64,000 bases of DNA, taken from NCBI RefSeq assembly GCF_000296445.1, contig NZ_JH815198.1, positions 732,975-796,974 of the forward strand. Reading direction: 5' to 3'. Origin of the DNA: Slackia piriformis YIT 12062. GTDB taxonomy: Bacteria; Actinomycetota; Coriobacteriia; Coriobacteriales; Eggerthellaceae. This document shows, in pieces, positions 1-64,000 of this stretch. Position 1 is the stretch's first letter, and each line of letters starts with the position of its first letter. A program made the translations under genes and the position numbers. A model generated the notes under the pieces. That model did not search any database and was not told where the DNA came from. It saw only the letters and a program-made list of their open reading frames with translations.

Positions 1-93
1 GGTGTCGGGCTGAAGACGAAATCCCTCGCGTGGTGCATTCTCGTAGGCGTGTGCTCCCTCGCCGTTCTCATGTACGGCCCATCTCTTGTGTAG
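1..93 (+). CDS. C-terminal end of an unknown membrane protein (5' truncated)
   Basis: Frame 1 is open from the first base to a TAG stop at 91-93 and encodes 30 residues. The hydrophobic stretch AWCILVGVCSLAVLMYG looks like a last transmembrane helix. It lies 52 bases upstream of coaC on the same strand, so the two may be cotranscribed. Too little is present to name a family. Confidence 0.45.
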   Translation, partial: GVGLKTKSLAWCILVGVCSLAVLMYGPSLV

Positions 94-145
94 CTTGCCT
101 CGCGTTCGGCAATTGGGTCGATGATTCTTCTGAAAGGAATGGAAG

Positions 146-682
146 ATGAAAAAGGTTCTCCTGGCTGTTTCGGGCGGCATCGCGGTTTATAAAGCGTGCG
201 ATATCGTGAGCAAGCTCACGAAGCGCAACGTCGATGTGCAGGTCATCATGACCGAGAATGCTACGAAGTTCGTCACGCCTCTGACATTCGAGGCCCTGTC
301 CAAGCATATGGTGTTCACCGACACCTTCGATTATTCCTATGACGCCTCCATCAAGCATATCTCTCTGGCGCAGGAGGCCGATTTGCTCTGCGTCGCTCCC
401 GCCACGGCGAACATCATGGCAAAGATGGCTCACGGCATTGCCGACGACATGGTGTCTTCGACGTTTCTTGCGGCGACGTGTCCTGTGTTGGTGTGTCCTG
501 CGATGAATACCAACATGTACGAAAATGCTGCCACGCAAGCGAATTTGCGCATTCTCGAAGAGCGTGGCATGAAGATTGTCGGGCCTGGCGTGGGCAAGCT
601 TGCCTGCGGCGACGTTGCCAAGGGCGTTCTTGCTCCGGTCGACGATATCGTGGACGCCATCATGGAGACGCTTGGACAGTAG
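146..682 (+). CDS. coaC: phosphopantothenoylcysteine decarboxylase, stand-alone CoaC
   Basis: This HFCD-family flavoprotein of 178 residues decarboxylates phosphopantothenoylcysteine to phosphopantetheine in coenzyme A synthesis. Visible are the N-terminal flavin-binding start VLLAVSGGIAVYKA, the conserved His in IKHISLA, the substrate-clamp motif PAMNTNMYEN and the active-site Cys in LACGD. The length fits the decarboxylase domain only; the CoaB synthetase domain usually fused to its C-terminus in bacteria is missing, so CoaB must be encoded elsewhere. An AGGAATGGAAG ribosome site precedes the ATG. Other HFCD enzymes such as UbiX are less likely because of the PxMNxxM and ACGD motifs. Confidence 0.85.
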   Translation: MKKVLLAVSGGIAVYKACDIVSKLTKRNVDVQVIMTENATKFVTPLTFEALSKHMVFTDTFDYSYDASIKHISLAQEADLLCVAPATANIMAKMAHGIADDMVSSTFLAATCPVLVCPAMNTNMYENAATQANLRILEERGMKIVGPGVGKLACGDVAKGVLAPVDDIVDAIMETLGQ

Positions 683-709
683 CCCGTCTGTCTTCGGAAT
701 GATTCAAAG

Positions 710-743
710 AAAGAGCGCGCAAGCCCGGCTGCGCGCTCTTTTG
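710..743 (+). terminator. intrinsic terminator after coaC
   Basis: An 11-bp stem AAAGAGCGCGC / GCGCGCTCTTT with a 10-base loop is followed by T residues. It lies between the convergent coaC and nth genes and, with A residues on the other side, may act on both strands. Confidence 0.8.
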
Positions 744-776
744 CGTTTTGCGGAGTGTTTGCTTTGCGAAGGGGTC

Positions 777-1439
777 TTATTTCGCCTTTCCGCAGCTCGG
801 GCATAAGTCGTTAATCAGGCACATTTCGCATTTCGGGTTGCGTGCGCTGCAGAACTCGCGCCCGAAATGCACCCACTGGTGATTGATGAACAGCCAGTCG
901 TGCTGCGGGTAGATTTTCAAGAGCTTGGCCTCGGTCTTCTGCGGTGTATCGTCGTTGCGCGTTGCGAATCCGAGCCTGTGCGCTATGCGATACACGTGCG
1001 TGTCGACGGCGATGCCCTGCGGATTGCGAAATGCCTGGCACATGACGACGTTGGCGGTTTTGCGGCCGACGCCGGGAAGCGTCTGCAAGGCGTCGATGTC
1101 GTTGGGGATGGTTCCGCCGAAATCTGCAAGCACGGTCTGCGCGCATGCCACGATGTTTTTCGCCTTCGAGCGAAAGAACCCGAGCGGGTGGATGATCGCT
1201 TCGATGTCCTCTACGCGGGCGTGGGCCATTGCTTCCGGAGTTCCGAAGCGCGAGAAAAGCTCCGGGGTCACTTTGTTTACGGCGGCGTCCGTGCACTGTG
1301 CCGAAAGAATTACCGCGATGGTGAGCGTGAATGGGTCTTCGTGATCGAGGGAGCATTCGCCCTCGCCGTAATATTCGTAGAGGCGGCGTTCTATCTCTGC
1401 CGCTCGTTCTCGTTTCTGGGTCAGGTTTTCGCGTGGCAT
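777..1439 (-). CDS. nth: endonuclease III (DNA glycosylase/AP lyase)
   Basis: Endonuclease III removes oxidised pyrimidines and cuts abasic sites in base excision repair. The 220-residue protein has the helix-hairpin-helix LPGVGRKTANVV with the catalytic Lys, the catalytic Asp in AVDTHVYRIAHRLG, and a C-terminal 4Fe-4S loop with the C-X6-C-X2-C-X5-C spacing starting at CSARNPKC. Length matches the family (about 211 residues). The chosen start is MPRENLTQ; an in-frame ATG 12 codons upstream is possible. The frame remains open far upstream across mfd, but that is an antisense shadow. nth is divergent from mfd, so two DNA-repair genes share one promoter region. Confidence 0.93.
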   Translation of the reverse strand: MPRENLTQKRERAAEIERRLYEYYGEGECSLDHEDPFTLTIAVILSAQCTDAAVNKVTPELFSRFGTPEAMAHARVEDIEAIIHPLGFFRSKAKNIVACAQTVLADFGGTIPNDIDALQTLPGVGRKTANVVMCQAFRNPQGIAVDTHVYRIAHRLGFATRNDDTPQKTEAKLLKIYPQHDWLFINHQWVHFGREFCSARNPKCEMCLINDLCPSCGKAK

Positions 1440-1518
1440 GGGCGCATCCTTCGTACGGTGGTTTGACGGCATTGTAGCCCAAGACGGGTTCGTGGGTTCT
1501 TCGAGAATGTGCGCAGCA

Positions 1519-1549
1519 TTGCAGAATGCGAACAATCGTTTGCTACAAT
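1519..1549 (+). promoter_or_regulatory. candidate mfd promoter
   Basis: An extended -10 element TGCTACAAT (hexamer at 1544-1549) lies about 90 bases before the mfd start. TTGCAG at 1519-1524 is a possible -35 element, with a rather long 19-base spacer. The 198-base gap between nth and mfd holds nothing else evident. Confidence 0.45.
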
Positions 1550-1637
1550 TCGGATAGATTCCGGTCGCTTGTGCGGCCTTGTCGTGTTTGTCTTTCCGCC
1601 CGTATGCTGCGCGGGCTTTTGGTTCATGGAGGAATGT

Positions 1638-4600
1638 ATGCTCATCGATTCGCTCGCGTTCGCCATCGAAGAAAGCGGCGCGCTCGCGCCCGTCTACGAG
1701 AAACTTGACGCGGGCCAGGATGCAACGCTGGCTATAGCCGCTTCCGCCCGCCCGTTCGCGATTGCCGCGCGCTTTGCCGCGCACCCGCAATCTATGCTGG
1801 CGGTCATTCCGGGCGAAGATGCGGTGGACGGTTTCGCCCGAAGCATCGCTGCGTATGTGGGGGATGCGCACGTCGCGGTTTTCCCCATGCGTTGCGATTA
1901 TCCGTTTGCCCCCAAAGAACCCGATGCGCGCTTCGTCGCCCGCCGGGCCCATGCGGCCTGGGCCCTTCAGTCGGGCGAAGACGTCATCGTTGTGGCGTCC
2001 GCGGCTTCGCTTGTGCGCGCTCTTCCGCCGTGCGCATCGAGGGTCTTCGCGCCGATCGTTGCGGTCGAAGGGGCGGAAGTGGTCGATGCCTCTACGGGTG
2101 AGGTGCTCGATTTCGAGTCGGTGGCCGATGCGCTCGTGACGCGCGGCTTCGTCAATACGGGCGATTCCCTCGAAGGCCCGGGGTCGTTTTGCGTCCGCGG
2201 CGGAACGATAGATGTGTTTCTGGGCAATGTGCCGTATCCTGTTCGCCTTGATTTCTTCGGGGACGAAGTGGAAGAAATACGCCGCATCGTTCCCTCCACC
2301 GGGCAGACGATCACCTCCCTTCCCGATGTCGAAATCTTCCCGGTGCGTGAATACCGCCTCACGAAGAAGGGCGTGGCGCGCGCTATGCCTACGGTGGCGA
2401 AACGCGCCGAGACCGATCCGGTGTGGCGCGAGATGTTCGGCCGTCTTCAAGCGGGGGCTGATTTTCCCGGGGCCGATGCCTTGCTGCCGCTTCTTTACAC
2501 GAAAACCGAAACGCTGTGCGCCTACGCCTCCGAGCAGACGCTCGTGGTGCTCAGCGAACCGCGAAGCATCTTCGACGATACCTCCCGCACATATGACGAC
2601 GCATGCAAGCGCGCCGAAGGAAGCCATATTTCGCCCGAAGGGCTCTACCTGCCTCCGACCGGGCTCGATTTCGGGTCCGCTCAGCGCTATACGCTTTCGT
2701 CCATCATGAAGGTAGGCGGCATGATCGACGAGCAGCTTCCGGTGAAGCGCACCGAGATCGCCGGCAGCGCGGAAAAGCTTATAGGCCGCCTGCGCAGCCT
2801 GGTCGACCAGCGCTTCACCACGGTGTTCAGCGTTCCCGACGTTCGCGCCCGTAAAGACATGATGCTTCTTCTGGTGGATAACGCGCTGCCTGTCGTGGAG
2901 GTGCTCGATGCCGAGCTTGATGATTCTTCGCAGGACGCTTCCGATAGCGCTTCTACGCGCACGAGGCGCTCGCGCAGGGGTTCGGCGCGTTTTGGGTCCG
3001 ATCATCCCGAATGGCATCGCAACGTGCGCCGCCTTAAGCGCGGCGTGGTGAACGTGGTGGATGTGGACGTTCCTTTGGGCATGATCGTGCCCAAGGCGAA
3101 GATCGGCCTGGTTTCGGTTCATGACACGCAGGGCCGCAACGCGCAGATTCGCAACCGCCGTCGCGTGGACATGACCGAGGTCACGTTCCCGTTCGTCCCG
3201 GGCGACTACGTCGTCCATGCGGCCCACGGCATCGCGCTGTTTAAAGACCTCGTCCGCCAAGACGTCGGCGGCATGATGCGTGATTACCTGCTGCTCGAAT
3301 ACGCCGAGGGCGACAAGCTCTTCGTCCCTGTGGAACAGCTCGATCGCGTGACGCGCTATGTGGGTCCCGAGGGCTCGTCGCCTCGTTGTACACGCCTGAA
3401 CACGAGCGACTGGTCGCGTGCGCTTTCCAAGGCGCGCAAGGCCACCAAGGAGCTTGCGTTCGACTTGGTGGATGTTTACACGCGCCGCGCGAGCGTGCAA
3501 GGCTTCCGCTACGCGCCCGACACTCCCTGGCAGCGCGAGATGGAAGAGGCGTTTCCCTATGATGAGACCCCCGATCAGCTCTCCGCTATCGCGGAGGTGA
3601 AGGCCGACATGCAGTCTTCCAAGCCCATGGACCGCCTGGTCTGCGGAGATGTTGGGTTCGGCAAGACCGAGGTTGCTCTGCGCGCGGCGTTTAAGGCCAC
3701 GCAGGACAACAAGCAGGTCATGGTGCTGTGTCCCACCACTATTCTGGCGCAGCAGCACTATACAACCTTCAAAGAACGCTTCGACCCCTTTGACGTGCAC
3801 GTTGAGGTTCTTTCGCGCTTTCGTAGCCCCGCCGAGCAGAAGCTTGCGCTCGAGGGGTTTGCCAAAGGCACGGTGCAGGTGCTGGTGGGCACGCATCGCC
3901 TGTTGTCGCGCGACGTGAACCCGCATGACCTCGGACTCGTCATCATCGACGAGGAGCAGCGTTTCGGCGTCGGCCATAAAGAGCAGATGAAGAATCTCCG
4001 CGAGCAGATAGACGTGCTCACGCTGTCCGCAACGCCTATTCCGCGCACTATGCAGATGAGCTTGTCGGGCGTGCGCGATATGAGCCTGATACTCACCCCT
4101 CCTGACAATCGTCGCCCCGTGGAGGTCCATGTGGGCGAATGGGACGTCGATGTGGTGAGCGAGGCCATTCGCCGCGAGCTTCAGCGCGGCGGCCAGGTGT
4201 ATTACGTGAGCAATCGCGTCCGCACGATCGACGAAGCGGTCGAGCGCGTCGGTGCGGCCGCGGCCGAGGCGCGCGTGGGCGTGGCGCATGGCAAGATGAC
4301 GAAAGAGGAGCTTGAACGCGTTATGGAGGACTTCTCCGCAGGAGCCATTGACGTGCTCGTTGCCACCACGATCATCGAAAGCGGCATTGACAACCCCCAT
4401 ACCAACACGTTGATCATAGAGGATTCGCAGCGTCTTGGTCTGGCTCAGATGTATCAGCTCAAGGGGCGTGTCGGACGTAGCTCGGTGCAGGCGTATGCCT
4501 ACTTCATGTTCCCCGACAACGTAAGCTTGACCGAGGAGGCCATGGCGCGTCTGGACGCCATCAACGAGCATCGCGATCTGGGCAGCGGCATGCGCGTCGC

Positions 4601-5255
4601 CATGCGAGACCTCGAAATTCGCGGCGCGGGCAGCCTGCTTGGAGCGGAGCAGAGCGGCAACATGAGCGGCGTCGGCTTCGACTTGTTCGCCCAGATGCTC
4701 AGCCAGGCCGTCGCCAACGCGCGCGAAGGGGCTTCCGGCGAAGATGCCGTGCTGCCTCCTGCGCTTTCCGACATCACGGTCAATTTCCCCGAGCACACCT
4801 ACATTCCCGAGGAATACGTATCCGATGCCGACGAACGCGTGCTGTTGTACCGAAAGCTCGCGTGCGCCGACACGCCTTCGGTGGTCGAGGAGCTTCGGGA
4901 GCAGACGAGCGAGCGCTATGGCGCCATGCCTCAGGCCTGCACCAACATGTTCGCGAAATCGCTCGTGCGCGCCTGGGCCAACGAACACGGCGTCAAGCTC
5001 GTCGGCGTGTCGGCGGGCAAGCTGACCGTCGAACCCGTGGACGTGCCCAAAGACGCCCTCGCTTCACTGCGCCGCGCTTCCGGACGCTATGTCGCCCAAA
5101 GCGGCAAGCTTGTGCTTCCTTTGAAGTATTTCGGCTTGAAAGAGGACGAGAGCCTCATTGCCGCCGCGTACGAGTTCCTGGTCAATCTTTCCGAAGGAAC
5201 CGTTGCACCGAGCAAGGATGTCTCGCGTCCCTCTTCTGCAAGGAGGGGTCGATAA
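1638..5255 (+). CDS. mfd: transcription-repair coupling factor Mfd
   Basis: Mfd is an ATP-driven translocase that removes RNA polymerase stalled at DNA lesions and recruits UvrA. The 1205-residue protein is close to the family's ~1150. It shows the UvrB-like N-terminal module (GPGSFCVRGGTIDVF near residue 180), the RNA-polymerase-interaction region starting FPFVPGDYVVHAAHGI, then a RecG-type helicase with Walker A GDVGFGKTEVALRA near residue 670, DEEQRFGVGHKEQ near 770, motif III TLSATPIPRTMQM and motif VI QLKGRVGRS. An Arg/Ser-rich insert (TRTRRSRRGSAR) lies before the interaction domain. The start chosen has GGAGG five bases upstream; an ATG four codons earlier is in frame but lacks this spacing. 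The stop overlaps the next gene's ATG. Confidence 0.96.
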   Translation: MLIDSLAFAIEESGALAPVYEKLDAGQDATLAIAASARPFAIAARFAAHPQSMLAVIPGEDAVDGFARSIAAYVGDAHVAVFPMRCDYPFAPKEPDARFVARRAHAAWALQSGEDVIVVASAASLVRALPPCASRVFAPIVAVEGAEVVDASTGEVLDFESVADALVTRGFVNTGDSLEGPGSFCVRGGTIDVFLGNVPYPVRLDFFGDEVEEIRRIVPSTGQTITSLPDVEIFPVREYRLTKKGVARAMPTVAKRAETDPVWREMFGRLQAGADFPGADALLPLLYTKTETLCAYASEQTLVVLSEPRSIFDDTSRTYDDACKRAEGSHISPEGLYLPPTGLDFGSAQRYTLSSIMKVGGMIDEQLPVKRTEIAGSAEKLIGRLRSLVDQRFTTVFSVPDVRARKDMMLLLVDNALPVVEVLDAELDDSSQDASDSASTRTRRSRRGSARFGSDHPEWHRNVRRLKRGVVNVVDVDVPLGMIVPKAKIGLVSVHDTQGRNAQIRNRRRVDMTEVTFPFVPGDYVVHAAHGIALFKDLVRQDVGGMMRDYLLLEYAEGDKLFVPVEQLDRVTRYVGPEGSSPRCTRLNTSDWSRALSKARKATKELAFDLVDVYTRRASVQGFRYAPDTPWQREMEEAFPYDETPDQLSAIAEVKADMQSSKPMDRLVCGDVGFGKTEVALRAAFKATQDNKQVMVLCPTTILAQQHYTTFKERFDPFDVHVEVLSRFRSPAEQKLALEGFAKGTVQVLVGTHRLLSRDVNPHDLGLVIIDEEQRFGVGHKEQMKNLREQIDVLTLSATPIPRTMQMSLSGVRDMSLILTPPDNRRPVEVHVGEWDVDVVSEAIRRELQRGGQVYYVSNRVRTIDEAVERVGAAAAEARVGVAHGKMTKEELERVMEDFSAGAIDVLVATTIIESGIDNPHTNTLIIEDSQRLGLAQMYQLKGRVGRSSVQAYAYFMFPDNVSLTEEAMARLDAINEHRDLGSGMRVAMRDLEIRGAGSLLGAEQSGNMSGVGFDLFAQMLSQAVANAREGASGEDAVLPPALSDITVNFPEHTYIPEEYVSDADERVLLYRKLACADTPSVVEELREQTSERYGAMPQACTNMFAKSLVRAWANEHGVKLVGVSAGKLTVEPVDVPKDALASLRRASGRYVAQSGKLVLPLKYFGLKEDESLIAAAYEFLVNLSEGTVAPSKDVSRPSSARRGR

Positions 5256-5998
5256 TGGTCCGGACGGCAGCGGGGCGAACGGGCTCGTCCAAGGCAAAGG
5301 CAGCGGCGTCGAAGACTTCTTCGTCTCGGTCCAGGTCGAAAAGCCCGCAGGGTTCTCGCTCGAAGCCGGCTCGGGCGTCTTCTCCGAGGCGTTTCGCAAA
5401 GCCTTTCTTGCTCGCATTGGCCGTGCTTGCCTTCGTGCTTGTTGCAGCTCTTGGGGTTGCGAACATGCAGGGCGAAAAGGAAACTCCGGCGCTTCGCCCC
5501 GACGGCCTGCCTTCCTACATCACCGACGAAATGGTGCAGACCGCGCAGGACATGCAGAAGCAGTATGGCCATCCTGCCGGATGCACGTTGGCGCAAATCA
5601 TTCAGGAAAGCGGTCAGGGAACGGGGCTTTCGGCCCTTGCCGAGCAGGACAACAACCTGTTCGGCATGAAATGGGCCGCTTCTTTCGAGGGCAAGCCCGG
5701 CGTGGTGGGTCCGGTTGATTGGGGCACCAACGAAGAGTACGACGGCGCCACGGTCTCCATCACGGGCACGTTCATCCGCTTCGAGAGCCAAAAAGCGTGC
5801 ATCGAGTTTCGTTCGAGCGTGTTTTTGCAGGCTTCCACCTATGCCGACAATCCCACGATTAAACGCGCGATCGAGACGGGCAATTCTGCGCTGATGGCGT
5901 GGGGCTTGCAAGATGCCGGATGGGCCACTGACAGTTCGTACGCGGAGCATCTCGTCTTGCTGATGGATCAGTACGACTTGTATCGGTTCGACGAATAG
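5255..5998 (+). CDS. membrane-anchored GH73 glucosaminidase-like cell wall hydrolase
   Basis: The 247-residue protein starts with about 45 Ser/Lys/Arg-rich residues, then one transmembrane helix (FLLALAVLAFVLVAALGV), then an outside domain of the mannosyl-glycoprotein endo-beta-N-acetylglucosaminidase type. Family marks are the catalytic-Glu segment AQIIQESGQGTGLSALAEQDNNLFGMKW and the later sequence TFIRFESQKACIEFRSSVFL. The likely role is cleavage of peptidoglycan glycan strands. The mfd stop and this start overlap as TAATG, so the two are translationally linked although functionally unrelated. AGGAGGGG upstream provides a ribosome site. Substrate is inferred from the family only. Confidence 0.8.
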   Translation: MVRTAAGRTGSSKAKAAASKTSSSRSRSKSPQGSRSKPARASSPRRFAKPFLLALAVLAFVLVAALGVANMQGEKETPALRPDGLPSYITDEMVQTAQDMQKQYGHPAGCTLAQIIQESGQGTGLSALAEQDNNLFGMKWAASFEGKPGVVGPVDWGTNEEYDGATVSITGTFIRFESQKACIEFRSSVFLQASTYADNPTIKRAIETGNSALMAWGLQDAGWATDSSYAEHLVLLMDQYDLYRFDE

Positions 5999-6094
5999 TC
6001 CTTTTCGTTCGCGCCGTGCTTATTCTTGCATCGCGCGCGGCGCAGGCTGAGCTTTCCGTTCGCTCGGCCACGTGCCGTCGTGCGTCATCGTGCG

Positions 6095-7801
6095 TTAGAA
6101 CGCAAAGCGCGCGGAGGGCTTTTCGGGCTTGCGGGGCGATTGCTGCGCGATCCATTCCATCAGAACATGGAGTGCTTTTGTCTTGCGTGCGCGGCGAAGA
6201 ATCTCGCACTGCTTTTCGGCGAGGTCGTTATCGTAGAACCCCGCTTGCGCGAGACGTCTGACCGTTCGCGGCGCATCGCTTGCCGTCGCGATAAGCTCAA
6301 GGACCGACTTGTTATCGCCCCTAAGCAGTCGCGCGAACTCGCGTGCAGACGCCTCGGGAAGCGCGATGCCGCTTTCGAAGCGAAAGAGCAGCGCCTTGCT
6401 CTTGTTCTTCACGTGTCGGCCCGAAAGCAGCATAGTGTCGTAGGCGTTCATGTCGAAGGGGACGATGGACGCGTTACGCCCGGGCGTTTCGCTCTCCGTC
6501 GATGCCGGGCGTTTTGGCCCTTTGGCCTCTTTGTCGTTGTTGCATGGCCCTGCACATACGAGTTCGCCTTTTTCGTTTTCAAGGTATCGGCAGGGCTTAA
6601 AAAGGGCGTGCGATCCGCCGGGAATGGCCACAATGGCGTCAAGCGCGTCGAAGCCGAGCATCGTCCCTGAAAACGAGCCTTTGCCGATTGTGCGAACGCT
6701 GCGCGGAATGCGAACGGGGCTTTCGGCGGCAAGTTCGGAAAAGCAGCGGTCCCCGATCATCTCAAGCCCTTCGTTCAAGACGAGTTTCTGGCATGGGCGC
6801 GGGGCGTTTCCGTCCTCGACGGTGCGAACGTGCGCAGGCAGCGCGAGCGTTTCTATCGCGCCTTTGAGCGAACGCGCTCCGATAGTGCGCAATGCTGCGC
6901 CGTCGATCGTGTCAAGGATGGTCGTTTTGTCACGGTCGGGGCGGCATAGGATAAGCGAAGCGGTGTCTCCCGCCTTGTCGTACACGATGCCGTCTTCCTC
7001 TTCTCCTTCTTGGGACACGGTGTAGCCGCCTCGCGCGCGGATGCTTCGCGCAAGGTTTCCGTTCTGTCTGCACGTCCACACCGTGAATTCGTCCACCAAA
7101 TCGTCGACCGTTTCGAGAGAATCGGGGCAGAGGATGGTTTTTGGAGGACGGGGCGTGTGCATGAACGCATCCGGTCGGATCGCAACGGTACCGTCCGGGA
7201 TGGAGACGGTGTCGGAAAAGGGATAGCTCTGCGCCACGAGGGTTCTGCCGTCGGCGCTGAGCAGCGAGCCGTCTTTTGCCGAGAACGACGTGTTTTCTTC
7301 CGAAACCGAATAGCGCACGCGGCGTGGGTAGCAGGTGAGCTTGTTCCAGCGGACGTTTCGTGCGCCGAAGCGCTCGAGCGTAGAGGGCAGGTGGCAATGC
7401 TCGAAGCACAGCGGCGAAAGCGCCTCGTCGGAGATTTCCTCCATACCTTCGGGAAGGATGAGAATCCTGATCGATATGCCGTAGGAAAGCCAGGAGCGAA
7501 ACGCCTCGGACGATATGCGCGTCAAAGGAACCCCGTCGATGCTGCTCGGCAGGCGCAGCACAAGGCCCGACCGTGGCAGGCCTGCGTCGCGCGCGAACGA
7601 ATGGAGGTCGGCCGCAAGAAGGGAGTACGATTGCGCTTGGCGCCACAGGGAAAAGATCGAGCCTGGTCCGGCGAGCAGCGTGCTGGCTTCTCCGAGAAGA
7701 TGAAGCGGCTCGTTCGCGCAGCGGCCTATGAGTTCTTTCACGGGCGTCGTCTCGTCAAAGAACAGCACGGATTCAAGCGCCTTTCTCATGCGGGCTTCCA
7801 T
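6095..7801 (-). CDS. BspA-like leucine-rich-repeat protein
   Basis: The 568-residue protein contains scattered LRR_5/BspA-type units such as VSIPDGTVAIRPDAF, ILCPDSLETVDDLV and VRIPRSVRTIGKGSFSGT, typical of the Treponema-pallidum-type repeats common in gut and oral anaerobes. No signal peptide or cell-wall anchor is visible, unlike exported BspA proteins, so it may be cytoplasmic. The C-terminal ~130 residues are helical and charged (FARLLRGDNKSVLELIATA, VRRLAQAGFYDNDLAEKQCEIL) and resemble an ankyrin-like or helical repeat tail. The start is set by GGAGGATC directly before the ATG; the frame extends 42 codons further upstream without a ribosome site. Partner and function are unknown. Confidence 0.7.
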   Translation of the reverse strand: MEARMRKALESVLFFDETTPVKELIGRCANEPLHLLGEASTLLAGPGSIFSLWRQAQSYSLLAADLHSFARDAGLPRSGLVLRLPSSIDGVPLTRISSEAFRSWLSYGISIRILILPEGMEEISDEALSPLCFEHCHLPSTLERFGARNVRWNKLTCYPRRVRYSVSEENTSFSAKDGSLLSADGRTLVAQSYPFSDTVSIPDGTVAIRPDAFMHTPRPPKTILCPDSLETVDDLVDEFTVWTCRQNGNLARSIRARGGYTVSQEGEEEDGIVYDKAGDTASLILCRPDRDKTTILDTIDGAALRTIGARSLKGAIETLALPAHVRTVEDGNAPRPCQKLVLNEGLEMIGDRCFSELAAESPVRIPRSVRTIGKGSFSGTMLGFDALDAIVAIPGGSHALFKPCRYLENEKGELVCAGPCNNDKEAKGPKRPASTESETPGRNASIVPFDMNAYDTMLLSGRHVKNKSKALLFRFESGIALPEASAREFARLLRGDNKSVLELIATASDAPRTVRRLAQAGFYDNDLAEKQCEILRRARKTKALHVLMEWIAQQSPRKPEKPSARFAF

Positions 7802-8042
7802 TGATCCTCCGTTTCGCGCTTTTGCTTCTCCTGGACTCGTTGCCCTCCGCCGCGATTCGCAACGGAGCGTGTATCGGGGCCTATGGTAGCGCAAGGAAGG
7901 GGCGATGGCGCGTGATGCTTCAGGCATCGCTGGATCTTGCGTATCGCGAGCCGAGCATGCAAGGATGTTTCGAAGTGCCCATCACGCGCGACAGCGAGTA
8001 TGATGGACGGACGACGCGGCAAGCTGAGGGGAGGCTGTTCGC
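7802..8042. other. divergent intergenic region
   Basis: This 241-base gap separates the divergent LRR gene and the VWA/MoxR operon and should hold both promoters. A TATGAT at 7999-8004 is a possible -10 for the VWA gene, without a clear -35. Short frames here have no recognisable product. Confidence 0.4.
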
Positions 8043-9728
8043 ATGGGTATGCAGATCGGATACGGGGGAGATGCTCGCAATCGTGCGGCGGGAGGAAACG
8101 AAGACGGCGTGAGCGCGTTGGCATATGGGATTCTCGAGCATGCGAGAGAATCGATGCTAGTTGATCTTCGCTTTTTGGAGCCTGCGTTTTCCCAGATAGA
8201 GGCACAGGAGCACCCTGGAAGCCTGTTCGCCGTAGATGGGGCTATGCTGTTTTTCGACGCAGGCAGCGTCGTCCGCTCTTTCGCCGAAGAGCCGCAGCGT
8301 ATCCTGCGCGACTACATGCACATGGTGCTTCACTGCCTTTTTCGCCATCCGTTTTCGAGTCCGTCGTTTTCGGCCGTTCATTGGGATTTGGCGTGCGACA
8401 TGGCGGTCGAAGGATGCCTGAGCGATCTTGGGCTGAGTTCTCTGTCCTGCCGCCGCGAATCGTTGCAGAGGGCGTCATACGCGCGGCTGTCGGAGGGGTT
8501 GCCGTACGTTACTGCGGAAACGCTGTATTACCGTTTTTTGGACGCAGGCATGACGGAGCAGGATGCCATTGACGCCCGGCGTGTCTTCTTTGTTGACGAC
8601 CATGCCTTCTGGGCTCGCGGTCGCGGACCCGAAGGGTCGCTCGGTGGTTCGGGAGATGCGGGCGATGCTTCCCCGACGAACGAGCAAGCAGGCGGCCAAA
8701 ATGCGCAAGGGAGCAACTTTCGTGGCCTCGACGACACTGCGACCGAGGATTCGCCGGCAGACGACGGTAGGATTCCTCCTGTTGAAAGCGACGATGCGCT
8801 CGCTTCGCTGCTGATGTCGTTTTCTTCGGGCGGTCGGCTCGAGGATTTAGGCGATGTACACGATGGATGCGGAGACGGGGGCGTTCCTTCGCCCGACCTG
8901 GTGGCGTCGGGAAGGCCTGAGCCTCAGCAGCGCAAACGCCCGGTGTCTTACGATTTCCTCGATGAAACGATGCGCGAGACGTGGCGCGAGATTTCCTTGC
9001 GCGCAGATGTGTCGCTTGATGATTTCTCGCAGCTGTGGGGCTCGCACGGCGGCGAGTTTTCCTTGGCGCTCAAGCGTTCGAACGTCGAGCGTGTGGACTA
9101 CGGGGAGTTTCTTCGTCGGTTCGTCTCCAGAGACGAGCAGCTTTCCATAAACGACGAAGAATTCGACTACGTGTATTACTGCTACGGGCTGGACGTGTTC
9201 GGGAACATGCCGCTTATAGAGCCGCTGGAATATACTGACGACGGCTGCATACGAGATTTCGCGATTGCTATCGACACCTCGGCGTCCACGAAGGGCGAGA
9301 CGGTGTTCTCGTTCGTGGAGTGCACGTACGATATCTTGCAGGAATCGGGTCTTTTTGCCGATGAGCTCAATATCTATCTGATCCAATGCGACGCGCAGAT
9401 CCAAGATGTGGTTCGCATTCGAAATAGGGCTGACATCGATGCGTATCTGGAAAACCTGGAGCTTAAAGGGCTTGGCGGCACCGATTTCCGCCCCGTGTTT
9501 TCCTACGTGGATGAGCTGGTGGAATCGGGCGAGCTCGCCCATTTGAAGGGACTTCTGTATTTCACCGACGGCCAAGGGGTTTATCCGCGCATCAAGCCGA
9601 AATACGACGTCGCCTTCGTGCTAACGGACGAGGCGTATGTCGAAGAGCCCGACGTGCCGCCGTGGGCGATGCGCGTCAAGCTTGATTCGGGGGAGTTTCG
9701 CAAGGCATCGAAGGGGGATAAGAGATGA
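8043..9728 (+). CDS. VWA-like/metallopeptidase-like domain protein (DUF2201 family)
   Basis: The 561-residue protein matches the family of predicted metal-dependent peptidases with a C-terminal VWA-like domain. The N-terminal part carries HMVLHCLFRHPF and HWDLACDMAVEGCL, resembling the HxxxH-type region of DUF2201; the canonical Glu of HExxH is absent. A low-complexity acidic/Gly linker follows (about residues 195-280). The C-terminal VWA-like domain has the MIDAS motif DTSAS and GLGGTDFRPVF. Such proteins pair with MoxR AAA ATPases, and here the stop overlaps the ATG of the MoxR gene (ATGA). The order in this operon is VWA first. The biological target is unknown; chaperone-like remodelling or metal insertion is inferred from MoxR families. 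Confidence 0.78.
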   Translation: MGMQIGYGGDARNRAAGGNEDGVSALAYGILEHARESMLVDLRFLEPAFSQIEAQEHPGSLFAVDGAMLFFDAGSVVRSFAEEPQRILRDYMHMVLHCLFRHPFSSPSFSAVHWDLACDMAVEGCLSDLGLSSLSCRRESLQRASYARLSEGLPYVTAETLYYRFLDAGMTEQDAIDARRVFFVDDHAFWARGRGPEGSLGGSGDAGDASPTNEQAGGQNAQGSNFRGLDDTATEDSPADDGRIPPVESDDALASLLMSFSSGGRLEDLGDVHDGCGDGGVPSPDLVASGRPEPQQRKRPVSYDFLDETMRETWREISLRADVSLDDFSQLWGSHGGEFSLALKRSNVERVDYGEFLRRFVSRDEQLSINDEEFDYVYYCYGLDVFGNMPLIEPLEYTDDGCIRDFAIAIDTSASTKGETVFSFVECTYDILQESGLFADELNIYLIQCDAQIQDVVRIRNRADIDAYLENLELKGLGGTDFRPVFSYVDELVESGELAHLKGLLYFTDGQGVYPRIKPKYDVAFVLTDEAYVEEPDVPPWAMRVKLDSGEFRKASKGDKR

Positions 9729-11227
9729 ACATTCGTCAGGCAAAAGAGGAAGTGGCCCATGCGGTCGAGGTGTATTTGGCAAAAGACGACAACGGATCGT
9801 ATCTCATTCCCGTAGAGCGTCAACGGCCGCTGTTTCTCCTGGGCGCGCCGGGGCTGGGGAAGACGGCCATCATGGAACAGGTTGCCCAGGAGATGGGGGT
9901 GGGCCTGGTGAGCTATTCGATGACGCATCATACGCGCCAAAGCGCCCTGGGTCTTCCGTATATCGCCGAGCGCACGTTCGGCGATCGCACATTCAGCGTT
10001 TCCGAATACACCATGAGTGAGATCATCGCCTCGATATACGAAAGCATGGAGCGTACGGGGCGAAAAGAGGGGATTTTATTTCTGGACGAAATCAACTGCG
10101 TCTCCGAAACACTTACGCCCGCGATTTTGCAATTCCTTCAGTACAAGGTATTCGGTCGCCATGCGGTTCCCGAAGGCTGGGTGGTCGTCACTGCCGGCAA
10201 TCCGTCTGAATTCAATCGCAGCACGCATGATTTCGACGTTGCGACGTGGGATCGCTTGAAGCGGATAGACGTCGACCCAGATTACAGCGCATGGAAGGCA
10301 TATGCCCTGGCTACGCGCGTGCATCCTGCCATCACGTCGTATCTTGACGTTGAAAAGGACGATTTCTACCACATTGAGACGACGCTTGACGGCAAGCAGT
10401 TCGTCACGGCCCGTGGATGGGACGACCTTTCCCGCGTCATACGGGCGTACGAGAGCCGCGGCATTCCCGTTACGGAGCGGCTGATCGCCCAGTACGTGCA
10501 AGACCCAAGGACCTCCAAACGTTTCGCGATGTATTACGACCTGTTCAAGAAGTACCGAGCGGACTATCACGTGGACGCCATCCTTGCGGGCGAAGCTCCC
10601 GGCGCCGTGTTCGAAAGGGCAAAGGCCGCCGCTTTTGACGAGCGTCTTGCGTTGGTGGGGCTTCTGGTGAGCGCGATTTCTGTGCAGTTGCACCAGGTTA
10701 TGCTGCTGGATTCGTCAGTCGCTGCCGCATACGAAGAGCTGCGAGACATATCCCGATGCTGCGATGCGGGAGAGCAGGACGAATCGGACGTTCGCGCGGC
10801 CTGCGGCGCAGCCGCCTTGCGTTTGGACGAACGGGCGCGCGAGGGGAGGGAAAGCCGCCTTGCGTCCACCGACGAATGCGCAGCGCTTGCGAGCGCCGCG
10901 CATTTCCTGCGAGATGCGGCTGATGAGCCGGCTGCCCTCTCGCTTTCCGAAGAGCAGGCCCGCTTCGCCGACTTCGCCTACCAACTTGACAATTCGGTAG
11001 AGTCTTGCGCATCCATGGTCGATTTCGCCTATGCTTTTCTCGACGAGGCATTCGGGGCAGGTAAGGAGACTCTGCTCTTCACCACCGACATCTCGGCCGA
11101 CCCGGCTGCGGTTTCGTTTATCAACCGCTACGGATGCCAGAGCTACTTCGAGCATAGCGAAGACCTCATGCTCGAAGAACGCGGGGCGGCTTTGCGCGAA
11201 CGCGCTTGCGATATGGCGAAGCGGTAG
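9725..11227 (+). CDS. MoxR-type AAA+ ATPase
   Basis: The 500-residue ATPase has Walker A GAPGLGKTAIME (about residue 38) and Walker B GILFLDEINCVSE, followed by NPSEFNRSTHDFDVATWDRLKRIDVD as the sensor/arginine-finger region typical of MoxR proteins. The C-terminal half is a long helical, Ala/Glu-rich extension. It overlaps the VWA-like gene by four bases, and the pair is expected to act as an ATP-driven chaperone with a VWA adaptor. No substrate gene is obvious next to it, apart from the downstream pRiA4b-like protein. Confidence 0.85.
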   Translation: MNIRQAKEEVAHAVEVYLAKDDNGSYLIPVERQRPLFLLGAPGLGKTAIMEQVAQEMGVGLVSYSMTHHTRQSALGLPYIAERTFGDRTFSVSEYTMSEIIASIYESMERTGRKEGILFLDEINCVSETLTPAILQFLQYKVFGRHAVPEGWVVVTAGNPSEFNRSTHDFDVATWDRLKRIDVDPDYSAWKAYALATRVHPAITSYLDVEKDDFYHIETTLDGKQFVTARGWDDLSRVIRAYESRGIPVTERLIAQYVQDPRTSKRFAMYYDLFKKYRADYHVDAILAGEAPGAVFERAKAAAFDERLALVGLLVSAISVQLHQVMLLDSSVAAAYEELRDISRCCDAGEQDESDVRAACGAAALRLDERAREGRESRLASTDECAALASAAHFLRDAADEPAALSLSEEQARFADFAYQLDNSVESCASMVDFAYAFLDEAFGAGKETLLFTTDISADPAAVSFINRYGCQSYFEHSEDLMLEERGAALRERACDMAKR

Positions 11228-11269
11228 CGCTGCGAGGCGGCCTTGGTTTCCAAGAAAGGTGTTATACCC

Positions 11270-12181
11270 ATGGCGAATAACGTGATTCAATTTCCAGGAG
11301 CGGGCGGCGGTTCGGGTCGCGTTCGCTCCTGTGTGCCGGGCGCTGGCGTTCGTCCTTTCGTGCCAGGAGCCGGCGCGTCGGATGACGCGAGACCTACCGT
11401 GTTAAAGGGGGAGGCACCGGCCGCCGGGCGTTTTTCCACGCCCGGCGTGTATCAGGTGAAGGCGACGCTTTGCTACTGCGAGCCTGCGATCTGGCGTCGT
11501 TTTCTTATTCCCGCGGACGATTCGTGCGCTCAGCTTGCCGATGCGCTTCTAGTGGCCTTTGATTGGAGCGGAGAGCTGGTCTTTTATTTCCGCAAGGACG
11601 CTTTGTTCCTTGACGATCCCGACCTTGAGCGAAAGCATGCGCACATCCCGCGCTTGAAGGGGGAACGCCACGTCGGCGCGTGCGAGAAGCACATCGACGA
11701 GGTTCTTAAGCCAGGTGAGAGCATGTCGTTTTTCTACGACATGGAAGACTACTGGGAAATCAAGGTAGAGGTGGAGCGTCATATCCCTGACGAGGAGGCT
11801 CCGTATCCGTTCATGCCCGTGGCGCTTGGCGGCGCGCGGTTTTCTCCGCCTGAAGGAGTGGGAGGTGCGATTGGCTATACGGATTTCTGCTACGCGATGG
11901 CGCATCCCGATGACCCTCTGCACGCTGAGGCTCAGGATTGGTACGACCTTTTGCCGGAGGGTCGTTTCGATCCCGAGCATTTCGACATCTTCGAGATGAA
12001 CGGCTTGTTCGCTCTCGAGCTGATCGACTCGCACGAGGCGGAGCTTCTACCTGAAGACGAGGCCGACGTTCGCGAGATGTGCAAGCTGCTTCTGGCGGAG
12101 AAGCTTTCGTCGGCCGCATGCATGACAACCGATTTTATGGCGGGCGTTTACGGTGTTTCGCCGAGCTCTTCGGAAAAATGA
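11270..12181 (+). CDS. plasmid pRiA4b ORF-3-like protein
   Basis: The 303-residue protein holds the pRiA4b ORF-3-like fold from about residue 60: YQVKATLCYCEPAIWRRFLIPADDSCAQLADALLVAFDWSGELVFYF, then a DYWEIKVEVE strand. This domain is widespread in bacteria, including as a fusion partner, and has no established biochemistry. An N-terminal ~55 residues are Gly/Pro-rich and repetitive (PGAGGGSGR, VPGAGVRPFVPGAGAS). The start MANNVIQF has AAAGGTG upstream; an upstream in-frame ATG is less likely. It lies 42 bases after the MoxR gene and is probably in the same transcript. Confidence 0.72.
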   Translation: MANNVIQFPGAGGGSGRVRSCVPGAGVRPFVPGAGASDDARPTVLKGEAPAAGRFSTPGVYQVKATLCYCEPAIWRRFLIPADDSCAQLADALLVAFDWSGELVFYFRKDALFLDDPDLERKHAHIPRLKGERHVGACEKHIDEVLKPGESMSFFYDMEDYWEIKVEVERHIPDEEAPYPFMPVALGGARFSPPEGVGGAIGYTDFCYAMAHPDDPLHAEAQDWYDLLPEGRFDPEHFDIFEMNGLFALELIDSHEAELLPEDEADVREMCKLLLAEKLSSAACMTTDFMAGVYGVSPSSSEK

Positions 12182-12250
12182 TGCCGAGGTGGTAACAAAA
12201 GCGCTACCATGGAGAGGCATCATCCAATGAGGAAGAAAGCTGGTGGAGAG

Positions 12251-12613
12251 ATGAAACTTGCAATTCCTTCTATGGGCGAAGGTGGGCTCGAAGCGGTGCG
12301 CTCGGCGCATTTCGGCCATAGCGACTGCTTTACCATGGTGGATATCGAGGATGGCGAAATTAAGGACGTCTCCGTTATCGACAATCCCCCTCATGAAAGC
12401 GGCGGCTGTCTGCGTCCGGTGGGCATTCTCTCCGATGCCGGCGCTGACACCATCGTTGCAGGCGGCATGGGCATGCGTCCGATGCAGGGCTTTGCGCAGG
12501 CGGGCATTACGGTTCTTTTCGACGCCGAGACCCCGAGCGTGAAAGATGTGGCGCTCAAGGCCGCAGCGGGGGAACTTCCCGTCATGGGCGCAGAGCACGC
12601 GTGCCGTCATTAG
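12251..12613 (+). CDS. NifX/NifB-type dinitrogenase iron-molybdenum cofactor domain protein
   Basis: This 120-residue single-domain protein matches the Nif cofactor-binding fold: MKLAIPSMGEGGLEAVRSAHFGHSDCFTMVDIEDG, NPPHESGGCLRPVGILSDAGADTIVAGGMGMRPMQGF. In anaerobes without nitrogenase such proteins are thought to bind iron-sulfur or other metal clusters, often beside Mrp/NBP35 ATPases. No nif or Mrp gene is in the window, so the role is open. The start was chosen at the family-conserved MKLAIP with GGTGGAGAG upstream. Confidence 0.8.
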   Translation: MKLAIPSMGEGGLEAVRSAHFGHSDCFTMVDIEDGEIKDVSVIDNPPHESGGCLRPVGILSDAGADTIVAGGMGMRPMQGFAQAGITVLFDAETPSVKDVALKAAAGELPVMGAEHACRH

Positions 12614-12673
12614 GGATTAAGGCATCTTCGCGTAAGTGAAGACCCTCACCATTGAGTCGGACTTCGAATGCTG

Positions 12674-12707
12674 GGCCCGGAATGAATTTTCATTCCGGGC
12701 CTTTTTT
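12674..12707 (+). terminator. intrinsic terminator after the NifX-like gene
   Basis: A perfect 11-bp stem GGCCCGGAATG / CATTCCGGGCC with loop AATTTT is followed by six T residues. Confidence 0.92.
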
Positions 12708-13371
12708 GCGTGCTTGATATTGTATGAGCGCATGCGGCCGCATAGCCGAACGCATGCAGCCGTGAACCTGGGTATTCTGCATCCTAAGCGGTAAAATGCA
12801 CGAAAACGTGGCTGACAACTCAAGTTTTGTACGATATGTATCAAAGCGCCGCGCATCGAGGCTCTGCACAGGTTCGAAACCCCCGACTTAATCAACGGAG
12901 CAGGCATTTATGCAGATTATCTTTGTCTCATTTGGTTCGCGAAGCCTCGTCGATGGTACGTTTCGTACAAAATTCGAGTCCGCGGGGGTGAAACCGTGCA
13001 TTATGGGCGTACGCACCATCAGCATGCCAGGCGTCTCCGCAGCTCGTCGGGCACGATGCGCGGCATGCCGCACTATAGGCCCGCGCACCACGGACGCGCG
13101 CGTACCGTCAGCATGCCCAAGTCGCAGGGCCTTGTTGCTTTTCGACATGCCTCGATGCAGCATCAACGATTGACGCGCTGCCGAATCGGGATGCGTTGCG
13201 ACTCGAGGGTCTTTAGCCTCGCTTCGAGCCCTGTCTGCGTATGCCGCCTTTGTGGCCGCATGCTTTGTTGGGACCGATTCCTTTTGCGGAGCTTGGGTTC
13301 GCGAAGAACTGCCTTCCAGAAGGGCATTTTTTCGCAGCGAGCGCTCGTTCGTACGGCGAGGGCGCGCTCAT
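12708..13371. other. 664-base region without a convincing gene
   Basis: A promoter-like CTGACA (12812-12817), 17-base spacer and TATGTA (12835-12840) points rightwards. A possible weak frame of 87 codons (ATG at 12910, GGAG upstream) encodes a protein unlike any family I recognise, rich in Arg, Cys and Pro as out-of-frame GC-rich DNA often is. Two near-identical 17-mers (CGCACCATCAGCATGCC and CGTACCGTCAGCATGCC) lie about 95 bases apart. This could be an unrecognised small RNA, a decayed gene or spacer DNA. Confidence 0.4.
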
Positions 13372-13905
13372 CTAGGCCTCGATCCAATCAAGCAACTCCT
13401 GCGCATTGCCGAAGAGGCCGCAGTGTGCGCGCCAGTCGGTGGAGTTCAGACCGCGTGCCGTGGCATCATCGAGCAGCTCTGCAAGCGGTGCGAAGAAGCC
13501 GTCCACGTCAAACAACGCGCTCTTCGCCTCGATTTCGCCGGCTTTCACACGAGAGATGACGCTGAAGAACTCGTCGAAGGTGCCAAGACCACCAGGCAAA
13601 GAGACGAAGGCGTCGGACAGTTCCACCATGCGTTCTTTGCGAGCAGAGAGGTCGACCGTGCATTCTTCCTCGATTCCTTCCACCGCGGCGCGGCCTTTTG
13701 CGCTCAAGCCTTCGGTGGTAATGCCTAAAACTCGGCCGCTTTCCTCGACCGCTGCACGAGCAACGGCGCCCATGAGCCCCATGTCGTATCCACCGAATAC
13801 GAGTGCGTGGCCTCGGCGTGCGATTTCGCGACCGAGCGCGTCGGCGGCTTCGGTGTACATGGGGTCGAGATTGCTTGAAGAAGAACAAAACACGCAGATG
13901 TTCAT
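13372..13905 (-). CDS. LOG-family protein (TIGR00730), putative nucleoside monophosphate phosphoribohydrolase
   Basis: The 177-residue protein has the Rossmann-like lysine-decarboxylase-like fold of the LOG family, with VFGGYDMGLMGAVARA and the PGGxGTxxE signature as LPGGLGTFDEFF. Characterised members cleave cytokinin-type or other nucleoside 5'-monophosphates into base plus ribose 5-phosphate. The start MNICVFC is preceded by AAAGGAA; longer in-frame versions lack a ribosome site. It lies 13 bases downstream of elp3 on the same strand and is probably cotranscribed. Cytokinin-like modified adenosine breakdown would fit a tRNA-modification neighbourhood, but that is only inference. Confidence 0.85.
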   Translation of the reverse strand: MNICVFCSSSSNLDPMYTEAADALGREIARRGHALVFGGYDMGLMGAVARAAVEESGRVLGITTEGLSAKGRAAVEGIEEECTVDLSARKERMVELSDAFVSLPGGLGTFDEFFSVISRVKAGEIEAKSALFDVDGFFAPLAELLDDATARGLNSTDWRAHCGLFGNAQELLDWIEA

Positions 13906-13918
13906 GGGGTTCCTTTCG

Positions 13919-15736
13919 TTATTGGCGCAAAGGCCGGTTCTGGTAGAGGCCGGCATCGTTGAAGCCGAGGTTGCGGTAGTATTCGCGCGTGCCAATGGCG
14001 CTGATGACGTTTACGGATGCATAGCCCGCCTCTTCGGCCATGGCGCACGCCGTCTCCACCAGCTTACGGCCTAGGCCGATGTGCTGGGCACCCTTGCTTG
14101 TGGCGTGCAGTTTTGCGGCAGCCCCGTATACGTGCACTTCGCGAATCATGGCCTGGTCCGCTGCGATAGGCAGGTTCTCACGTGCGGCCAGGGCGTCTGG
14201 GCGGGGCAGCGATAGACGCAAAAACCCTGCAATGCGGTCGTCTTCGGTGGTCCATTGCAGGAAGTGCTCCGTGCTTACCGCCGTTTCGTATTCAACATCG
14301 TGCAGTGTCAGGTCGCTCGCCTCCGCCGTTCGGTTGTTTATCTCGCGGTAGCGAATATCGCGCACGTCCTCAGCGCGCCCTGTCTTTTCGATATGCCCTT
14401 CCACCATCTGGCGCAGGTTGGTTTTCTTGTTGCCCACTAGGATGTCGCACGCGGAAATGTCGCGGATCATGCGCGAGATGCGCATATAGGGCGGTGTGAT
14501 CAGCGTGTCATGGGAAAGAACGTCCACGAGCTCTTCCTCGGTATAGGGCCGCCAACTGCCGTCTTCGTAGTGAGGAACAAGCCCTGTTCCCTCAACGAGG
14601 GCGCATGGGTAGAGCTTCACCTCGTCAGGGAGATAATGCGGGTCGGTGACGAACTTTTCGTAGTCGAGCTTGTCGCCCGCCGGCGTTGCGCCGTAGAGGT
14701 TCACCATGAAGTGCGCGTGGATCTTGAAGCCGAACAGGCGCAACAGGGCGAATGCTTCCTGAATGGCATGCGGGTCGGTATGGCGGTTGTTCAGGTCGAG
14801 GATGTTCTGGTCAAGGCTCTGGATGCCGATCTGCACCTTCGTGCAGCCGAGGCGACGAAGCAAGGCAAGCTTGGGCACCGTGATGGTTTCGGGGCGCGTT
14901 TCCACCACCAGACCAACGCAGCGGTGCCGGGCGCGTTCGTTTTCCTCCTGAAGGCGGTCTATTTCTTCCAGGGTGGCGTGCTGCATCGCGGAAGCTTTCG
15001 CCCAGGCCGTGTTGTTCCCGTAGAGGGCCCGCAGCGCATCGGCGAAGGAGGACTTTCCGTCGTTGACTGCTTCCTGCAGGTCTTTCGCGGCCGACGCGAG
15101 TCCTTGTTCGTCGTTCAAGATGCCGGCTTCGCGATAGAACGCGCGGCGCTGCGCGGCGTGTTCTTCCATGACGTCGCCGTCGTTAAGGGCGCGGAAAAGC
15201 TCTGCCATGAACCAGGTGCGGTATTCGGGGGGATAATCGTCCCACGTGCCGCCGAGCACAATGAGCTCGATCTTGTCCGTGGGGTGCCCCATCTGCGAAA
15301 GCGCGCGCAGGCGCGACGCCACCTGCAAATACGGGTCGAACCAATTGCGCTCGGCGCGCTGGCATGCGGGTTCGTTGTGCAGGTAGCTTTTGGGCATACG
15401 CACGTCGTTGGGGCAGTAGAGGCAGTCGCTTCCGCAGAACCAGGGCTTGGTGATGACGGTGATGGTTGCCACGCCCGATGCCGTGCGACGCGGTTTCATC
15501 TGCAGCGCGGCGATCAGCGCGCGCTCGGTCTGCTCGTCCACGTTCCACGAACGCCACGGCTCTTCCTTGGTATTCTTCGCGTTAAAGTAGTAGGGGAGCA
15601 GGTGCTTTTTGGCGAAGTGGTCGCGGTTGTCTTTGAGGTTCTTATTGTGTTCGTGCAGGATGCGCGCGAGCACCTTGTGGTCTACGGCGGTGCCGCGGCG
15701 TATCTCTTCGATGATTTCAAGCAAAATAGTATCCAT
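13919..15736 (-). CDS. elp3: Elp3-type tRNA U34 carboxymethyl transferase (radical SAM / GNAT)
   Basis: Elp3 uses acetyl-CoA and radical SAM chemistry to make 5-carboxymethyluridine at the tRNA wobble base. The 605-residue protein has the radical SAM cysteines C101, C105 and C108 (FCGSDCLYCPN), ELIVLGGTWDDYPPEYR, VVETRPETI and VQIGIQSLDQNILDLNNR. A C-terminal GNAT domain follows, with HIGLGRKLVETA and VISAIGTREYYRNLGF near the end, matching the Elp3 acetyltransferase signature. It is somewhat longer than yeast Elp3 (557); the extra sequence lies around residues 200-265. Bacterial Elp3 proteins exist, for example in Dehalococcoides, but are uncommon. Its start is only 32 bases from the start of the divergent Trm9-like gene. 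Confidence 0.93.
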   Translation of the reverse strand: MDTILLEIIEEIRRGTAVDHKVLARILHEHNKNLKDNRDHFAKKHLLPYYFNAKNTKEEPWRSWNVDEQTERALIAALQMKPRRTASGVATITVITKPWFCGSDCLYCPNDVRMPKSYLHNEPACQRAERNWFDPYLQVASRLRALSQMGHPTDKIELIVLGGTWDDYPPEYRTWFMAELFRALNDGDVMEEHAAQRRAFYREAGILNDEQGLASAAKDLQEAVNDGKSSFADALRALYGNNTAWAKASAMQHATLEEIDRLQEENERARHRCVGLVVETRPETITVPKLALLRRLGCTKVQIGIQSLDQNILDLNNRHTDPHAIQEAFALLRLFGFKIHAHFMVNLYGATPAGDKLDYEKFVTDPHYLPDEVKLYPCALVEGTGLVPHYEDGSWRPYTEEELVDVLSHDTLITPPYMRISRMIRDISACDILVGNKKTNLRQMVEGHIEKTGRAEDVRDIRYREINNRTAEASDLTLHDVEYETAVSTEHFLQWTTEDDRIAGFLRLSLPRPDALAARENLPIAADQAMIREVHVYGAAAKLHATSKGAQHIGLGRKLVETACAMAEEAGYASVNVISAIGTREYYRNLGFNDAGLYQNRPLRQ

Positions 15737-15768
15737 AGCGGTTCAGTCTATCGTATAGAATCGGCTGG
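15737..15768. promoter_or_regulatory. 32-base divergent elp3 / Trm9-like control region
   Basis: Only 32 bases separate the two start codons. The segment contains TATCGTATAGAAT, which can be read as -10-like elements on both strands (TATAGA on plus, TATACG on minus). There is no room for separate promoters with normal leaders, so overlapping promoters with very short or leaderless transcripts are likely. Confidence 0.45.
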
Positions 15769-16632
15769 ATGACTATGGATACGAAGACCGCTGAAATACT
15801 CTGCAAGACAACCGCCGATTTCTACCGCGCGCAGGCCGCGTCGTTTTCGGCTACGCGCACGGCGCCGTGGCACGGCTGGGCGCGCTGCGTGGACGTGATG
15901 ACGGAGGCGCTTGGGGTTGCAGGGCGCGGTGTGCCTTCCGACGCCCGCACTCAATTCTCGGCAGGCGAAGGCTCCGGTTGCGAAGGCGCTGTCTTGACGG
16001 GGTGCGCCGCGTTTTCGGTCTTCGACCTTGCGTGCGGCAACCTGAGATTCGAGCGGTTTCTTGAGGAGGCTCTGCCCGATGCCAGCCTGCGCATTTATGC
16101 GGTGGACAGCTGCGACGAACTGGTCGCGTCCGCCGACGGGCCGAGCGCGCCTGTGACGTACGAATCCGCAGACATCGTTGGCGGCCTTATAGAGGGCTTG
16201 CCGCTCTCTTGCCTGCATCATGCGCCGCAAGGTGACGCGGCTGTGTCCTTCGGGTTTTTGCACCATGTGCCGGGCGAAGAGTTGCGCGTGCGTGTGCTGG
16301 AAGGGCTGATAGACGCCGTGCGTCCGGGAGGCTGCGTGGCGGTGTCTCTCTGGCAGTTCATGAACAATTCCACGCTGGCGGCAAAGGCCGAAGTTACGCA
16401 TGCGCAAGCGATTAAAGCCCTTGGACTTGCGCCGGGCAAGCTTGACGAAGGCGACTATCTTTTGGGCTGGAAAAACGTAGAGGGTGCTTGGCGGTATTGT
16501 CATCACTTTTCTGACGAAGAAGTTGGCCGATTGGTCGCTGCGGTTTCAAACCGTGCTCACGTTATTGATTCCTTCGAAGCCGACGGCCGTACGGGCGCGA
16601 TGAACAGGTATGTGGTGCTGCAGCGGATTTGA
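15769..16632 (+). CDS. Trm9/ABH8-like tRNA wobble-uridine carboxymethyl O-methyltransferase
   Basis: The 287-residue class I SAM methyltransferase resembles yeast Trm9 (279 residues) along its length. The N-terminal hallmark FSATRTAPW (residues 26-34) corresponds to FSQTRYKPW in Trm9. SAM motif I is FDLACGNLRFERFL (from residue 85). FGFLHHVPGEELRVRVLEGLIDAVRPGG corresponds to the Trm9 VHHW...RRVEVI segment, and the C-terminal WRYCHHFSDEEVGRLV corresponds to QRYYHMYREGELEELV. Trm9 methylates cm5U, the product of Elp3, to mcm5U at tRNA position 34. Sitting head-to-head with elp3, it likely completes that pathway here. No partner like Trm112 is seen. A generic methyltransferase is the alternative. 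An ATG two codons later is equally usable. Confidence 0.78.
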   Translation: MTMDTKTAEILCKTTADFYRAQAASFSATRTAPWHGWARCVDVMTEALGVAGRGVPSDARTQFSAGEGSGCEGAVLTGCAAFSVFDLACGNLRFERFLEEALPDASLRIYAVDSCDELVASADGPSAPVTYESADIVGGLIEGLPLSCLHHAPQGDAAVSFGFLHHVPGEELRVRVLEGLIDAVRPGGCVAVSLWQFMNNSTLAAKAEVTHAQAIKALGLAPGKLDEGDYLLGWKNVEGAWRYCHHFSDEEVGRLVAAVSNRAHVIDSFEADGRTGAMNRYVVLQRI

Positions 16633-16708
16633 GGGGCTATCGGACGAAGAGCGGCTACTTTTGACTGACCTGGCAAATGCATTGGTGGCCTCTTCGGCGA
16701 TGCTAGCG

Positions 16709-16978
16709 TCATAAGTCATATTGCTTCCTTACATCAGCGGTGAGCGTCTTGGCGTCCCTTGAGCATCCGGATTCGATATCGGATATGCCTTTGTCGACGA
16801 TGGCGTAAAGCTGAGCCCTTGCAGCTTCGGGGCGCAGGCCTTCATGTATTTCGGAAGACATGGAAACAAGGGTTTCCTTCCCGTTCTTCGTTACGATTGC
16901 GGGAGCTTGTGCGGCATGCCCCGGTTCGGCGAACGCGGCGGCGTCTTTCATGTCCCTGATGGGAACGCAAATAGGCAT
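16709..16978 (-). CDS. Phd/YefM-family antitoxin without adjacent toxin
   Basis: The 89-residue protein fits the Phd/YefM antitoxin fold: N-terminal MPICVPIRDMKDAAAFAE and IVTKNGKETLVSMS, the DNA-binding half, with a C-terminal tail that would bind a toxin. The ribosome site AAGGAGA is five bases before the ATG. Downstream only 76 bases remain before the stop of the Trm9-like gene, so no Doc, YoeB or ParE toxin is encoded there. A 9-bp-arm inverted repeat directly upstream is the expected autoregulatory operator. It may be the survivor of a decayed module or may act in trans. Confidence 0.75.
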   Translation of the reverse strand: MPICVPIRDMKDAAAFAEPGHAAQAPAIVTKNGKETLVSMSSEIHEGLRPEAARAQLYAIVDKGISDIESGCSRDAKTLTADVRKQYDL

Positions 16979-16989
16979 GGCTCTCCTTC

Positions 16990-17025
16990 TTATGCGACGT
17001 CTTGCTATTTCAGAATGTCGCATAA
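16990..17025. promoter_or_regulatory. inverted repeat, probable Phd operator
   Basis: Perfect arms TTATGCGAC (16990-16998) and GTCGCATAA (17017-17025) are separated by 18 bases, a little over one and a half helical turns. It lies 11 bases upstream of the phd start and within the 110-base gap shared with the divergent gene at 17089, so bound antitoxin could affect both. Confidence 0.6.
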
Positions 17026-17088
17026 TTACGGGATTACATCAATGCTGATTGGAGAATATGCGCAGCGAACGTTGAGAGGATGATGGAA

Positions 17089-17937
17089 ATGGGTCTTGAT
17101 GCGTACGTGACTTGCAATTGCTTCGAGGAGGGGAAGCTTTCGAATCCGCCGGAGCCCTTCACGATGGACGATGTGTATCGTGACGAGGAAGGCTTCCTCT
17201 GCTCTCATATGCTGGACAGTTTGCGAAAAAGTCTTGGTTACTCTGATTATATAGATCGTCATGCCGCGCTTAACGATCGCTTTCACGATTGGGTCGATCA
17301 TGCCTGCGAGCATGAGGATGGCGAATATTGTAGCGAATGGGTGGGTAACTGGGCCGGAGCGAGGGAATTCCAATCTGTCGTCGAGGAGTTGGGCGGCAAC
17401 GATAGATACCCGGTTCTCAGCGGCCTTATTCCCGATAGCAACGGCGGGTGTTTTCCTGCGGAGCTTGCGAAAAAGGCAATAGAGGAGATTGACGATTTGG
17501 TCGAATCTGCAAGAGGTCTCGTCTTCAATTCGTTGGTTTGCGAGGATTCGGAAAGCCCAATTTGGTCCTGCGCAGATCATGCGTCTCATCCTATCTTGAT
17601 GGGTCCTGGTTTCGAAATGGGCATGGAGGGGAATGCGGCGTATTTCGTGGACGGCAAGGGCCGCACGTTGAAGAGCCGAAGATTCAGGCAAGACCCAATA
17701 GGACTCGAGGGAGAGAATGGCTCTCAGGAAATGGCGATCACGCTCCATGAAACGGGGGAGCGTATTCGTTCTTTCGATTCGATTGGTCCACATGGCGCAC
17801 CTAAAGTAGCCAGAGAGTTTTGGGTGGAACCTCGGGAGGCTCCCTTCATGTACGAGGGGCGTTACTACAGGGCGGAGCGTATCAGGTCGCTTCTGGTTGC
17901 GTCCGTGGAGACGGGAAACCCGATTCGGTGGTGTTAA
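17089..17937 (+). CDS. conserved hypothetical protein (GLDAYVTCNC family)
   Basis: The 282-residue soluble protein begins MGLDAYVTCNCFEEGKLSNPPEP and contains CEHEDGEYCSEWVGNWAGAREFQ. I recall similar openings (MGxDxYxxCxCxxxG) in uncharacterised proteins of actinobacteria, but no function is known to me. Cys and His near the N-terminus (CNC; HACEHEDGEYC) might bind metal. GAGAGGA lies eight bases before the chosen ATG; two nearer ATGs (17080, 17083) are in frame. It is divergent from the lone antitoxin and may share its operator. GC content is lower than in the housekeeping regions, consistent with an accessory island. Confidence 0.6.
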   Translation: MGLDAYVTCNCFEEGKLSNPPEPFTMDDVYRDEEGFLCSHMLDSLRKSLGYSDYIDRHAALNDRFHDWVDHACEHEDGEYCSEWVGNWAGAREFQSVVEELGGNDRYPVLSGLIPDSNGGCFPAELAKKAIEEIDDLVESARGLVFNSLVCEDSESPIWSCADHASHPILMGPGFEMGMEGNAAYFVDGKGRTLKSRRFRQDPIGLEGENGSQEMAITLHETGERIRSFDSIGPHGAPKVAREFWVEPREAPFMYEGRYYRAERIRSLLVASVETGNPIRWC

Positions 17938-18330
17938 TGGCTCATTGATGCCATCAATTGCAGGCGCTTTGATCTCTCGTACAAATGATTATCAAGTTCC
18001 GATTGACCCATCTGATGATGCTTAACCGCACGGCCAACTTTTTGAGAATTATTGCTCTAAGGCCGCGCTGTAAGGGAAGGGTGCATTGGGGTTTACTGCA
18101 ATTTTTCGTAAGGTCTCAAATGGGAATTTATGGGTGTAAATGCCTTTCTAGCAAGGGATGCGAAGAGCGCTATCCGCGACAAGAATCGCACACTTTGTGT
18201 GGGTATGGAATTTTGGATGTGGTCAGGTTTCTTGCCGGTTTCGCTTCGTAAATCATCTATGCAGTTAAGTCGGTATTTAAGATGTGATATTTTGAAGATG
18301 CATTTATAAACCTGTTTAGGGAGTCCCTGT
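17938..18330. other. 393-base AT-richer region upstream of the restriction gene
   Basis: No recognisable gene is seen. An 88-codon frame starting at 17985 is unlike any family I know and ends before the restriction gene. The last 80 bases are AT-rich and should carry the promoter; AGGGAG before the ATG at 18331 is the ribosome site. Confidence 0.4.
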
Positions 18331-19020
18331 ATGTCCGACATTCACCACGGTTACGGTCTCGATTGGATTGACGAAGACGCGCTTTATGAAGTTGTTAAGC
18401 ATGTTTTTGAAAATTCGATTGAGAAGGCGAAGTCATCCAAGCTGTCCGCTCCACCCGATCCGTTCACCATTGCTGCTCAGGCAGTTTTATTTGGACAGCC
18501 AGCGGATAGCATGATGGCTTTCGAGAAACTTAGGGGTGTAAACAAAACCATTTCCAATGCGGTTGGTAATCTTCATCAGAGCGTCCTTGGTTTAGCGGAC
18601 GGGTGGGATAATCTTGGCTCGAATGGCGGTGTCGTTGATTTAATCGTGCATGAAACTCCCTATTCGAAGCCTGTTCACGTTGAGGTGAAAAATAGATACA
18701 ACACCATCAAAGCTTCCGATGAAAAGGATATATGGGATAAGCTAGATATGCTCGCGCGAACAAATGCAAGCGTTTCTTATCTGGTTCAAATTGTGCCAAA
18801 AGTCCCCGTTAGGTACGACAAGCCGTGGAGGGTCTCGGGACGTCCCGAGCGCGATAACGTACGGTGTTGCGATGGAGCTACGGCATATACGTGGGCCTTC
18901 GGTCGGGAGACCGCTCTCGAGGAACTGTATGATGTCTTTCCTGACATATTGAGCGATGTTATTCATAGCGACTACGATAAAAGCGGAATGATGAAGTATT
19001 ACTCGATAAGTATGCCTTAA
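18331..19020 (+). CDS. type II restriction endonuclease, Eco47II/Sau96I family
   Basis: The 229-residue protein matches the Eco47II-type restriction endonuclease family: DPFTIAAQAVLFG, NKTISNAVGNLHQSVLGLADGWDNLG and HVEVKNRYNTIKASDEKDIWDKLD. The PD-(D/E)XK catalytic set is D103 (VVDLIV), E118 and K120 (VEVK). Characterised relatives cut GGNCC, so that site is predicted here, not shown. The cognate m5C methyltransferase follows 71 bases downstream on the same strand, so restriction comes before modification and the palindrome between them probably sets relative expression. The gene is clearly AT-richer than its chromosomal surroundings. Confidence 0.85.
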   Translation: MSDIHHGYGLDWIDEDALYEVVKHVFENSIEKAKSSKLSAPPDPFTIAAQAVLFGQPADSMMAFEKLRGVNKTISNAVGNLHQSVLGLADGWDNLGSNGGVVDLIVHETPYSKPVHVEVKNRYNTIKASDEKDIWDKLDMLARTNASVSYLVQIVPKVPVRYDKPWRVSGRPERDNVRCCDGATAYTWAFGRETALEELYDVFPDILSDVIHSDYDKSGMMKYYSISMP

Positions 19021-19046
19021 TCTCATTTATCTTAGTATCTATCTGA

Positions 19047-19086
19047 TAATATAATAACCTTTACATAGGCAAAGGTTATTATATTA
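19047..19086. promoter_or_regulatory. 16-bp-arm palindrome between restriction and methyltransferase genes
   Basis: Arms TAATATAATAACCTTT (19047-19062) and AAAGGTTATTATATTA (19071-19086) are perfectly complementary around an 8-base spacer. The right arm ends five bases before the methyltransferase ATG. It is too AT-rich and lacks a following T tract for a classic terminator. It can be a DNA operator for the HTH domain of the methyltransferase, or an RNA hairpin hiding the translation start. Confidence 0.7.
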
Positions 19087-19091
19087 GGTGA

Positions 19092-20357
19092 ATGATGCAA
19101 TTGCAGTTCGTAAGTGTTACCGCCGCAGCAAAGGCTCTTGACGTTTCGGCCGATACGATTCGCAGATGGAATAAGCTCGGACTTATTAAGGCAACGCGTG
19201 ACAAGAACGGGAAAAGGCTTTTTAACCTAAAAGAAATTCAGCGCCTGCAGCGTAAACTGAATGGCGAAGGTGAAGAAGCTTCATTTAGGGTTCTTAAAGA
19301 AGATAGTGCTATTGAAAAAGCTACTTGCATTGATTTGTTTGCGGGTGCAGGCGGAACAGCGCTTGGCTTCGCAAACGCCGGTTTATCTCACGTGTATTTG
19401 AATGAGTTCAATGCGAAAGCAGCTGCAACCCTAAGAAATAATAGCAAAAAGCAAAATCTCGGTTGGAATGTTGACGATAGAGATATTAGAGATGTCTCAT
19501 TTAAAGGGATGAAGGCCGAAGTGATCCAGGCGGGATTTCCGTGTCAAGCGTTTAGCTATGCTGGAAAATCTCGAGGATTTAATGACACTCGAGGAACTTT
19601 GTTTTTTGAATTTGCACGTGCGATCGAAGAGGTTCGTCCTAAGATTGCCATTGGTGAAAATGTGCGAGGTCTTTTGAGGCACGATGAAGGTCGTACGCTG
19701 GAAACGATGCTGAATACCCTTGATGAGCTTGGGTATTATGTAAATTACCGAGTGTTACGCGCCCAGTATCTCGATGTTCCCCAGAAACGTGAACGTTTGA
19801 TTATCTTTGCCGTTAGGAAGGATTTGAGTTGTCCTATCCTTTTCCCTCGGGAAAAGGATTACTTCATTTCTCTTCGCGAGGCTTTAAAAGATTGTCCCGC
19901 TTCAGATGGGCAGCAATATCCGGAAAAGAAAAAAGCGGTTATGGACTTGGTTCCCGAAGGTGGCTGTTGGCGCGATTTGCCTGACGACATTGCGAGGGAA
20001 TATATGGGCGGCAGCTATTATCTGGGGGGTGGCAAGACGGGTATGGCACGACGTCTCTCGTGGGATTATCCCAGCTTAACCCTGACTTGCTCACCAGCTC
20101 AAAAGCAAACCGAGAGATGTCATCCTTCAGAGACGAGACCGTTAAATATACGTGAATATGCCAGGATACAGACTTTTCCTGACGAGTGGGAATTTACTGG
20201 TGGAATATCAGACCAGTATAAGCAGATTGGCAATGCCGTTCCGGTTAATCTTGGGTACCACATTGGTCGCTGCGTCCTAGCATCACTCGGTTACATTGAG
20301 CGCACCGAAGACATGGAGCAGGTTTGTCCCATTGTGCTGAATCATGAAGGAAGATAG
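19092..20357 (+). CDS. DNA (cytosine-5-)-methyltransferase with N-terminal MerR-like HTH
   Basis: The 421-residue enzyme methylates cytosine at C5 to protect the host from the upstream nuclease. Residues ~6-55 form a MerR/excisionase-type HTH (VTAAAKALDVSADTIRRWNKLGLIKATRDKNGKRLF compresses to the usual pattern). The methyltransferase follows: motif I IDLFAGAGGTALGF, motif IV GFPCQAFSYAG with catalytic C151, motif VI IGENVRGLL, motif VIII PQKRERLIIF, and motifs IX-X ending YKQIGNAVPV. The pattern fits M.Eco47II/M.Sau96I-type enzymes (GGNCC, predicted). ATG at 19095 is also possible; AGGTGA abuts the start. The HTH beside a perfect palindrome suggests autoregulation. Confidence 0.9.
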   Translation: MMQLQFVSVTAAAKALDVSADTIRRWNKLGLIKATRDKNGKRLFNLKEIQRLQRKLNGEGEEASFRVLKEDSAIEKATCIDLFAGAGGTALGFANAGLSHVYLNEFNAKAAATLRNNSKKQNLGWNVDDRDIRDVSFKGMKAEVIQAGFPCQAFSYAGKSRGFNDTRGTLFFEFARAIEEVRPKIAIGENVRGLLRHDEGRTLETMLNTLDELGYYVNYRVLRAQYLDVPQKRERLIIFAVRKDLSCPILFPREKDYFISLREALKDCPASDGQQYPEKKKAVMDLVPEGGCWRDLPDDIAREYMGGSYYLGGGKTGMARRLSWDYPSLTLTCSPAQKQTERCHPSETRPLNIREYARIQTFPDEWEFTGGISDQYKQIGNAVPVNLGYHIGRCVLASLGYIERTEDMEQVCPIVLNHEGR

Positions 20358-21549
20358 CTTGAACAACACGTCGTCTAATTCTTTGGTTGACCTGGTAAAC
20401 GATTTGATTGCCTCAGGAAAAGAAGGATCCTACTGGGATTTCAAGCTTGAATGGCATCATGACAACGGAGATCTTGTTCACGATGTTATCTGCTTGGCAA
20501 ATAACCCTGAAGCCCGTAGAGCTTATTTGATTTTTGGTGTTGATGATGAAAGCTATCAAATAGTGGGCATCAATGAAAACGCAAGCAAAAGAAAGAACAC
20601 TCAGCAGCTCATAGACACGTTGCATTCGGCCATTTGGGCAGAAACTTATCCACGGGTTGAAGTTACTACGGTGCATCTGGCTTGCCGCAATATCGACATC
20701 ATAACGATTGATCCAGATTGGCATATCTTGCCATATTTTTTGATAAAGGATTTCGGAAGAGGGAAGCAGACTGTTCGTGCGGGCGCGATTTATTCAAGGT
20801 CTCAAGACGTAAATGTTGGGAAAAACGAAACTGCTCCTGCTTTAGTTGCCGAAAGATTGTGGCGAAATAGGTTTGGCTTGGACAAAACACCATTGCAGCG
20901 GATTGCCTGCTTGATGAGCAATCCTGAAAAATGGGAGAAAACCTCTCCGTCTTGTATTCATGACGACATCGCATTCGCAAGCTGTTTTTATCACAGGGAC
21001 TATCCTGAGTTTACTATCGCCAGAACTCCTGATGAGGATAGGGATGCCTATGAATACTTCATGCTTGCTAGCCCTTATTTCAGGGAACCTTCTTGGTGGA
21101 CGACGCGTTTTTATTATCATCAGACGATGTTGCGCGAAATCCACGGGGCTTACTCCGACCATCTTTACATTCCCATTCCTACGGCAAGTATGTTGAGCTC
21201 TCCTAGGTCGGAATGGAGTGATGGATGGCTTCCTCCGAATTATGGATTCTATTGTCAGGATTCAATAGAAATCAAAATGCTTGAGTTTGATTTGGGTAAA
21301 GAAGGGCATTCATTAGCATGGGTTCGGGATAGACTGCTGCGTATGATTCCGGTATTCAGATCTGAAGAGGAGCGTACGGGCTTCGAGTCGTGGCTTTGTT
21401 CTGAATGGGATAGGTTCCGCTGTTCCTGGGATGTTCAGGATACTGTATTTCCTGAACTTAAAAATGACTATGGGAAAGATCTTGTGAGGCAGGCGAAAAT
21501 GTCAGCAACAATTGTAGACTTTCTAACCGAGTATCGAAGCCTTGCATAA
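20344..21549 (+). CDS. Schlafen AlbA_2-domain protein linked to the R-M system
   Basis: The 401-residue protein begins with an AlbA_2 (Schlafen-type, putative DNA/RNA-binding) domain: GKEGSYWDFKLEWH, DLVHDVICLANN, AYLIFGVDDESYQIVGI and TQQLIDTLHSAIW, roughly residues 20-150. The C-terminal ~250 residues, Trp/Tyr-rich, are not recognised. It overlaps the methyltransferase by 14 bases in another frame, so translation is coupled and the three genes form one unit. Other AlbA_2/Schlafen-like proteins occur in phage-defence loci, and an accessory defence role is inferred. It shares the AT-rich composition of the R-M genes. Confidence 0.72.
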   Translation: MKEDSLNNTSSNSLVDLVNDLIASGKEGSYWDFKLEWHHDNGDLVHDVICLANNPEARRAYLIFGVDDESYQIVGINENASKRKNTQQLIDTLHSAIWAETYPRVEVTTVHLACRNIDIITIDPDWHILPYFLIKDFGRGKQTVRAGAIYSRSQDVNVGKNETAPALVAERLWRNRFGLDKTPLQRIACLMSNPEKWEKTSPSCIHDDIAFASCFYHRDYPEFTIARTPDEDRDAYEYFMLASPYFREPSWWTTRFYYHQTMLREIHGAYSDHLYIPIPTASMLSSPRSEWSDGWLPPNYGFYCQDSIEIKMLEFDLGKEGHSLAWVRDRLLRMIPVFRSEEERTGFESWLCSEWDRFRCSWDVQDTVFPELKNDYGKDLVRQAKMSATIVDFLTEYRSLA

Positions 21550-22186
21550 GCGGGCATATCGATTTTCGTCATTTGCTCGCTAGAGTTGAAGGTGGTGCGT
21601 TACGGCATTCGGAGACTTAAGGGAGATGCGCTCTTCTCTTGCGATTCTCAGTGTTTTATTCCCTCAGGTTCGTAAGCATGTTTGTCAACACTGATTTGAA
21701 AAGCGCGAAAAGCTTGATTCAGGTTGCTTTGTGAACGGAATCCGCCGAAGAGGGTATCATCATTAGGTATACGTTGAAGCGAATGCGTGGGCGACATTCA
21801 TCGGGATTAACGAAGGGGTTGAGCCGTTGTCTAAGACGGCATCGTGAACGACTCCGTGGTTGCGCATGAACGATCATGTCGGAAAAGATGCTATTGTATT
21901 TCAATCCTCGATTTCCCGCTGCTCGATTCGATCGAGGCGCGTTTTTTCTGATATTGCCGGCGATTCTGCGGAAAGAATGTGTGAAGCTTTGTTTGCTGGG
22001 GATAAAGGCGCCCGAGGGCACCGCGAAGATTGTAAATGAGATTAGATAGGTTCGGATTTGGCATTCTCTCTGAATGACGCGATGGCGCTGGGCATAGTCC
22101 TATCGAAAACTGTAAGCGACAAATACTCCTGGCGGCACTTGTTCAAGTGGCAGGTAAGTCAACAATAAGGCAAGGAGAACGGGGCG
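21550..22186. other. 637-base region of apparent gene decay
   Basis: No complete gene is found. A short open stretch at 22046-22168 has protein-like character (ends DKYSWRHLFKWQVSQQ) but no start, and resembles the tail of a lost gene. The surrounding sequence is AT-richer than the chromosome average and full of stops, as expected at the edge of a foreign island. Confidence 0.4.
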
Positions 22187-22450
22187 ATGCCAACACTTAG
22201 CGAACGCTCGTTCGAATCAATTGCGAAGATGTTTATAGGCGACGAGGGGGAGTTGTCCTGTTACTTGTCCGACCCACAGATAGTGGCATTTTCCAATAAT
22301 AATTTTGGTTTTCAGGATATTTACCAAGGTGGTAATGCTCCCACTAGATGAAGGTACGCTGCTGAAAAGATAGCTAGCGTTGAGTCGAGCGGAAACTCGC
22401 TGAAGCTTCTCAAAGAAAGGGCGCCGGAGGTCTTCCAGCGCCCTTGTTAA
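22187..22450 (+). pseudogene. truncated gene with in-frame TGA, possibly abortive-infection-like
   Basis: AAGGAG precedes an ATG opening 54 codons (MPTLSERSFESIAKMF..., FSNNNFGFQDIY...NAPTR) that end in TGA at 22349-22351. The same frame continues for 32 codons with plausible protein sequence (RYAAEKIASVESSGNSLKLL) to TAA at 22448. The TGA probably replaces TGG, since TRWRYAAEKI would read naturally. I have a faint recollection of similar N-termini in AbiJ-like abortive infection proteins, which I cannot confirm. The gene is also cut short at its 3' end by the terminator of the convergent operon. Confidence 0.5.
22411..22445 (-). terminator. terminator of the 4Fe-4S/ATP-grasp operon
   Basis: On the minus strand an 8-bp stem AAGGGCGC / GCGCCCTT, extended after one mismatch by three more pairs, is followed by TTCTTTG. 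It lies 32 bases beyond the ATP-grasp stop codon. Confidence 0.7.
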
Positions 22451-22476
22451 ATCCTGTGCTATCTGGCGGTCAAGCC

Positions 22477-23862
22477 TTAATCGATTTCAGCATCAACCCA
22501 AATAGTCGCAGCGGTAATCCCGCCGGTCTTCTTGGAAATCACCGGCTCGGGTCCCAGGCGGCTGAAGACGCCGGTGAAGCGGCCGTTGTAGAGGTACAGG
22601 CCCGACAGGTTGGCGTAGGGCTGCGGCTCTGCCGTGTAATCGCCCTCTTCGCCGCGCAGGGGGAGTGCCATGGTGCGGTGCGGGGTGCAGTAATGCTGCA
22701 CAATAAACGGCGCACCGGCCGCGCCGTTGGCGTAGCGGTCTATGATCTGCGCCCATTCTTCGTCGGAGAAGTCCAATCCCGCATACACGTCTTTGCTGCC
22801 GTACGCATCCACGGGCTTGATGATCCAGTTTTCGCGGTCGCGCTTTACGGCATCCAAGTCCACTTCATTATCGTTCAGAAACGCCGTGAACGGCACGGTG
22901 GCTTCCACGAAGGCGTTCTCTTCGTCGGTCAGAAGAGCCTTTGTCTCGGGCTTGAACAGCACCTGGAAAATCTGCTTGTCGTGCACCAGATGCCCCGCGA
23001 AGCTGCCGATCAGCGCCACCTTGCGTGCACGCACGGCTTCGATCAGCGGCTGCGAAGCCTCCCAGTTGTCGATGATGTCGTTGGTCACGCTGCGGCGCCA
23101 AATGGCGTCGATTGGTGCATTGTCGCGGCCGTAGAACGCCTTGCGGCCAATGAGGCGACCGTCTTCATACGCCAGATCGCGCACGTCATAGACCGAGCAT
23201 TCAATGCCGCGCTCGGCGAACAGCTTGGAGAAGATCTTGAACTCTTCGGTAATGGCGTTTTCCAAAAAGTCCACGATGGCAATGTGCGGGTTTTCCACCT
23301 TGAACGCATAGGTGTCGTAAATCGAAAGGAACTCGTCCACCCAGCCGGGGAACAGCGCCTTATCGCAGGTGGCAAGCTTGTGCTGCTCAGCAAACGCCTG
23401 GTAGGCACCGCAGCCCTGCATGCTTGCCGTGATCTCGCGGTTTTCGTTCATGCCGCTGGAGCCGTCTGCGTTGAACTCGCAGAACTTCGCGGTCATGGCG
23501 TCTTCGTCCAGGAACATGTCCACGCGAGCGAAGGGCAGAATGGCATCGTAGTCACGCGACAGCAGGATCAAATCAACCAGGCGCTCGTCGATGTCGTATA
23601 CATGGCGGTATTCGGGGTTTTCCAGATACTCGCGCATGACCTTCACCAGAATGCGGTGCGTGGTTTCGGAGGCGTATTTGAAGTAGTCGTAGGTCTTCTG
23701 GTCGAAGAAGCGCGGCACGTAGGAGGAGTTCACCACGGTGCCGTGATAGATCGCGGTGGAATGCTCCATATGATTGCGCGCGGCTTTCATGCCTTGCACA
23801 TCGCCGTCAAGCGCCGCTACGTGCTGCAGATATTCGTCGGTATAGGCTTTGTTCGCGTTCAT
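22477..23862 (-). CDS. glutathionylspermidine synthase-like ATP-grasp ligase
   Basis: The 461-residue protein resembles the C-terminal synthase half of glutathionylspermidine synthases and other circularly permuted ATP-grasp enzymes. The pre-ATP-grasp segment KFCEFNADGSSGMNENRE fits the family's ExNxDxxxxxxE pattern. ATP-binding parts include WIIKPVDAYGSKDVYAG and PFIVQHYC, with the end GPEPVISKKTGGITAATIW. Such enzymes form an amide between a carboxylate and an amine; the substrates here are unknown, and actinobacteria of this type are not known to make glutathionylspermidine. The start has GGAGAG upstream and lies nine bases after the stop of the 4Fe-4S gene, so the pair is an operon. It might ligate a thiol peptide, polyamine or cell-wall amine. 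Confidence 0.75.
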   Translation of the reverse strand: MNANKAYTDEYLQHVAALDGDVQGMKAARNHMEHSTAIYHGTVVNSSYVPRFFDQKTYDYFKYASETTHRILVKVMREYLENPEYRHVYDIDERLVDLILLSRDYDAILPFARVDMFLDEDAMTAKFCEFNADGSSGMNENREITASMQGCGAYQAFAEQHKLATCDKALFPGWVDEFLSIYDTYAFKVENPHIAIVDFLENAITEEFKIFSKLFAERGIECSVYDVRDLAYEDGRLIGRKAFYGRDNAPIDAIWRRSVTNDIIDNWEASQPLIEAVRARKVALIGSFAGHLVHDKQIFQVLFKPETKALLTDEENAFVEATVPFTAFLNDNEVDLDAVKRDRENWIIKPVDAYGSKDVYAGLDFSDEEWAQIIDRYANGAAGAPFIVQHYCTPHRTMALPLRGEEGDYTAEPQPYANLSGLYLYNGRFTGVFSRLGPEPVISKKTGGITAATIWVDAEID

Positions 23863-23871
23863 GCGTCTCTC

Positions 23872-24936
23872 CTATGCGATGGTCGGTTCGATGGCGGGCG
23901 TTCCCGGTCCTTGCGGCAGCATATCAGCAAGATTGGCTTCCACAAGGTCGATCGAGTGCGTGGGACACGTATCCACGCAGATTCCGCAGCCTATGCAGTA
24001 GCGCGCGTCGTAGGACAGGCTACCGTTTTCTGCGCTGATCGTGCGCGCGCCCGTGGGGCAGCTCTTCGTGCAGTCCAGGCACTCGACGCACGTTTCGTGG
24101 TTGGTGGCGCTTACCACCAGGTCAACATTGGACGCCATCTCGGGTTTGGCGCACAGCGCTTCGAGCAGCATGCGTCTGCGCGGCGGCATGGTCTGGCGCG
24201 TGCGTCCGCTTTCGGCGAATTCGTTGATCACGTCGCCTTCGGTGAGGTTGAGCATGTCCTGCATGCGCTTGCGTTCTTTTTTGCGGTAGACGTCTTTAAG
24301 CGTGTCGGAGTTCTTCAGGCGGCGCTTGCCGGAAATGATGTCGATCGCATCGTCTTTCACGCTGTCGAAGGCCTCGCGGCGTCCGAACTGATCGCGTGCC
24401 ACGGTGTGGGTGCTTTCTTCCAGCTCTGGTATTTCGCGGTCGAAGCGTACGCCGCCGCCGCTCCATGCCTCTGCCATTTCCACCGCGCGGGTGAATAGCA
24501 GCTCGCCGCGGCCGGTTGCGCGGGGACAGTCTTCGCAGTATTTCAGATCGCACGCGATGCACAGCGGGGCGTTTTGCGCCAGAAGCAATGCCCACAGCTC
24601 CGGCGGCATGCAGGCAAGGCAGGGAAGCACCGTGACGTTTTTCGCCGGCTGGAAATCGGGGAAGATATTTTCCTTGCAAGTGAGGTATACGATTTCTCCG
24701 CGCATGGCAACGCGGCGAAGATGCTCATACAGACGCAGCGTCGTGGTGGTGGACGATGTGAACGCGTCGCAGACGCCCATGCAAACGCCGCACTTGGTGC
24801 AGGCTTGTGTGTCGATGGACGGTATGGCCGATTTGTTTTCGAAGGAGATGGCCTGCGCGGGGCAGGCTATTTTGCAGCGTTCGCACGATCCGCCGTGGGG
24901 GCGTACGCAGTATTCGCCTATCGTCATGATGTCCAT
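23872..24936 (-). CDS. multi-cluster 4Fe-4S ferredoxin-type protein
   Basis: The 354-residue soluble protein has four ferredoxin-like cysteine sets: C10/C18/C21/C25 (non-standard first gap), C46-C49-C52-C56 (CTKCGVCMGVC), and near the C-terminus CVECLDCTKSC and CIGCGICVDTC. A middle region has further paired cysteines (C87, PCLAC 106-109, CIACDLKYCEDC 126-137), resembling electron-transfer subunits of the heterodisulfide reductase/hydrogenase delta type. No transmembrane or Tat signal is seen. It probably carries electrons for a reaction linked to the downstream ATP-grasp ligase. The start is supported by AGGAG upstream. The same strand carries gltX just before it, separated by a hairpin. Confidence 0.8.
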   Translation of the reverse strand: MDIMTIGEYCVRPHGGSCERCKIACPAQAISFENKSAIPSIDTQACTKCGVCMGVCDAFTSSTTTTLRLYEHLRRVAMRGEIVYLTCKENIFPDFQPAKNVTVLPCLACMPPELWALLLAQNAPLCIACDLKYCEDCPRATGRGELLFTRAVEMAEAWSGGGVRFDREIPELEESTHTVARDQFGRREAFDSVKDDAIDIISGKRRLKNSDTLKDVYRKKERKRMQDMLNLTEGDVINEFAESGRTRQTMPPRRRMLLEALCAKPEMASNVDLVVSATNHETCVECLDCTKSCPTGARTISAENGSLSYDARYCIGCGICVDTCPTHSIDLVEANLADMLPQGPGTPAIEPTIA

Positions 24937-24987
24937 TGCGGTGCTCCTGTGGTCTGCTTGCGGTGGGGCTTGGCCCGTTCATACGAA

Positions 24988-25017
24988 GGCGCCCCGCATG
25001 TGCTTACACGGGGCGCC
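24988..25017 (-). terminator. hairpin after gltX
   Basis: A perfect 9-bp stem GGCGCCCCG / CGGGGCGCC has a 12-base loop, 16 bases past the gltX stop on the minus strand. It lacks a good T tract, so it may be a weak terminator or an mRNA-stabilising hairpin. Confidence 0.6.
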
Positions 25018-25032
25018 CGGTGGTTCTGCGGT

Positions 25033-26508
25033 CTAGGAGGCGAAAACCTCGTTCATGGTGGCGTCGATGCGGGCAAGGACGTCGGCGCGCTCCATCAGCT
25101 CGATGCTCTCGAACAGCGGGGGCGAAACCATGTTGCCGCACACGGCCACGCGCAAAGGCTGGAACATGTTTTTCGGCTTGATCTCCATGGGCTCGCACAG
25201 GTCGCGGCATGCCTGCTGCAGGCCTTCGCATTCCCAGGCGCGGCTTTCGTCGGCCAGGATATCGCGGCATGCGCGCAGGGCCTCGTCGGCGCGGGCGCCT
25301 TCCTTCTTCAAAACCTTGTTCACGCTCTTCTCATCCAGCGTGACGTTGGCTCCCCAGAACATGTAGGGCAGCTTTTCCGCAGCGTCGGTCAGGCTGGTTT
25401 CGCGCTCGGCGAGCAGCGGGTAGAGCTTGGCGTACCATTCGGGGCGCGCGTCGATGTCTTCGGCGGTGGCGCCCGCTTCGATCAGCCACGGGCGGGAGAG
25501 CTCAACCCACTGTGCAGGATTCATGGCCTTGATGTACTGGCCGTTCATCCACTCGAGCTTCGTTTCGTCGAAGACGGCGTCCTTTTTGGTGATGCGGTCC
25601 AGGCTGAACTTCTCGCACAGCACGTCGCGGCTGATGATGGTGGTTTCGCCGTCAAGGCTCCAGCCCAAAAGCGCCAGGAAGTTCACCATGGTGTCGGGCA
25701 AAAAGCCCTGTGCCTTGTATTCTTCCACGCTGGTGGCGCCATGGCGCTTGGAGAGCTTCTTGCCGTCTGCGCCCAAGATCATGGACAGATGCGCGAAGGT
25801 GGGCGCTTCAAGGCCCAGCGCCTCGTAGATCAGGATCTGGCGCGGGGTGTTGGACAGATGGTCGTCGCCGCGGATGACGTGCGTGATCTGCATGTTGGCA
25901 TCGTCGCAGACAACGGCGAAGTTATAGGTGGGGGTGCCGTCGGTGCGAACCAGGATCATATCGTCCATGACGTCGGCGGGGAAGCTCATGTGGCCGTATA
26001 CCGCGTCGTCGAATTCGATCGGGCCGTGGTTCTCGGGAACCTTCAGGCGCCAGACATGCGGCTCGCCCGCGGCAATGCGCGCCTGCGCCTCTTCGGCGGA
26101 GAGATTGCGGCAGGTGCGGTCGTAGCCGGCGTAGGATTCGCCTGCAGCCTCGCGCTTGGCGTCGAGCTCTTCTTTGGTGCAGAAGCACGGATACACGGCG
26201 CCGCGCTCTTTGAGGGTTTCAAGCGCTGCGGCGTAGGTGTCGAAGCGCTCGGTCTGGTGGTACGGGCCGAATTCGCCGCCTACTTCGGGGCCTTCGTCCC
26301 AATCCAGACCCAGCCAGCGCATGGCGCGCAGGATGATTTGGGTGTTTTCCTCGGTGGAGCGCTCGGGGTCGGTGTCTTCGATGCGCAGGATGAACTTGCC
26401 GCCCATGGCGCGGGCAAACGCCCAGTTGTAGATGGCGGTGCGGGCGCCGCCGATGTGAAGCTTTCCGGTGGGCGAAGGCGCGAAGCGAACGCGTACGGTG
26501 TCGGTCAT
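25033..26508 (-). CDS. gltX: glutamyl-tRNA synthetase
   Basis: GltX charges tRNA-Glu, and in organisms lacking glutaminyl-tRNA synthetase also tRNA-Gln. The 491-residue class I synthetase has the HIGH signature as PSPTGKLHIGGARTA at the start and KMSKS as KLSKRHGATSVEEY. Size is normal. The codon at the start (MTDTVRVRFAPSPTG) is preceded by AGGAGT. The anticodon-binding C-terminal domain is complete and ends at TAG (25033-25035). Whether it is discriminating or not cannot be told by eye. Confidence 0.96.
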   Translation of the reverse strand: MTDTVRVRFAPSPTGKLHIGGARTAIYNWAFARAMGGKFILRIEDTDPERSTEENTQIILRAMRWLGLDWDEGPEVGGEFGPYHQTERFDTYAAALETLKERGAVYPCFCTKEELDAKREAAGESYAGYDRTCRNLSAEEAQARIAAGEPHVWRLKVPENHGPIEFDDAVYGHMSFPADVMDDMILVRTDGTPTYNFAVVCDDANMQITHVIRGDDHLSNTPRQILIYEALGLEAPTFAHLSMILGADGKKLSKRHGATSVEEYKAQGFLPDTMVNFLALLGWSLDGETTIISRDVLCEKFSLDRITKKDAVFDETKLEWMNGQYIKAMNPAQWVELSRPWLIEAGATAEDIDARPEWYAKLYPLLAERETSLTDAAEKLPYMFWGANVTLDEKSVNKVLKKEGARADEALRACRDILADESRAWECEGLQQACRDLCEPMEIKPKNMFQPLRVAVCGNMVSPPLFESIELMERADVLARIDATMNEVFAS

Positions 26509-26593
26509 TCGGATACTCCTCGTAGGTCTTTTCGACTCGGTTGCGGCGCGAGCGACGGCAAAGCGGCGTGCAGGCGCCGGTTGGCAAGAAGCG

Positions 26594-27328
26594 CTATGCG
26601 GCGCTTCGTTTTCTCAATAGCCTACCAATAATAAGGCATATCAGGCATCCCGCAAGCGTGGTTACCAGCCATAGGATGCCCATGGAAATCCAAAAATCGG
26701 GCGGATACATGCAGATGAGCAGCGAATCGTAGCTGAACGTCCACGTTCCTGCGCTGAAGAACAAAGAATGGAAAGCCGCGAAGAATCCATTGAAATCGAT
26801 CATCACCCACAACGCCAACAGGGCGAAGACCGCTATGACGGCGCCTCCGGATGCCATGAGCACCCCGCCGAGGCTTTTCTTCCCGCAGCGCACGAGCACG
26901 TGGGCAAGTGCCGCCACGCATGCGATGCCAATGACGGCGAAGGCGATGCGCGTTGCGCCGATGACGCGGTTGACGTCGTCAAGATGGTCCAGGGCATCGT
27001 CGGTCAAGGTGTAGCGCTCTCCCAACGAGGCCAGTGCGGCCTGCTTGTCGGCTGCGCCTTTGAGCGCGGGGGAGGCGTCGGAGGCTGCCTGGGCTATGGT
27101 GTCGAGCATGGCCGTGCGCTCGCCGCCGTCCACGGTGTAGTCGCGCGTCAGCGTGGCCAGGCCCACCAGCGCTTCTTGCGAATAGGGAGAATCGTCGTGG
27201 TTGCTCGTTGCCTGGGCAATGAGGCTTGTGGCGGGGCGCAGGCAGCAGGCGAAAAGCCCTGCGCCGATAAGCAGGGCGCAAAGGGTGATTGTCCCGACGA
27301 TGCGGGCTAGGGCGTTCAATGCGTTCAT
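26594..27328 (-). CDS. DUF1461/TIGR01906 integral membrane protein
   Basis: The 244-residue protein has about five transmembrane segments: one at the N-terminus (IVGTITLCALLIGAGLFACC), an extracytoplasmic loop, then IAFAVIGIACVAALAHVLV, VLMASGGAVIAVFALLALWV and a final pair. The DUF1461 signature is present: FNGFFAAFHSLFF...TWTF...LLICMYPPDFW. Function is unknown in the family, which is common in Gram-positives. The start MNALNALAR has AAAGG upstream; the frame is open 49 codons further but without a ribosome site. It is divergent from the metK leader. Confidence 0.82.
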   Translation of the reverse strand: MNALNALARIVGTITLCALLIGAGLFACCLRPATSLIAQATSNHDDSPYSQEALVGLATLTRDYTVDGGERTAMLDTIAQAASDASPALKGAADKQAALASLGERYTLTDDALDHLDDVNRVIGATRIAFAVIGIACVAALAHVLVRCGKKSLGGVLMASGGAVIAVFALLALWVMIDFNGFFAAFHSLFFSAGTWTFSYDSLLICMYPPDFWISMGILWLVTTLAGCLICLIIGRLLRKRSAA

Positions 27329-27517
27329 GAGTGCCTTTCGTGATGCGGACGTGGATTGGCGGCGTTGTGCCGAAAACCCGTATTGTACGGGTTTCCTCTG
27401 GCGATTCCATGGAGGGATTGCTCTGTCTTGTTCTCGGGTCGCATTTTCGATATTCTTTCGGAGTTTGAGAATCATTTGGAGTTTCGTCCAGCTGATTCGC
27501 TTTCATATTAATGACCG

Positions 27518-27611
27518 TTTATCCAGAGTCGGGGGAGAGGGTTGGCTTGCTGATCCCGACACCAACCTGGCGCATCAGCCAAGGTGGTCCGGCCAACAGC
27601 GATGAAGGAGG
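27518..27611 (+). promoter_or_regulatory. SAM-I/SAM-IV-clan riboswitch controlling metK
   Basis: The leader folds as a SAM aptamer. P1 is TTTATC (27518-27523) with GATGAA (27601-27606). P2 is GTCGGG (27528-27533) with CCCGAC (27555-27560). P3 runs from ACC at 27561 to GGT at 27588 with loop GCATCA. A perfect 6-bp pseudoknot links the P2 loop GTTGGC (27541-27546) to GCCAAC (27592-27597). The GGCTTGCTG and ACACCAACC segments resemble SAM-IV, and TTATCCAGAG resembles SAM-I. The 3' strand of P1 directly abuts the Shine-Dalgarno GGAGG (27607-27611), so SAM binding should block translation of SAM synthetase. No terminator lies between aptamer and start. Confidence 0.82.
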
Positions 27612-27615
27612 AATC

Positions 27616-28884
27616 TTGACTGATACCCGTTCAAACTACGTCTTTACGTCCGAGTCCGTGACGGAAGGCCATCCTGACAAAATCTGCGATCAGATTTCCG
27701 ATGCCATCCTCGACGCCATCCTTGCGAAGGAAATCGATCTTGCGAAGGAGGGCTACATCGCCCCTTCCGGCCAGCCTGCCGACCCTACGCAGCTTCGTTG
27801 CGCATGCGAGACGCTGGTCACCACCGGCCTTGTGGTGGTTGCCGGAGAAATTCGCACCCAGGCGTACGTGGACGTGCAGGACATCGTGCGCGGCGTGCTG
27901 ACCGACATCGGCTACGACCGTGCCAAATACGGCTTCGATGGCAGCACCTGCGGTGTGATGAATGCCATCCACGAGCAGAGTCCCGACATCGCCCAGGGCG
28001 TTGACGAATCGTGGGAGGCCCAGCACGGCGCAGACGTCGAGTCCGATCCGTACGAAAGCGTCGGCGCGGGAGACCAGGGCATGATGTTCGGCTATGCCTG
28101 CAACGAAACTTCCACGCTCATGCCCATGCCGATCTATCTGGCGCATCGTTTGTCCGAGCGTCTGACCCAGGTGCGCAAAAACGGCACGTTGCCGTATCTG
28201 CGCCCCGATGGAAAGACCCAGGTTTCCGTGCGCTATGTGGACGGTGTTCCCACCGCGGTGGAAACCGTGGTCGTGTCTACGCAGCACTCCGAAGATGTTG
28301 AGAACGAAACCCTGCGTGCTGATATCGTGGAGCATGTCATCAAACCTGTCATGGCCGCCGAGGGCGTGCAGCTTTCCGAAGACGCCGGCATCCACATCAA
28401 CCCCACGGGTCGTTTCGTTGTGGGCGGCCCCATGGGCGATGCAGGCCTGACCGGCCGCAAGATCATCGTCGACACCTACGGCGGCATGGGTCGCCACGGC
28501 GGCGGCGCGTTTTCCGGCAAGGACTGCACGAAGGTGGATCGCTCGGGAGCGTATGCCGCCCGTTGGGTTGCCAAGAACGTGGTTGCTGCGGGCTTGGCCG
28601 AGCGTTGCGAAGTGCAGATTGCCTATGCCATCGGCATGGCGCATCCGGTCTCGGTCCTGGTCGATACGTTTGGTACCAACCACGTTCCCGTGGATGCTAT
28701 CGAGCGTGCGGTGAACGAAGTCTTCGACCTGCGTCCCGGCGCCATCATCGACGCGCTCGACCTGCGTCGTCCCATTTACCGTCTTACCAGCAACTACGGC
28801 CATTTTGGCCGCGAGCTTCCCGAGTTCACGTGGGAGCGCACCGATCGTGTGGACGCATTGCGCGCGGCATGCGGTATCGCGTAA
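27616..28884 (+). CDS. metK: S-adenosylmethionine synthetase
   Basis: MetK makes SAM from methionine and ATP. The 422-residue protein contains [54 protein letters not shown] and the C-terminal [18 protein letters not shown]. It is about 38 residues longer than the E. coli enzyme (384), mainly from insertions such as [16 protein letters not shown]. The start is TTG, read from a strong GAAGGAGG four bases upstream; the only longer in-frame ATG lies inside the riboswitch and has no ribosome site. Translation is probably shut off by SAM through the leader aptamer. Confidence 0.95.
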
Positions 28885-28959
28885 CCAGGTAAGAGGGCCT
28901 CTGTCGCTAAACGACGAATTCGTCTTTCGCGGCAAGATGGCGTATGCTTGCCGTACTTC

Positions 28960-28997
28960 AGGCGCCCTTTCGGCCTTGTTCCGAAGGGCGCCTTTTC
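28960..28997 (+). terminator. intrinsic terminator after metK
   Basis: A long stem AGGCGCCCTTTCGG / CCGAAGGGCGCCT with one bulged base and loop CCTTGTT is followed by TTTC. It lies between metK and priA and rules out the longer priA frame that runs through it. Confidence 0.85.
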
Positions 28998-29028
28998 ATT
29001 GGCCACCGTGATCGTTCGAAGGAAATGC

Positions 29029-31182
29029 ATGCGCACCGTTTCGGTTGTTTTGGACATACAGACCCAGGCGTTGGATTCGTCCTACACCTATGTCGTCCCC
29101 GAAGAGATGGACGATGTCGCCGTCGGGTGCGCGGTGCTTGTCGAGTTCGGCCGTCGTCGCGCGGTGGCCTATGTCATGGAAGTCCGTGAAGAAGATTTCA
29201 GCCTGGAGGAGGACGCCGTGTTCTCGGGGGCTGCGGACGCTCAGGGGGAACGCTCCGCCGACGCCTCGGCTTCTTCGAAGCTCAAGCCCGTGCTTGCTGT
29301 GCTTTCCGCACCGTATTTCGACGAAGACGGTGCGGCGCTTATCGAATACATCGCAACCACCTACATCGCTCCTCTGAGCGCGTGCGTTCACCTGCTCACG
29401 CCCGTGGGTCGCACGCCGAAGGTTCAGAAAAAAGGCGATTCGTGGGAGCTGCAAAAGCCGGCGCGCCGTCGTAAGAAGGATGCCGAAGATTTCACGCCGC
29501 TTTCCGACGAGGAGATATCGCGCAGGGCGCGCGCCTTAGAATCGTTCGAGCTCACGCAGGGGCAGGCGAAGGCCTTCGTGCTTGTGTCGGAATGCCTCCA
29601 TCGCGGCTGCGGAGAAGTGGCCCTCATCGACGGTGTGACCGGTTCGGGCAAGACCGAGGTGTATCTTCGCGCCATTCGCGCATGCCTGGAGAAAGGATGC
29701 GGCGCTCTTGTCCTCGTGCCCGAGATAGCGCTCACCCCGCAGACGGTTTTGCGTTTCGAAGGGCGCTTCGGGCGTACGGTCGCCGTCATGCATTCGCGGA
29801 TGACCGCCGCCGAGCGTTTCGACCAATGGGAAGCGGTCCGCCAGGGCGATAAGCGCGTCGTGGTGGGCGCGCGCAGTGCGCTGTTCTGCCCGATGGAGCG
29901 CCTGGGCCTTATCATCATCGACGAAGAGCACGAGAACACCTACAAGCAAGAAAGCGCGCCGCGCTACCACGCGCGCGATGTCGCGGCGTGGATGGCGAAG
30001 CGCCGCGGTGCCGCGCTCGTGCTGGGCAGCGCCACGCCTTCGATTGAATCGCTCTGTCGTTGCAAGGCCGATCCTTCTTGGCACCGCATCGCCTTGCCCG
30101 AGCGGGCGAACGGCAAGCCCCTTCCTGAGGTCGACGTCATAGACATGGCAAAGGAATTTTCGAAGGGCTCGCGCTCCATGTTCTCGCGCTCTTTGAGCGA
30201 GGCGCTGTTCGCCGCGCTCGATGCAGGACGCAAGGCGGTCTTGCTGCTGAACCAGCGTGGTTTCGCGAACTTCGTCTTGTGCCGCGATTGCGGCTATGTG
30301 CCTGAATGTCCCACGTGCTCCGTCTCGCTCACCTATCACGAACGGGGCAATAAGCTCGTGTGCCATCATTGCGGCAGGCAGACGCCGGCCATGCCGACCT
30401 GCCCCGTATGCGGCAGCCCCTATTTAAAGAAGTTCGGCGCGGGCACGCAGCGGGTGGAGACGGAGCTTCGCAAGCTGCTCGAGGACAGGCCTCAGACCGA
30501 TATCATCCGCATGGATGCGGATACCACGGCCACGCGCGATGCGCACGAGAGGCTTCTAAGGCAGTTCGGGAAGCCGGGCCCAGCCGTGCTGCTGGGCACC
30601 CAGATGATAGCGAAGGGCCTGGATTTCAACGACGTGGTGCTAGTGGGCGTGATTAATGCCGACACCCAGCTCAAGCTACCCGATTTCCGCAGCGCGGAGC
30701 GGACGTTCGCTCTTATCGAGCAGGTTGCCGGGCGTGCCGGTCGGGGTGATTTCGAAGGGCGCGTGCTTGTGCAGACCTACTTGCCGGAAAGCTGTGCGAT
30801 TCAATCCGCGGCCGCCTACGACCGTAAGCGTTTTCTCCTTGATGAGCTGCCGAAACGCAAGCTCCTGCGTTATCCGCCTTATGCGCGTCTGGCCAATATC
30901 CTCGTGTGGGGGGATTCTTCTTCGGAGGTGCGCGAGGTTGCCCAGGCGTTGGCCGCGCGGGTCGACGAGGTCATCCGCGACGTGGTGGGCCAGCAGTGGG
31001 AAAGCTTGGGCGCCGCACCGTGCGCCATCGAGCGCCTGCGCGGGCACTATCGTTGGCATATTCTTATCAAGGCGCCTGCGGATGCCGATATCTCGGCCGC
31101 GATCACGCCCGTTATTCGCAAGAGGCGCGCGCACAAAAGCGTCAACGTCGCATGCGATGTGGACCCTGTGAGCCTGCTGTAG
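29029..31182 (+). CDS. priA: primosomal replication restart helicase PriA
   Basis: PriA recognises collapsed replication forks and reloads the replicative helicase. The 717-residue protein begins with the DNA 3'-end-binding domain (MRTVSVVLDIQTQALDSSYTYVVP), has Walker A GVTGSGKTEVYLRAI near residue 205, DEEHENTYKQESAPRYHARDVA near 300, and the two zinc-binding knuckles CRDCGYVPECPTC and CHHCGRQTPAMPTCPVC around residues 417-465. The helicase ends with EQVAGRAGRGDFEG. The start was chosen with AAGGAA six bases upstream and outside the metK terminator. Length is normal. Confidence 0.95.
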   Translation: MRTVSVVLDIQTQALDSSYTYVVPEEMDDVAVGCAVLVEFGRRRAVAYVMEVREEDFSLEEDAVFSGAADAQGERSADASASSKLKPVLAVLSAPYFDEDGAALIEYIATTYIAPLSACVHLLTPVGRTPKVQKKGDSWELQKPARRRKKDAEDFTPLSDEEISRRARALESFELTQGQAKAFVLVSECLHRGCGEVALIDGVTGSGKTEVYLRAIRACLEKGCGALVLVPEIALTPQTVLRFEGRFGRTVAVMHSRMTAAERFDQWEAVRQGDKRVVVGARSALFCPMERLGLIIIDEEHENTYKQESAPRYHARDVAAWMAKRRGAALVLGSATPSIESLCRCKADPSWHRIALPERANGKPLPEVDVIDMAKEFSKGSRSMFSRSLSEALFAALDAGRKAVLLLNQRGFANFVLCRDCGYVPECPTCSVSLTYHERGNKLVCHHCGRQTPAMPTCPVCGSPYLKKFGAGTQRVETELRKLLEDRPQTDIIRMDADTTATRDAHERLLRQFGKPGPAVLLGTQMIAKGLDFNDVVLVGVINADTQLKLPDFRSAERTFALIEQVAGRAGRGDFEGRVLVQTYLPESCAIQSAAAYDRKRFLLDELPKRKLLRYPPYARLANILVWGDSSSEVREVAQALAARVDEVIRDVVGQQWESLGAAPCAIERLRGHYRWHILIKAPADADISAAITPVIRKRRAHKSVNVACDVDPVSLL

Positions 31183-31402
31183 CGTCTCGTTCGCCGCACA
31201 CGGTCTTTTGGGGTCGTTCGTCTGTTGTGCGGCTTGCGGCCATTGCGGTTCGCAGCCTGCCGTCGTGCGTTTATGGTGGAATTCCGCTGTTTCGCGCGTC
31301 CGCTGCCTCGGGTTGCCTTTGCCTGGTCATGCGCGCTTTGCGATCTGATATACTCTCGGTCGATTTTTAACGCGAATTGACAATACGGATAGAGGTTTAG
31401 AA

Positions 31403-31942
31403 ATGGCATTCGATACGTTCAAGGTGGTCACGTACCCCGACGTTACGTTGCGCCAGGTGTGCGAGGTGTGCGATGTCACCGACAAGTCGCTCAAAAAGCT
31501 CGCTCGTCAGATGGCCAAGACCATGTACAAGAACAACGGCTGCGGTCTGGCGGCACCCCAGGTGGGCGTGCTCAAACGCATCATCGTGGTCGATTGCGAC
31601 CAGGAAGACGGCGAGCAGAATCCGATTGTGATGCTCAATCCCGTTCTTCTCGAAACGCGCGGGCGCGAAGTGGTGGACGAAGAAGGATGCCTTTCATGCC
31701 CTGGCATTTCCGTCCCCATCCGTCGCAAAGAATACGCCGTGGTACGCTACACCGACCTTAACGGCGAGGAATGGGTAATCGAAGGCGACGGCCTGCTTGG
31801 TCGCTGCCTGCAGCATGAAATCGACCATCTCGACGGCAAGACCCTGTTCGAATCATGCGATCTTTCCGCCCGAATCCAGGCACTTCACGATTACGAAGAA
31901 GCGAAAGCCGCCGGCGCGAAGCCCGGCGATACCCGCATTTAG
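31403..31942 (+). CDS. def: peptide deformylase
   Basis: Deformylase removes the formyl group from new N-termini. All three motifs are present in the 179-residue protein: GCGLAAPQVG, EEGCLSCPG with the metal-binding Cys, and LQHEIDHLDG (HExxH). It stands upstream of fmt, its functional counterpart that adds the formyl group to initiator tRNA. A TATACT at 31349-31354 is a plausible -10 element, about 50 bases before the ATG. Confidence 0.96.
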   Translation: MAFDTFKVVTYPDVTLRQVCEVCDVTDKSLKKLARQMAKTMYKNNGCGLAAPQVGVLKRIIVVDCDQEDGEQNPIVMLNPVLLETRGREVVDEEGCLSCPGISVPIRRKEYAVVRYTDLNGEEWVIEGDGLLGRCLQHEIDHLDGKTLFESCDLSARIQALHDYEEAKAAGAKPGDTRI

Positions 31943-31996
31943 CGTCGATTGCGCGCGGACGCTTCTGCGGGTCGCGCGGTAAGGATGGTGATACGC

Positions 31997-32950
31997 ATGC
32001 GTATCGTTTTTATGGGCACGCCGGATTTTGCTGCGAACATCCTCATGGAGCTCAAGGAGCAGCATGATGTCATTGCGGTCTACACGCGTCCCGACGCCGT
32101 GAGAGGGCGGGGAAAAGCCCTGCTCGCATCGCCGGTGAAGAAAGTCGCCCTGGAAGCGGGCATCGACGTCTTCGAGCCGAAGACGCTTCGCAGCGAAGAG
32201 GAGGTTGCGCGGCTTCGGAATCTTGCGCCGGACGCTATCTGCGTTGCAGCGTACGGCATGATTCTGCCGCAGGAAGTGCTTGACATCCCTCGGTACGGCT
32301 GCTTGAACGTTCACGCGTCCCTTCTGCCGAAATACAGGGGCGCGGCTCCAATCGAACGCGCGATTCTCGCGGGAGAGCGCGAGGCGGGCATCTGCATCAT
32401 GAGGATGGAGGCCGGCCTGGATACGGGCGATTACTGCATCAGCCGTTCGTGCGAAATCGGCGATATGTCAAGCGAGCGTCTCACCGACGAGCTTGCCGAC
32501 AAGGGGGCGTGTGCGCTCATGTCCGCCCTGTATGAGATAGAGCAGGGCCAGGTTCGCTGGACCAAGCAGAACGATGACGACGCCACGTATGCGCCGAAGA
32601 TTGAAAAAGGCGAGCTCAACCTCGACCCGAGCGCCACGGTGTTCGCCAACCAGCGTCGCGTCCAGGCATCGAGCAGCGCTCATCCGAGCCGATGCTCCCT
32701 CGCCGGCAAGACGGCGACGCTTATTCGCACGAGCATGGTTTCTTCCGACGATGCGGAAGAGGTCGGAATCAGGGATATACAGGCTGGTTCTGTTGCGTTC
32801 GTTCGCAAGAGGCTCTTCATCGGATGCGCGGATGGAGCACTTGAGGTCTGCATGATAAAGCCAGACGGAAAAAAGGAAATGGACGCCGCATCGTTTGCAA
32901 GCGGCGTGCAAGATATCAAATCAGGTACGAAGACATGGGGGCAGGTATAA
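31997..32950 (+). CDS. fmt: methionyl-tRNA formyltransferase
   Basis: Fmt formylates Met-tRNAi for translation initiation. The 317-residue protein starts MRIVFMGTPDFAANIL, the usual family start, and carries LNVHASLLPKYRGAAPIERAIL with the formyl-folate-binding signature, plus AGLDTGDYCI. The C-terminal domain is present. A start four codons earlier (31985) is possible. The stop TAA is directly followed by the ATG of rsmB, so def-fmt-rsmB is one operon, a common bacterial arrangement. Confidence 0.95.
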   Translation: MRIVFMGTPDFAANILMELKEQHDVIAVYTRPDAVRGRGKALLASPVKKVALEAGIDVFEPKTLRSEEEVARLRNLAPDAICVAAYGMILPQEVLDIPRYGCLNVHASLLPKYRGAAPIERAILAGEREAGICIMRMEAGLDTGDYCISRSCEIGDMSSERLTDELADKGACALMSALYEIEQGQVRWTKQNDDDATYAPKIEKGELNLDPSATVFANQRRVQASSSAHPSRCSLAGKTATLIRTSMVSSDDAEEVGIRDIQAGSVAFVRKRLFIGCADGALEVCMIKPDGKKEMDAASFASGVQDIKSGTKTWGQV

Positions 32951-35047
32951 ATGACCGACCAGCATAAGGGTGGATATCAGGGCGGCTCGGGTCGTGGCGG
33001 CAATTCGCGCGCGCCTCGTCAGGGCGGATTCGACAAGCGTTCCGGCGGAAACCGCGGAGAGCGACGTTATGACCGCTCTGAAGGCGGATATCGTAAAGAC
33101 GGCAAAGGCGGCTCGTACGGTGGGCCGAAACGCGACGGTAAGCCCTATGGGGACCGCAAGCCTGGCGGCAAGCCCTACGGCGGCCGCGACGGCAAGCCCT
33201 ATGGAAAACCCGGCAGCAAGCCCTACGGTAATCGCGACGGCAAGCCCTCTGGCGAGCGAGATCGCAAGCCTTACGGAAGCCGCGATGGCAAGCCGTACGG
33301 CGACCGCAAGCCCGGCGGTAAAAGCTACGGCTCCCGCGATGGTAAATCGTTCGGCGGTCCTCGCTCGGGCGAGCGCAGAGGTGCTCCTCGCGGCGGCAAG
33401 CCGTTCAAGAAATACGACGGCGGCCAGCGCGGGCCTGGCTCTTCCTCCCAGGGCCGTTTCGACGGCAAGCGTGACGGTTCGTTCGACCGCCGCAAATTCA
33501 ACGATGCCGAACGTCGCGTAGATGCCGACGCTCAGGTTCATAACGTCAACGATGCGGCCGCTGGTCAAGAGGCCTCTTTTAACAACGCCTCCGCTTCTGA
33601 CGAACACGGGCGACCCGCTTCGCGCGACGGCCGACCTCGTCGCGACGAACGTGCCGGCGGCAGGCCTCGCGACGCTCGAGGACCTCGCGGCGATCGTCGT
33701 GGCCCGAAGTCTTCGGATAAGCCGCGTCTGTCTCCCGGTCGTGCTGCGGCCTGCGCAATCGGCAAGACCGTTCGCGAGCGTGATGCCTTTACCGCGGAAA
33801 TCACCCCTAGCGTTCTCGCGACGTTCGAGGGCATCTCTCCCGAGGATGCGGCGTTCGCTACGAAAATAGCCCGCGGCGTCACTGCTACGATCGGCACGTT
33901 GGACGAATTTATCGATCGTAACCTCAAGTCTCCCGACGATATCGGTGCGGAGGTACGCGATGCGTTGCGCGTCAGCGCTTATGAGCTTCTGTTCCTCGGA
34001 AAAGACGATTATGCAGCCGTCGACCAGGGCGTCGAGCTTGTTCGTTCTATCGCGCCCGCGGCATCCGGCCTTGCCAACGCCGTTCTGCGCAAGATGGCCA
34101 CGAGCGCGAAGAAGTTTCCTTACGGCAATCCCGACTTGAGCCTTCAGGTTCTGGCCCGTTCGCAGGCGTTCCCTCTGTGGCTCGCGAAGCGCCTGATGAA
34201 TGAAATGGGCTTGAAGCAGGCCACCGCGTTCATGCGCGCGTCGAACGCCGATGCGCCGGTCTACATCGCCGTCAACGCCATCAAGGCCAAAGACGAAGAC
34301 GTGGTCGAGATTTTCGACCAGGCCGGCAGCCTCATGAAGGAGTCTGAGACGGTTGCAGGATGTTACCTTGTGGAAGATGCGCGCGTGCTGCGCAAGCCCG
34401 AGGTGCGCGCCTTGTTCGAAAACGGCAGCGTCTGCGTTTCGGATGAATCCGCCCAGGCCATTGCCGCGCTTGCCTGCCCGAAGGAAGACGTCGAGGCCTT
34501 CCTTGAAATAGGTGCGGGCCGCGGGACGAAGACCATCCTTCTGCAGAGCAACGCTGTTCGCGCCTTCGGTCGCACGATTCCCATGGTTTCGGTCGACGAT
34601 CATGCATTCAAAGGCGATCTGCTCGAAAAGCGCGTTGCTGCATATGGCATCAATTCGGTTCGTCCGCTCACCATGGATGCACGCAAGCTTTCCGAGAAGC
34701 TTCCCGAGGCATCTTTCGACGCCGTATTCGTAGACGCTCCGTGCACGGGCGTCGGTACGCTGCGCCGCCATCCCGAAATCCGCTGGCGCTTGACCGCCGC
34801 TCAGATTACGGACATGTCGTCGGTTGAATACGACATTCTGGCCGAGGCCGCGAAAATGGTGAAGCCGGGCGGTACGCTTACCTATGCCACCTGCACCGTG
34901 TTCGCCGAAGAGAACGAAAACGTCGTGGAACGGTTCCGCAAGACCAAATTCGGCGAATCGTTCGAGGTCGAAGAGACGCTTTCCACCACGCTGAGCGCTT
35001 CCGGCCCCGACGCGCATTACGCAGTTCGCCTGCGTCGCGTCCGATAA
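32951..35047 (+). CDS. rsmB: 16S rRNA m5C967 methyltransferase RsmB with long low-complexity N-terminal extension
   Basis: The C-terminal ~440 of 698 residues form a normal RsmB/Sun protein: a NusB-like RNA-binding domain (about 260-400), then the SAM methyltransferase with FLEIGAGRGTKTILL, DAPCTGVGTLRRHPEIRWR and YATCTVFAEENENVV, the two catalytic-cysteine motifs. The first ~258 residues are an unusual Gly/Arg/Lys-rich extension. Residues 62-135 are a degenerate tandem array of (R)DGKPYG-like units, followed by Arg/Asp/Gly-rich sequence (GGRPRDARGPRGDRRG). Such RGG-like tails bind RNA or promote assembly; that role here is inferred. The start directly follows the fmt stop. Confidence 0.9.
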   Translation: MTDQHKGGYQGGSGRGGNSRAPRQGGFDKRSGGNRGERRYDRSEGGYRKDGKGGSYGGPKRDGKPYGDRKPGGKPYGGRDGKPYGKPGSKPYGNRDGKPSGERDRKPYGSRDGKPYGDRKPGGKSYGSRDGKSFGGPRSGERRGAPRGGKPFKKYDGGQRGPGSSSQGRFDGKRDGSFDRRKFNDAERRVDADAQVHNVNDAAAGQEASFNNASASDEHGRPASRDGRPRRDERAGGRPRDARGPRGDRRGPKSSDKPRLSPGRAAACAIGKTVRERDAFTAEITPSVLATFEGISPEDAAFATKIARGVTATIGTLDEFIDRNLKSPDDIGAEVRDALRVSAYELLFLGKDDYAAVDQGVELVRSIAPAASGLANAVLRKMATSAKKFPYGNPDLSLQVLARSQAFPLWLAKRLMNEMGLKQATAFMRASNADAPVYIAVNAIKAKDEDVVEIFDQAGSLMKESETVAGCYLVEDARVLRKPEVRALFENGSVCVSDESAQAIAALACPKEDVEAFLEIGAGRGTKTILLQSNAVRAFGRTIPMVSVDDHAFKGDLLEKRVAAYGINSVRPLTMDARKLSEKLPEASFDAVFVDAPCTGVGTLRRHPEIRWRLTAAQITDMSSVEYDILAEAAKMVKPGGTLTYATCTVFAEENENVVERFRKTKFGESFEVEETLSTTLSASGPDAHYAVRLRRVR
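33134..33355 (+). repeat. degenerate tandem repeat encoding GKPYG-type units
   Basis: About eight units of roughly 24-30 bases encode RDGKPYG, DRKPGGKPYG, GRDGKPYG, GSKPYG, DRKPYG and variants inside the rsmB extension. The frame is kept throughout and codons vary between units, which suggests an old, selected repeat rather than a fresh slippage product. Confidence 0.8.
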
Positions 35048-35072
35048 CCACGCTTCGAAGCCGCACAATGCA

Positions 35073-35106
35073 AGCGGGTCCGACACGCCGTCGGGCCCGC
35101 TTTTTC
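35073..35106 (+). terminator. intrinsic terminator after rsmB
   Basis: A 12-bp stem AGCGGGTCCGAC / GTCGGGCCCGCT (one G-T pair) with loop ACGCC runs into a T tract (35101-35105). Confidence 0.93.
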
Positions 35107-35175
35107 TTGTGTCGGGCGTTTTTGCCGCGAGTTGAATTCCTTCAGCAGGAGAGGGGCTGTGCTTGCTTGAGCCCG

Positions 35176-35646
35176 TCACCTCATCTTCGACGTGTCCACG
35201 CCCTCGAGTCCCAGAAGATAGCGTTTGATTTTGACGCCTGCGGCATAGCCAACCAAGGCGTTGTTCGCCCCTATGACGCGGTGGCAGGGGATGAGGATAG
35301 GGATGGGGTTTTTGTTATTGGCCATGCCCACGGCCCTGTACGCGTGCGGTTTTCCGATTGCTTCCGCTATCTGGGCGTATGTTCTTGTTTCGCCGTAAGG
35401 AACCGTTTGCAGCGCCTTCCATACCGTGAGCTGGAAATCGGTTCCTTTCGGGTCGAGGGGCAGGTCGAATTCGCGTCTTTTGCCGGCGAAGTACTCCTGG
35501 ATTTGAGTTGCGGTCTTGTTGGTAAGGGTGCTTGGTTTGCGAGGCATGTCCAGTTCGACGTCTCCGAAATGAATGGAGACGATGCCTTTTTCGTGTGCGG
35601 CGATAGTGAGGCGTCCGAGCGGCATGGGGTAGACGAAATGATTCAT
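35176..35646 (-). CDS. ogt: methylated-DNA--protein-cysteine methyltransferase
   Basis: This suicide DNA-repair protein removes methyl groups from O6-methylguanine. The 156-residue Ogt-type protein has the HTH region TRTYAQIAEAIGKPHAYRAVG and the active site IPCHRVIG with acceptor C121, followed by GYAAGVKIKRYLLGLEG. The start MNHFVYPMPLG has AAAGGA upstream; a 74-codon longer frame is not supported. It is convergent with rsmB and divergent from rpe. Confidence 0.94.
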   Translation of the reverse strand: MNHFVYPMPLGRLTIAAHEKGIVSIHFGDVELDMPRKPSTLTNKTATQIQEYFAGKRREFDLPLDPKGTDFQLTVWKALQTVPYGETRTYAQIAEAIGKPHAYRAVGMANNKNPIPILIPCHRVIGANNALVGYAAGVKIKRYLLGLEGVDTSKMR

Positions 35647-35897
35647 GGCGGTCCTTTCGCGGCTCGGCGTTTCGCATCGCGGCCTCTCGACCGCGTGCGC
35701 GCGCTCTGCGTAGCGCTTGCTCCTGATTATAGTACGCCTTCGTCGTAGCGCCGTGCTTGCCGGCTTCGAAGTCGGATTTTGGCGGTTTCGTCCCGAATTC
35801 CTACGAGGTTTCGCGCGAACTCCCTCCGTGTGCATGCATGCGTTAGAATCTGACGTGTTCAATGACACCGTATTGCGTACGCACGAAAGGCAGTCCC

Positions 35898-36587
35898 ATG
35901 TTTACCAGCCCTAAAATAGCCCCGTCCATTTTGTCGGCCGACTTCATGAACATGGAGCGCGATATTCGCGTGATCGAGCAAGGCGGAGCAAGCTTCGTTC
36001 ATGTGGACGTCATGGATGGTCATTTCGTCCCGAACCTCACGTTGGGCGTTCCCTTCGTCAAGCAGCTCAAGCGCATCACCGACCTTCCGCTCGACGTGCA
36101 CTTGATGATTTCCAACCCGCTGTACCAGCTTCCGTGGTTCCTCGAGTGCAAGCCTGATATCGTGACCGTTCATGCCGAGGCCCTCGATGAATCCGCGGGC
36201 GAATTCGACCGCGCGATCGACATGATTCATGAAGCCGGCTCCAAGGCCTGCATCGCCTTAAAGCCCGATATGGACGTTGACGTTCTTAAGCCCTACATCG
36301 GCAAGCTCGACATGGTCTTGGCCATGAGCGTGTATCCGGGGTTCTCTGGGCAGAAATACATAGAAGGTACCGAGGACAAGGTTGCACGCGTCGTTGAGAT
36401 GGCGCGTGCAGCGGGCGTTTCGCCCCTTATCGAAGTCGACGGTGGCCTTGGCGCCAACGACCCGACGCGTGCGGTTGCGGCAAGCGGATGTGACGTGTTC
36501 GTTGCGGGAAGTGCCGTTTTCGGCGCCGAAGACCGCGCGGCGGCTATTGCCGCCATGACGAAGGTTGCGCAAGAGGCTCAGGCGTAA
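35898..36587 (+). CDS. rpe: ribulose-phosphate 3-epimerase
   Basis: Rpe interconverts ribulose 5-phosphate and xylulose 5-phosphate in the pentose phosphate pathway. The 229-residue TIM barrel has IAPSILSADFMNMERDI, HVDVMDGHFVPNLTLG, VYPGFSGQKYI, IEVDGGLG and FVAGSAVFGA. GAAAGG precedes the chosen start. It is followed after three bases by a cysteine desulfurase, opening an operon that runs to about 40.3 kb. Confidence 0.95.
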   Translation: MFTSPKIAPSILSADFMNMERDIRVIEQGGASFVHVDVMDGHFVPNLTLGVPFVKQLKRITDLPLDVHLMISNPLYQLPWFLECKPDIVTVHAEALDESAGEFDRAIDMIHEAGSKACIALKPDMDVDVLKPYIGKLDMVLAMSVYPGFSGQKYIEGTEDKVARVVEMARAAGVSPLIEVDGGLGANDPTRAVAASGCDVFVAGSAVFGAEDRAAAIAAMTKVAQEAQA

Positions 36588-36590
36588 CCT

Positions 36591-37778
36591 ATGCTGTTCG
36601 GCTCGAATCGTACTTACATTTACCTGGACAACGCGGCCACCACTCCTTTGTGCGACGCGGCCGCAGAAGCTATGGCCCCTTACATGAAGGCGGCTCCCGA
36701 CGGCGCGTTCGGCAACGCGAATTCGCTGCATTCCATCGGGCGCGAGGCCTTTTCGGAGCTTGAGGACGCGCGTGTGCGTGTCGCCCGGGCGCTCGGGGCT
36801 CAACGTCCCGACGAAATCGTGTTCACCTCGGGGGCGACCGAGGCGGACAACGCCGCCATCATAGGCATGGCTCTAGCGGAGCGCGATCGCAGGCGCCTGC
36901 GTGGAAACGCCGCTTTGGGGCGTGTGGTCATGTCGCGCATAGAGCATCACGCCGTCCTTCACAGCGCAGCCATGCTGAAAAGGCTTGGCTTCGAGGTCGA
37001 TTTCGTCGATAACGACGCATCGGGCCATATCGGCGTGGAGGCGCTAGAGCGCGTTATGCGCGAAGACACGGTGCTCGTAAGCATCATGGCGGTCAACAAC
37101 GAAGTAGGAACCGTTCTCGACACTGCCGCCCTTGCCAAGACGGCCCATCGGCACGGGGCGCTCTTCCACGTAGATGCCGTGCAGGCGCTGGGAAAGATTC
37201 CCTTCGACGTGGGGGCGCTCGGCGTGGATGCCGCATCGTTTTCCTCGCACAAGGTGGGCGGCCCGCAAGGCGTCGGCATAATGTATCTGAAGACGCGCAC
37301 TCCGTTCGTTGCGTATATGACGGGCGGTGGCCAGGAGCGCGGCATGAGGAGCGGAACTCAAAACATTGCCGGCATCTTGGGGTGCGCCGCGGCCGTCGAG
37401 CATGCCGTGGCGTTGCAGCCCGCGTTCGCCGAACGTGCGACGAAGCTTCGCGACTCCCTCTACCAGGAGCTTTGCTCCTTGCCGAAGGTGTCTGCGACCG
37501 TTCGGCTTGAATCGGGCGAATTCGCGCCGCACATCGTCAATGTCTGCGTTTCGGGTATGGAGAGCCAGACCATGATTTTGCAGCTCGACCTGCGCGGCTT
37601 CTGCGTTTCGGGTGGGTCGGCGTGTTCTTCCAACTCGCTCGATCCCTCCCATGTGCTTTCGGCTCTCGGCGTGAAGCGCAACCTTGCCCAGGGCTCCTTG
37701 CGTATATCGTTCGGGGAGATAACGGACGAAGCCGACGTGGCATCGTTTGTCGAGGCGTTCAAGGAGGTGGTGTCATGA
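36591..37778 (+). CDS. cysteine desulfurase (NifS/IscS class V aminotransferase)
   Basis: The 395-residue PLP enzyme supplies sulfur from cysteine for Fe-S clusters or thio-modified tRNA. It shows YLDNAATTPLC, FTSGATEADNAAI, the His in SRIEHHAVLHSA, VDAVQALGKIPFD, the PLP Lys in SFSSHKVGGPQG and the catalytic-loop Cys in VSGGSACSSNSLDPSHVL near residue 344. The NifS-like short active-site loop fits the IscS/NifS group. No IscU or MnmA neighbour is present. Its stop overlaps the next ATG (ATGA). Confidence 0.9.
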   Translation: MLFGSNRTYIYLDNAATTPLCDAAAEAMAPYMKAAPDGAFGNANSLHSIGREAFSELEDARVRVARALGAQRPDEIVFTSGATEADNAAIIGMALAERDRRRLRGNAALGRVVMSRIEHHAVLHSAAMLKRLGFEVDFVDNDASGHIGVEALERVMREDTVLVSIMAVNNEVGTVLDTAALAKTAHRHGALFHVDAVQALGKIPFDVGALGVDAASFSSHKVGGPQGVGIMYLKTRTPFVAYMTGGGQERGMRSGTQNIAGILGCAAAVEHAVALQPAFAERATKLRDSLYQELCSLPKVSATVRLESGEFAPHIVNVCVSGMESQTMILQLDLRGFCVSGGSACSSNSLDPSHVLSALGVKRNLAQGSLRISFGEITDEADVASFVEAFKEVVS

Positions 37779-38584
37779 CGGACCTTATCACCCTGCATAC
37801 CCATTCCACCTTCTGCGGCCATGCGAAAGACCCTTTGGACGCGATGGTGGATGCCGCCTCGCGCGCCGGTGTGCGCGTGATGGCCGCGACCGAGCATTAT
37901 CCGGTAAACGAGCGCTTCGATCCGTTCAAGCATGCAAGCATGCCCCTCGAACGGCTCGAGCCGTATTGCCAGGCCGTTTTGGAAGAGCGCGACCGGCATC
38001 CTGAAATGGAAATTCTGCTGGGTTGCGAGCTCGATTGGCTCGGCGACGATGAAGACAGAAATCTTTCCGCCGAGGACTTCGACCGCTTCGACATCGTTTT
38101 GGGCTCGGTGCATTTCGTCGATGGCTGGCTCATCAACAGCACCCGCACGAAGGAGCGCTGGGGAGAGGTGGGCGTCGACGACGTATGGAGGCGCTACATC
38201 GATTTGTGGTGCGACGCCGCCGCAAGCTCGATGCCGTTCACGGTCATGTCGCATCCCGACGTGGTGAAGAAATTCGGATTCTATCCGTCTTTCGACCTGC
38301 TTCCCCATTACGAGCGCATGGCCGAAGCGGCTCGCGAAGGAAATCGAATGATCGAGGTCAACACTTCGGGCAAATACGCGCCGTGCGCCCAGTATTATCC
38401 TTCGCCTGAGATGCTCGAGGTGTTCGCGCGGGCCGGGGTCGATTGCACGGTGGGCACGGATGCGCATCAAGCTGCGCATATCGCTCGCGATGTGCGCGAG
38501 GCGTATGACTACATGCGCCATGCGGGCTATCGCTGTGTCGCTGTTCCCCGTATCGGGGGAGACGTGAGCTACCTGGATCTGTAG
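37775..38584 (+). CDS. PHP-family phosphatase, histidinol-phosphatase-like
   Basis: The 269-residue protein belongs to the polymerase-and-histidinol-phosphatase metal hydrolases: LHTHSTFCGHAKDPLDAMVDAA, AATEHYP, LGCELDWL, DIVLGSVHFVDGW, VMSHPDVVKKFG and TVGTDAHQAAHI supply the metal ligands. HisK-type histidinol phosphatase (histidine biosynthesis) is the best guess; nearby his genes are absent, so another phosphate ester may be the substrate. AAGGAGG lies before its ATG, inside the end of the cysteine desulfurase gene, and the two overlap by four bases. Confidence 0.8.
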   Translation: MTDLITLHTHSTFCGHAKDPLDAMVDAASRAGVRVMAATEHYPVNERFDPFKHASMPLERLEPYCQAVLEERDRHPEMEILLGCELDWLGDDEDRNLSAEDFDRFDIVLGSVHFVDGWLINSTRTKERWGEVGVDDVWRRYIDLWCDAAASSMPFTVMSHPDVVKKFGFYPSFDLLPHYERMAEAAREGNRMIEVNTSGKYAPCAQYYPSPEMLEVFARAGVDCTVGTDAHQAAHIARDVREAYDYMRHAGYRCVAVPRIGGDVSYLDL

Positions 38585-38626
38585 CGGGCGTTGCTGCGCT
38601 GCATACGAAAGAAGGAGCGTGATTCC

Positions 38627-39556
38627 ATGGATTTCGAACATGAGCAACCCGTCGAAGGAACCTACGAGGCCGACGTGCGAGAAAACGGCCTGCGCGCCTT
38701 CGATCGCGGTCCTCTAGCGCACACCCCTGACGATTTCCCCGAAACGGTGGGCGATCTTGTGGCGTCTTTGTCGCGCATGTTTCCCGCTTCGGATGCGGAG
38801 TCGTGGGATAGAACCGGGCTTTTGGCGGGAGACGCCTCATGGCCTTTGTCCGGGGTGGCCGTCGCGCTCGATCCCACTCTTGAGGCTCTTGAGCAGGCTA
38901 GGCATTACGGGGCGAATGTTCTTTTGACGCATCATCCTGCCTTTCTCGAAGCGCCTTCTTGTATCGCCCCCGTTTCTTCCGGGGCATCGGTGGGCGGCGC
39001 TCTTGTTTTCGAGGCTGTTCGCAGCGGCGTAGCCTTGGTGAACTACCACACAACGCTTGATGTGAGCGCCCAGGCGCAGCGCATGCTTCCCGGGCTTCTC
39101 GGGCTTGACAGGGTGGGGGTTCTCGAGCCGCTTTCCTACGATGGAGAGCGGGGCTACGGACAAGTATGCGTCCTTTCCCGGAAAGACGCGCCCATGACGC
39201 TTCGAAACCTCGCGCTTCGCTGTACATCGGTCTTCGGCCGTGCTCCCCGGGTCTGGGGCAATATGGACAAAGAAGCATGCCGCATCGCAACATGGACGGG
39301 ATCGGCGGGAGATGCCTGCGAGCTTTGCCTTGCGCGCGGGATAGACGTGCTGGTATGCGGGGAAGTGAAATACCATGCGGCCCTCGATGCATCACAGCGC
39401 GGTCTTTGCATCATCGAGCTCGGGCACGACGTTTCCGAGCTGCCGTTTGTGGCGGTTTTGTCAGAGGCCGTTGCAAGGCTTGGCGTTTCTCGAGAAAATA
39501 TCGTGCCGCTTTCTCAAGACGGCAATTGGAATCATCCGGAGAGCAGGAGGGTGTAA
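38627..39556 (+). CDS. Nif3-like dinuclear metal-centre protein
   Basis: The 309-residue protein has Nif3/YbgI hallmarks: SWDRTGLLAGD, GVAVALDPTLEAL, VLLTHHPAFLE, NYHTTLDVSAQAQ and, near the end, CGEVKYHAALDASQRGLCIIELGH. Family members bind two metal ions in a toroidal hexamer; some act as GTP cyclohydrolase-like enzymes, but function is unsettled. A ~35-residue acidic N-terminal extension precedes the domain. The next gene, encoding a C4 zinc-ribbon protein, starts two bases after the stop, a pairing frequent in Gram-positives. Confidence 0.87.
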   Translation: MDFEHEQPVEGTYEADVRENGLRAFDRGPLAHTPDDFPETVGDLVASLSRMFPASDAESWDRTGLLAGDASWPLSGVAVALDPTLEALEQARHYGANVLLTHHPAFLEAPSCIAPVSSGASVGGALVFEAVRSGVALVNYHTTLDVSAQAQRMLPGLLGLDRVGVLEPLSYDGERGYGQVCVLSRKDAPMTLRNLALRCTSVFGRAPRVWGNMDKEACRIATWTGSAGDACELCLARGIDVLVCGEVKYHAALDASQRGLCIIELGHDVSELPFVAVLSEAVARLGVSRENIVPLSQDGNWNHPESRRV

Positions 39557-39558
39557 GC

Positions 39559-40293
39559 GTGCAAGCGACGTCCGAACAGATTATGAGCCTGATCAGGCTC
39601 CAGCATACCGACTTGACCATCGCGCACATTGAGCGCCAGGTGGACGACTTGCCTCAAAAGCAGACCCTTGCCGCTCTGAAAGAGAAGCAGTCCGCCATCC
39701 AGCGCAAGCAGCGTGCTCTTATCGGCGGCCGTAAAGACCTCGAACTGAATCTCGAATCTCTTCTCGAAGAGGAGAGGAATCTTGTGAAAAGGCAGGACGA
39801 AGCCCAGCAGCGTATCAATGCCGCATCATCCGATTATAAAGAGGTTTCTTCGAGCAGCGAGGCTCTTTCGACCTACGCCGAAGACCTGGAGGCGCTTCGC
39901 GGGCGCATTTCCTCGACAGAGACGCAGATTCTGGAGATTTCGTCTCTCGAGCCTCAGGTCGAGACGATGCTCGCTCGTCTTTCCGAGCAGGAAAAGGATC
40001 TCATTGTCTCGTATCGAGAGGAGGGAGGCAAGCTCCTCGCCAAGGTTGCGTCCTTGAAGGAGGAGCGCGAAGCGCTCGCCGACGCGATTGGTGAGCAGAT
40101 CATGGGCCATTACAATCGCATCGCCAAGGCGAAGCAGGGTGTTGCCTTGGCCCATCTGAACGAGGGCGCATGCAATACCTGTCGCACCTCGTTCGACCAG
40201 AGTAGGGTTCTTTCGCTTCGTATGGACTACCCGCTCTCGTTCTGTCCGCACTGCGGAAGGCTTATGGTCATCGATAAGCGTTATGCAGGTTAG
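39559..40293 (+). CDS. C4-type zinc ribbon coiled-coil protein (DUF164)
   Basis: The 244-residue protein is a long coiled coil (about residues 20-195, rich in Glu, Lys, Leu and Gln) ending in a zinc ribbon with CNTC and CPHC pairs (GACNTCRTSFDQ...LSFCPHCGRLMV). The family is thought to bind nucleic acid or act as a scaffold; the function is unknown. The start is GTG, read from AGGAGG eight bases upstream, two bases after the Nif3 stop. No in-frame ATG gives the normal family N-terminus. Confidence 0.88.
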   Translation: MQATSEQIMSLIRLQHTDLTIAHIERQVDDLPQKQTLAALKEKQSAIQRKQRALIGGRKDLELNLESLLEEERNLVKRQDEAQQRINAASSDYKEVSSSSEALSTYAEDLEALRGRISSTETQILEISSLEPQVETMLARLSEQEKDLIVSYREEGGKLLAKVASLKEEREALADAIGEQIMGHYNRIAKAKQGVALAHLNEGACNTCRTSFDQSRVLSLRMDYPLSFCPHCGRLMVIDKRYAG

Positions 40294-40303
40294 AAAAACT
40301 TTC

Positions 40304-40332
40304 TTGTCATAGCCAAAATCGCATGATATAGT
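40304..40332 (+). promoter_or_regulatory. promoter of rpmB
   Basis: TTGTCA (40304-40309), a 17-base spacer and TATAGT (40327-40332) form a near-consensus sigma-70-type promoter about 60 bases before the rpmB start. Confidence 0.75.
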
Positions 40333-40392
40333 AGTCGGGCTTTATGCTTACACCCAGATAAATAACATCTGATAGTAATGGAGTGAAGAATT

Positions 40393-40584
40393 ATGTCGAA
40401 GGTTTGCGAAATTTGCGGTAAGGCTCCTGTTGCGGGTCGTTCCATCAGCCACTCTCATCGTGTGACCAATCGTATGTTCCGCCCGAACATCCAGAAGATC
40501 ACCGTCGTCGAGAAGAACGGCAAAGTCTGCAAGAAGAACGTATGCACCAGGTGCATGAAGGCTGGCAAGGTTACCCGCGCATAG
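40393..40584 (+). CDS. rpmB: ribosomal protein bL28
   Basis: The 63-residue protein is bL28 of the zinc-binding (C+) type: MSKVCEICGKAPVAGRSISHSHRVTNRMF, then CTRCMKAGKV, giving two CxxC pairs. It is part of the large ribosomal subunit. It is a single-gene transcript with its own strong promoter and terminator. Confidence 0.96.
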   Translation: MSKVCEICGKAPVAGRSISHSHRVTNRMFRPNIQKITVVEKNGKVCKKNVCTRCMKAGKVTRA

Positions 40585-40600
40585 TCTTTACCATGAGCCG

Positions 40601-40626
40601 AAAGCCCGCTTATGCGGGCTTTTTTG
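40601..40626 (+). terminator. intrinsic terminator after rpmB
   Basis: Perfect stem AAGCCCGC / GCGGGCTT with loop TTAT followed by a T tract. Confidence 0.94.
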
Positions 40627-40734
40627 TGTTCATTTGAACAGGGAGGCCTTTTACGCCTTCGTTTCGAGCGCATTTCCCGCAATGAGGGCTATACTTTACG
40701 GTTGCTAATGCAGTCGTGAGAAAGGAATGGATTC

Positions 40735-41082
40735 ATGACGCAGCAGGTTTCCGGAAATCTCCATGTCTCGAATGACGTTCTCGCCGATCTTGCCGGCAAT
40801 GCCGCTCTGGGCTGCTACGGCATCGTCGGCATGGCTTCTCCCACTGCCTCGGACGGCTTCGCGAACATCCTGCCCGCCAACCGCCTTCGTCGCGGCATCG
40901 TCGTGACGGGCAAGGAGGCAGGCATCCACGTCGACATGTACGTCATCGTGGAGTACGGCACCAACATCAACGCCGTGTCTCAGAACCTCATCGACAACGT
41001 TACCTACGAACTGACCGAGCACGCCCAGGTTCCCGTCGAAGGCGTTGCCGTTCATGTCCAGGGCATCAAAGTCCGAAAGTAA
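40735..41082 (+). CDS. Asp23/Gls24 (DUF322) family protein
   Basis: The 115-residue protein shows the Asp23 pattern: VSNDVLADLAGNAALGCYGIVGMAS, then VDMYVIVEYGTNINAVSQNLIDNVTYELTEH. Family members in Firmicutes associate with the membrane or envelope stress; this one lies upstream of a FakA-like gene, a very conserved pairing in Gram-positives, and 30 bases separate them. TATACT at 40690-40695 is a plausible -10 element. Confidence 0.9.
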   Translation: MTQQVSGNLHVSNDVLADLAGNAALGCYGIVGMASPTASDGFANILPANRLRRGIVVTGKEAGIHVDMYVIVEYGTNINAVSQNLIDNVTYELTEHAQVPVEGVAVHVQGIKVRK

Positions 41083-41112
41083 CTTTGGCTTTCCAAGGAG
41101 ATATACATACTC

Positions 41113-42741
41113 ATGAGTAATCCTACGACCAACGACGTCCTCAACGCGGTAGCTGCCGCCACCAACGCTCTGTCTGAGCGCAAAGAGGAGGTCAACCGCC
41201 TCAATGTGTTCCCTGTTCCCGATGGAGACACGGGAACGAACATGTCGCTCACCATGCAGATGGTGGTGGACAATCTTGCCAAGCTTTCCATCGGCGCGTC
41301 CAACGCCGAGATTCGCAAGGCAATAACGACGGGCGCTCTCATGGGCGCACGCGGCAACTCCGGCGTCATTACCTCTCAGATTCTTCGTGGACTGTGCGAA
41401 GGCTACGAGGGACACGACGTCTTCGATACCGTTGCGCTCGATTCGTGCTTCGCTCGTGCAGTGGAAGTCTCCTTCCAGGCCGTACGCAAGCCCGTCAAAG
41501 GCACGATTCTCACGGTGGTCGAGGATGCGGCCGCCGCTGCCAAGAAAGCGCGCAAGAAGAAGCTTTCCCTCGAAGAGGCACTCGATGCGGTTGTCGCGGA
41601 GGCGTATGCTTCCGTCCAGCGCACGCCGGACTTCCTTCCCGTCCTGAAGGAGAACAACGTCGTGGATGCGGGCGGTTTCGGCCTTGCCATCCTGATCGAT
41701 GCCTTTGCCGCCTCCATTACCGGTAAAGACGGCTTCGTGGGCGATGCTATGTCGTTCGCCCGTCCCGCTCCGAAGGTCCAGATCGAGCAGATCAACGACT
41801 GGGAGGGTTCCGCCTACCGTTACTGCACCGAGTTCCTCGTTCATTCCGATTCGGTCGATGTTGACGCGGCGAAGGAGTTCCTTCCCACCATGGGCGATTG
41901 CGACCTTATGGTCGGCATGCACCCGAACTTCAAGGTGCATGTGCACTCCAACCGCCCCGACCAGGTTCTGGCATGGTTTTTGACCCATGATTCCCAGATT
42001 TCCGAGGTCCACATCCACAACATGCAGCTCCAGAGCGAAGAGCGCACCGAAAAGCTTGAGCATGAAAAGGAAGAGGCGCGCAAGCCCCTCGGCATCGTGG
42101 CTGTCGCCCCCGGCTCCGGCAACGCCAAGATTCTCGAGTCCCTCGGCGTCGACGTGGTTGTTTCGGGCGGGCAGACCATGAACCCGTCCACGGCGGACAT
42201 TCTTGCGGCTGTCAACAAGGTCAACGCAGACGCGGTCTTGATCCTTCCCAACAACAAGAACATCATCATGGCATCCCAGGCATGCGTAGACGTTTCGGAG
42301 AAACCCTGCGCCGTCGTGGCCACCAAGAGCGTTCCTCAGGCGTTCTCGGCGCTTTTCGGGTTCGATCCCGAGGCCGATCTCGAGTCCAACGTCGAATCCA
42401 TGACGGAGGCGTTCGCTGACGTGAAGACCGGCGAGGTTACCCAGGCGATCAAGGATGCAAAAGACGCTCATGGCAACCCGATCAAAGACGGAGACATCAT
42501 CGGCATCGCCGACGGCTCCATCGAAAGCGTCGGTTCCGACGTTGCTTCTGTCGTGATGTCTTTGCTCGAGGCCATGGACGCCGACGATGCAGACACCATG
42601 ACCATCCTGGCGGGCGAGCAGATGTCCGACGAAGAGCTCGATGCTCTCGTCGCCCGAATCGAAGAGGCCTACGAAGACATCGAGATCGACCCCCATCGCG
42701 GCGAACAGGCCTTGTACCCGGTCGTGTTCTCGCTCGAATAA
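41113..42741 (+). CDS. DAK2-domain fatty acid kinase subunit FakA-like
   Basis: The 542-residue protein has the DhaL-type ATP-binding domain: LNVFPVPDGDTGTNMSLTMQ with Mg-binding Asp residues, MGARGNSGVITSQILRGL. The middle and C-terminal domains match FakA (YloV) proteins (AYRYCTEFLVHSD, HPNFKVHVHSNRPDQVL, PNNKNIIMASQ). FakA phosphorylates fatty acids held by FakB (DegV-type) proteins, feeding PlsX/PlsY phospholipid synthesis. plsX is about 5 kb downstream. No FakB is in the window. GGAG precedes the ATG. Confidence 0.9.
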   Translation: MSNPTTNDVLNAVAAATNALSERKEEVNRLNVFPVPDGDTGTNMSLTMQMVVDNLAKLSIGASNAEIRKAITTGALMGARGNSGVITSQILRGLCEGYEGHDVFDTVALDSCFARAVEVSFQAVRKPVKGTILTVVEDAAAAAKKARKKKLSLEEALDAVVAEAYASVQRTPDFLPVLKENNVVDAGGFGLAILIDAFAASITGKDGFVGDAMSFARPAPKVQIEQINDWEGSAYRYCTEFLVHSDSVDVDAAKEFLPTMGDCDLMVGMHPNFKVHVHSNRPDQVLAWFLTHDSQISEVHIHNMQLQSEERTEKLEHEKEEARKPLGIVAVAPGSGNAKILESLGVDVVVSGGQTMNPSTADILAAVNKVNADAVLILPNNKNIIMASQACVDVSEKPCAVVATKSVPQAFSALFGFDPEADLESNVESMTEAFADVKTGEVTQAIKDAKDAHGNPIKDGDIIGIADGSIESVGSDVASVVMSLLEAMDADDADTMTILAGEQMSDEELDALVARIEEAYEDIEIDPHRGEQALYPVVFSLE

Positions 42742-42759
42742 GACGCCGTCTTTCCCGCT

Positions 42760-44937
42760 ATGATCGACAGACTTGCCGCCGCTTTAAGGCTGGAATCCCC
42801 TGCAAGCTCCATTGCAGGGGTCAGTTCCGCCCGAGCGGCGGCTTTATCTCATATGGGCATACAAAGCGTGCGTGACATGCTTCGCCATTACCCTCGCCGC
42901 TATATAGACATGTCCGCCCTTGCCACGATTGCCGATGCCGTCATCGGCAAGCCGGCCACGATTGTCGCCCAGGTCCACGAGGTCAAGCTCAAGCATCCCA
43001 AGCCGAAGTTCGATCTTGTCGAAGTGACTCTTGTGGACGGAACCTCCACGCTTATCGCGACGTTCTTTCGCCAAGCGTGGCTTGCGAAGACTCTTTCTCC
43101 CGGCATGAGAGTAAGCGTCGCAGGCGTCGTGGAGTTCAATTACGGCTTCAAGCGCATGACCATGCCGTTTTTGGACCGTCTCGACGAGGGCGACTCGGTT
43201 GATTTCGGGCGCATCGTTGCCGTGCACGCTGCTTCCGAGAAACTTCCTGCGGGCCAGATTCGCCGTCTGATTCTGAATGCCCTTTCGGCAACCGCCGGCG
43301 AACACGATCCTCTGCCCTTGAAGCTTCGCAGCCGCTACAGGCTTATGTCTCGAACGAATGCGGCAAGAGCCATCCATTTCCCCCGGTCGAATGAAGAGCT
43401 TCGCCAGGCTCGAAGAAGGCTGGTCTACGAAGAGATCCTGATGCTCGAGCTGCACCTGATGCGCGAGCAGAAAGAGCGCGTGTCGGGCAAGCCTTCCTGC
43501 GCCCACATGCCGGGAGGTCCGTGCTTCGATCGCCTTTTTGCCGCCCTTCCGTTCGAGCCCACGGACGACCAGCTGTGCGCGATAGAGGATATCGGCTGCG
43601 ACATGGCGGCCCAGCGTCCTATGGACCGCATGGTGTTGGGCGATGTCGGCACGGGAAAGACCATCGTTGCCGCCTTCGCGCTCGCCATCGTCGCCGACTC
43701 GGGAACCCAGGCTTTGATGATGGGCCCGACCGAAGTGCTCGCCCAGCAGTACGCTTCCTCTTTGGGGCCGCTGCTTGACCAGTCGGGCATTTCCTGGGGG
43801 TTGCTGTGCGCCTCCACTCCGCGTGAAGAGCGTCAGAGGCTTCTTGCGCTTCTGGCTTCAGGTGATTTGTGCGTCCTGTTCGGAACGCACGCCTTGCTCG
43901 AGAGCGATGTCGTCTGCAAGTCCTGCACGCTGGTCGTCATCGACGAGGAACAGCGTTTCGGCGTCGGGCAGCGAGACGCGCTTCGCGCGAAAGGACTCAA
44001 TCCCGATTACCTCTCGCTCACGGCAACGCCTATTCCTCGCTCTCTCGCTTTGGCGCTTTACGGGGCCACAGCGCTTTCCTACGTGCGTCAGAAACCGGGA
44101 GGTGCGGCTGGCCGCACGACAAGCGTCGTGGGGTTCAGACAGCGAGGCGTTGCCTACGATGCGGCTCTTGAGGCGTGCAGGCGGGGAGAGCAGGCGTATG
44201 TGGTTTGCCCGCTGGTTGGCAAGAAACGCCCGCAGGAGGCCGTGCGACCTTCCCATTTCCGCGGGGGTCATTCCGAGCCTTTCGAAGGGCAGGAGCTTGA
44301 GCCTTACATCGACTCCGACTACGACATGCTCGACGACAACCCGAAAGCAGCTGAGGCGGAGGCTGCGTTTTTGCAGGCCAAAACCTTTTCTGAATACACC
44401 GTCGGTCTTTTGCACGGACGAATGAAGCCCGCGGAAAAACGCGAAGTCATGGAGCGGTTCAGGGCGGGGGATATCGATGTGCTGGTCAGCACCACCGTCA
44501 TCGAAGTGGGCGTGGACGTCGCAAACGCCACGGTTATGATCGTCGAGGATGCCGACCGCTTTGGCCTTGCGCAGCTTCATCAGCTCCGAGGGCGCATCGG
44601 CCGCGGCGAGAAGCCCGGCCAGGCGTTTTTGGTGGCATCGTCTTCCGACGCTGAGGCCATGGAGCGCCTTTCGGCGATGGAGCGTACCGAAGACGGCTTC
44701 GAGCTTGCGGAATTCGACCTGTCGTTTCGTCGCGAGGGCGATATCCTCGGGAATAGACAGCACGGGGCCTCTTCGCTCAAGCTCGTCAACATCGTGCGCG
44801 ATCGCGCCGTTGTCGAGGCTGCGCATGCCGATGCGCTCAAGATTGTGTCGGACGATCCGGGGATTGCCCCCGAGGAGCTTACGGTTCTTCGCCACGAGCT
44901 TGCCGCCGTGTTTCCTTCGGATGCGGACGGACGCTAA
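42760..44937 (+). CDS. recG: ATP-dependent DNA helicase RecG
   Basis: RecG remodels stalled forks and Holliday junctions. The 725-residue protein has an N-terminal wedge/OB domain (IVAQVHEVKLKHPKPKFDLVEVTL), Walker A LGDVGTGKTIVAAFAL near residue 292, DEEQRFGVGQRD near 394, TATPIPRSLALALYG and motif VI HQLRGRIGRGEKPG, then the TRG-like end. Length fits. It lies 18 bases after the FakA-like gene, as in many Gram-positives. Confidence 0.95.
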   Translation: MIDRLAAALRLESPASSIAGVSSARAAALSHMGIQSVRDMLRHYPRRYIDMSALATIADAVIGKPATIVAQVHEVKLKHPKPKFDLVEVTLVDGTSTLIATFFRQAWLAKTLSPGMRVSVAGVVEFNYGFKRMTMPFLDRLDEGDSVDFGRIVAVHAASEKLPAGQIRRLILNALSATAGEHDPLPLKLRSRYRLMSRTNAARAIHFPRSNEELRQARRRLVYEEILMLELHLMREQKERVSGKPSCAHMPGGPCFDRLFAALPFEPTDDQLCAIEDIGCDMAAQRPMDRMVLGDVGTGKTIVAAFALAIVADSGTQALMMGPTEVLAQQYASSLGPLLDQSGISWGLLCASTPREERQRLLALLASGDLCVLFGTHALLESDVVCKSCTLVVIDEEQRFGVGQRDALRAKGLNPDYLSLTATPIPRSLALALYGATALSYVRQKPGGAAGRTTSVVGFRQRGVAYDAALEACRRGEQAYVVCPLVGKKRPQEAVRPSHFRGGHSEPFEGQELEPYIDSDYDMLDDNPKAAEAEAAFLQAKTFSEYTVGLLHGRMKPAEKREVMERFRAGDIDVLVSTTVIEVGVDVANATVMIVEDADRFGLAQLHQLRGRIGRGEKPGQAFLVASSSDAEAMERLSAMERTEDGFELAEFDLSFRREGDILGNRQHGASSLKLVNIVRDRAVVEAAHADALKIVSDDPGIAPEELTVLRHELAAVFPSDADGR

Positions 44938-44995
44938 TTTCGTCTGCACCGATGGGTCGCCGAGCAGGCGGCTTTCATGTCGAGAAAGGATGATG

Positions 44996-45571
44996 ATGCG
45001 AGTTATCGCAGGTTTGTATAAAGGAAGGCCTCTGGCCGCCCCGAAGGGTTCAAACACGCGTCCTACCACCGACCGTGTCAAAGAATCGCTGATGAGCACG
45101 CTGCTTTCGGCTTGCGGGTCCTTTGACGGGGCTTATGTGCTTGATGCTTTCGCCGGTAGCGGGGCGTTGGGAATCGAGTGCATCTCCCGCGGCGCTGCCG
45201 CGGCCCATTTCTTCGAGCGCGACCGCAACGCTTTGGCCGCATTGCGGGAAAACATAGGAAAGCTCGGGATATCTTCCGACCAAGCGCGCGTCTTTCGTGC
45301 CGATATCATGAAAAACCCTCCGGTCATCGGAGCTGTTTCGTACGATATCGTTTTTCTCGACCCCCCTTACGCTTATTCGTTCGAGGATGTCGTGGGTCTT
45401 GTTCTCAAGCTCAAAGACCACGGGCGGCTTGCGCAGGGATGCGTGGTCAGCTACGAGCACGCCGCCGAGGACGATCTTGTTGCGTTTTTCGACATGCGGG
45501 GCATAGAGATGGATATACTTGCCAGCAAACGCTTTGCGACGACGGTCATAGACCTCGTGCAATTCAACTAA
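44996..45571 (+). CDS. rsmD: 16S rRNA m2G966 methyltransferase RsmD
   Basis: The 191-residue protein has MRVIAGLYKGRPLAAPKGSNTRPTTDRVKESL, LDAFAGSGALGIECISRGA (SAM motif I) and the catalytic DPPY in VFLDPPYAYS, the RsmD set. It methylates G966 of 16S rRNA. Three ATGs in a row precede the sequence; the third has the best spacing from GAAAGGA. coaD follows 19 bases later, the usual rsmD-coaD pair. Confidence 0.94.
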   Translation: MRVIAGLYKGRPLAAPKGSNTRPTTDRVKESLMSTLLSACGSFDGAYVLDAFAGSGALGIECISRGAAAAHFFERDRNALAALRENIGKLGISSDQARVFRADIMKNPPVIGAVSYDIVFLDPPYAYSFEDVVGLVLKLKDHGRLAQGCVVSYEHAAEDDLVAFFDMRGIEMDILASKRFATTVIDLVQFN

Positions 45572-45590
45572 CACAAGGAGGAAATCAGCT

Positions 45591-46073
45591 ATGAGGAAAG
45601 CCTTGGTTCCGGGAACGTTCGATCCCATTACCAACGGTCATCTTGATGTTATAGGCCGCGCATCCCAGATGTTCGACGAAATCGTGGTGGGAGTCGCCAA
45701 CTCGGCGAAGAAGGGCCCGTTGTTCTCCATCGAAGAACGTGTCGCCTTCGCTCGCGAGGCTACGGCAGGCATGGACAACGTTACGGTTATGCCGTTCAAC
45801 GATCTGCTCGTTCACTTCGCGGAAGAAATCAACGCGAACGTCGTTGTCAAGGGTTTGAGGGCCATTACCGACTTCGAATACGAGTTCCAGATGACTGCGG
45901 CGAACTACCGCCTCGACAGCAACATAGAGACAATGTTTATCATGTCTCCTCCGCAGTATATGTATCTCTCGAGCTCGATTGTTCGAGAGATCGCCCACTT
46001 CAAAGGCGAGGTGGGCGATTTGGTGCCCGCTTGCGTGGAGCAGGCGCTGCGTGAGCGCTTCGCCAACAACTAG
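45591..46073 (+). CDS. coaD: phosphopantetheine adenylyltransferase
   Basis: CoaD converts 4'-phosphopantetheine to dephospho-CoA. The 160-residue protein begins MRKALVPGTFDPITNGHLDVIGRA with the nucleotidyltransferase TxGH-type motif, and has VVKGLRAITDFEYEFQM and the C-terminal YLSSSIVREIAHFKG. AAGGAGG precedes the start. Together with coaC at 146 it is the second coenzyme A gene in the window, though not linked to it. Confidence 0.96.
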   Translation: MRKALVPGTFDPITNGHLDVIGRASQMFDEIVVGVANSAKKGPLFSIEERVAFAREATAGMDNVTVMPFNDLLVHFAEEINANVVVKGLRAITDFEYEFQMTAANYRLDSNIETMFIMSPPQYMYLSSSIVREIAHFKGEVGDLVPACVEQALRERFANN

Positions 46074-46251
46074 GAAAGCCTCTTTCCCCGCATGCCCATA
46101 TGGAGAAAGCATCGACGCGGGCTATTCATGGTAGAATATCTTGATATTATGCGCGGTCCGTCTCATCGGCTCGCCTTCAAAACAGCGATCGGGCGCAAGC
46201 CCGTGTGGAAAAACGCAGCTTAAACGCAGCAATTACGAAAGGGACAACACA

Positions 46252-46719
46252 ATGGACGAAACAGGAGTTCTTGGACTTATCGAGGAGCTCTCCATTCTTC
46301 TCGAGGACTCCAAGCCGGTGTTTGGCAAGGGCAATCTTCGCCAGGTCGACATTGCGGCGGCTTTCGAAATCATGGATGAAATTCGCGATACGTTCCCGGG
46401 CGAATTCGCCCAGGCTCGTCAGATCGTGCGCGAGCGTCAGAGCCTTATCGATGACGCCGAAGCGGAGAGCGCTCGTTTGATCGAGGACGCGCGCAGCCAA
46501 GCTATGACGATTGCTTCGGAGCAGGAGATCGTTCGCATCGCCCAGCAGCAGGCGGATACCATCATGGCCGACGCCCGCGAGCTCGAGCGTCAGACCCGCG
46601 CCGGCGCGGAAGATTACGCGGACGAGGTCTTCGGCCACGTCGAGCAGAGCCTCGACACGCTTATCACGAGCGTTCGCCGTTGCCGCGACCGCCTCAACAA
46701 CCAAGGTATCGGCCGATAA
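46252..46719 (+). CDS. coiled-coil protein of the ATP synthase subunit b-like type
   Basis: The 155-residue protein is mostly a helical coiled coil with repeating Ala/Glu/Arg (RQSLIDDAEAESARLIEDA, ADTIMADARELERQTRAGAED). It lacks a transmembrane segment, so it is not a true F-type subunit b. Similar proteins lie between coaD and the DUF177/rpmF genes in other actinobacteria, with no known role; a cell-division or scaffold function is a guess. Its stop overlaps the next start as TAATG. Confidence 0.7.
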   Translation: MDETGVLGLIEELSILLEDSKPVFGKGNLRQVDIAAAFEIMDEIRDTFPGEFAQARQIVRERQSLIDDAEAESARLIEDARSQAMTIASEQEIVRIAQQQADTIMADARELERQTRAGAEDYADEVFGHVEQSLDTLITSVRRCRDRLNNQGIGR

Positions 46720-47267
46720 TGGAGCGCCTTGTCATCGAGGTTCCCGCCGAACTCTTCGCCCCTGCGGAGAGTTCTTCGTTTGACGGTGTGTTTGACATGG
46801 GGTCGTTCGATTGCGGCCCCGACGCCTACACGTGCTCTCAACCTATGGAATACCATGTTCTGGTGAGCAACGTCGGCGGAGCCCTGCTTGTCGGCGGTAC
46901 CGTCGAAGGTGAAGTGACCACTTCGTGCGGCCGCTGCCTGGAGGACGTGGTCATTCCCATTAAGGGCGAGGTCGAAGGCTATTTCATTATAGAAGGGGAG
47001 GGCGAAGCGCCCGAGGATATGGACGAAGATGAATTCGACGTCCTTCCTGAGTCCCACATCATCGATCTTGAGTCGCTTCTGCGAGCGGCCGTGCTGGTCG
47101 ATTTGCCGCTCGTTCCGCTCTGCGACGAAGAGTGCCTGGGTATTTGTTCGCAATGCGGGCATAACCTCAACGAAGGTCCCTGCGAATGCCGTGCTTCCGA
47201 GCAGGACGAGATTTCTTTGGGAAGGAACAATCCATTCGCCGCCCTTAAAGGCATCTCGTTCGATTAG
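46719..47267 (+). CDS. DUF177 (YceD-like) protein
   Basis: The 182-residue protein has the DUF177 core LLVGGTVEGEVTTSCGRCLEDVVIPI followed by an acidic stretch and the C-terminal cysteine set LCDEECLGICSQCGHNLNEGPCEC, probably zinc-binding. Members are encoded beside rpmF across bacteria and are thought to act in 23S rRNA accumulation. Here rpmF follows about 200 bases later with its own promoter. Confidence 0.9.
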   Translation: MERLVIEVPAELFAPAESSSFDGVFDMGSFDCGPDAYTCSQPMEYHVLVSNVGGALLVGGTVEGEVTTSCGRCLEDVVIPIKGEVEGYFIIEGEGEAPEDMDEDEFDVLPESHIIDLESLLRAAVLVDLPLVPLCDEECLGICSQCGHNLNEGPCECRASEQDEISLGRNNPFAALKGISFD

Positions 47268-47360
47268 GGTTTTCACGCGCAATCGCACGGCGTGCACATC
47301 GGCTTCTTCCGAAGCCCCTTCGCGTTGGAGTATTTTTTTCGACAGGTTCGCCTTCGCGAC

Positions 47361-47389
47361 TTGCGAAGAGCCAAGGGCTTTGATAGTAT
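47361..47389 (+). promoter_or_regulatory. promoter of rpmF
   Basis: TTGCGA (47361-47366), a 17-base spacer and TAGTAT (47384-47389) stand about 78 bases before the rpmF start. Confidence 0.65.
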
Positions 47390-47466
47390 TTCGTTTCGTC
47401 TGATTTTATAGATATGTACCGTTTCGACCAAATACGTTGGTCGAGGGGATAAGGAGATGGAAAACC

Positions 47467-47646
47467 ATGGCAGTGCCTAAGCAAAAGACTGGTCGTGCTC
47501 GTACTCATTCTCGCCGTAGCGCTAACAGCGTTATCGCTACCCCTGCTCGCTCCACCTGCCCTCAGTGCGGCGAGGTGAAGTTGCCTCATCGCGTATGCGG
47601 CAATTGCGGCTATTATGGCAAGCGTGAGGTTCTCGACGTCGAGTAA
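47467..47646 (+). CDS. rpmF: ribosomal protein bL32
   Basis: The 59-residue protein begins MAVPKQKTGRARTHSRRSAN and has a zinc site with CPQC and CGNC. It is a large-subunit ribosomal protein. AAGGAGATGG precedes the chosen ATG; ten further upstream codons in frame are not part of the family. The rpmF-plsX order is conserved in bacteria. Confidence 0.96.
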   Translation: MAVPKQKTGRARTHSRRSANSVIATPARSTCPQCGEVKLPHRVCGNCGYYGKREVLDVE

Positions 47647-47677
47647 CGAGAACATTACAAAGTTCCAGCATTATTGC

Positions 47678-47704
47678 GAATGCCGGCTCATGGGGCCGGC
47701 ATTC
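47678..47704 (+). terminator. hairpin after rpmF
   Basis: A perfect 10-bp stem GAATGCCGGC / GCCGGCATTC with a 7-base loop. It lacks a T tract, so termination may be partial and allow read-through to plsX. Confidence 0.6.
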
Positions 47705-47801
47705 GTGTATAAAGAGTTCGTTGTGTTTAATTTTTACGCATACCGAACCAAAGTAATACTGTACGATTGCATACGATGAATCACGTATCGAAAGGACTCA
47801 C

Positions 47802-48800
47802 ATGTCGCATACTGATACGGTTACTATCGCCGTTGATGCAATGGGAGGGGACAACGCTCCCGAAGTTGTGCTCGAAGGGGTTGCCGAGGCACTTGCCGAA
47901 GACCCCTGCATCGAAGTTCTCCTTGTCGGCCCCTCCGAGGTCGTCGAGCCGTTTGCAAGCTCTCATGCGCATTGCATAGCGCAGCCCGCGTCCGAGGTGA
48001 TCGCCATGGACGAGCATCCTGCGGAGGCTGTTCGCCGCAAGAAGGATTCCTCGATCGTGGTCGGCTGTCGCGCGGTCAAAGAGGGTAGGGCGCAAGGATT
48101 TTTCTCTGCGGGCTCTACGGGTGCGTGCCTTGCGGGCGCAACGCTTGTCGTCGGCCGCATTAAAGGCGTTCAGCGTCCCGCGCTCTGCAGCGTCATTCCT
48201 TCCCCTGTTGCTCCTGTCGTTATGGCGGATATCGGGGCGAATGCTGATTGCAAGCCCGAATATCTCGTGCAATTCGCCCAGATGGCCTCCATTTATGCAG
48301 AGAAGATCGTTGGCATTGAAAACCCCCGCGTTGCTTTGCTCAACATAGGCGAAGAAGACACCAAAGGCTCCCAGTTCGCGCAACAGGCTTTCGCCCTTAT
48401 GAAGGAAAAGGTTTCCAACTTCGCGGGCAACGCCGAGGGGCGCGATATCGTGACCGCTGGCTTCGACGTCATCGTCACCGACGGGTTTACGGGCAATGTA
48501 GTCTTGAAGACCGTAGAGGGTACGGCCAAGGCTCTTTTCGGTGCGCTGAAAAACGTCATGACGTCTTCGCTGAAGACGAAAATCGGCGCTTTGGCGGTTA
48601 AATCCGACCTCAAGAGCCTCAAGGAGAGCATCAGCGCCGATACGTACGGCGGGGCTCCTTTGCTGGGCGTCAAGGGGGTATGCCTTGTCGGCCATGGCTC
48701 AAGCAACGCCACGGCCATCAAGAACGGCGTGCTCGCGTCGGCGGCCATGGTTCGCAAGGATGTTTCCGGATGCATTGCCGAGGCGGTGGGTAAGCGATGA
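47802..48800 (+). CDS. plsX: phosphate acyltransferase PlsX
   Basis: PlsX transfers acyl groups from ACP to phosphate, giving acyl-phosphate for PlsY in phospholipid synthesis. The 332-residue protein has VTIAVDAMGGDNAPEVVLEG, SAGSTGACLAGA and VTDGFTGNVVLKTVEG. It overlaps rnc by four bases (ATGA). The start has AAAGGA upstream. Confidence 0.95.
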   Translation: MSHTDTVTIAVDAMGGDNAPEVVLEGVAEALAEDPCIEVLLVGPSEVVEPFASSHAHCIAQPASEVIAMDEHPAEAVRRKKDSSIVVGCRAVKEGRAQGFFSAGSTGACLAGATLVVGRIKGVQRPALCSVIPSPVAPVVMADIGANADCKPEYLVQFAQMASIYAEKIVGIENPRVALLNIGEEDTKGSQFAQQAFALMKEKVSNFAGNAEGRDIVTAGFDVIVTDGFTGNVVLKTVEGTAKALFGALKNVMTSSLKTKIGALAVKSDLKSLKESISADTYGGAPLLGVKGVCLVGHGSSNATAIKNGVLASAAMVRKDVSGCIAEAVGKR

Positions 48801-49573
48801 CCCGTACCGAAGAGCAGCAAAGGAAGGTCGAAGAGGCGCAGCGCATCATCGGCCGCGACTTCGACGACCCCGACATTCTTCTTTCGGCGATAACCCACCC
48901 TTCCGCAACGGAGGGAAAGCCCGTCAAATTCAGCTATGAGCGCCTGGAGTTTCTGGGCGACAGCATCCTTGGGGCTATTGTCGCGAACGAGGCTTTTCAC
49001 GAATACCCTGAGCTTGACGAGGGCGGCTTGACGCGAATCAAAGTCGCGCTGGTTTCTGGAACAAGCCTGGCCGAGGTTGCTGAAAAGCTCGGCTTCGCCG
49101 ACGTGATCGTGTTCGGATCATCCGAACGGGGAACGGGCAGGCGAGGTTTGCACTCTGCGCTTGAAAACGTCTACGAGGCCGTTGTGGCCGCGCTGTTCCT
49201 GGATTCCGGCATTGCCGGCGCTCAGGCGTTCGTGCGCCGGACGCTCATTCCCAAGATGTCCGTCGAGATGGCGCGCGAGCCCGAGAATCCGAAAAGCGCC
49301 TTGCAGGAGAAGTTGCAGGAAGAGGGAATTACTCCTACATACAAGCTCGTAGAGACGCAGGGGCCTCCGCACGACAGGACGTTTGTCTCGCAGGTTTTCG
49401 CAGGCATGAAAGCGCTCGCAAGCGGCATGGGTCGCACGAAGAAGGAAGCCGAGAGCCAGGCGGCCAAAACGGCGCTCGATGCGCTCGGTTTCACCAAAGC
49501 TTCGAAAGCGGACAAGGCGAAGGCAAAGCGCGAAAAGAAGCAGTCGAGAACTGAGAAGAAAAACAAGGGATAG
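48797..49573 (+). CDS. rnc: ribonuclease III
   Basis: RNase III cuts double-stranded RNA, including rRNA precursors. The 258-residue protein has the signature ERLEFLGDSILGAIVANEAF, the second catalytic region ENVYEAVVAALFLDSG, and a dsRNA-binding domain (NPKSALQEKLQEEGITPTYKLV). A Lys-rich C-terminal tail (KADKAKAKREKKQSRTEKKNKG is 22 residues; key bases are Lys/Arg) goes beyond the usual end. It is followed nine bases later by smc. Confidence 0.95.
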   Translation: MTRTEEQQRKVEEAQRIIGRDFDDPDILLSAITHPSATEGKPVKFSYERLEFLGDSILGAIVANEAFHEYPELDEGGLTRIKVALVSGTSLAEVAEKLGFADVIVFGSSERGTGRRGLHSALENVYEAVVAALFLDSGIAGAQAFVRRTLIPKMSVEMAREPENPKSALQEKLQEEGITPTYKLVETQGPPHDRTFVSQVFAGMKALASGMGRTKKEAESQAAKTALDALGFTKASKADKAKAKREKKQSRTEKKNKG

Positions 49574-49582
49574 GCATTCTGC

Positions 49583-52500
49583 ATGTATCTTAAATCGCTC
49601 GTTCTCAAGGGATTCAAATCATTCGCCGACCGTTCCGTCATGGCTTTCGAGCCGGGAATCACCTCGGTCGTGGGTCCAAACGGTTCGGGCAAGTCGAACA
49701 TATCCGATGCCGTGCTGTGGGTTCTTGGCGAGAGAAACGCCAAGAACCTGCGCGGCCAGGCTATGGAAGACGTCATATTCGCAGGGTCATCTGCCCGAAA
49801 AAGCCTCGGCATCGCCGAGGTCGATTTGGTGCTGGACAATACCGACGGGACCCTTCCGGTGGATTTCGCGGAAGTGTCCCTCACGCGCCGCATGTACCGA
49901 AGCGGAGAAAGCGAATATCTCATAAACGGCGCTCCTGCGCGCCGCATGGACTTCATGGACATCCTTCATGACACGGGTCTGGGAACGGGCACCCATTCCA
50001 TCATAGGGCAGGGCAATCTGGACGCCATTCTGGCAAGCCGCCCCGAAGACCGTCGTACGCTTATTGAAGAAGCCGCCGGCGTCTTGAAGCATAAGCAGCG
50101 CAAGGACCGCAGCGCCCGCAAACTTGCCGCGATGGATGCGCATCTCGATCGAGTCAAAGACGTCACCGCCGAGATAGAGCGGCAGCTCAAGCCGCTTGCG
50201 CGCAAGGCGCAGCGAGCGCAGGCCTATCAGGGGTTGTCAAGCGAGCTTTCCGAGCTCGAGCTCGTGCTCGCGGTGGACGACCTGCGTCTGCTCCAGAGAA
50301 AATGGGATGAAACCGTCGTACGGGAGAAAGAGGCAGCCGCTTCGATCGACCTGGCGCAATTCAATGCCGACGAAGCGGAGAAAAAGCTTGAAAAGCTTCA
50401 GGTCATGCTGCAGGAAAAAGGCCTCTACGTAGGCGACCTCACCGCGCAGCGGGGTCGTTTCCATATGGCTCTCGAACGCTTCGAATCCAGCGACATGCTC
50501 CTTGGCGAAAAAGGCCGAGGCATTCGCTCGCGCCTTGATCAGGCTCGTTCTTCTTTTGCGGCGAACGAGCGACGCATAGCCCAGTTCGAGGAAGAAGCGA
50601 ACGCGCTTCGCAAAGACCTCGATGAGAAAACCGCGTTGCGCGATGCGCTCGAATCGAATGTTACAGATCTCGAAAAGGAGTTTTCCGAGGCGAAGGACGC
50701 ACGCACGAAGATGGACGCGGAGCTTTCCGAAGTGCAGTCCCTTCTTCGCTCTCGCGAACGCGAGATGGAATCCGCCGTTGCGAAGCGCAGCGAGCTCAAG
50801 GACGGACTGGCGGGTCGCCTTTCTTCCAAGGAGCTCCTTGAAACGAAGCGTCGCGAAACCAAGGAAGAGCTCGACGCCGCCTCTTGCGAGCTTCGACAGC
50901 GATGCCTTGACCTTGACGAGGATGCCGCAGAGCTTACGCGCCTTTTCGAAGAGAGTCGAAAAGCCTCCGAAGAGCTCGCCGAGGCCCAGCGTGCCCTCGC
51001 GTCGGCCGCAGACAACGCCGACGCGGCTCGTCAGGAGCTTCGCCGCATAGAGGCGCGTATCGCCGCGCTCGAAGAGGTCAATAAAAGCATTCGAGAGAAA
51101 AATGAAATATCGGCGTGGATTTCCGCGCACGCCGCTTCGTTCGATGCAACGTCCGTTCCTCTTTCCTCGCAGGTCAAGGCGCCTCGAGAGCTGGAACCTC
51201 TTGTCGAGATGTTGCTCGGCGACGATCTTTCGTCGCCCGTCGTGGCAGACGGCGCATGCGCGGCCCGTTTCGCCCGGGAGGCGTCTTCGTGCGACGCGAG
51301 CGGTTCGGCGAGCATCCTGTTCTCTGAATCTGCACGGCGTGCGTCCGAGCGTCCTCAGGGCCGTCTGCTTGAAAGCCTCGCGTATCCTGATTCCATCGCC
51401 TCGTTGATGGAGGAGCTCTTGGGGGATTATGTGGTGGTGGATACGCTCGATGAGGCATGCAACCGCGCCATCGCGTGCGACGAGCACGCGCGATACGTCG
51501 CCCTCGATGGAACCGTATTCGTTCCCGGGGCGAAGCTTGTCGTTCGCAACGGCTTTTCGAACGACTCGGGCGTGCTTGCCCGCGAGCGTGAGCTTGAAAG
51601 TCTGCGTGCGTCTTTGGCCCAGGCCGATCGAGCTCTCTCCGACGCCGAGTCCTGCAAGCAGCGAAGCGCCGAGGAGCTCGAGCGCAAACGCGCCATGAGC
51701 CTCGAGCTTTCCCAGGCCCATGCGCAGCGCAAGGGAGCAAATAAAAGCGCGGAGGCAGAACGGCAGCGCCTCGCAAAGCGAGTCGGCGTGCTCGAGGCGA
51801 CGCTTGCCTCCCTTGCGACGCAGCTTCGCCAGACGGAAGAGCAGCTGTCTGAAGTGCAGCCTCGCATAGAAGAGCTCTCCACCGTCGTCGATTCCTGCCG
51901 AGTCGCCCGTACGGAGCTGGAAGAGCGCTTGAGTTCTCTGAACGGGAACAGGGCGATGCTTTTTGACAAGGAACAGACTTTGCAATCGCGCCTGTCCGAT
52001 GCGAAGCTGAACTACTCCACGACCAAAGAACGCGTGCTTTCCCTCATGCGCGAAACGAAGGAGCGTGAGCGCGACCTCGATCGCGCCCGCCGCTCGTTCG
52101 AACGCGCCCAGAAAGACATTGCGACGCTTGAGACGGTCGAGAAGCGTATCGGGCCTTTGCACGATACGCTTTCCTCGTTGAAGGAGTCCGTCAAAAGATG
52201 GGTGGACGATCTTGCGAGCAAAGCCGCGCTCGAGCAGAGCAATTCTGCGGAATTGACGGAGGCAATTTCTGCCGCCCGCGGCGTCTGCCGCGAATGCCAG
52301 GAGCGGCTCGATGCCTCCCGAAGCTTCCTCAACGACGTGCGCATCGAGAAGGGCAGGCTCGAAGTGCAGGTCGAAGCCGCCGTTTCGGCTATCGTCAACG
52401 ACTGCGGGGTGGCTCTTGAGACCGCTCTTGAAATCCCTGCGCCCGAAGATCGCGAGAAAGCGGAGGGCGAGGCCTTCAGGCTCCGTCGCAAGCTGAGCTC

Positions 52501-53119
52501 CATGGGGACGATCGATTCCTCGGCTTCCGAGGAATACGAGGCTATGAAGGAGCGTTACGACTTCATGGTTTCCCAGGTCGAAGACGTGGAGGCGGCTCGC
52601 CGCGCTTTGAGAAGAATCGTCTCGGCGATCGACGCCCGCATGAAGGAGCAGTTCGATGTGACCTTCGAGCGCGTAAACGAGAATTTCCAGGAGATTTTCG
52701 GCCAGCTTTTTCCGGGGGGAAGCGGCTCGCTCGAGCTTGTGAACGTAGACGACCCAGACCATCTCGGCGTTGAGGTGCATGCGCAGCCGCGCGGGAAGAA
52801 GATCGCCAAGATGACCCTTATGAGCGGCGGGGAGAAATCCCTGACGGCCATCGCGCTGCTCTTCGCGGTGTATCGCATTCGCAAAACGCCGTTCTACATC
52901 CTCGACGAGGTGGAGGCGGCCCTTGACGACAGCAACCTCCGTCGCTTGCTGGCGTATCTCGAGACGCTTCGTTTCGAAACGCAACTGATCATGATTACGC
53001 ATCAGAGGCGAACGATGGAGCTTTCCGACGTTTTGTACGGCGTCTCTATGCAGTCAGACGGCGTGACGAAGGTGGTTTCGCAAAAGCTCGATCAGGCTCG
53101 CTCGTCCGCGCGGGCGTAA
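49583..53119 (+). CDS. smc: chromosome segregation protein SMC
   Basis: SMC dimerises and with ScpA/B folds and separates chromosomes. The 1178-residue protein has Walker A GPNGSGKSNISDAVLWVLGE at residues ~32-51, two long coiled coils flanking a hinge (about residues 510-680), and the C-terminal ABC signature LMSGGEKSLTAIALLF with Walker B FYILDEVEAALDDSN near 1080-1110. Length is standard. The rnc-smc-ftsY order is typical. Confidence 0.97.
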   Translation: MYLKSLVLKGFKSFADRSVMAFEPGITSVVGPNGSGKSNISDAVLWVLGERNAKNLRGQAMEDVIFAGSSARKSLGIAEVDLVLDNTDGTLPVDFAEVSLTRRMYRSGESEYLINGAPARRMDFMDILHDTGLGTGTHSIIGQGNLDAILASRPEDRRTLIEEAAGVLKHKQRKDRSARKLAAMDAHLDRVKDVTAEIERQLKPLARKAQRAQAYQGLSSELSELELVLAVDDLRLLQRKWDETVVREKEAAASIDLAQFNADEAEKKLEKLQVMLQEKGLYVGDLTAQRGRFHMALERFESSDMLLGEKGRGIRSRLDQARSSFAANERRIAQFEEEANALRKDLDEKTALRDALESNVTDLEKEFSEAKDARTKMDAELSEVQSLLRSREREMESAVAKRSELKDGLAGRLSSKELLETKRRETKEELDAASCELRQRCLDLDEDAAELTRLFEESRKASEELAEAQRALASAADNADAARQELRRIEARIAALEEVNKSIREKNEISAWISAHAASFDATSVPLSSQVKAPRELEPLVEMLLGDDLSSPVVADGACAARFAREASSCDASGSASILFSESARRASERPQGRLLESLAYPDSIASLMEELLGDYVVVDTLDEACNRAIACDEHARYVALDGTVFVPGAKLVVRNGFSNDSGVLARERELESLRASLAQADRALSDAESCKQRSAEELERKRAMSLELSQAHAQRKGANKSAEAERQRLAKRVGVLEATLASLATQLRQTEEQLSEVQPRIEELSTVVDSCRVARTELEERLSSLNGNRAMLFDKEQTLQSRLSDAKLNYSTTKERVLSLMRETKERERDLDRARRSFERAQKDIATLETVEKRIGPLHDTLSSLKESVKRWVDDLASKAALEQSNSAELTEAISAARGVCRECQERLDASRSFLNDVRIEKGRLEVQVEAAVSAIVNDCGVALETALEIPAPEDREKAEGEAFRLRRKLSSMGTIDSSASEEYEAMKERYDFMVSQVEDVEAARRALRRIVSAIDARMKEQFDVTFERVNENFQEIFGQLFPGGSGSLELVNVDDPDHLGVEVHAQPRGKKIAKMTLMSGGEKSLTAIALLFAVYRIRKTPFYILDEVEAALDDSNLRRLLAYLETLRFETQLIMITHQRRTMELSDVLYGVSMQSDGVTKVVSQKLDQARSSARA

Positions 53120-53193
53120 ACAGCGCGCGGCATGGCGGGTTTCTAAGATGCTATGGTACCCTTTCACGAACACGACTTTCGAAAGGAGCCCCG

Positions 53194-54114
53194 ATGGGAT
53201 TCTTTGATCGCATAAGCCAAGGCCTCGCTCGTTCGCGCGAGCGCTTTACAGAGCAGATGAACGTTCTTCTCGACCGTGGTCCCGATCTAGACGACGATTT
53301 CTGGGACGGCCTCGAGGAGACTCTTATTCTTGCCGATATCGGCGGCCCGGCCGCTTTTGACATCGTCGAGGGCCTGCGTGACACGGCGACGCGCAAGGCT
53401 TTGCCCGATGCCTACGCCGTACTTGATCTTCTGAACGAACGCATGGCGTCCTCGTTCGCCGAAGGCGGCGAAGAGATTTTCGGCGGCGAGCCCGCGGTCG
53501 TGCTGTTCGTGGGAATCAATGGTGCAGGAAAGACCACCACGGTCGGAAAGCTGGCGAAGGAAGCCACCGATGCCGGCCGCACGGTTTTGCTCGGCAGCGC
53601 CGATACCTTCCGCGCGGCTGCCATCGAGCAGCTCGAAGAATGGGCTCGCCGCGCCAATGTGGAGATCTGCACGCGCGAGCGCGGAAGCGACCCTGCCAGC
53701 GTCTGCTATGACACGCTCGAGCGCGCGGAGTCGAAGGGGGCGGACCTGGTGCTCATCGACACCGCCGGCAGGCTTCATACCTCTGCCGATCTGATGCGCG
53801 AGCTTGAAAAGGTGGTCAACGTCGTTCGCAAACGCTCTTCGCTGCCGGTCTACACCGTCCTTGTCATCGACGCCACCACGGGCCAGAACGGCATGCAGCA
53901 GGCGAAAGAGTTCGATCGCGCGCTCAAGCTCGACGGCGTCATCGTGACCAAGCTCGACGGTACGGCGAAAGGCGGCATCGCCTTGGCGGTAAGCCACGAG
54001 CTCGATCTTCCCATTCTCAAGATCGGTGTCGGCGAAGGCCTCGACGACTTGAAAGATTTCGACGCGCATGAGTTCGCGCGGGCGTTCGTGGGCGAATTCG
54101 ACGAACGTTCCTAA
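53194..54114 (+). CDS. ftsY: signal recognition particle receptor FtsY
   Basis: FtsY docks SRP-ribosome complexes at the membrane. The 306-residue protein has only the NG core: N domain from MGFFDRISQGLARSRERF, G1 GINGAGKTTTVGKLA near residue 106, DTFRAAAIEQLEEWA, G3 DTAGRLHTSADLM and G4 TKLDGTAKGG. The acidic A domain of the E. coli protein is absent, as in many Gram-positives. GAAAGGAG precedes the ATG. Confidence 0.96.
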   Translation: MGFFDRISQGLARSRERFTEQMNVLLDRGPDLDDDFWDGLEETLILADIGGPAAFDIVEGLRDTATRKALPDAYAVLDLLNERMASSFAEGGEEIFGGEPAVVLFVGINGAGKTTTVGKLAKEATDAGRTVLLGSADTFRAAAIEQLEEWARRANVEICTRERGSDPASVCYDTLERAESKGADLVLIDTAGRLHTSADLMRELEKVVNVVRKRSSLPVYTVLVIDATTGQNGMQQAKEFDRALKLDGVIVTKLDGTAKGGIALAVSHELDLPILKIGVGEGLDDLKDFDAHEFARAFVGEFDERS

Positions 54115-54191
54115 CGAAAGGCGCGACGCCTCGCGCCCGACACGCTTGCTTTCGCCATCATTCGTTTCATCCGCTTGTAAGGAGCTGTGAC

Positions 54192-55628
54192 ATGTTCGAC
54201 AATCTCTCGGATCGCCTCCAGGGTATTTTTTCCGGGCTGAAATCCAAAGGCCGCCTGACCGAAGAAGATATCAACGCGGCCATGCGCGAGATACGCATGG
54301 CGCTGCTTGAGGCGGACGTCAATTTCAAAGTGGTCAAGGAATTCGTCGCCTCTACCAAGGCGCGCTGCCTCGAGGCGGAGATTCTCGACTCCCTGACGCC
54401 CGCCCAAAACGTCGTCAAGGTCGTCTTGGATGAGCTCACGGCGCTTCTGGGCCAATCTGATTCGAAGCTGGTGCTTTCCAGCCGCATACCCAACGTCATC
54501 ATGCTCGTCGGCCTTCAGGGCTCGGGCAAAACGACGGCTTCCGCGAAGCTCGCACACCTCCTGAAGAGCAAGGGCCACAGTCCGCTGCTCGTGGCGTGTG
54601 ACGTGTATCGCCCCGCTGCGGCCGACCAGCTGCAGACGCTCGGCGACGAGATGGGCGTCAAGGTCTATCGCGGAGACGGCCAAGATCCCGTCAAAATCGC
54701 CCAAGAGGGCGTTCGCTTCGCAATCGACAATCTGCGCGACGTGGTCATCGTAGACACGGCGGGCCGTTTGCACGTAGACGAAGAGATGATGGACGAGGCG
54801 GCCGCGATCAAGGCGGCGGTGAAGCCCGACCAGATTCTCATGGTGGTCGACGCCATGACCGGCCAAGACGTCGTCAACGTTGCGCAGGCGTTCGCCGAAA
54901 AGGTGGAATTCGACGGCGTCATCATGTCCAAGATGGACGGTGATGCACGCGGCGGCGGCGCTTTGTCTCTCAAGCAGGTTACGGGCAAGCCCATCAAGTT
55001 CATCTCTGCGGGCGAAAAGCCCGACAGCCTGGAGGAGTTCCATCCCGACCGCATGGCGAAGCGCATTCTCGGCATGGGCGATGTCGTGTCCTTGATCGAG
55101 CATGCCTCGAAGGTCCAGGCGGAAGAGATTGAGGCCGAAACAACGGCGCGCATGGCAAAGGCCCAGATCAACCTCAATGACTTCTTGGAGATCAAGAAGC
55201 AGGTCAAGAAGATGGGCGGTATCGGCAAGCTGGTCAGCGCGCTGCCGGGAGGCGACAAGGCCATGGCGTCCGGCCAGGTCGATGAAGGCGCTTTCGACCG
55301 CATAGAGACGATCATCTTCTCCATGACCAAGCATGAACGCGAACATCCCGAAGTGCTCAACGGCAGCCGCCGTGCTCGTATTGCCGCAGGGTCTGGAACC
55401 ACCGTGCAAGAAGTGAACCAGGTCATGAAGCAGTTCAACGAAGTGAAGAAGATGATGAAAAAAGCCATGCCTGCCGCCGAGGCTCTGCAAAGCGGCAAGC
55501 GCGGAAAGAAGGGCAAGAAAGGCAAGGGCAAAGGACGCATGCCTCGTCTGGGTATTCCTGGCATGGGCGGCATGAAGATGTCGGATCTCAAAAAGCTTCA
55601 AGACATGATGGGCGACATGAAGATGTAG
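54192..55628 (+). CDS. ffh: signal recognition particle protein Ffh
   Basis: Ffh is the SRP54 GTPase that binds signal peptides and 4.5S RNA. The 478-residue protein has the N domain, G1 GLQGSGKTTASAKLAHLL near residue 107, DVYRPAAADQL, G3 DTAGRLHVDEEMM, MSKMDGDARGGGALS, and a Met-rich M domain ending with GMGGMKMSDLKKLQDMMG. It lies 77 bases after ftsY; the ylxM gene often found between them is missing. The SRP RNA was not found in this window. Confidence 0.96.
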   Translation: MFDNLSDRLQGIFSGLKSKGRLTEEDINAAMREIRMALLEADVNFKVVKEFVASTKARCLEAEILDSLTPAQNVVKVVLDELTALLGQSDSKLVLSSRIPNVIMLVGLQGSGKTTASAKLAHLLKSKGHSPLLVACDVYRPAAADQLQTLGDEMGVKVYRGDGQDPVKIAQEGVRFAIDNLRDVVIVDTAGRLHVDEEMMDEAAAIKAAVKPDQILMVVDAMTGQDVVNVAQAFAEKVEFDGVIMSKMDGDARGGGALSLKQVTGKPIKFISAGEKPDSLEEFHPDRMAKRILGMGDVVSLIEHASKVQAEEIEAETTARMAKAQINLNDFLEIKKQVKKMGGIGKLVSALPGGDKAMASGQVDEGAFDRIETIIFSMTKHEREHPEVLNGSRRARIAAGSGTTVQEVNQVMKQFNEVKKMMKKAMPAAEALQSGKRGKKGKKGKGKGRMPRLGIPGMGGMKMSDLKKLQDMMGDMKM

Positions 55629-55705
55629 GCCCTCGAGATACGAAGATGCGTTTGCCGCGAACGGAAAATCGGGCCGGGCGGCGGCTGCGTAGCAAGGAGG
55701 ATGCA

Positions 55706-56134
55706 ATGGCCGAGAAGCGTTGTGCTGCGAAGCGTTTCCTTATCGCGGCGGTTGTCGCATACGCCGCGATATGGCTTGCGTGCTTCGTTCTGTACTGGAC
55801 GAGCTTGTTGGCGGGCGTTCTTGACGGCGGTGCAATCGCGGGATATACGCTGCTGGTCCTGTATATCCTTCTGCCGGTGGCTAGCGTCATTTCCTCGTTT
55901 CTTGTCGGTTGCGTGTCCGATTTTGGATGGTGGCGTCTCGTCGCGCCACTTGCGGCTTGCGTTTTCTATCCTCTGTTCATCATGGCGACCTTCGGCCTTT
56001 CGACGGAGTTCGGACTTGCCAACGTTGCGAATGCGGATTTTTTTGCGGTCGCAGTCGGTTTCGCCCCTGCCGCTCTAGGGTTGACTGCCGGCTGGCTTGT
56101 CTCGAACAGACGAGCGGGCGGTTTTTGTAGATAG
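55706..56134 (+). CDS. small integral membrane protein
   Basis: The 142-residue protein has four predicted transmembrane segments (FLIAAVVAYAAIWLACFVLY, AGYTLLVLYILLPVASVISSF, LVAPLAACVFYPLFIMATFG, FFAVAVGFAPAALGLTAGWL). The family is not recognised. The start MAEKRC has a strong AAGGAGG seven bases upstream. It lies 77 bases after ffh, perhaps in the same transcript. Confidence 0.65.
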   Translation: MAEKRCAAKRFLIAAVVAYAAIWLACFVLYWTSLLAGVLDGGAIAGYTLLVLYILLPVASVISSFLVGCVSDFGWWRLVAPLAACVFYPLFIMATFGLSTEFGLANVANADFFAVAVGFAPAALGLTAGWLVSNRRAGGFCR

Positions 56135-57244
<1,110 letters not shown>

Positions 57245-57249
57245 AGCAT

Positions 57250-57277
57250 AAAGCGCCGTTCGAGGGAACGGCGCTTT
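57250..57277 (+). terminator. 12-bp hairpin between gap and pgk
   Basis: Perfect stem AAAGCGCCGTTC / GAACGGCGCTTT with loop GAGG, starting five bases after the gap stop. There is no T tract beyond the stem. It may be a partial terminator or an RNA-processing/stability hairpin that keeps gap mRNA above pgk mRNA. Confidence 0.6.
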
Positions 57278-57455
57278 GCATGGGCGCTGCGAAGCCGCTT
57301 GATGCCGTGCCGGTTCTCCCGCGTTCCCGTTTAACCTGGGCGCGAGAGACCATCGGCGGCGTCGAGCGGCTTTTCGCTTGCGTTTGCAATTTCGTTTCGA
57401 CATTTCGGTCGCACGACGCGACGGCAGCGATCGAAGAATCATCATAGGAGGCATC

Positions 57456-58640
<1,185 letters not shown>

Positions 58641-58673
58641 CTGATATTCGATACAGCGCATGCAGGAGGATGT

Positions 58674-59444
58674 ATGGCTCGCAAACCCATTATCGCAGGC
58701 AACTGGAAGATGAATATGACGCCGGCTGAAAGCGTCGTTTTGTCCCAGGGCGTTTCCAATCACTACGATCGCAAGTGGGACAAGGTAGATGTCGTCTTGT
58801 GCCCGCCTTCGATCGATCTTCGTTCCGTGTTCACCGTCCTTGATTTTGATAAATCGAACATCGAGGTCGGTGCTCAAAATGTACATTGGGAGGCTTCGGG
58901 CGCCTACACCGGGGAAATTAGCATTCCCATGCTGAAGGACGTTGGTTGCACCTGGTGCATCGTCGGCCACTCCGAGCGTCGCGAGATGTTCGGCGAAACC
59001 GACGCCATGGTGAACAAGAAGGTCCGCGCGCTCGTTGAAAGCGGCATGAAGGCCATCGTCTGCGTGGGCGAGAGCCTTGCGGTGCGCGACGCGGGCGATG
59101 CGGAAGGATTCGTGTGCGATCAGGTGCGCGCCGCACTCGCCGGCCTTTCCGACGACGAAGCGGCCCAGTGCACCATTGCCTATGAGCCCATCTGGGCCAT
59201 CGGCACGGGTCGTACCGCCACCCCTGAGCAGGCCGAGGCAATGGCGGCGGCCATTCGTGCTACGGTGCAAGAGCTCATCGGCGAGCAGGCGGCGCAGGGC
59301 ATGCGCATCCTGTACGGCGGCTCTATGAAACCTGCCAATGCCGAGGCATTTCTCGCCTGCGAAAACGTTGACGGCGGCCTAATCGGCGGGGCGGCTTTGA
59401 AAGCCGATGATTTCGCCGCCCTTGTCGCAGCCGCGAGTAAATAG
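58674..59444 (+). CDS. tpiA: triosephosphate isomerase
   Basis: TpiA interconverts dihydroxyacetone phosphate and glyceraldehyde 3-phosphate. The 256-residue TIM barrel has GNWKMNMT, the catalytic His in IVGHSERREMFGE, the catalytic Glu loop AYEPIWAIGTGRTATPEQ and ILYGGSMKPANA. AGGAGG precedes the ATG. Confidence 0.96.
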   Translation: MARKPIIAGNWKMNMTPAESVVLSQGVSNHYDRKWDKVDVVLCPPSIDLRSVFTVLDFDKSNIEVGAQNVHWEASGAYTGEISIPMLKDVGCTWCIVGHSERREMFGETDAMVNKKVRALVESGMKAIVCVGESLAVRDAGDAEGFVCDQVRAALAGLSDDEAAQCTIAYEPIWAIGTGRTATPEQAEAMAAAIRATVQELIGEQAAQGMRILYGGSMKPANAEAFLACENVDGGLIGGAALKADDFAALVAAASK

Positions 59445-59483
59445 CCCAACGAGTCAGTTTTGCCGCCGGCAATGCCGGTCCAT

Positions 59484-59512
59484 GCCGCAGGTCGCCGACG
59501 GAGGCCTGCGGC
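59484..59512 (+). other. intergenic hairpin before gpmI
   Basis: An 8-bp stem GCCGCAGG / CCTGCGGC with a 13-base loop lies 34 bases before the gpmI start. It could tune expression within the operon; no T tract follows. Confidence 0.45.
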
Positions 59513-59546
59513 GTATGTGTTTAAACCGTTGAATCAGGAGGCGCGT

Positions 59547-61097
59547 ATGTCATCCCCATTGAATCTGCCGGCCCTGCTTGTCATCATGGACGGCTTCGGC
59601 CTCGATGAGCCATCGCAAGGAAACGCTGTTTCTTTGGCGAACACACCGTATCTCGATTGGCTTTTCGCCAATGCTCCGTTCGTGCCCATGCAGGCTTCGG
59701 GAGAATCCGTAGGCCTGCCCGACGGTCAGATGGGAAATTCCGAGGTGGGTCATTTGAACATTGGAGCGGGCCGTGTCGTATACCAGGAGCTTACGCGTAT
59801 AAACAAAGCATGCCGAGAGGGAAGCATCCGTAGAAACGATGCGATCAACGAGGCTTTCGACCGGGTGATAGAAAGCGGAGGAGCCCTTCATCTGATGGGT
59901 CTTTTGTCCGATGGGGGCGTGCATTCGAGCAACGAGCATCTCTATGCCCTCATGCGCCACGCGGCCGATCGAGGCGTCGAAGACATTCGCGTCCATTGCT
60001 TCTTGGACGGGCGCGACGTGCCGCCGCAAAGCGCCGGCGAATACCTGCGCGAGCTTCTTGACGTGATGGCCGAGCCGAACCTCGAGGGAAAGGTCCGTAT
60101 CTCCTCGGTCGAAGGGCGCTATTATGCCATGGACCGAGACAAGCGATGGGAACGGGTCGAGCGCGCATGGGGCGCGGTGGTCTGCGGCGTTCCGCGCTCT
60201 GACGAAAACGTGCTCGATTCGCTCGAAGCATCCTACGAAAACGGCGTGACGGACGAATTCTTCGTGCCGACGTCATTCGACGGACGAGGCATGCAAGACG
60301 GCGATGCAGCGGTGTTTTTCAATTTCCGCCCCGACCGAGCCCGCGAATTGACGCGTGCGATAGTCGACGCCGAGTTCGACGGCTTTGATCGCGAACGGCG
60401 TCCCGAGGTCTCTTTCGTGTGTCTCACCGAATACGATCCCGCTATTGACGCCCCTGTTGCATTTCCCAAGGAATTCCCTGCCAACGTCTTGGCCGATGCC
60501 TTGGCCGATGCGGACTTGCGCCAGTACCATATCGCTGAAACGGAGAAATACGCGCATGTGACGTTTTTCTTCAATGGGGGAAAGGAAGAGGAGAAGAAAA
60601 ACGAGCAGCGCGCCCTCATTGCGAGCCCGAAGGTGGCGACATACGATTTGCAGCCGGAAATGAGCGAGCCCGAAGTTGCCGCCACGCTTGTGCAGGCCAT
60701 TCGAAACGACGAAGCGGACGTGTATATCGTGAACTTCGCCAATTGCGACATGGTCGGACATACCGGCGTCATTCCTGCCGCCGTCGCCGCCGTCGAAGCT
60801 GTTGACTCCGGTGTCGAAGCCGTTATCGAGGCCATAAAGGGGAAAGGGGGCTTCGCGCTTCTGACTGCCGACCACGGCAATGCCGATAAAATGCTCGCCG
60901 AAGACGGCTCGCCGCATACCGCGCACACGACGGCCCCCGTTCCCTTCGTCCTGGTGGACGGTGCGTGCGAGGGCAGGAGGCTGCGTATGCCTGACTGTCG
61001 CGAAGCCGCCCTGTGCGACATCGCTCCGACGCTGCTTGACGCCATCGGGCTCGAGATTCCGTCCGAGATGACGGGAGAAAGCCTGCTCGTTCGCTAA
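59547..61097 (+). CDS. gpmI: 2,3-bisphosphoglycerate-independent phosphoglycerate mutase
   Basis: GpmI interconverts 3- and 2-phosphoglycerate with two Mn ions. The 516-residue protein has VIMDGFGLDE, the phosphoserine loop GNSEVGHLNIGAGR, DGRDVPPQSA, NFRPDRAREL, DHGNADKM and SPHTAHTTAPVPF. The start has CAGGAGG upstream; 29 extra upstream codons in frame are not conserved. It closes the glycolytic cluster. Confidence 0.96.
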   Translation: MSSPLNLPALLVIMDGFGLDEPSQGNAVSLANTPYLDWLFANAPFVPMQASGESVGLPDGQMGNSEVGHLNIGAGRVVYQELTRINKACREGSIRRNDAINEAFDRVIESGGALHLMGLLSDGGVHSSNEHLYALMRHAADRGVEDIRVHCFLDGRDVPPQSAGEYLRELLDVMAEPNLEGKVRISSVEGRYYAMDRDKRWERVERAWGAVVCGVPRSDENVLDSLEASYENGVTDEFFVPTSFDGRGMQDGDAAVFFNFRPDRARELTRAIVDAEFDGFDRERRPEVSFVCLTEYDPAIDAPVAFPKEFPANVLADALADADLRQYHIAETEKYAHVTFFFNGGKEEEKKNEQRALIASPKVATYDLQPEMSEPEVAATLVQAIRNDEADVYIVNFANCDMVGHTGVIPAAVAAVEAVDSGVEAVIEAIKGKGGFALLTADHGNADKMLAEDGSPHTAHTTAPVPFVLVDGACEGRRLRMPDCREAALCDIAPTLLDAIGLEIPSEMTGESLLVR

Positions 61098-61120
61098 GTC
61101 AACACGTCGGAAACATTTCT

Positions 61121-61205
61121 CTGACACTTTAGTGTGCAATAGTGCTAGTATAGCGCCCACGGTTTAGCACTAAAGACTTCGATGCCGGGCCACAGGTCCG
61201 GCATC
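61121..61205 (+). promoter_or_regulatory. aroF promoter and structured leader
   Basis: CTGACA (61121-61126) and an extended -10 TGCTAGTAT (hexamer 61146-61151) make a candidate promoter with a 19-base spacer. Inverted repeats overlap it: TAGTGCTA (61140-61147) with TAGCACTA (61165-61172), ACACT-TT-AGTGT (61124-61135) and TTTAG-CA-CTAAA (61163-61174). Further down, an 11-bp hairpin GATGCCGGGCC / GGTCCGGCATC with loop ACA (61181-61205) sits in the leader. The half-site TAGTG(C) recurs, suggesting a repressor operator; TrpR and TyrR consensus sites are not matched. Confidence 0.5.
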
Positions 61206-61228
61206 GGCATCTAGAGAAAGGTATCGCC

Positions 61229-62248
61229 ATGATTGCCATTGTTCGCGAAGGAATCACCCAAAACGGCCTCGATGAACTCTGCGAATACTTTAAAAGCCAG
61301 AACGTCCAGCCTCACGTAATCGTGGGCGAAAAGCAGACGGTTGTCGGCTTGATCGGCGATACGACTTCCATCGATATCCACCTGCTCGAATCCATGGACC
61401 AGATTGAGGCGGTTCGCAGGGTTTCCGAGCCTTTCAAGAAGGCGAATCGCAAGTTTCACCCCGACGATACCGTCGTCGAAGTCGGCGGCGTTGCATTCGG
61501 CGGCGGTAGCTTCCAGGTCATGGCGGGGCCGTGTTCTGTCGAAAGCGAAGAGCAGTGCATGATTATCGCCGAGGCGGCGAAGAAGTCTGGGGCGACGGTC
61601 TTTCGCGGCGGAGCCTTCAAGCCCCGCACGTCTCCCTATGCCTTCCAGGGAATGGGCAAGGATGGCCTTGACATTCTTGCCAAGGTGAAGCGTGAATTCG
61701 GCATACCTATCGTCTCTGAGATCATGGATGCGCGCGACCTTCCTTTGTTCGAGGATATCGACATCCTCCAGGTGGGCGCTCGTAATATGCAGAATTTCAC
61801 GCTCTTGAAAGAGCTTGGGAAAACCGACAAGCCCATCCTGCTCAAACGCGGCCTGGCGGCTACGATCGACGAATTGCTCATGGCGGCTGAGTACATCATG
61901 GCGAACGGCAACGAGCGCGTGATGTTGTGCGAGCGCGGCATTCGCTCCTACGACAAGCGCACCCGCAACGTCTTCGATGTTTCCGCCATTCCCGTTCTGC
62001 GCGAGCTCACGCACCTTCCCATCATTGCCGATCCCAGCCATGCAACGGGCTATACCCGCCTTGTCGCGCCCGTTGCCTATGCCGCAGCGGCGGCAGGTGC
62101 CGACGGCCTTGAGGTCGAAGTTCACCACGATCCCGCTCATGCGGCCTCCGACGGTGCCCAGGCGCTTCTGCCCGAGCAGTTCGACGAGATGATGAAGCGC
62201 CTCGCTCTGATTCGCTCGGCGGTGACCGAGCCCATCACGGAGGGGTAA
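61229..62248 (+). CDS. aroF: 3-deoxy-7-phosphoheptulonate (DAHP) synthase, type I-beta
   Basis: This first shikimate-pathway enzyme joins phosphoenolpyruvate and erythrose 4-phosphate. The 339-residue protein has an N-terminal ferredoxin-like regulatory domain (about 1-70, MIAIVREGITQNGLDELCEYF), as in Thermotoga DAHP synthase, where it mediates feedback inhibition. The barrel shows MAGPCSVESEEQ, FRGGAFKPRTSPYAFQG, QVGARNMQNF, LKRGLAATIDE, LCERGIRSYD and IADPSHATG. GAGAAAGG precedes the ATG. It heads aroF-tyrA-aroB. Confidence 0.95.
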   Translation: MIAIVREGITQNGLDELCEYFKSQNVQPHVIVGEKQTVVGLIGDTTSIDIHLLESMDQIEAVRRVSEPFKKANRKFHPDDTVVEVGGVAFGGGSFQVMAGPCSVESEEQCMIIAEAAKKSGATVFRGGAFKPRTSPYAFQGMGKDGLDILAKVKREFGIPIVSEIMDARDLPLFEDIDILQVGARNMQNFTLLKELGKTDKPILLKRGLAATIDELLMAAEYIMANGNERVMLCERGIRSYDKRTRNVFDVSAIPVLRELTHLPIIADPSHATGYTRLVAPVAYAAAAAGADGLEVEVHHDPAHAASDGAQALLPEQFDEMMKRLALIRSAVTEPITEG

Positions 62249-62250
62249 TT

Positions 62251-63234
62251 ATGCCTCGAACTTCTTTCGTCGTCCCCTTCGCTTCGTGCGAAACGAACAC
62301 AGTGGACACCCGTCCGCTTCTGGTGAATCAAAACGGGTTCGATGCGGCATCCATTGGCAATCCCCCCGCATCGCTGCGCCATATCGGCGTGGTTGGCCTC
62401 GGCCTTATCGGAGGCTCTTTTGCAAAAGCCTACGCCGATGCAGGCCTGCAAGTCTACGGCGCCGATATCGACGAACGGTCCCTTGCGGCGGCTACGGCCG
62501 AGGGCAGCATCGTCTCCGCGCTCGATGACAAAACCGTCGGGGAATGCGATTTGATTCTAATTGCCCTCTACCCCCAGGCTACCGTCGACTGGCTGCGCGA
62601 AATGGCGCCGAGAATCTCCAAAGACGCTCTTGTCATCGATTGCGGCGGCGTCAAGCGAAGCATCTGCCCCGATTGCTTCGCCCTTGCGGAACGGCACGGA
62701 TTCACCTTCCTCGGCGGACACCCCATGGCCGGTACGCATCGCAGCGGCTTCAGGGCCGCTCGTTCCGATCTGTACGCGGGGTCTCCCATGGTGCTTGTTC
62801 CTCCGCCGATTTACGATCCGTCCGTCATAGCTCGGGCGCAGGAGGCTCTTTCGGTCGTCGGCTTCGGGTCGTTTTCCGTCACGACGCCCGAAATGCACGA
62901 TCGCCTTATCGCGTACACTTCGCAGCTCGCGCACATCGTAAGCTCGGCGTTCGTCAAAAGCCCCACTTCCCAGAAACATCGCGGGTTTTCGGCGGGCAGC
63001 TATAAGGATCTGACGCGCGTTGCCGAGATGAACGCGCCCATGTGGACCGAGCTGTTTCTCGACAATGCCGACAACCTCGTCGAGGAGCTCGATTCTGTCG
63101 TGGAGCAGCTTCGGCTCTATCGCGAGGCTCTGGCCTCGCATGACGAAGAAACGCTCAAAGCGCTCATCGAGGAAGGGTCGGTGGCCAAATTGAAGGCCGA
63201 CGGTCGCTTTGCAGATGCCGAGGTGATCATGTGA
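62251..63234 (+). CDS. tyrA: prephenate dehydrogenase
   Basis: TyrA oxidatively decarboxylates prephenate to 4-hydroxyphenylpyruvate on the way to tyrosine. The 327-residue protein has a ~45-residue N-terminal extension, then the NAD-binding GVVGLGLIGGSFAKAYADAG, DCGGVKRSICPD, FLGGHPMAGTHRSGF and SQLAHIVSSAF. No ACT domain is seen. It starts two bases after aroF and overlaps aroB by four (GTGA). Arogenate dehydrogenase activity cannot be excluded. Confidence 0.92.
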   Translation: MPRTSFVVPFASCETNTVDTRPLLVNQNGFDAASIGNPPASLRHIGVVGLGLIGGSFAKAYADAGLQVYGADIDERSLAAATAEGSIVSALDDKTVGECDLILIALYPQATVDWLREMAPRISKDALVIDCGGVKRSICPDCFALAERHGFTFLGGHPMAGTHRSGFRAARSDLYAGSPMVLVPPPIYDPSVIARAQEALSVVGFGSFSVTTPEMHDRLIAYTSQLAHIVSSAFVKSPTSQKHRGFSAGSYKDLTRVAEMNAPMWTELFLDNADNLVEELDSVVEQLRLYREALASHDEETLKALIEEGSVAKLKADGRFADAEVIM

Positions 63235-64000
63235 GCATCGTTCATATTGAAGCTTCGAGGCCTTATGACGTTCTGATCGACGAGTGTACGCTCGATGAGG
63301 TGGGCGAACTGACGCGACGCGTCAGCGGGGGAGATGCCGCCTTCGTGGTGAGCGATACTCATGTGGCGCCTCTGTATCTCGACCGGGTTACGGAGTCGCT
63401 TCTCGAAGCGGGCTATCGAACCTCGTCGTTCGTCTTCGAGGCGGGCGAAGCCTCTAAGACGCTTCAGACGTATGCGGCCTGCCAAAGCGCGATGGCCGAA
63501 GCGGGGCTTACCCGTTCTTCCGTGGTCGTCGCGCTCGGCGGCGGAGTCGTGGGTGACCTGGCGGGTTTTGCGGCCGCTACCTATATGAGGGGGTGTTCCT
63601 GCATTCAGGTTCCTACCTCGTTGCTTTCCTGCGTCGATTCTTCGGTCGGAGGGAAAACCGCGGTCGACCTGCCTGAGGGAAAGAATCTCGTGGGGGCGTT
63701 CTTTCAGCCTGATGCGGTCCTCATAGACACCTCGCTGCTGGAAACCCTGCCGCATCATTTCTTCACCGACGGCTGCGCCGAGGTTCTGAAATACGGCGCT
63801 ATCGCAGACGAAGACCTTTTTTCGTTGCTGGAAAAACCGCTTGTCGCTCGCGACTCCCGTCTGAAAGAGGTCATTCGACGCTGCGTCGAAATCAAGCGCG
63901 ACATCGTCCAGGAAGACGAATTCGAACAGGGCCGCAGGCAGCTGCTCAACTTCGGCCACACGCTCGGGCATGCCATCGAGAGGTGTTCGAATTTCGAAAT
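63231..64000 (+). CDS. aroB: 3-dehydroquinate synthase (3' truncated by the window)
   Basis: AroB cyclises DAHP to 3-dehydroquinate. The 256 codons present start with GTG overlapping the tyrA stop. Visible are VVSDTHVAPLYLDRV, the NAD-binding GGGVVGDLAGFAAATYMRG, VPTSLLSCVDSSVGGKTAVDLPEGKNLVGAF, AEVLKYGAI and LNFGHTLGHAIE with metal-binding His. Family length is about 360 residues, so roughly 100 are missing at the end. Confidence 0.95.
   Translation, partial: MSIVHIEASRPYDVLIDECTLDEVGELTRRVSGGDAAFVVSDTHVAPLYLDRVTESLLEAGYRTSSFVFEAGEASKTLQTYAACQSAMAEAGLTRSSVVVALGGGVVGDLAGFAAATYMRGCSCIQVPTSLLSCVDSSVGGKTAVDLPEGKNLVGAFFQPDAVLIDTSLLETLPHHFFTDGCAEVLKYGAIADEDLFSLLEKPLVARDSRLKEVIRRCVEIKRDIVQEDEFEQGRRQLLNFGHTLGHAIERCSNFE

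Follow-up and report, generated by a model that had tools for sequence, protein, structure and literature searches.

A cytosine methyltransferase carrying a MerR-type winged helix as a putative autorepressor acting on a conserved upstream dyad

The methyltransferase gene, its palindrome and its surroundings

The window, that is, the whole 64 kb stretch of DNA that was analysed, carries on its forward strand two genes of a restriction-modification (R-M) system arranged in tandem. The upstream gene, R (18331–19020), encodes an Eco47II-family restriction endonuclease (PF09553, 1.1e-26; 94.1 bits for a cut-off of 25.9). The downstream gene, M, encodes an m5C methyltransferase (MTase) of 421 residues and extends to 20357 from a start at 19092, or from the second in-frame ATG at 19095. 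Its catalytic domain (residues 74–400, 19311–20291) matched PF00145 (6.5e-78 over residues 78–393 in the profile search) as well as M.HhaI and M.HaeIII. A MerR-type winged-helix domain (HTH) occupies residues 6–55 (19107–19256), with the recognition helix at residues 20–28 (ADTIRRWNK); PF00376 matched residues 11–44 (6.6e-9) and PF13411 residues 8–53. Named members of the Eco47II family are of the GGNCC type and, judging from the family name, GGNCC may be the sequence recognized by this R-M system.

A perfect inverted repeat lies immediately upstream of M (19047–19086). Its 16-bp arms (19047–19062 and 19071–19086) are 100% complementary and flank an 8-nt loop, reading TAATATAATAACCTTT-acataggc-AAAGGTTATTATATTA, and five bases (19087–19091) lie between the repeat and the ATG at 19092. 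The first-pass annotation, made from the letters of this stretch, had described the palindrome in these terms, and its description was exact. No longer perfect inverted repeat occurs in the window, and 12 Markov shuffles peaked at 12 bp.

On the other side, the 3′ end of M overlaps by 14 bp a Schlafen/AlbA_2-type ORF on the same strand (20344–21549; PF04326, 2.3e-9), a candidate defence protein of the PADLOC class PDC-S50 (1.1e-101). This ORF may be co-transcribed with M, and it was not found beside M at the other HTH-MTase loci. The GC content is 45% across 18331–21549 versus 58.5% for the window. The endonuclease was found in none of 11 genomes of the same genus, and one genome from another genus carries R at 79% and M at 82% identity, which suggests that R and M were acquired horizontally. 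Separately, we noticed that the interval between the radical-SAM and ATP-grasp flanks (15736–22477 in the window) is a variable site in the genus, measuring 6.7 kb here, 7.2 kb in genome G006 and 13.5 kb in genome G004.

A dyad that accompanies HTH-MTases across phyla

Six further HTH-MTase loci, taken first from related genomes, all had the dyad or a dyad-like core, AACCYTTRCAT...GGTT, just upstream of the gene. A wider scan, of 84,980 species genomes, identified 80 HTH-MTase loci. Viral contigs, scanned likewise, contributed 12 further HTH types, together with 68 loci whose match lay mainly in the MTase domain; 64 of these 68 formed a non-HTH control set. We built a symmetric matrix from 12 actinobacterial sites, that of the window among them, and applied it with a cut-off of 19 within 150 bp upstream to held-out loci, which were unique, came from many phyla and encoded proteins at least 55% identical to that of the window. 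The core dyad, TAACCHTTGC-N4/5-GCAANGGTTA, reached at least 19 upstream of 58 of the 68 held-out HTH-MTases, and each of these 58 sites outscored all 100 shuffled versions of the region upstream of its gene. The first-pass annotation had put forward this search of homologous loci as a check, and the outcome that it named as refuting its idea, upstream regions devoid of inverted repeats, did not occur. By contrast, none of the 64 non-HTH MTases had the dyad upstream (top score 10.1 for the same cut-off of 19). Away from the expected position, a single site scored at least 19 among all scanned loci, at −1513 in locus L097.

In the window, the predicted operator is the 24-bp TAACCTTTAC-ATAG-GCAAAGGTTA (19055–19078), with a score of 29.8 that is to be read knowing that this locus belongs to the training set. 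Of each 16-bp arm, the conserved element therefore takes in just the 8 bp nearest the loop; the outer 8 bp are specific to this locus. We had considered the full arms as the functional unit and rejected this, since an extension of at least 3 bp occurs in only 18 of 70 loci. Across these 70 unique loci, the half-site reads TAACCHTTGC, with the CC invariant on both sides (70/70) and position 6 free, and the half-sites stand 4 bp apart in 38 loci and 5 bp apart in 32.

When one mismatch was allowed, the pattern fell at three places in the 2.1 Mb genome of the window, and just one of them matches the consensus in full. The pattern was counted five times across 396 genomes from the phylum: two copies are at such MTases, and the other three are off-centre with no MTase close by. 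On these counts, the predicted operator appears essentially private to the M gene. Pattern matches in viral contigs had mixed centres and just one lay beside such an MTase, and viral decoy sites were discarded as an idea. A second AACCCTTCCGAACGGAAGGGTT palindrome in the genome of the window (G000:C1:1051249-1051270, L202) has no TTGC core and is probably unrelated to the operator.

The position of R varied widely. Eco47II-type homologues adjoin HTH-MTases at most related loci, and in the operator-bearing loci the profile search placed R upstream in tandem in 21, convergent in 13, divergent in 9 and downstream in tandem in 5, and did not find it in 22. Whether the order was R>M>, M>R>, divergent, convergent or without R, the operator lay directly upstream of M. 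On a tree built from the MTase domain, the HTH being left out, one group of 80 held the 70 operator-bearing rows and 10 others; the R/M arrangement (side or orientation) changed at least 10 times on this tree while the operator stayed before M. It follows that the operator goes with M, and that the palindrome belongs to M and not to the R/M boundary. The same palindrome precedes relatives in many phyla, so that the whole feedback loop would move with the gene.

These data also bear on the earlier suggestion that the palindrome, by separating R from M, sets their ratio. The separation exists in the window but is not general, R being convergent, downstream or not found elsewhere. Since the palindrome is tied to M, a direct switch of the R:M ratio is not a general feature, and since no direct control of R is possible in convergent loci, a ratio set by position suits some arrangements only. 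Any effect on the ratio would usually act via the level of M, not via a control site shared by R and M. A reverse-strand R promoter using the operator as its −35 was also tried, and was seen in none of the nine divergent loci.

Could the palindrome instead work as an RNA or DNA hairpin, one that terminates or attenuates transcription after R, or a stem that controls translation in the M leader? The predicted stem is strong (−24.1 kcal/mol versus −12.2 for shuffles, z −4.5), and outer-arm complementarity of at least 3 bp occurs in 18 of 70 loci where 6 are expected. Yet the site has no T-tract, no terminator was called there and Rfam gave no match. Left and right half-sites covary at chance level, save weakly at position 6 (30/70 versus 22.9, p 0.04), and it is the half-site letters themselves that are conserved. 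Moreover, the element is retained in convergent and no-R loci, which an upstream R transcript does not cross, and is missing from non-HTH MTases. A hairpin or terminator was therefore rejected as improbable.

Fold of the N-terminal domain, promoter overlap and matching changes in helix and site

All 75 aligned N-terminal domains matched both PF00376 and PF13411. The AlphaFold2 model (54 sequences, pLDDT 87.8) shows a helix-helix-strand-strand-helix order, and the best PDB matches given by Foldseek were BldC, NmlR, RacA and GlnR (best E 0.0017, probability 1.00); MerR-family chains were also matched in the PDB by sequence, and CueR was among the PDB matches overall. Profiles and fold therefore agreed with the MerR-like HTH initially placed at residues 6–55. 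Neither a coiled-coil dimerization helix nor a ligand domain is present in the model, in which the last helix ends at residue 56 and is followed by a linker and the MTase. The tolerance of a spacer of 4 or 5 bp suggests that two MTase monomers meet on DNA at the dyad, much as M.SsoII, a monomer in solution, binds its own site 2:1 (PMC3978073).

Two layouts relate the operator to promoter-like elements. In operators with a 5-bp gap, the left half-site holds a −35-like TTGCAT, and a TANNNT lies 16–18 bp downstream of TTGCNN in 27 of the 32 loci, against 3.7 expected. In 15 of the 38 loci with a 4-bp gap, again against 3.7 expected, a −10 (TATAAT, TATAGT and the like) shares its last T with the start of the operator; 17 of the 38 have neither layout. 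The window is of the 4-bp type, with a −10 running into the operator: the last T of a candidate TATAAT (19050–19055) is the operator's first base, and a candidate −35, TTATCT (19027–19032), weak at 3/6, stands 17 bp upstream. A generic consensus scan called no strong promoter at this site and, given also the 17 loci with neither layout, the promoter of the window is one that we infer. A protein bound to the operator would obstruct RNA polymerase in either layout. As a side observation, the ATG of four loci (L064, L065, L067 and L073) comes about 7 nt past the inferred −10, which suggests that their MTase mRNAs are leaderless.

The same geometry speaks to the idea that the MTase is a classical MerR activator, which would bind within a 19–20 bp spacer between −35 and −10 and distort the promoter. 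The DNA-binding fold is shared and the dyad has a MerR-like length; long palindromes in promoter spacers, of 19–20 bp for classical activators, are described for the family (PMC9909328). However, that spacer was not seen: either the operator covers the −35 and the spacing is 16–18 bp, or the −10 is upstream of the operator. The dimerization helix and ligand domain are also absent from the model, and the other m5C MTases studied for binding to their own genes repress them. Activation of this kind was thus rejected as highly improbable. We gave next to no credence to control of the CfrBI type, in which a recognition site within the promoter is methylated. It is an established mode of R-M control (PMC3978073), but neither GGNCC nor CCNGG occurs in the interval 18894–19300, and the closest GGNCC, at 18893, lies inside R.

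We then compared recognition helices and operators. S19, D21, R24, R25, W26, R36 and R42 are common to 61 of 61 aligned canonical loci. Where the helix reads ETLRRW or is otherwise changed, the dyad differs or is gone. A shorter dyad, AACC-N9-GGTT, was found in three loci with SEDTIRRWAK (L066, L085 and L092) and in two with ETLRRWDR (L129 and L132). Three loci with KETLRRWD (L125–L127) have copies resembling AACCATGATCAATGTT upstream of M, repeated at intervals of about 50 bp, and neither the canonical nor a variant dyad was found upstream of L124, whose HTH is degenerate. Four loci departed from this pattern (L080, L086, L097 and L113), the HTH looking largely intact yet the operator being degenerate, half lost or not recognized; in L054, the end of the contig cuts the locus. 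We also noticed that in the three SEDTIRRWAK loci, where the HTH is modified, the shorter dyad sits on a TTGCAT-N17 promoter.

One strain of Kribbibacterium absianum has two copies. L045, on contig 3, is a canonical pair of HTH and operator, while the second copy, L055 on contig 2, carries S19P and D21A and no canonical operator was found upstream of it. Their difference is as expected if paralogues avoid cross-repression. Incidentally, the region upstream of L055 contains many GAGACAG/CTGTCTC repeats, among them an imperfect but long inverted repeat between about −126 and −88; this is possibly a new operator. The palindrome might in principle be used by a host regulator rather than by the MTase, the link between MTase and site being an association of sequences. 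We regard this as a remote prospect: the site is near-private to the M gene and is conserved across phyla with the same HTH, and its form follows the recognition helix of the MTase itself, even between the paralogues L045 and L055.

Proposed autorepression and its relation to known systems

Collectively, the domain fusion and an operator that is conserved and specific to HTH-MTases, overlaps promoter-like elements and covaries with the HTH lead us to favour, with a probability of about 0.85, a bifunctional protein that is both enzyme and autorepressor, acting via its MerR-type winged helix on the upstream dyad. The N-terminal domain would bind both TAACCHTTGC half-sites, probably as two monomers dimerizing on DNA, and would block RNA polymerase at the MTase promoter, either where the left half-site contains the −35 TTGCAT (5-bp gap) or where the operator starts within the −10 (many loci with a 4-bp gap, including the window). 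In a new host, where the enzyme is absent, M would be made freely and DNA protected; as M accumulates, its own synthesis would be capped. Binding, repression, dimerization on DNA and this timing after transfer are predictions. The built-in autorepressor proposed by the first-pass annotation is supported by a dyad that is present in 70 unique HTH-MTase loci, overlaps promoter elements and tracks the HTH.

Autorepression by MTases is itself a known class: M.SsoII, M.Ecl18kI, M.EcoRII, M.MspI, M.ScrFIA and M1.LlaJI repress their own genes (PMC3978073, PMC3874152). Like M.SsoII and M.Ecl18kI, the present protein joins an N-terminal HTH to an m5C MTase and faces an inverted repeat over the M promoter, but autorepression has been demonstrated for that kind (PMC3978073, PMC3874152) and is proposed here. 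The HTH of M.SsoII is phage-repressor-like, modelled on the 434 repressor, and its site is the 15-bp AGGACAAATTGTCCT; here, a MerR-type winged helix accompanies a 24/25-bp dyad, the endonuclease is of the Eco47II family, and the operator is kept through many phyla and gene orders. A AGGACAAATTGTCCT-like operator is a feature of the SsoII subtype and not of autoregulatory HTH-m5C MTases overall. The N-terminal domain shares its winged-helix fold with sensor-less members of the MerR superfamily (BldC, RacA, NmlR, GlnR/TnrA), from which it differs by fusion to a DNA MTase, absence of a dimerization coil and a repressor-style overlap of operator and promoter. Type II systems of the Eco47II (PF09553) family have the same endonuclease family and a partner m5C MTase, and we found no account in the open-access literature of an MTase HTH or an operator in them, nor any of a MerR-type domain linked to an MTase or to R-M autoregulation. 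The novelty lies in the MerR-type domain and in the operator, together with the persistence of this operator across phyla and gene orders.

R-M systems allow bacteria to tell self from non-self, and how they spare a new host is an old question, usually answered by controller proteins that have to function with foreign transcription machinery. Systems with such C proteins resemble the one proposed here in that an HTH protein exerts feedback on a Type II system. They use a separate controller, whereas here the protective enzyme is itself the proposed regulator, which would replace such a controller as first suggested. No controller gene was found: of the small ORFs near R and M, six were examined and none has a Pfam HTH. 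Since the operator overlaps general promoter elements, the spread of the system across phyla would be explained. The consensus is precise enough for direct tests and for predicting the regulation of many R-M systems that have not been studied, and these loci supply a family of HTH-operator pairs.

More tentatively, and as a possibility that we hold to be doubtful, the system could be a portable feedback module that also senses unprotected host DNA by titration and insulates paralogues by changes in helix and operator. One protein and one operator over generic promoter elements, kept intact through many phyla, would then suit whichever bacterium receives them. Unmethylated chromosomal sites would compete with the operator for this one protein, so that unmodified DNA, by titrating the enzyme, would ease repression; the MTase would in this way gauge what share of a newly entered genome remains unprotected.
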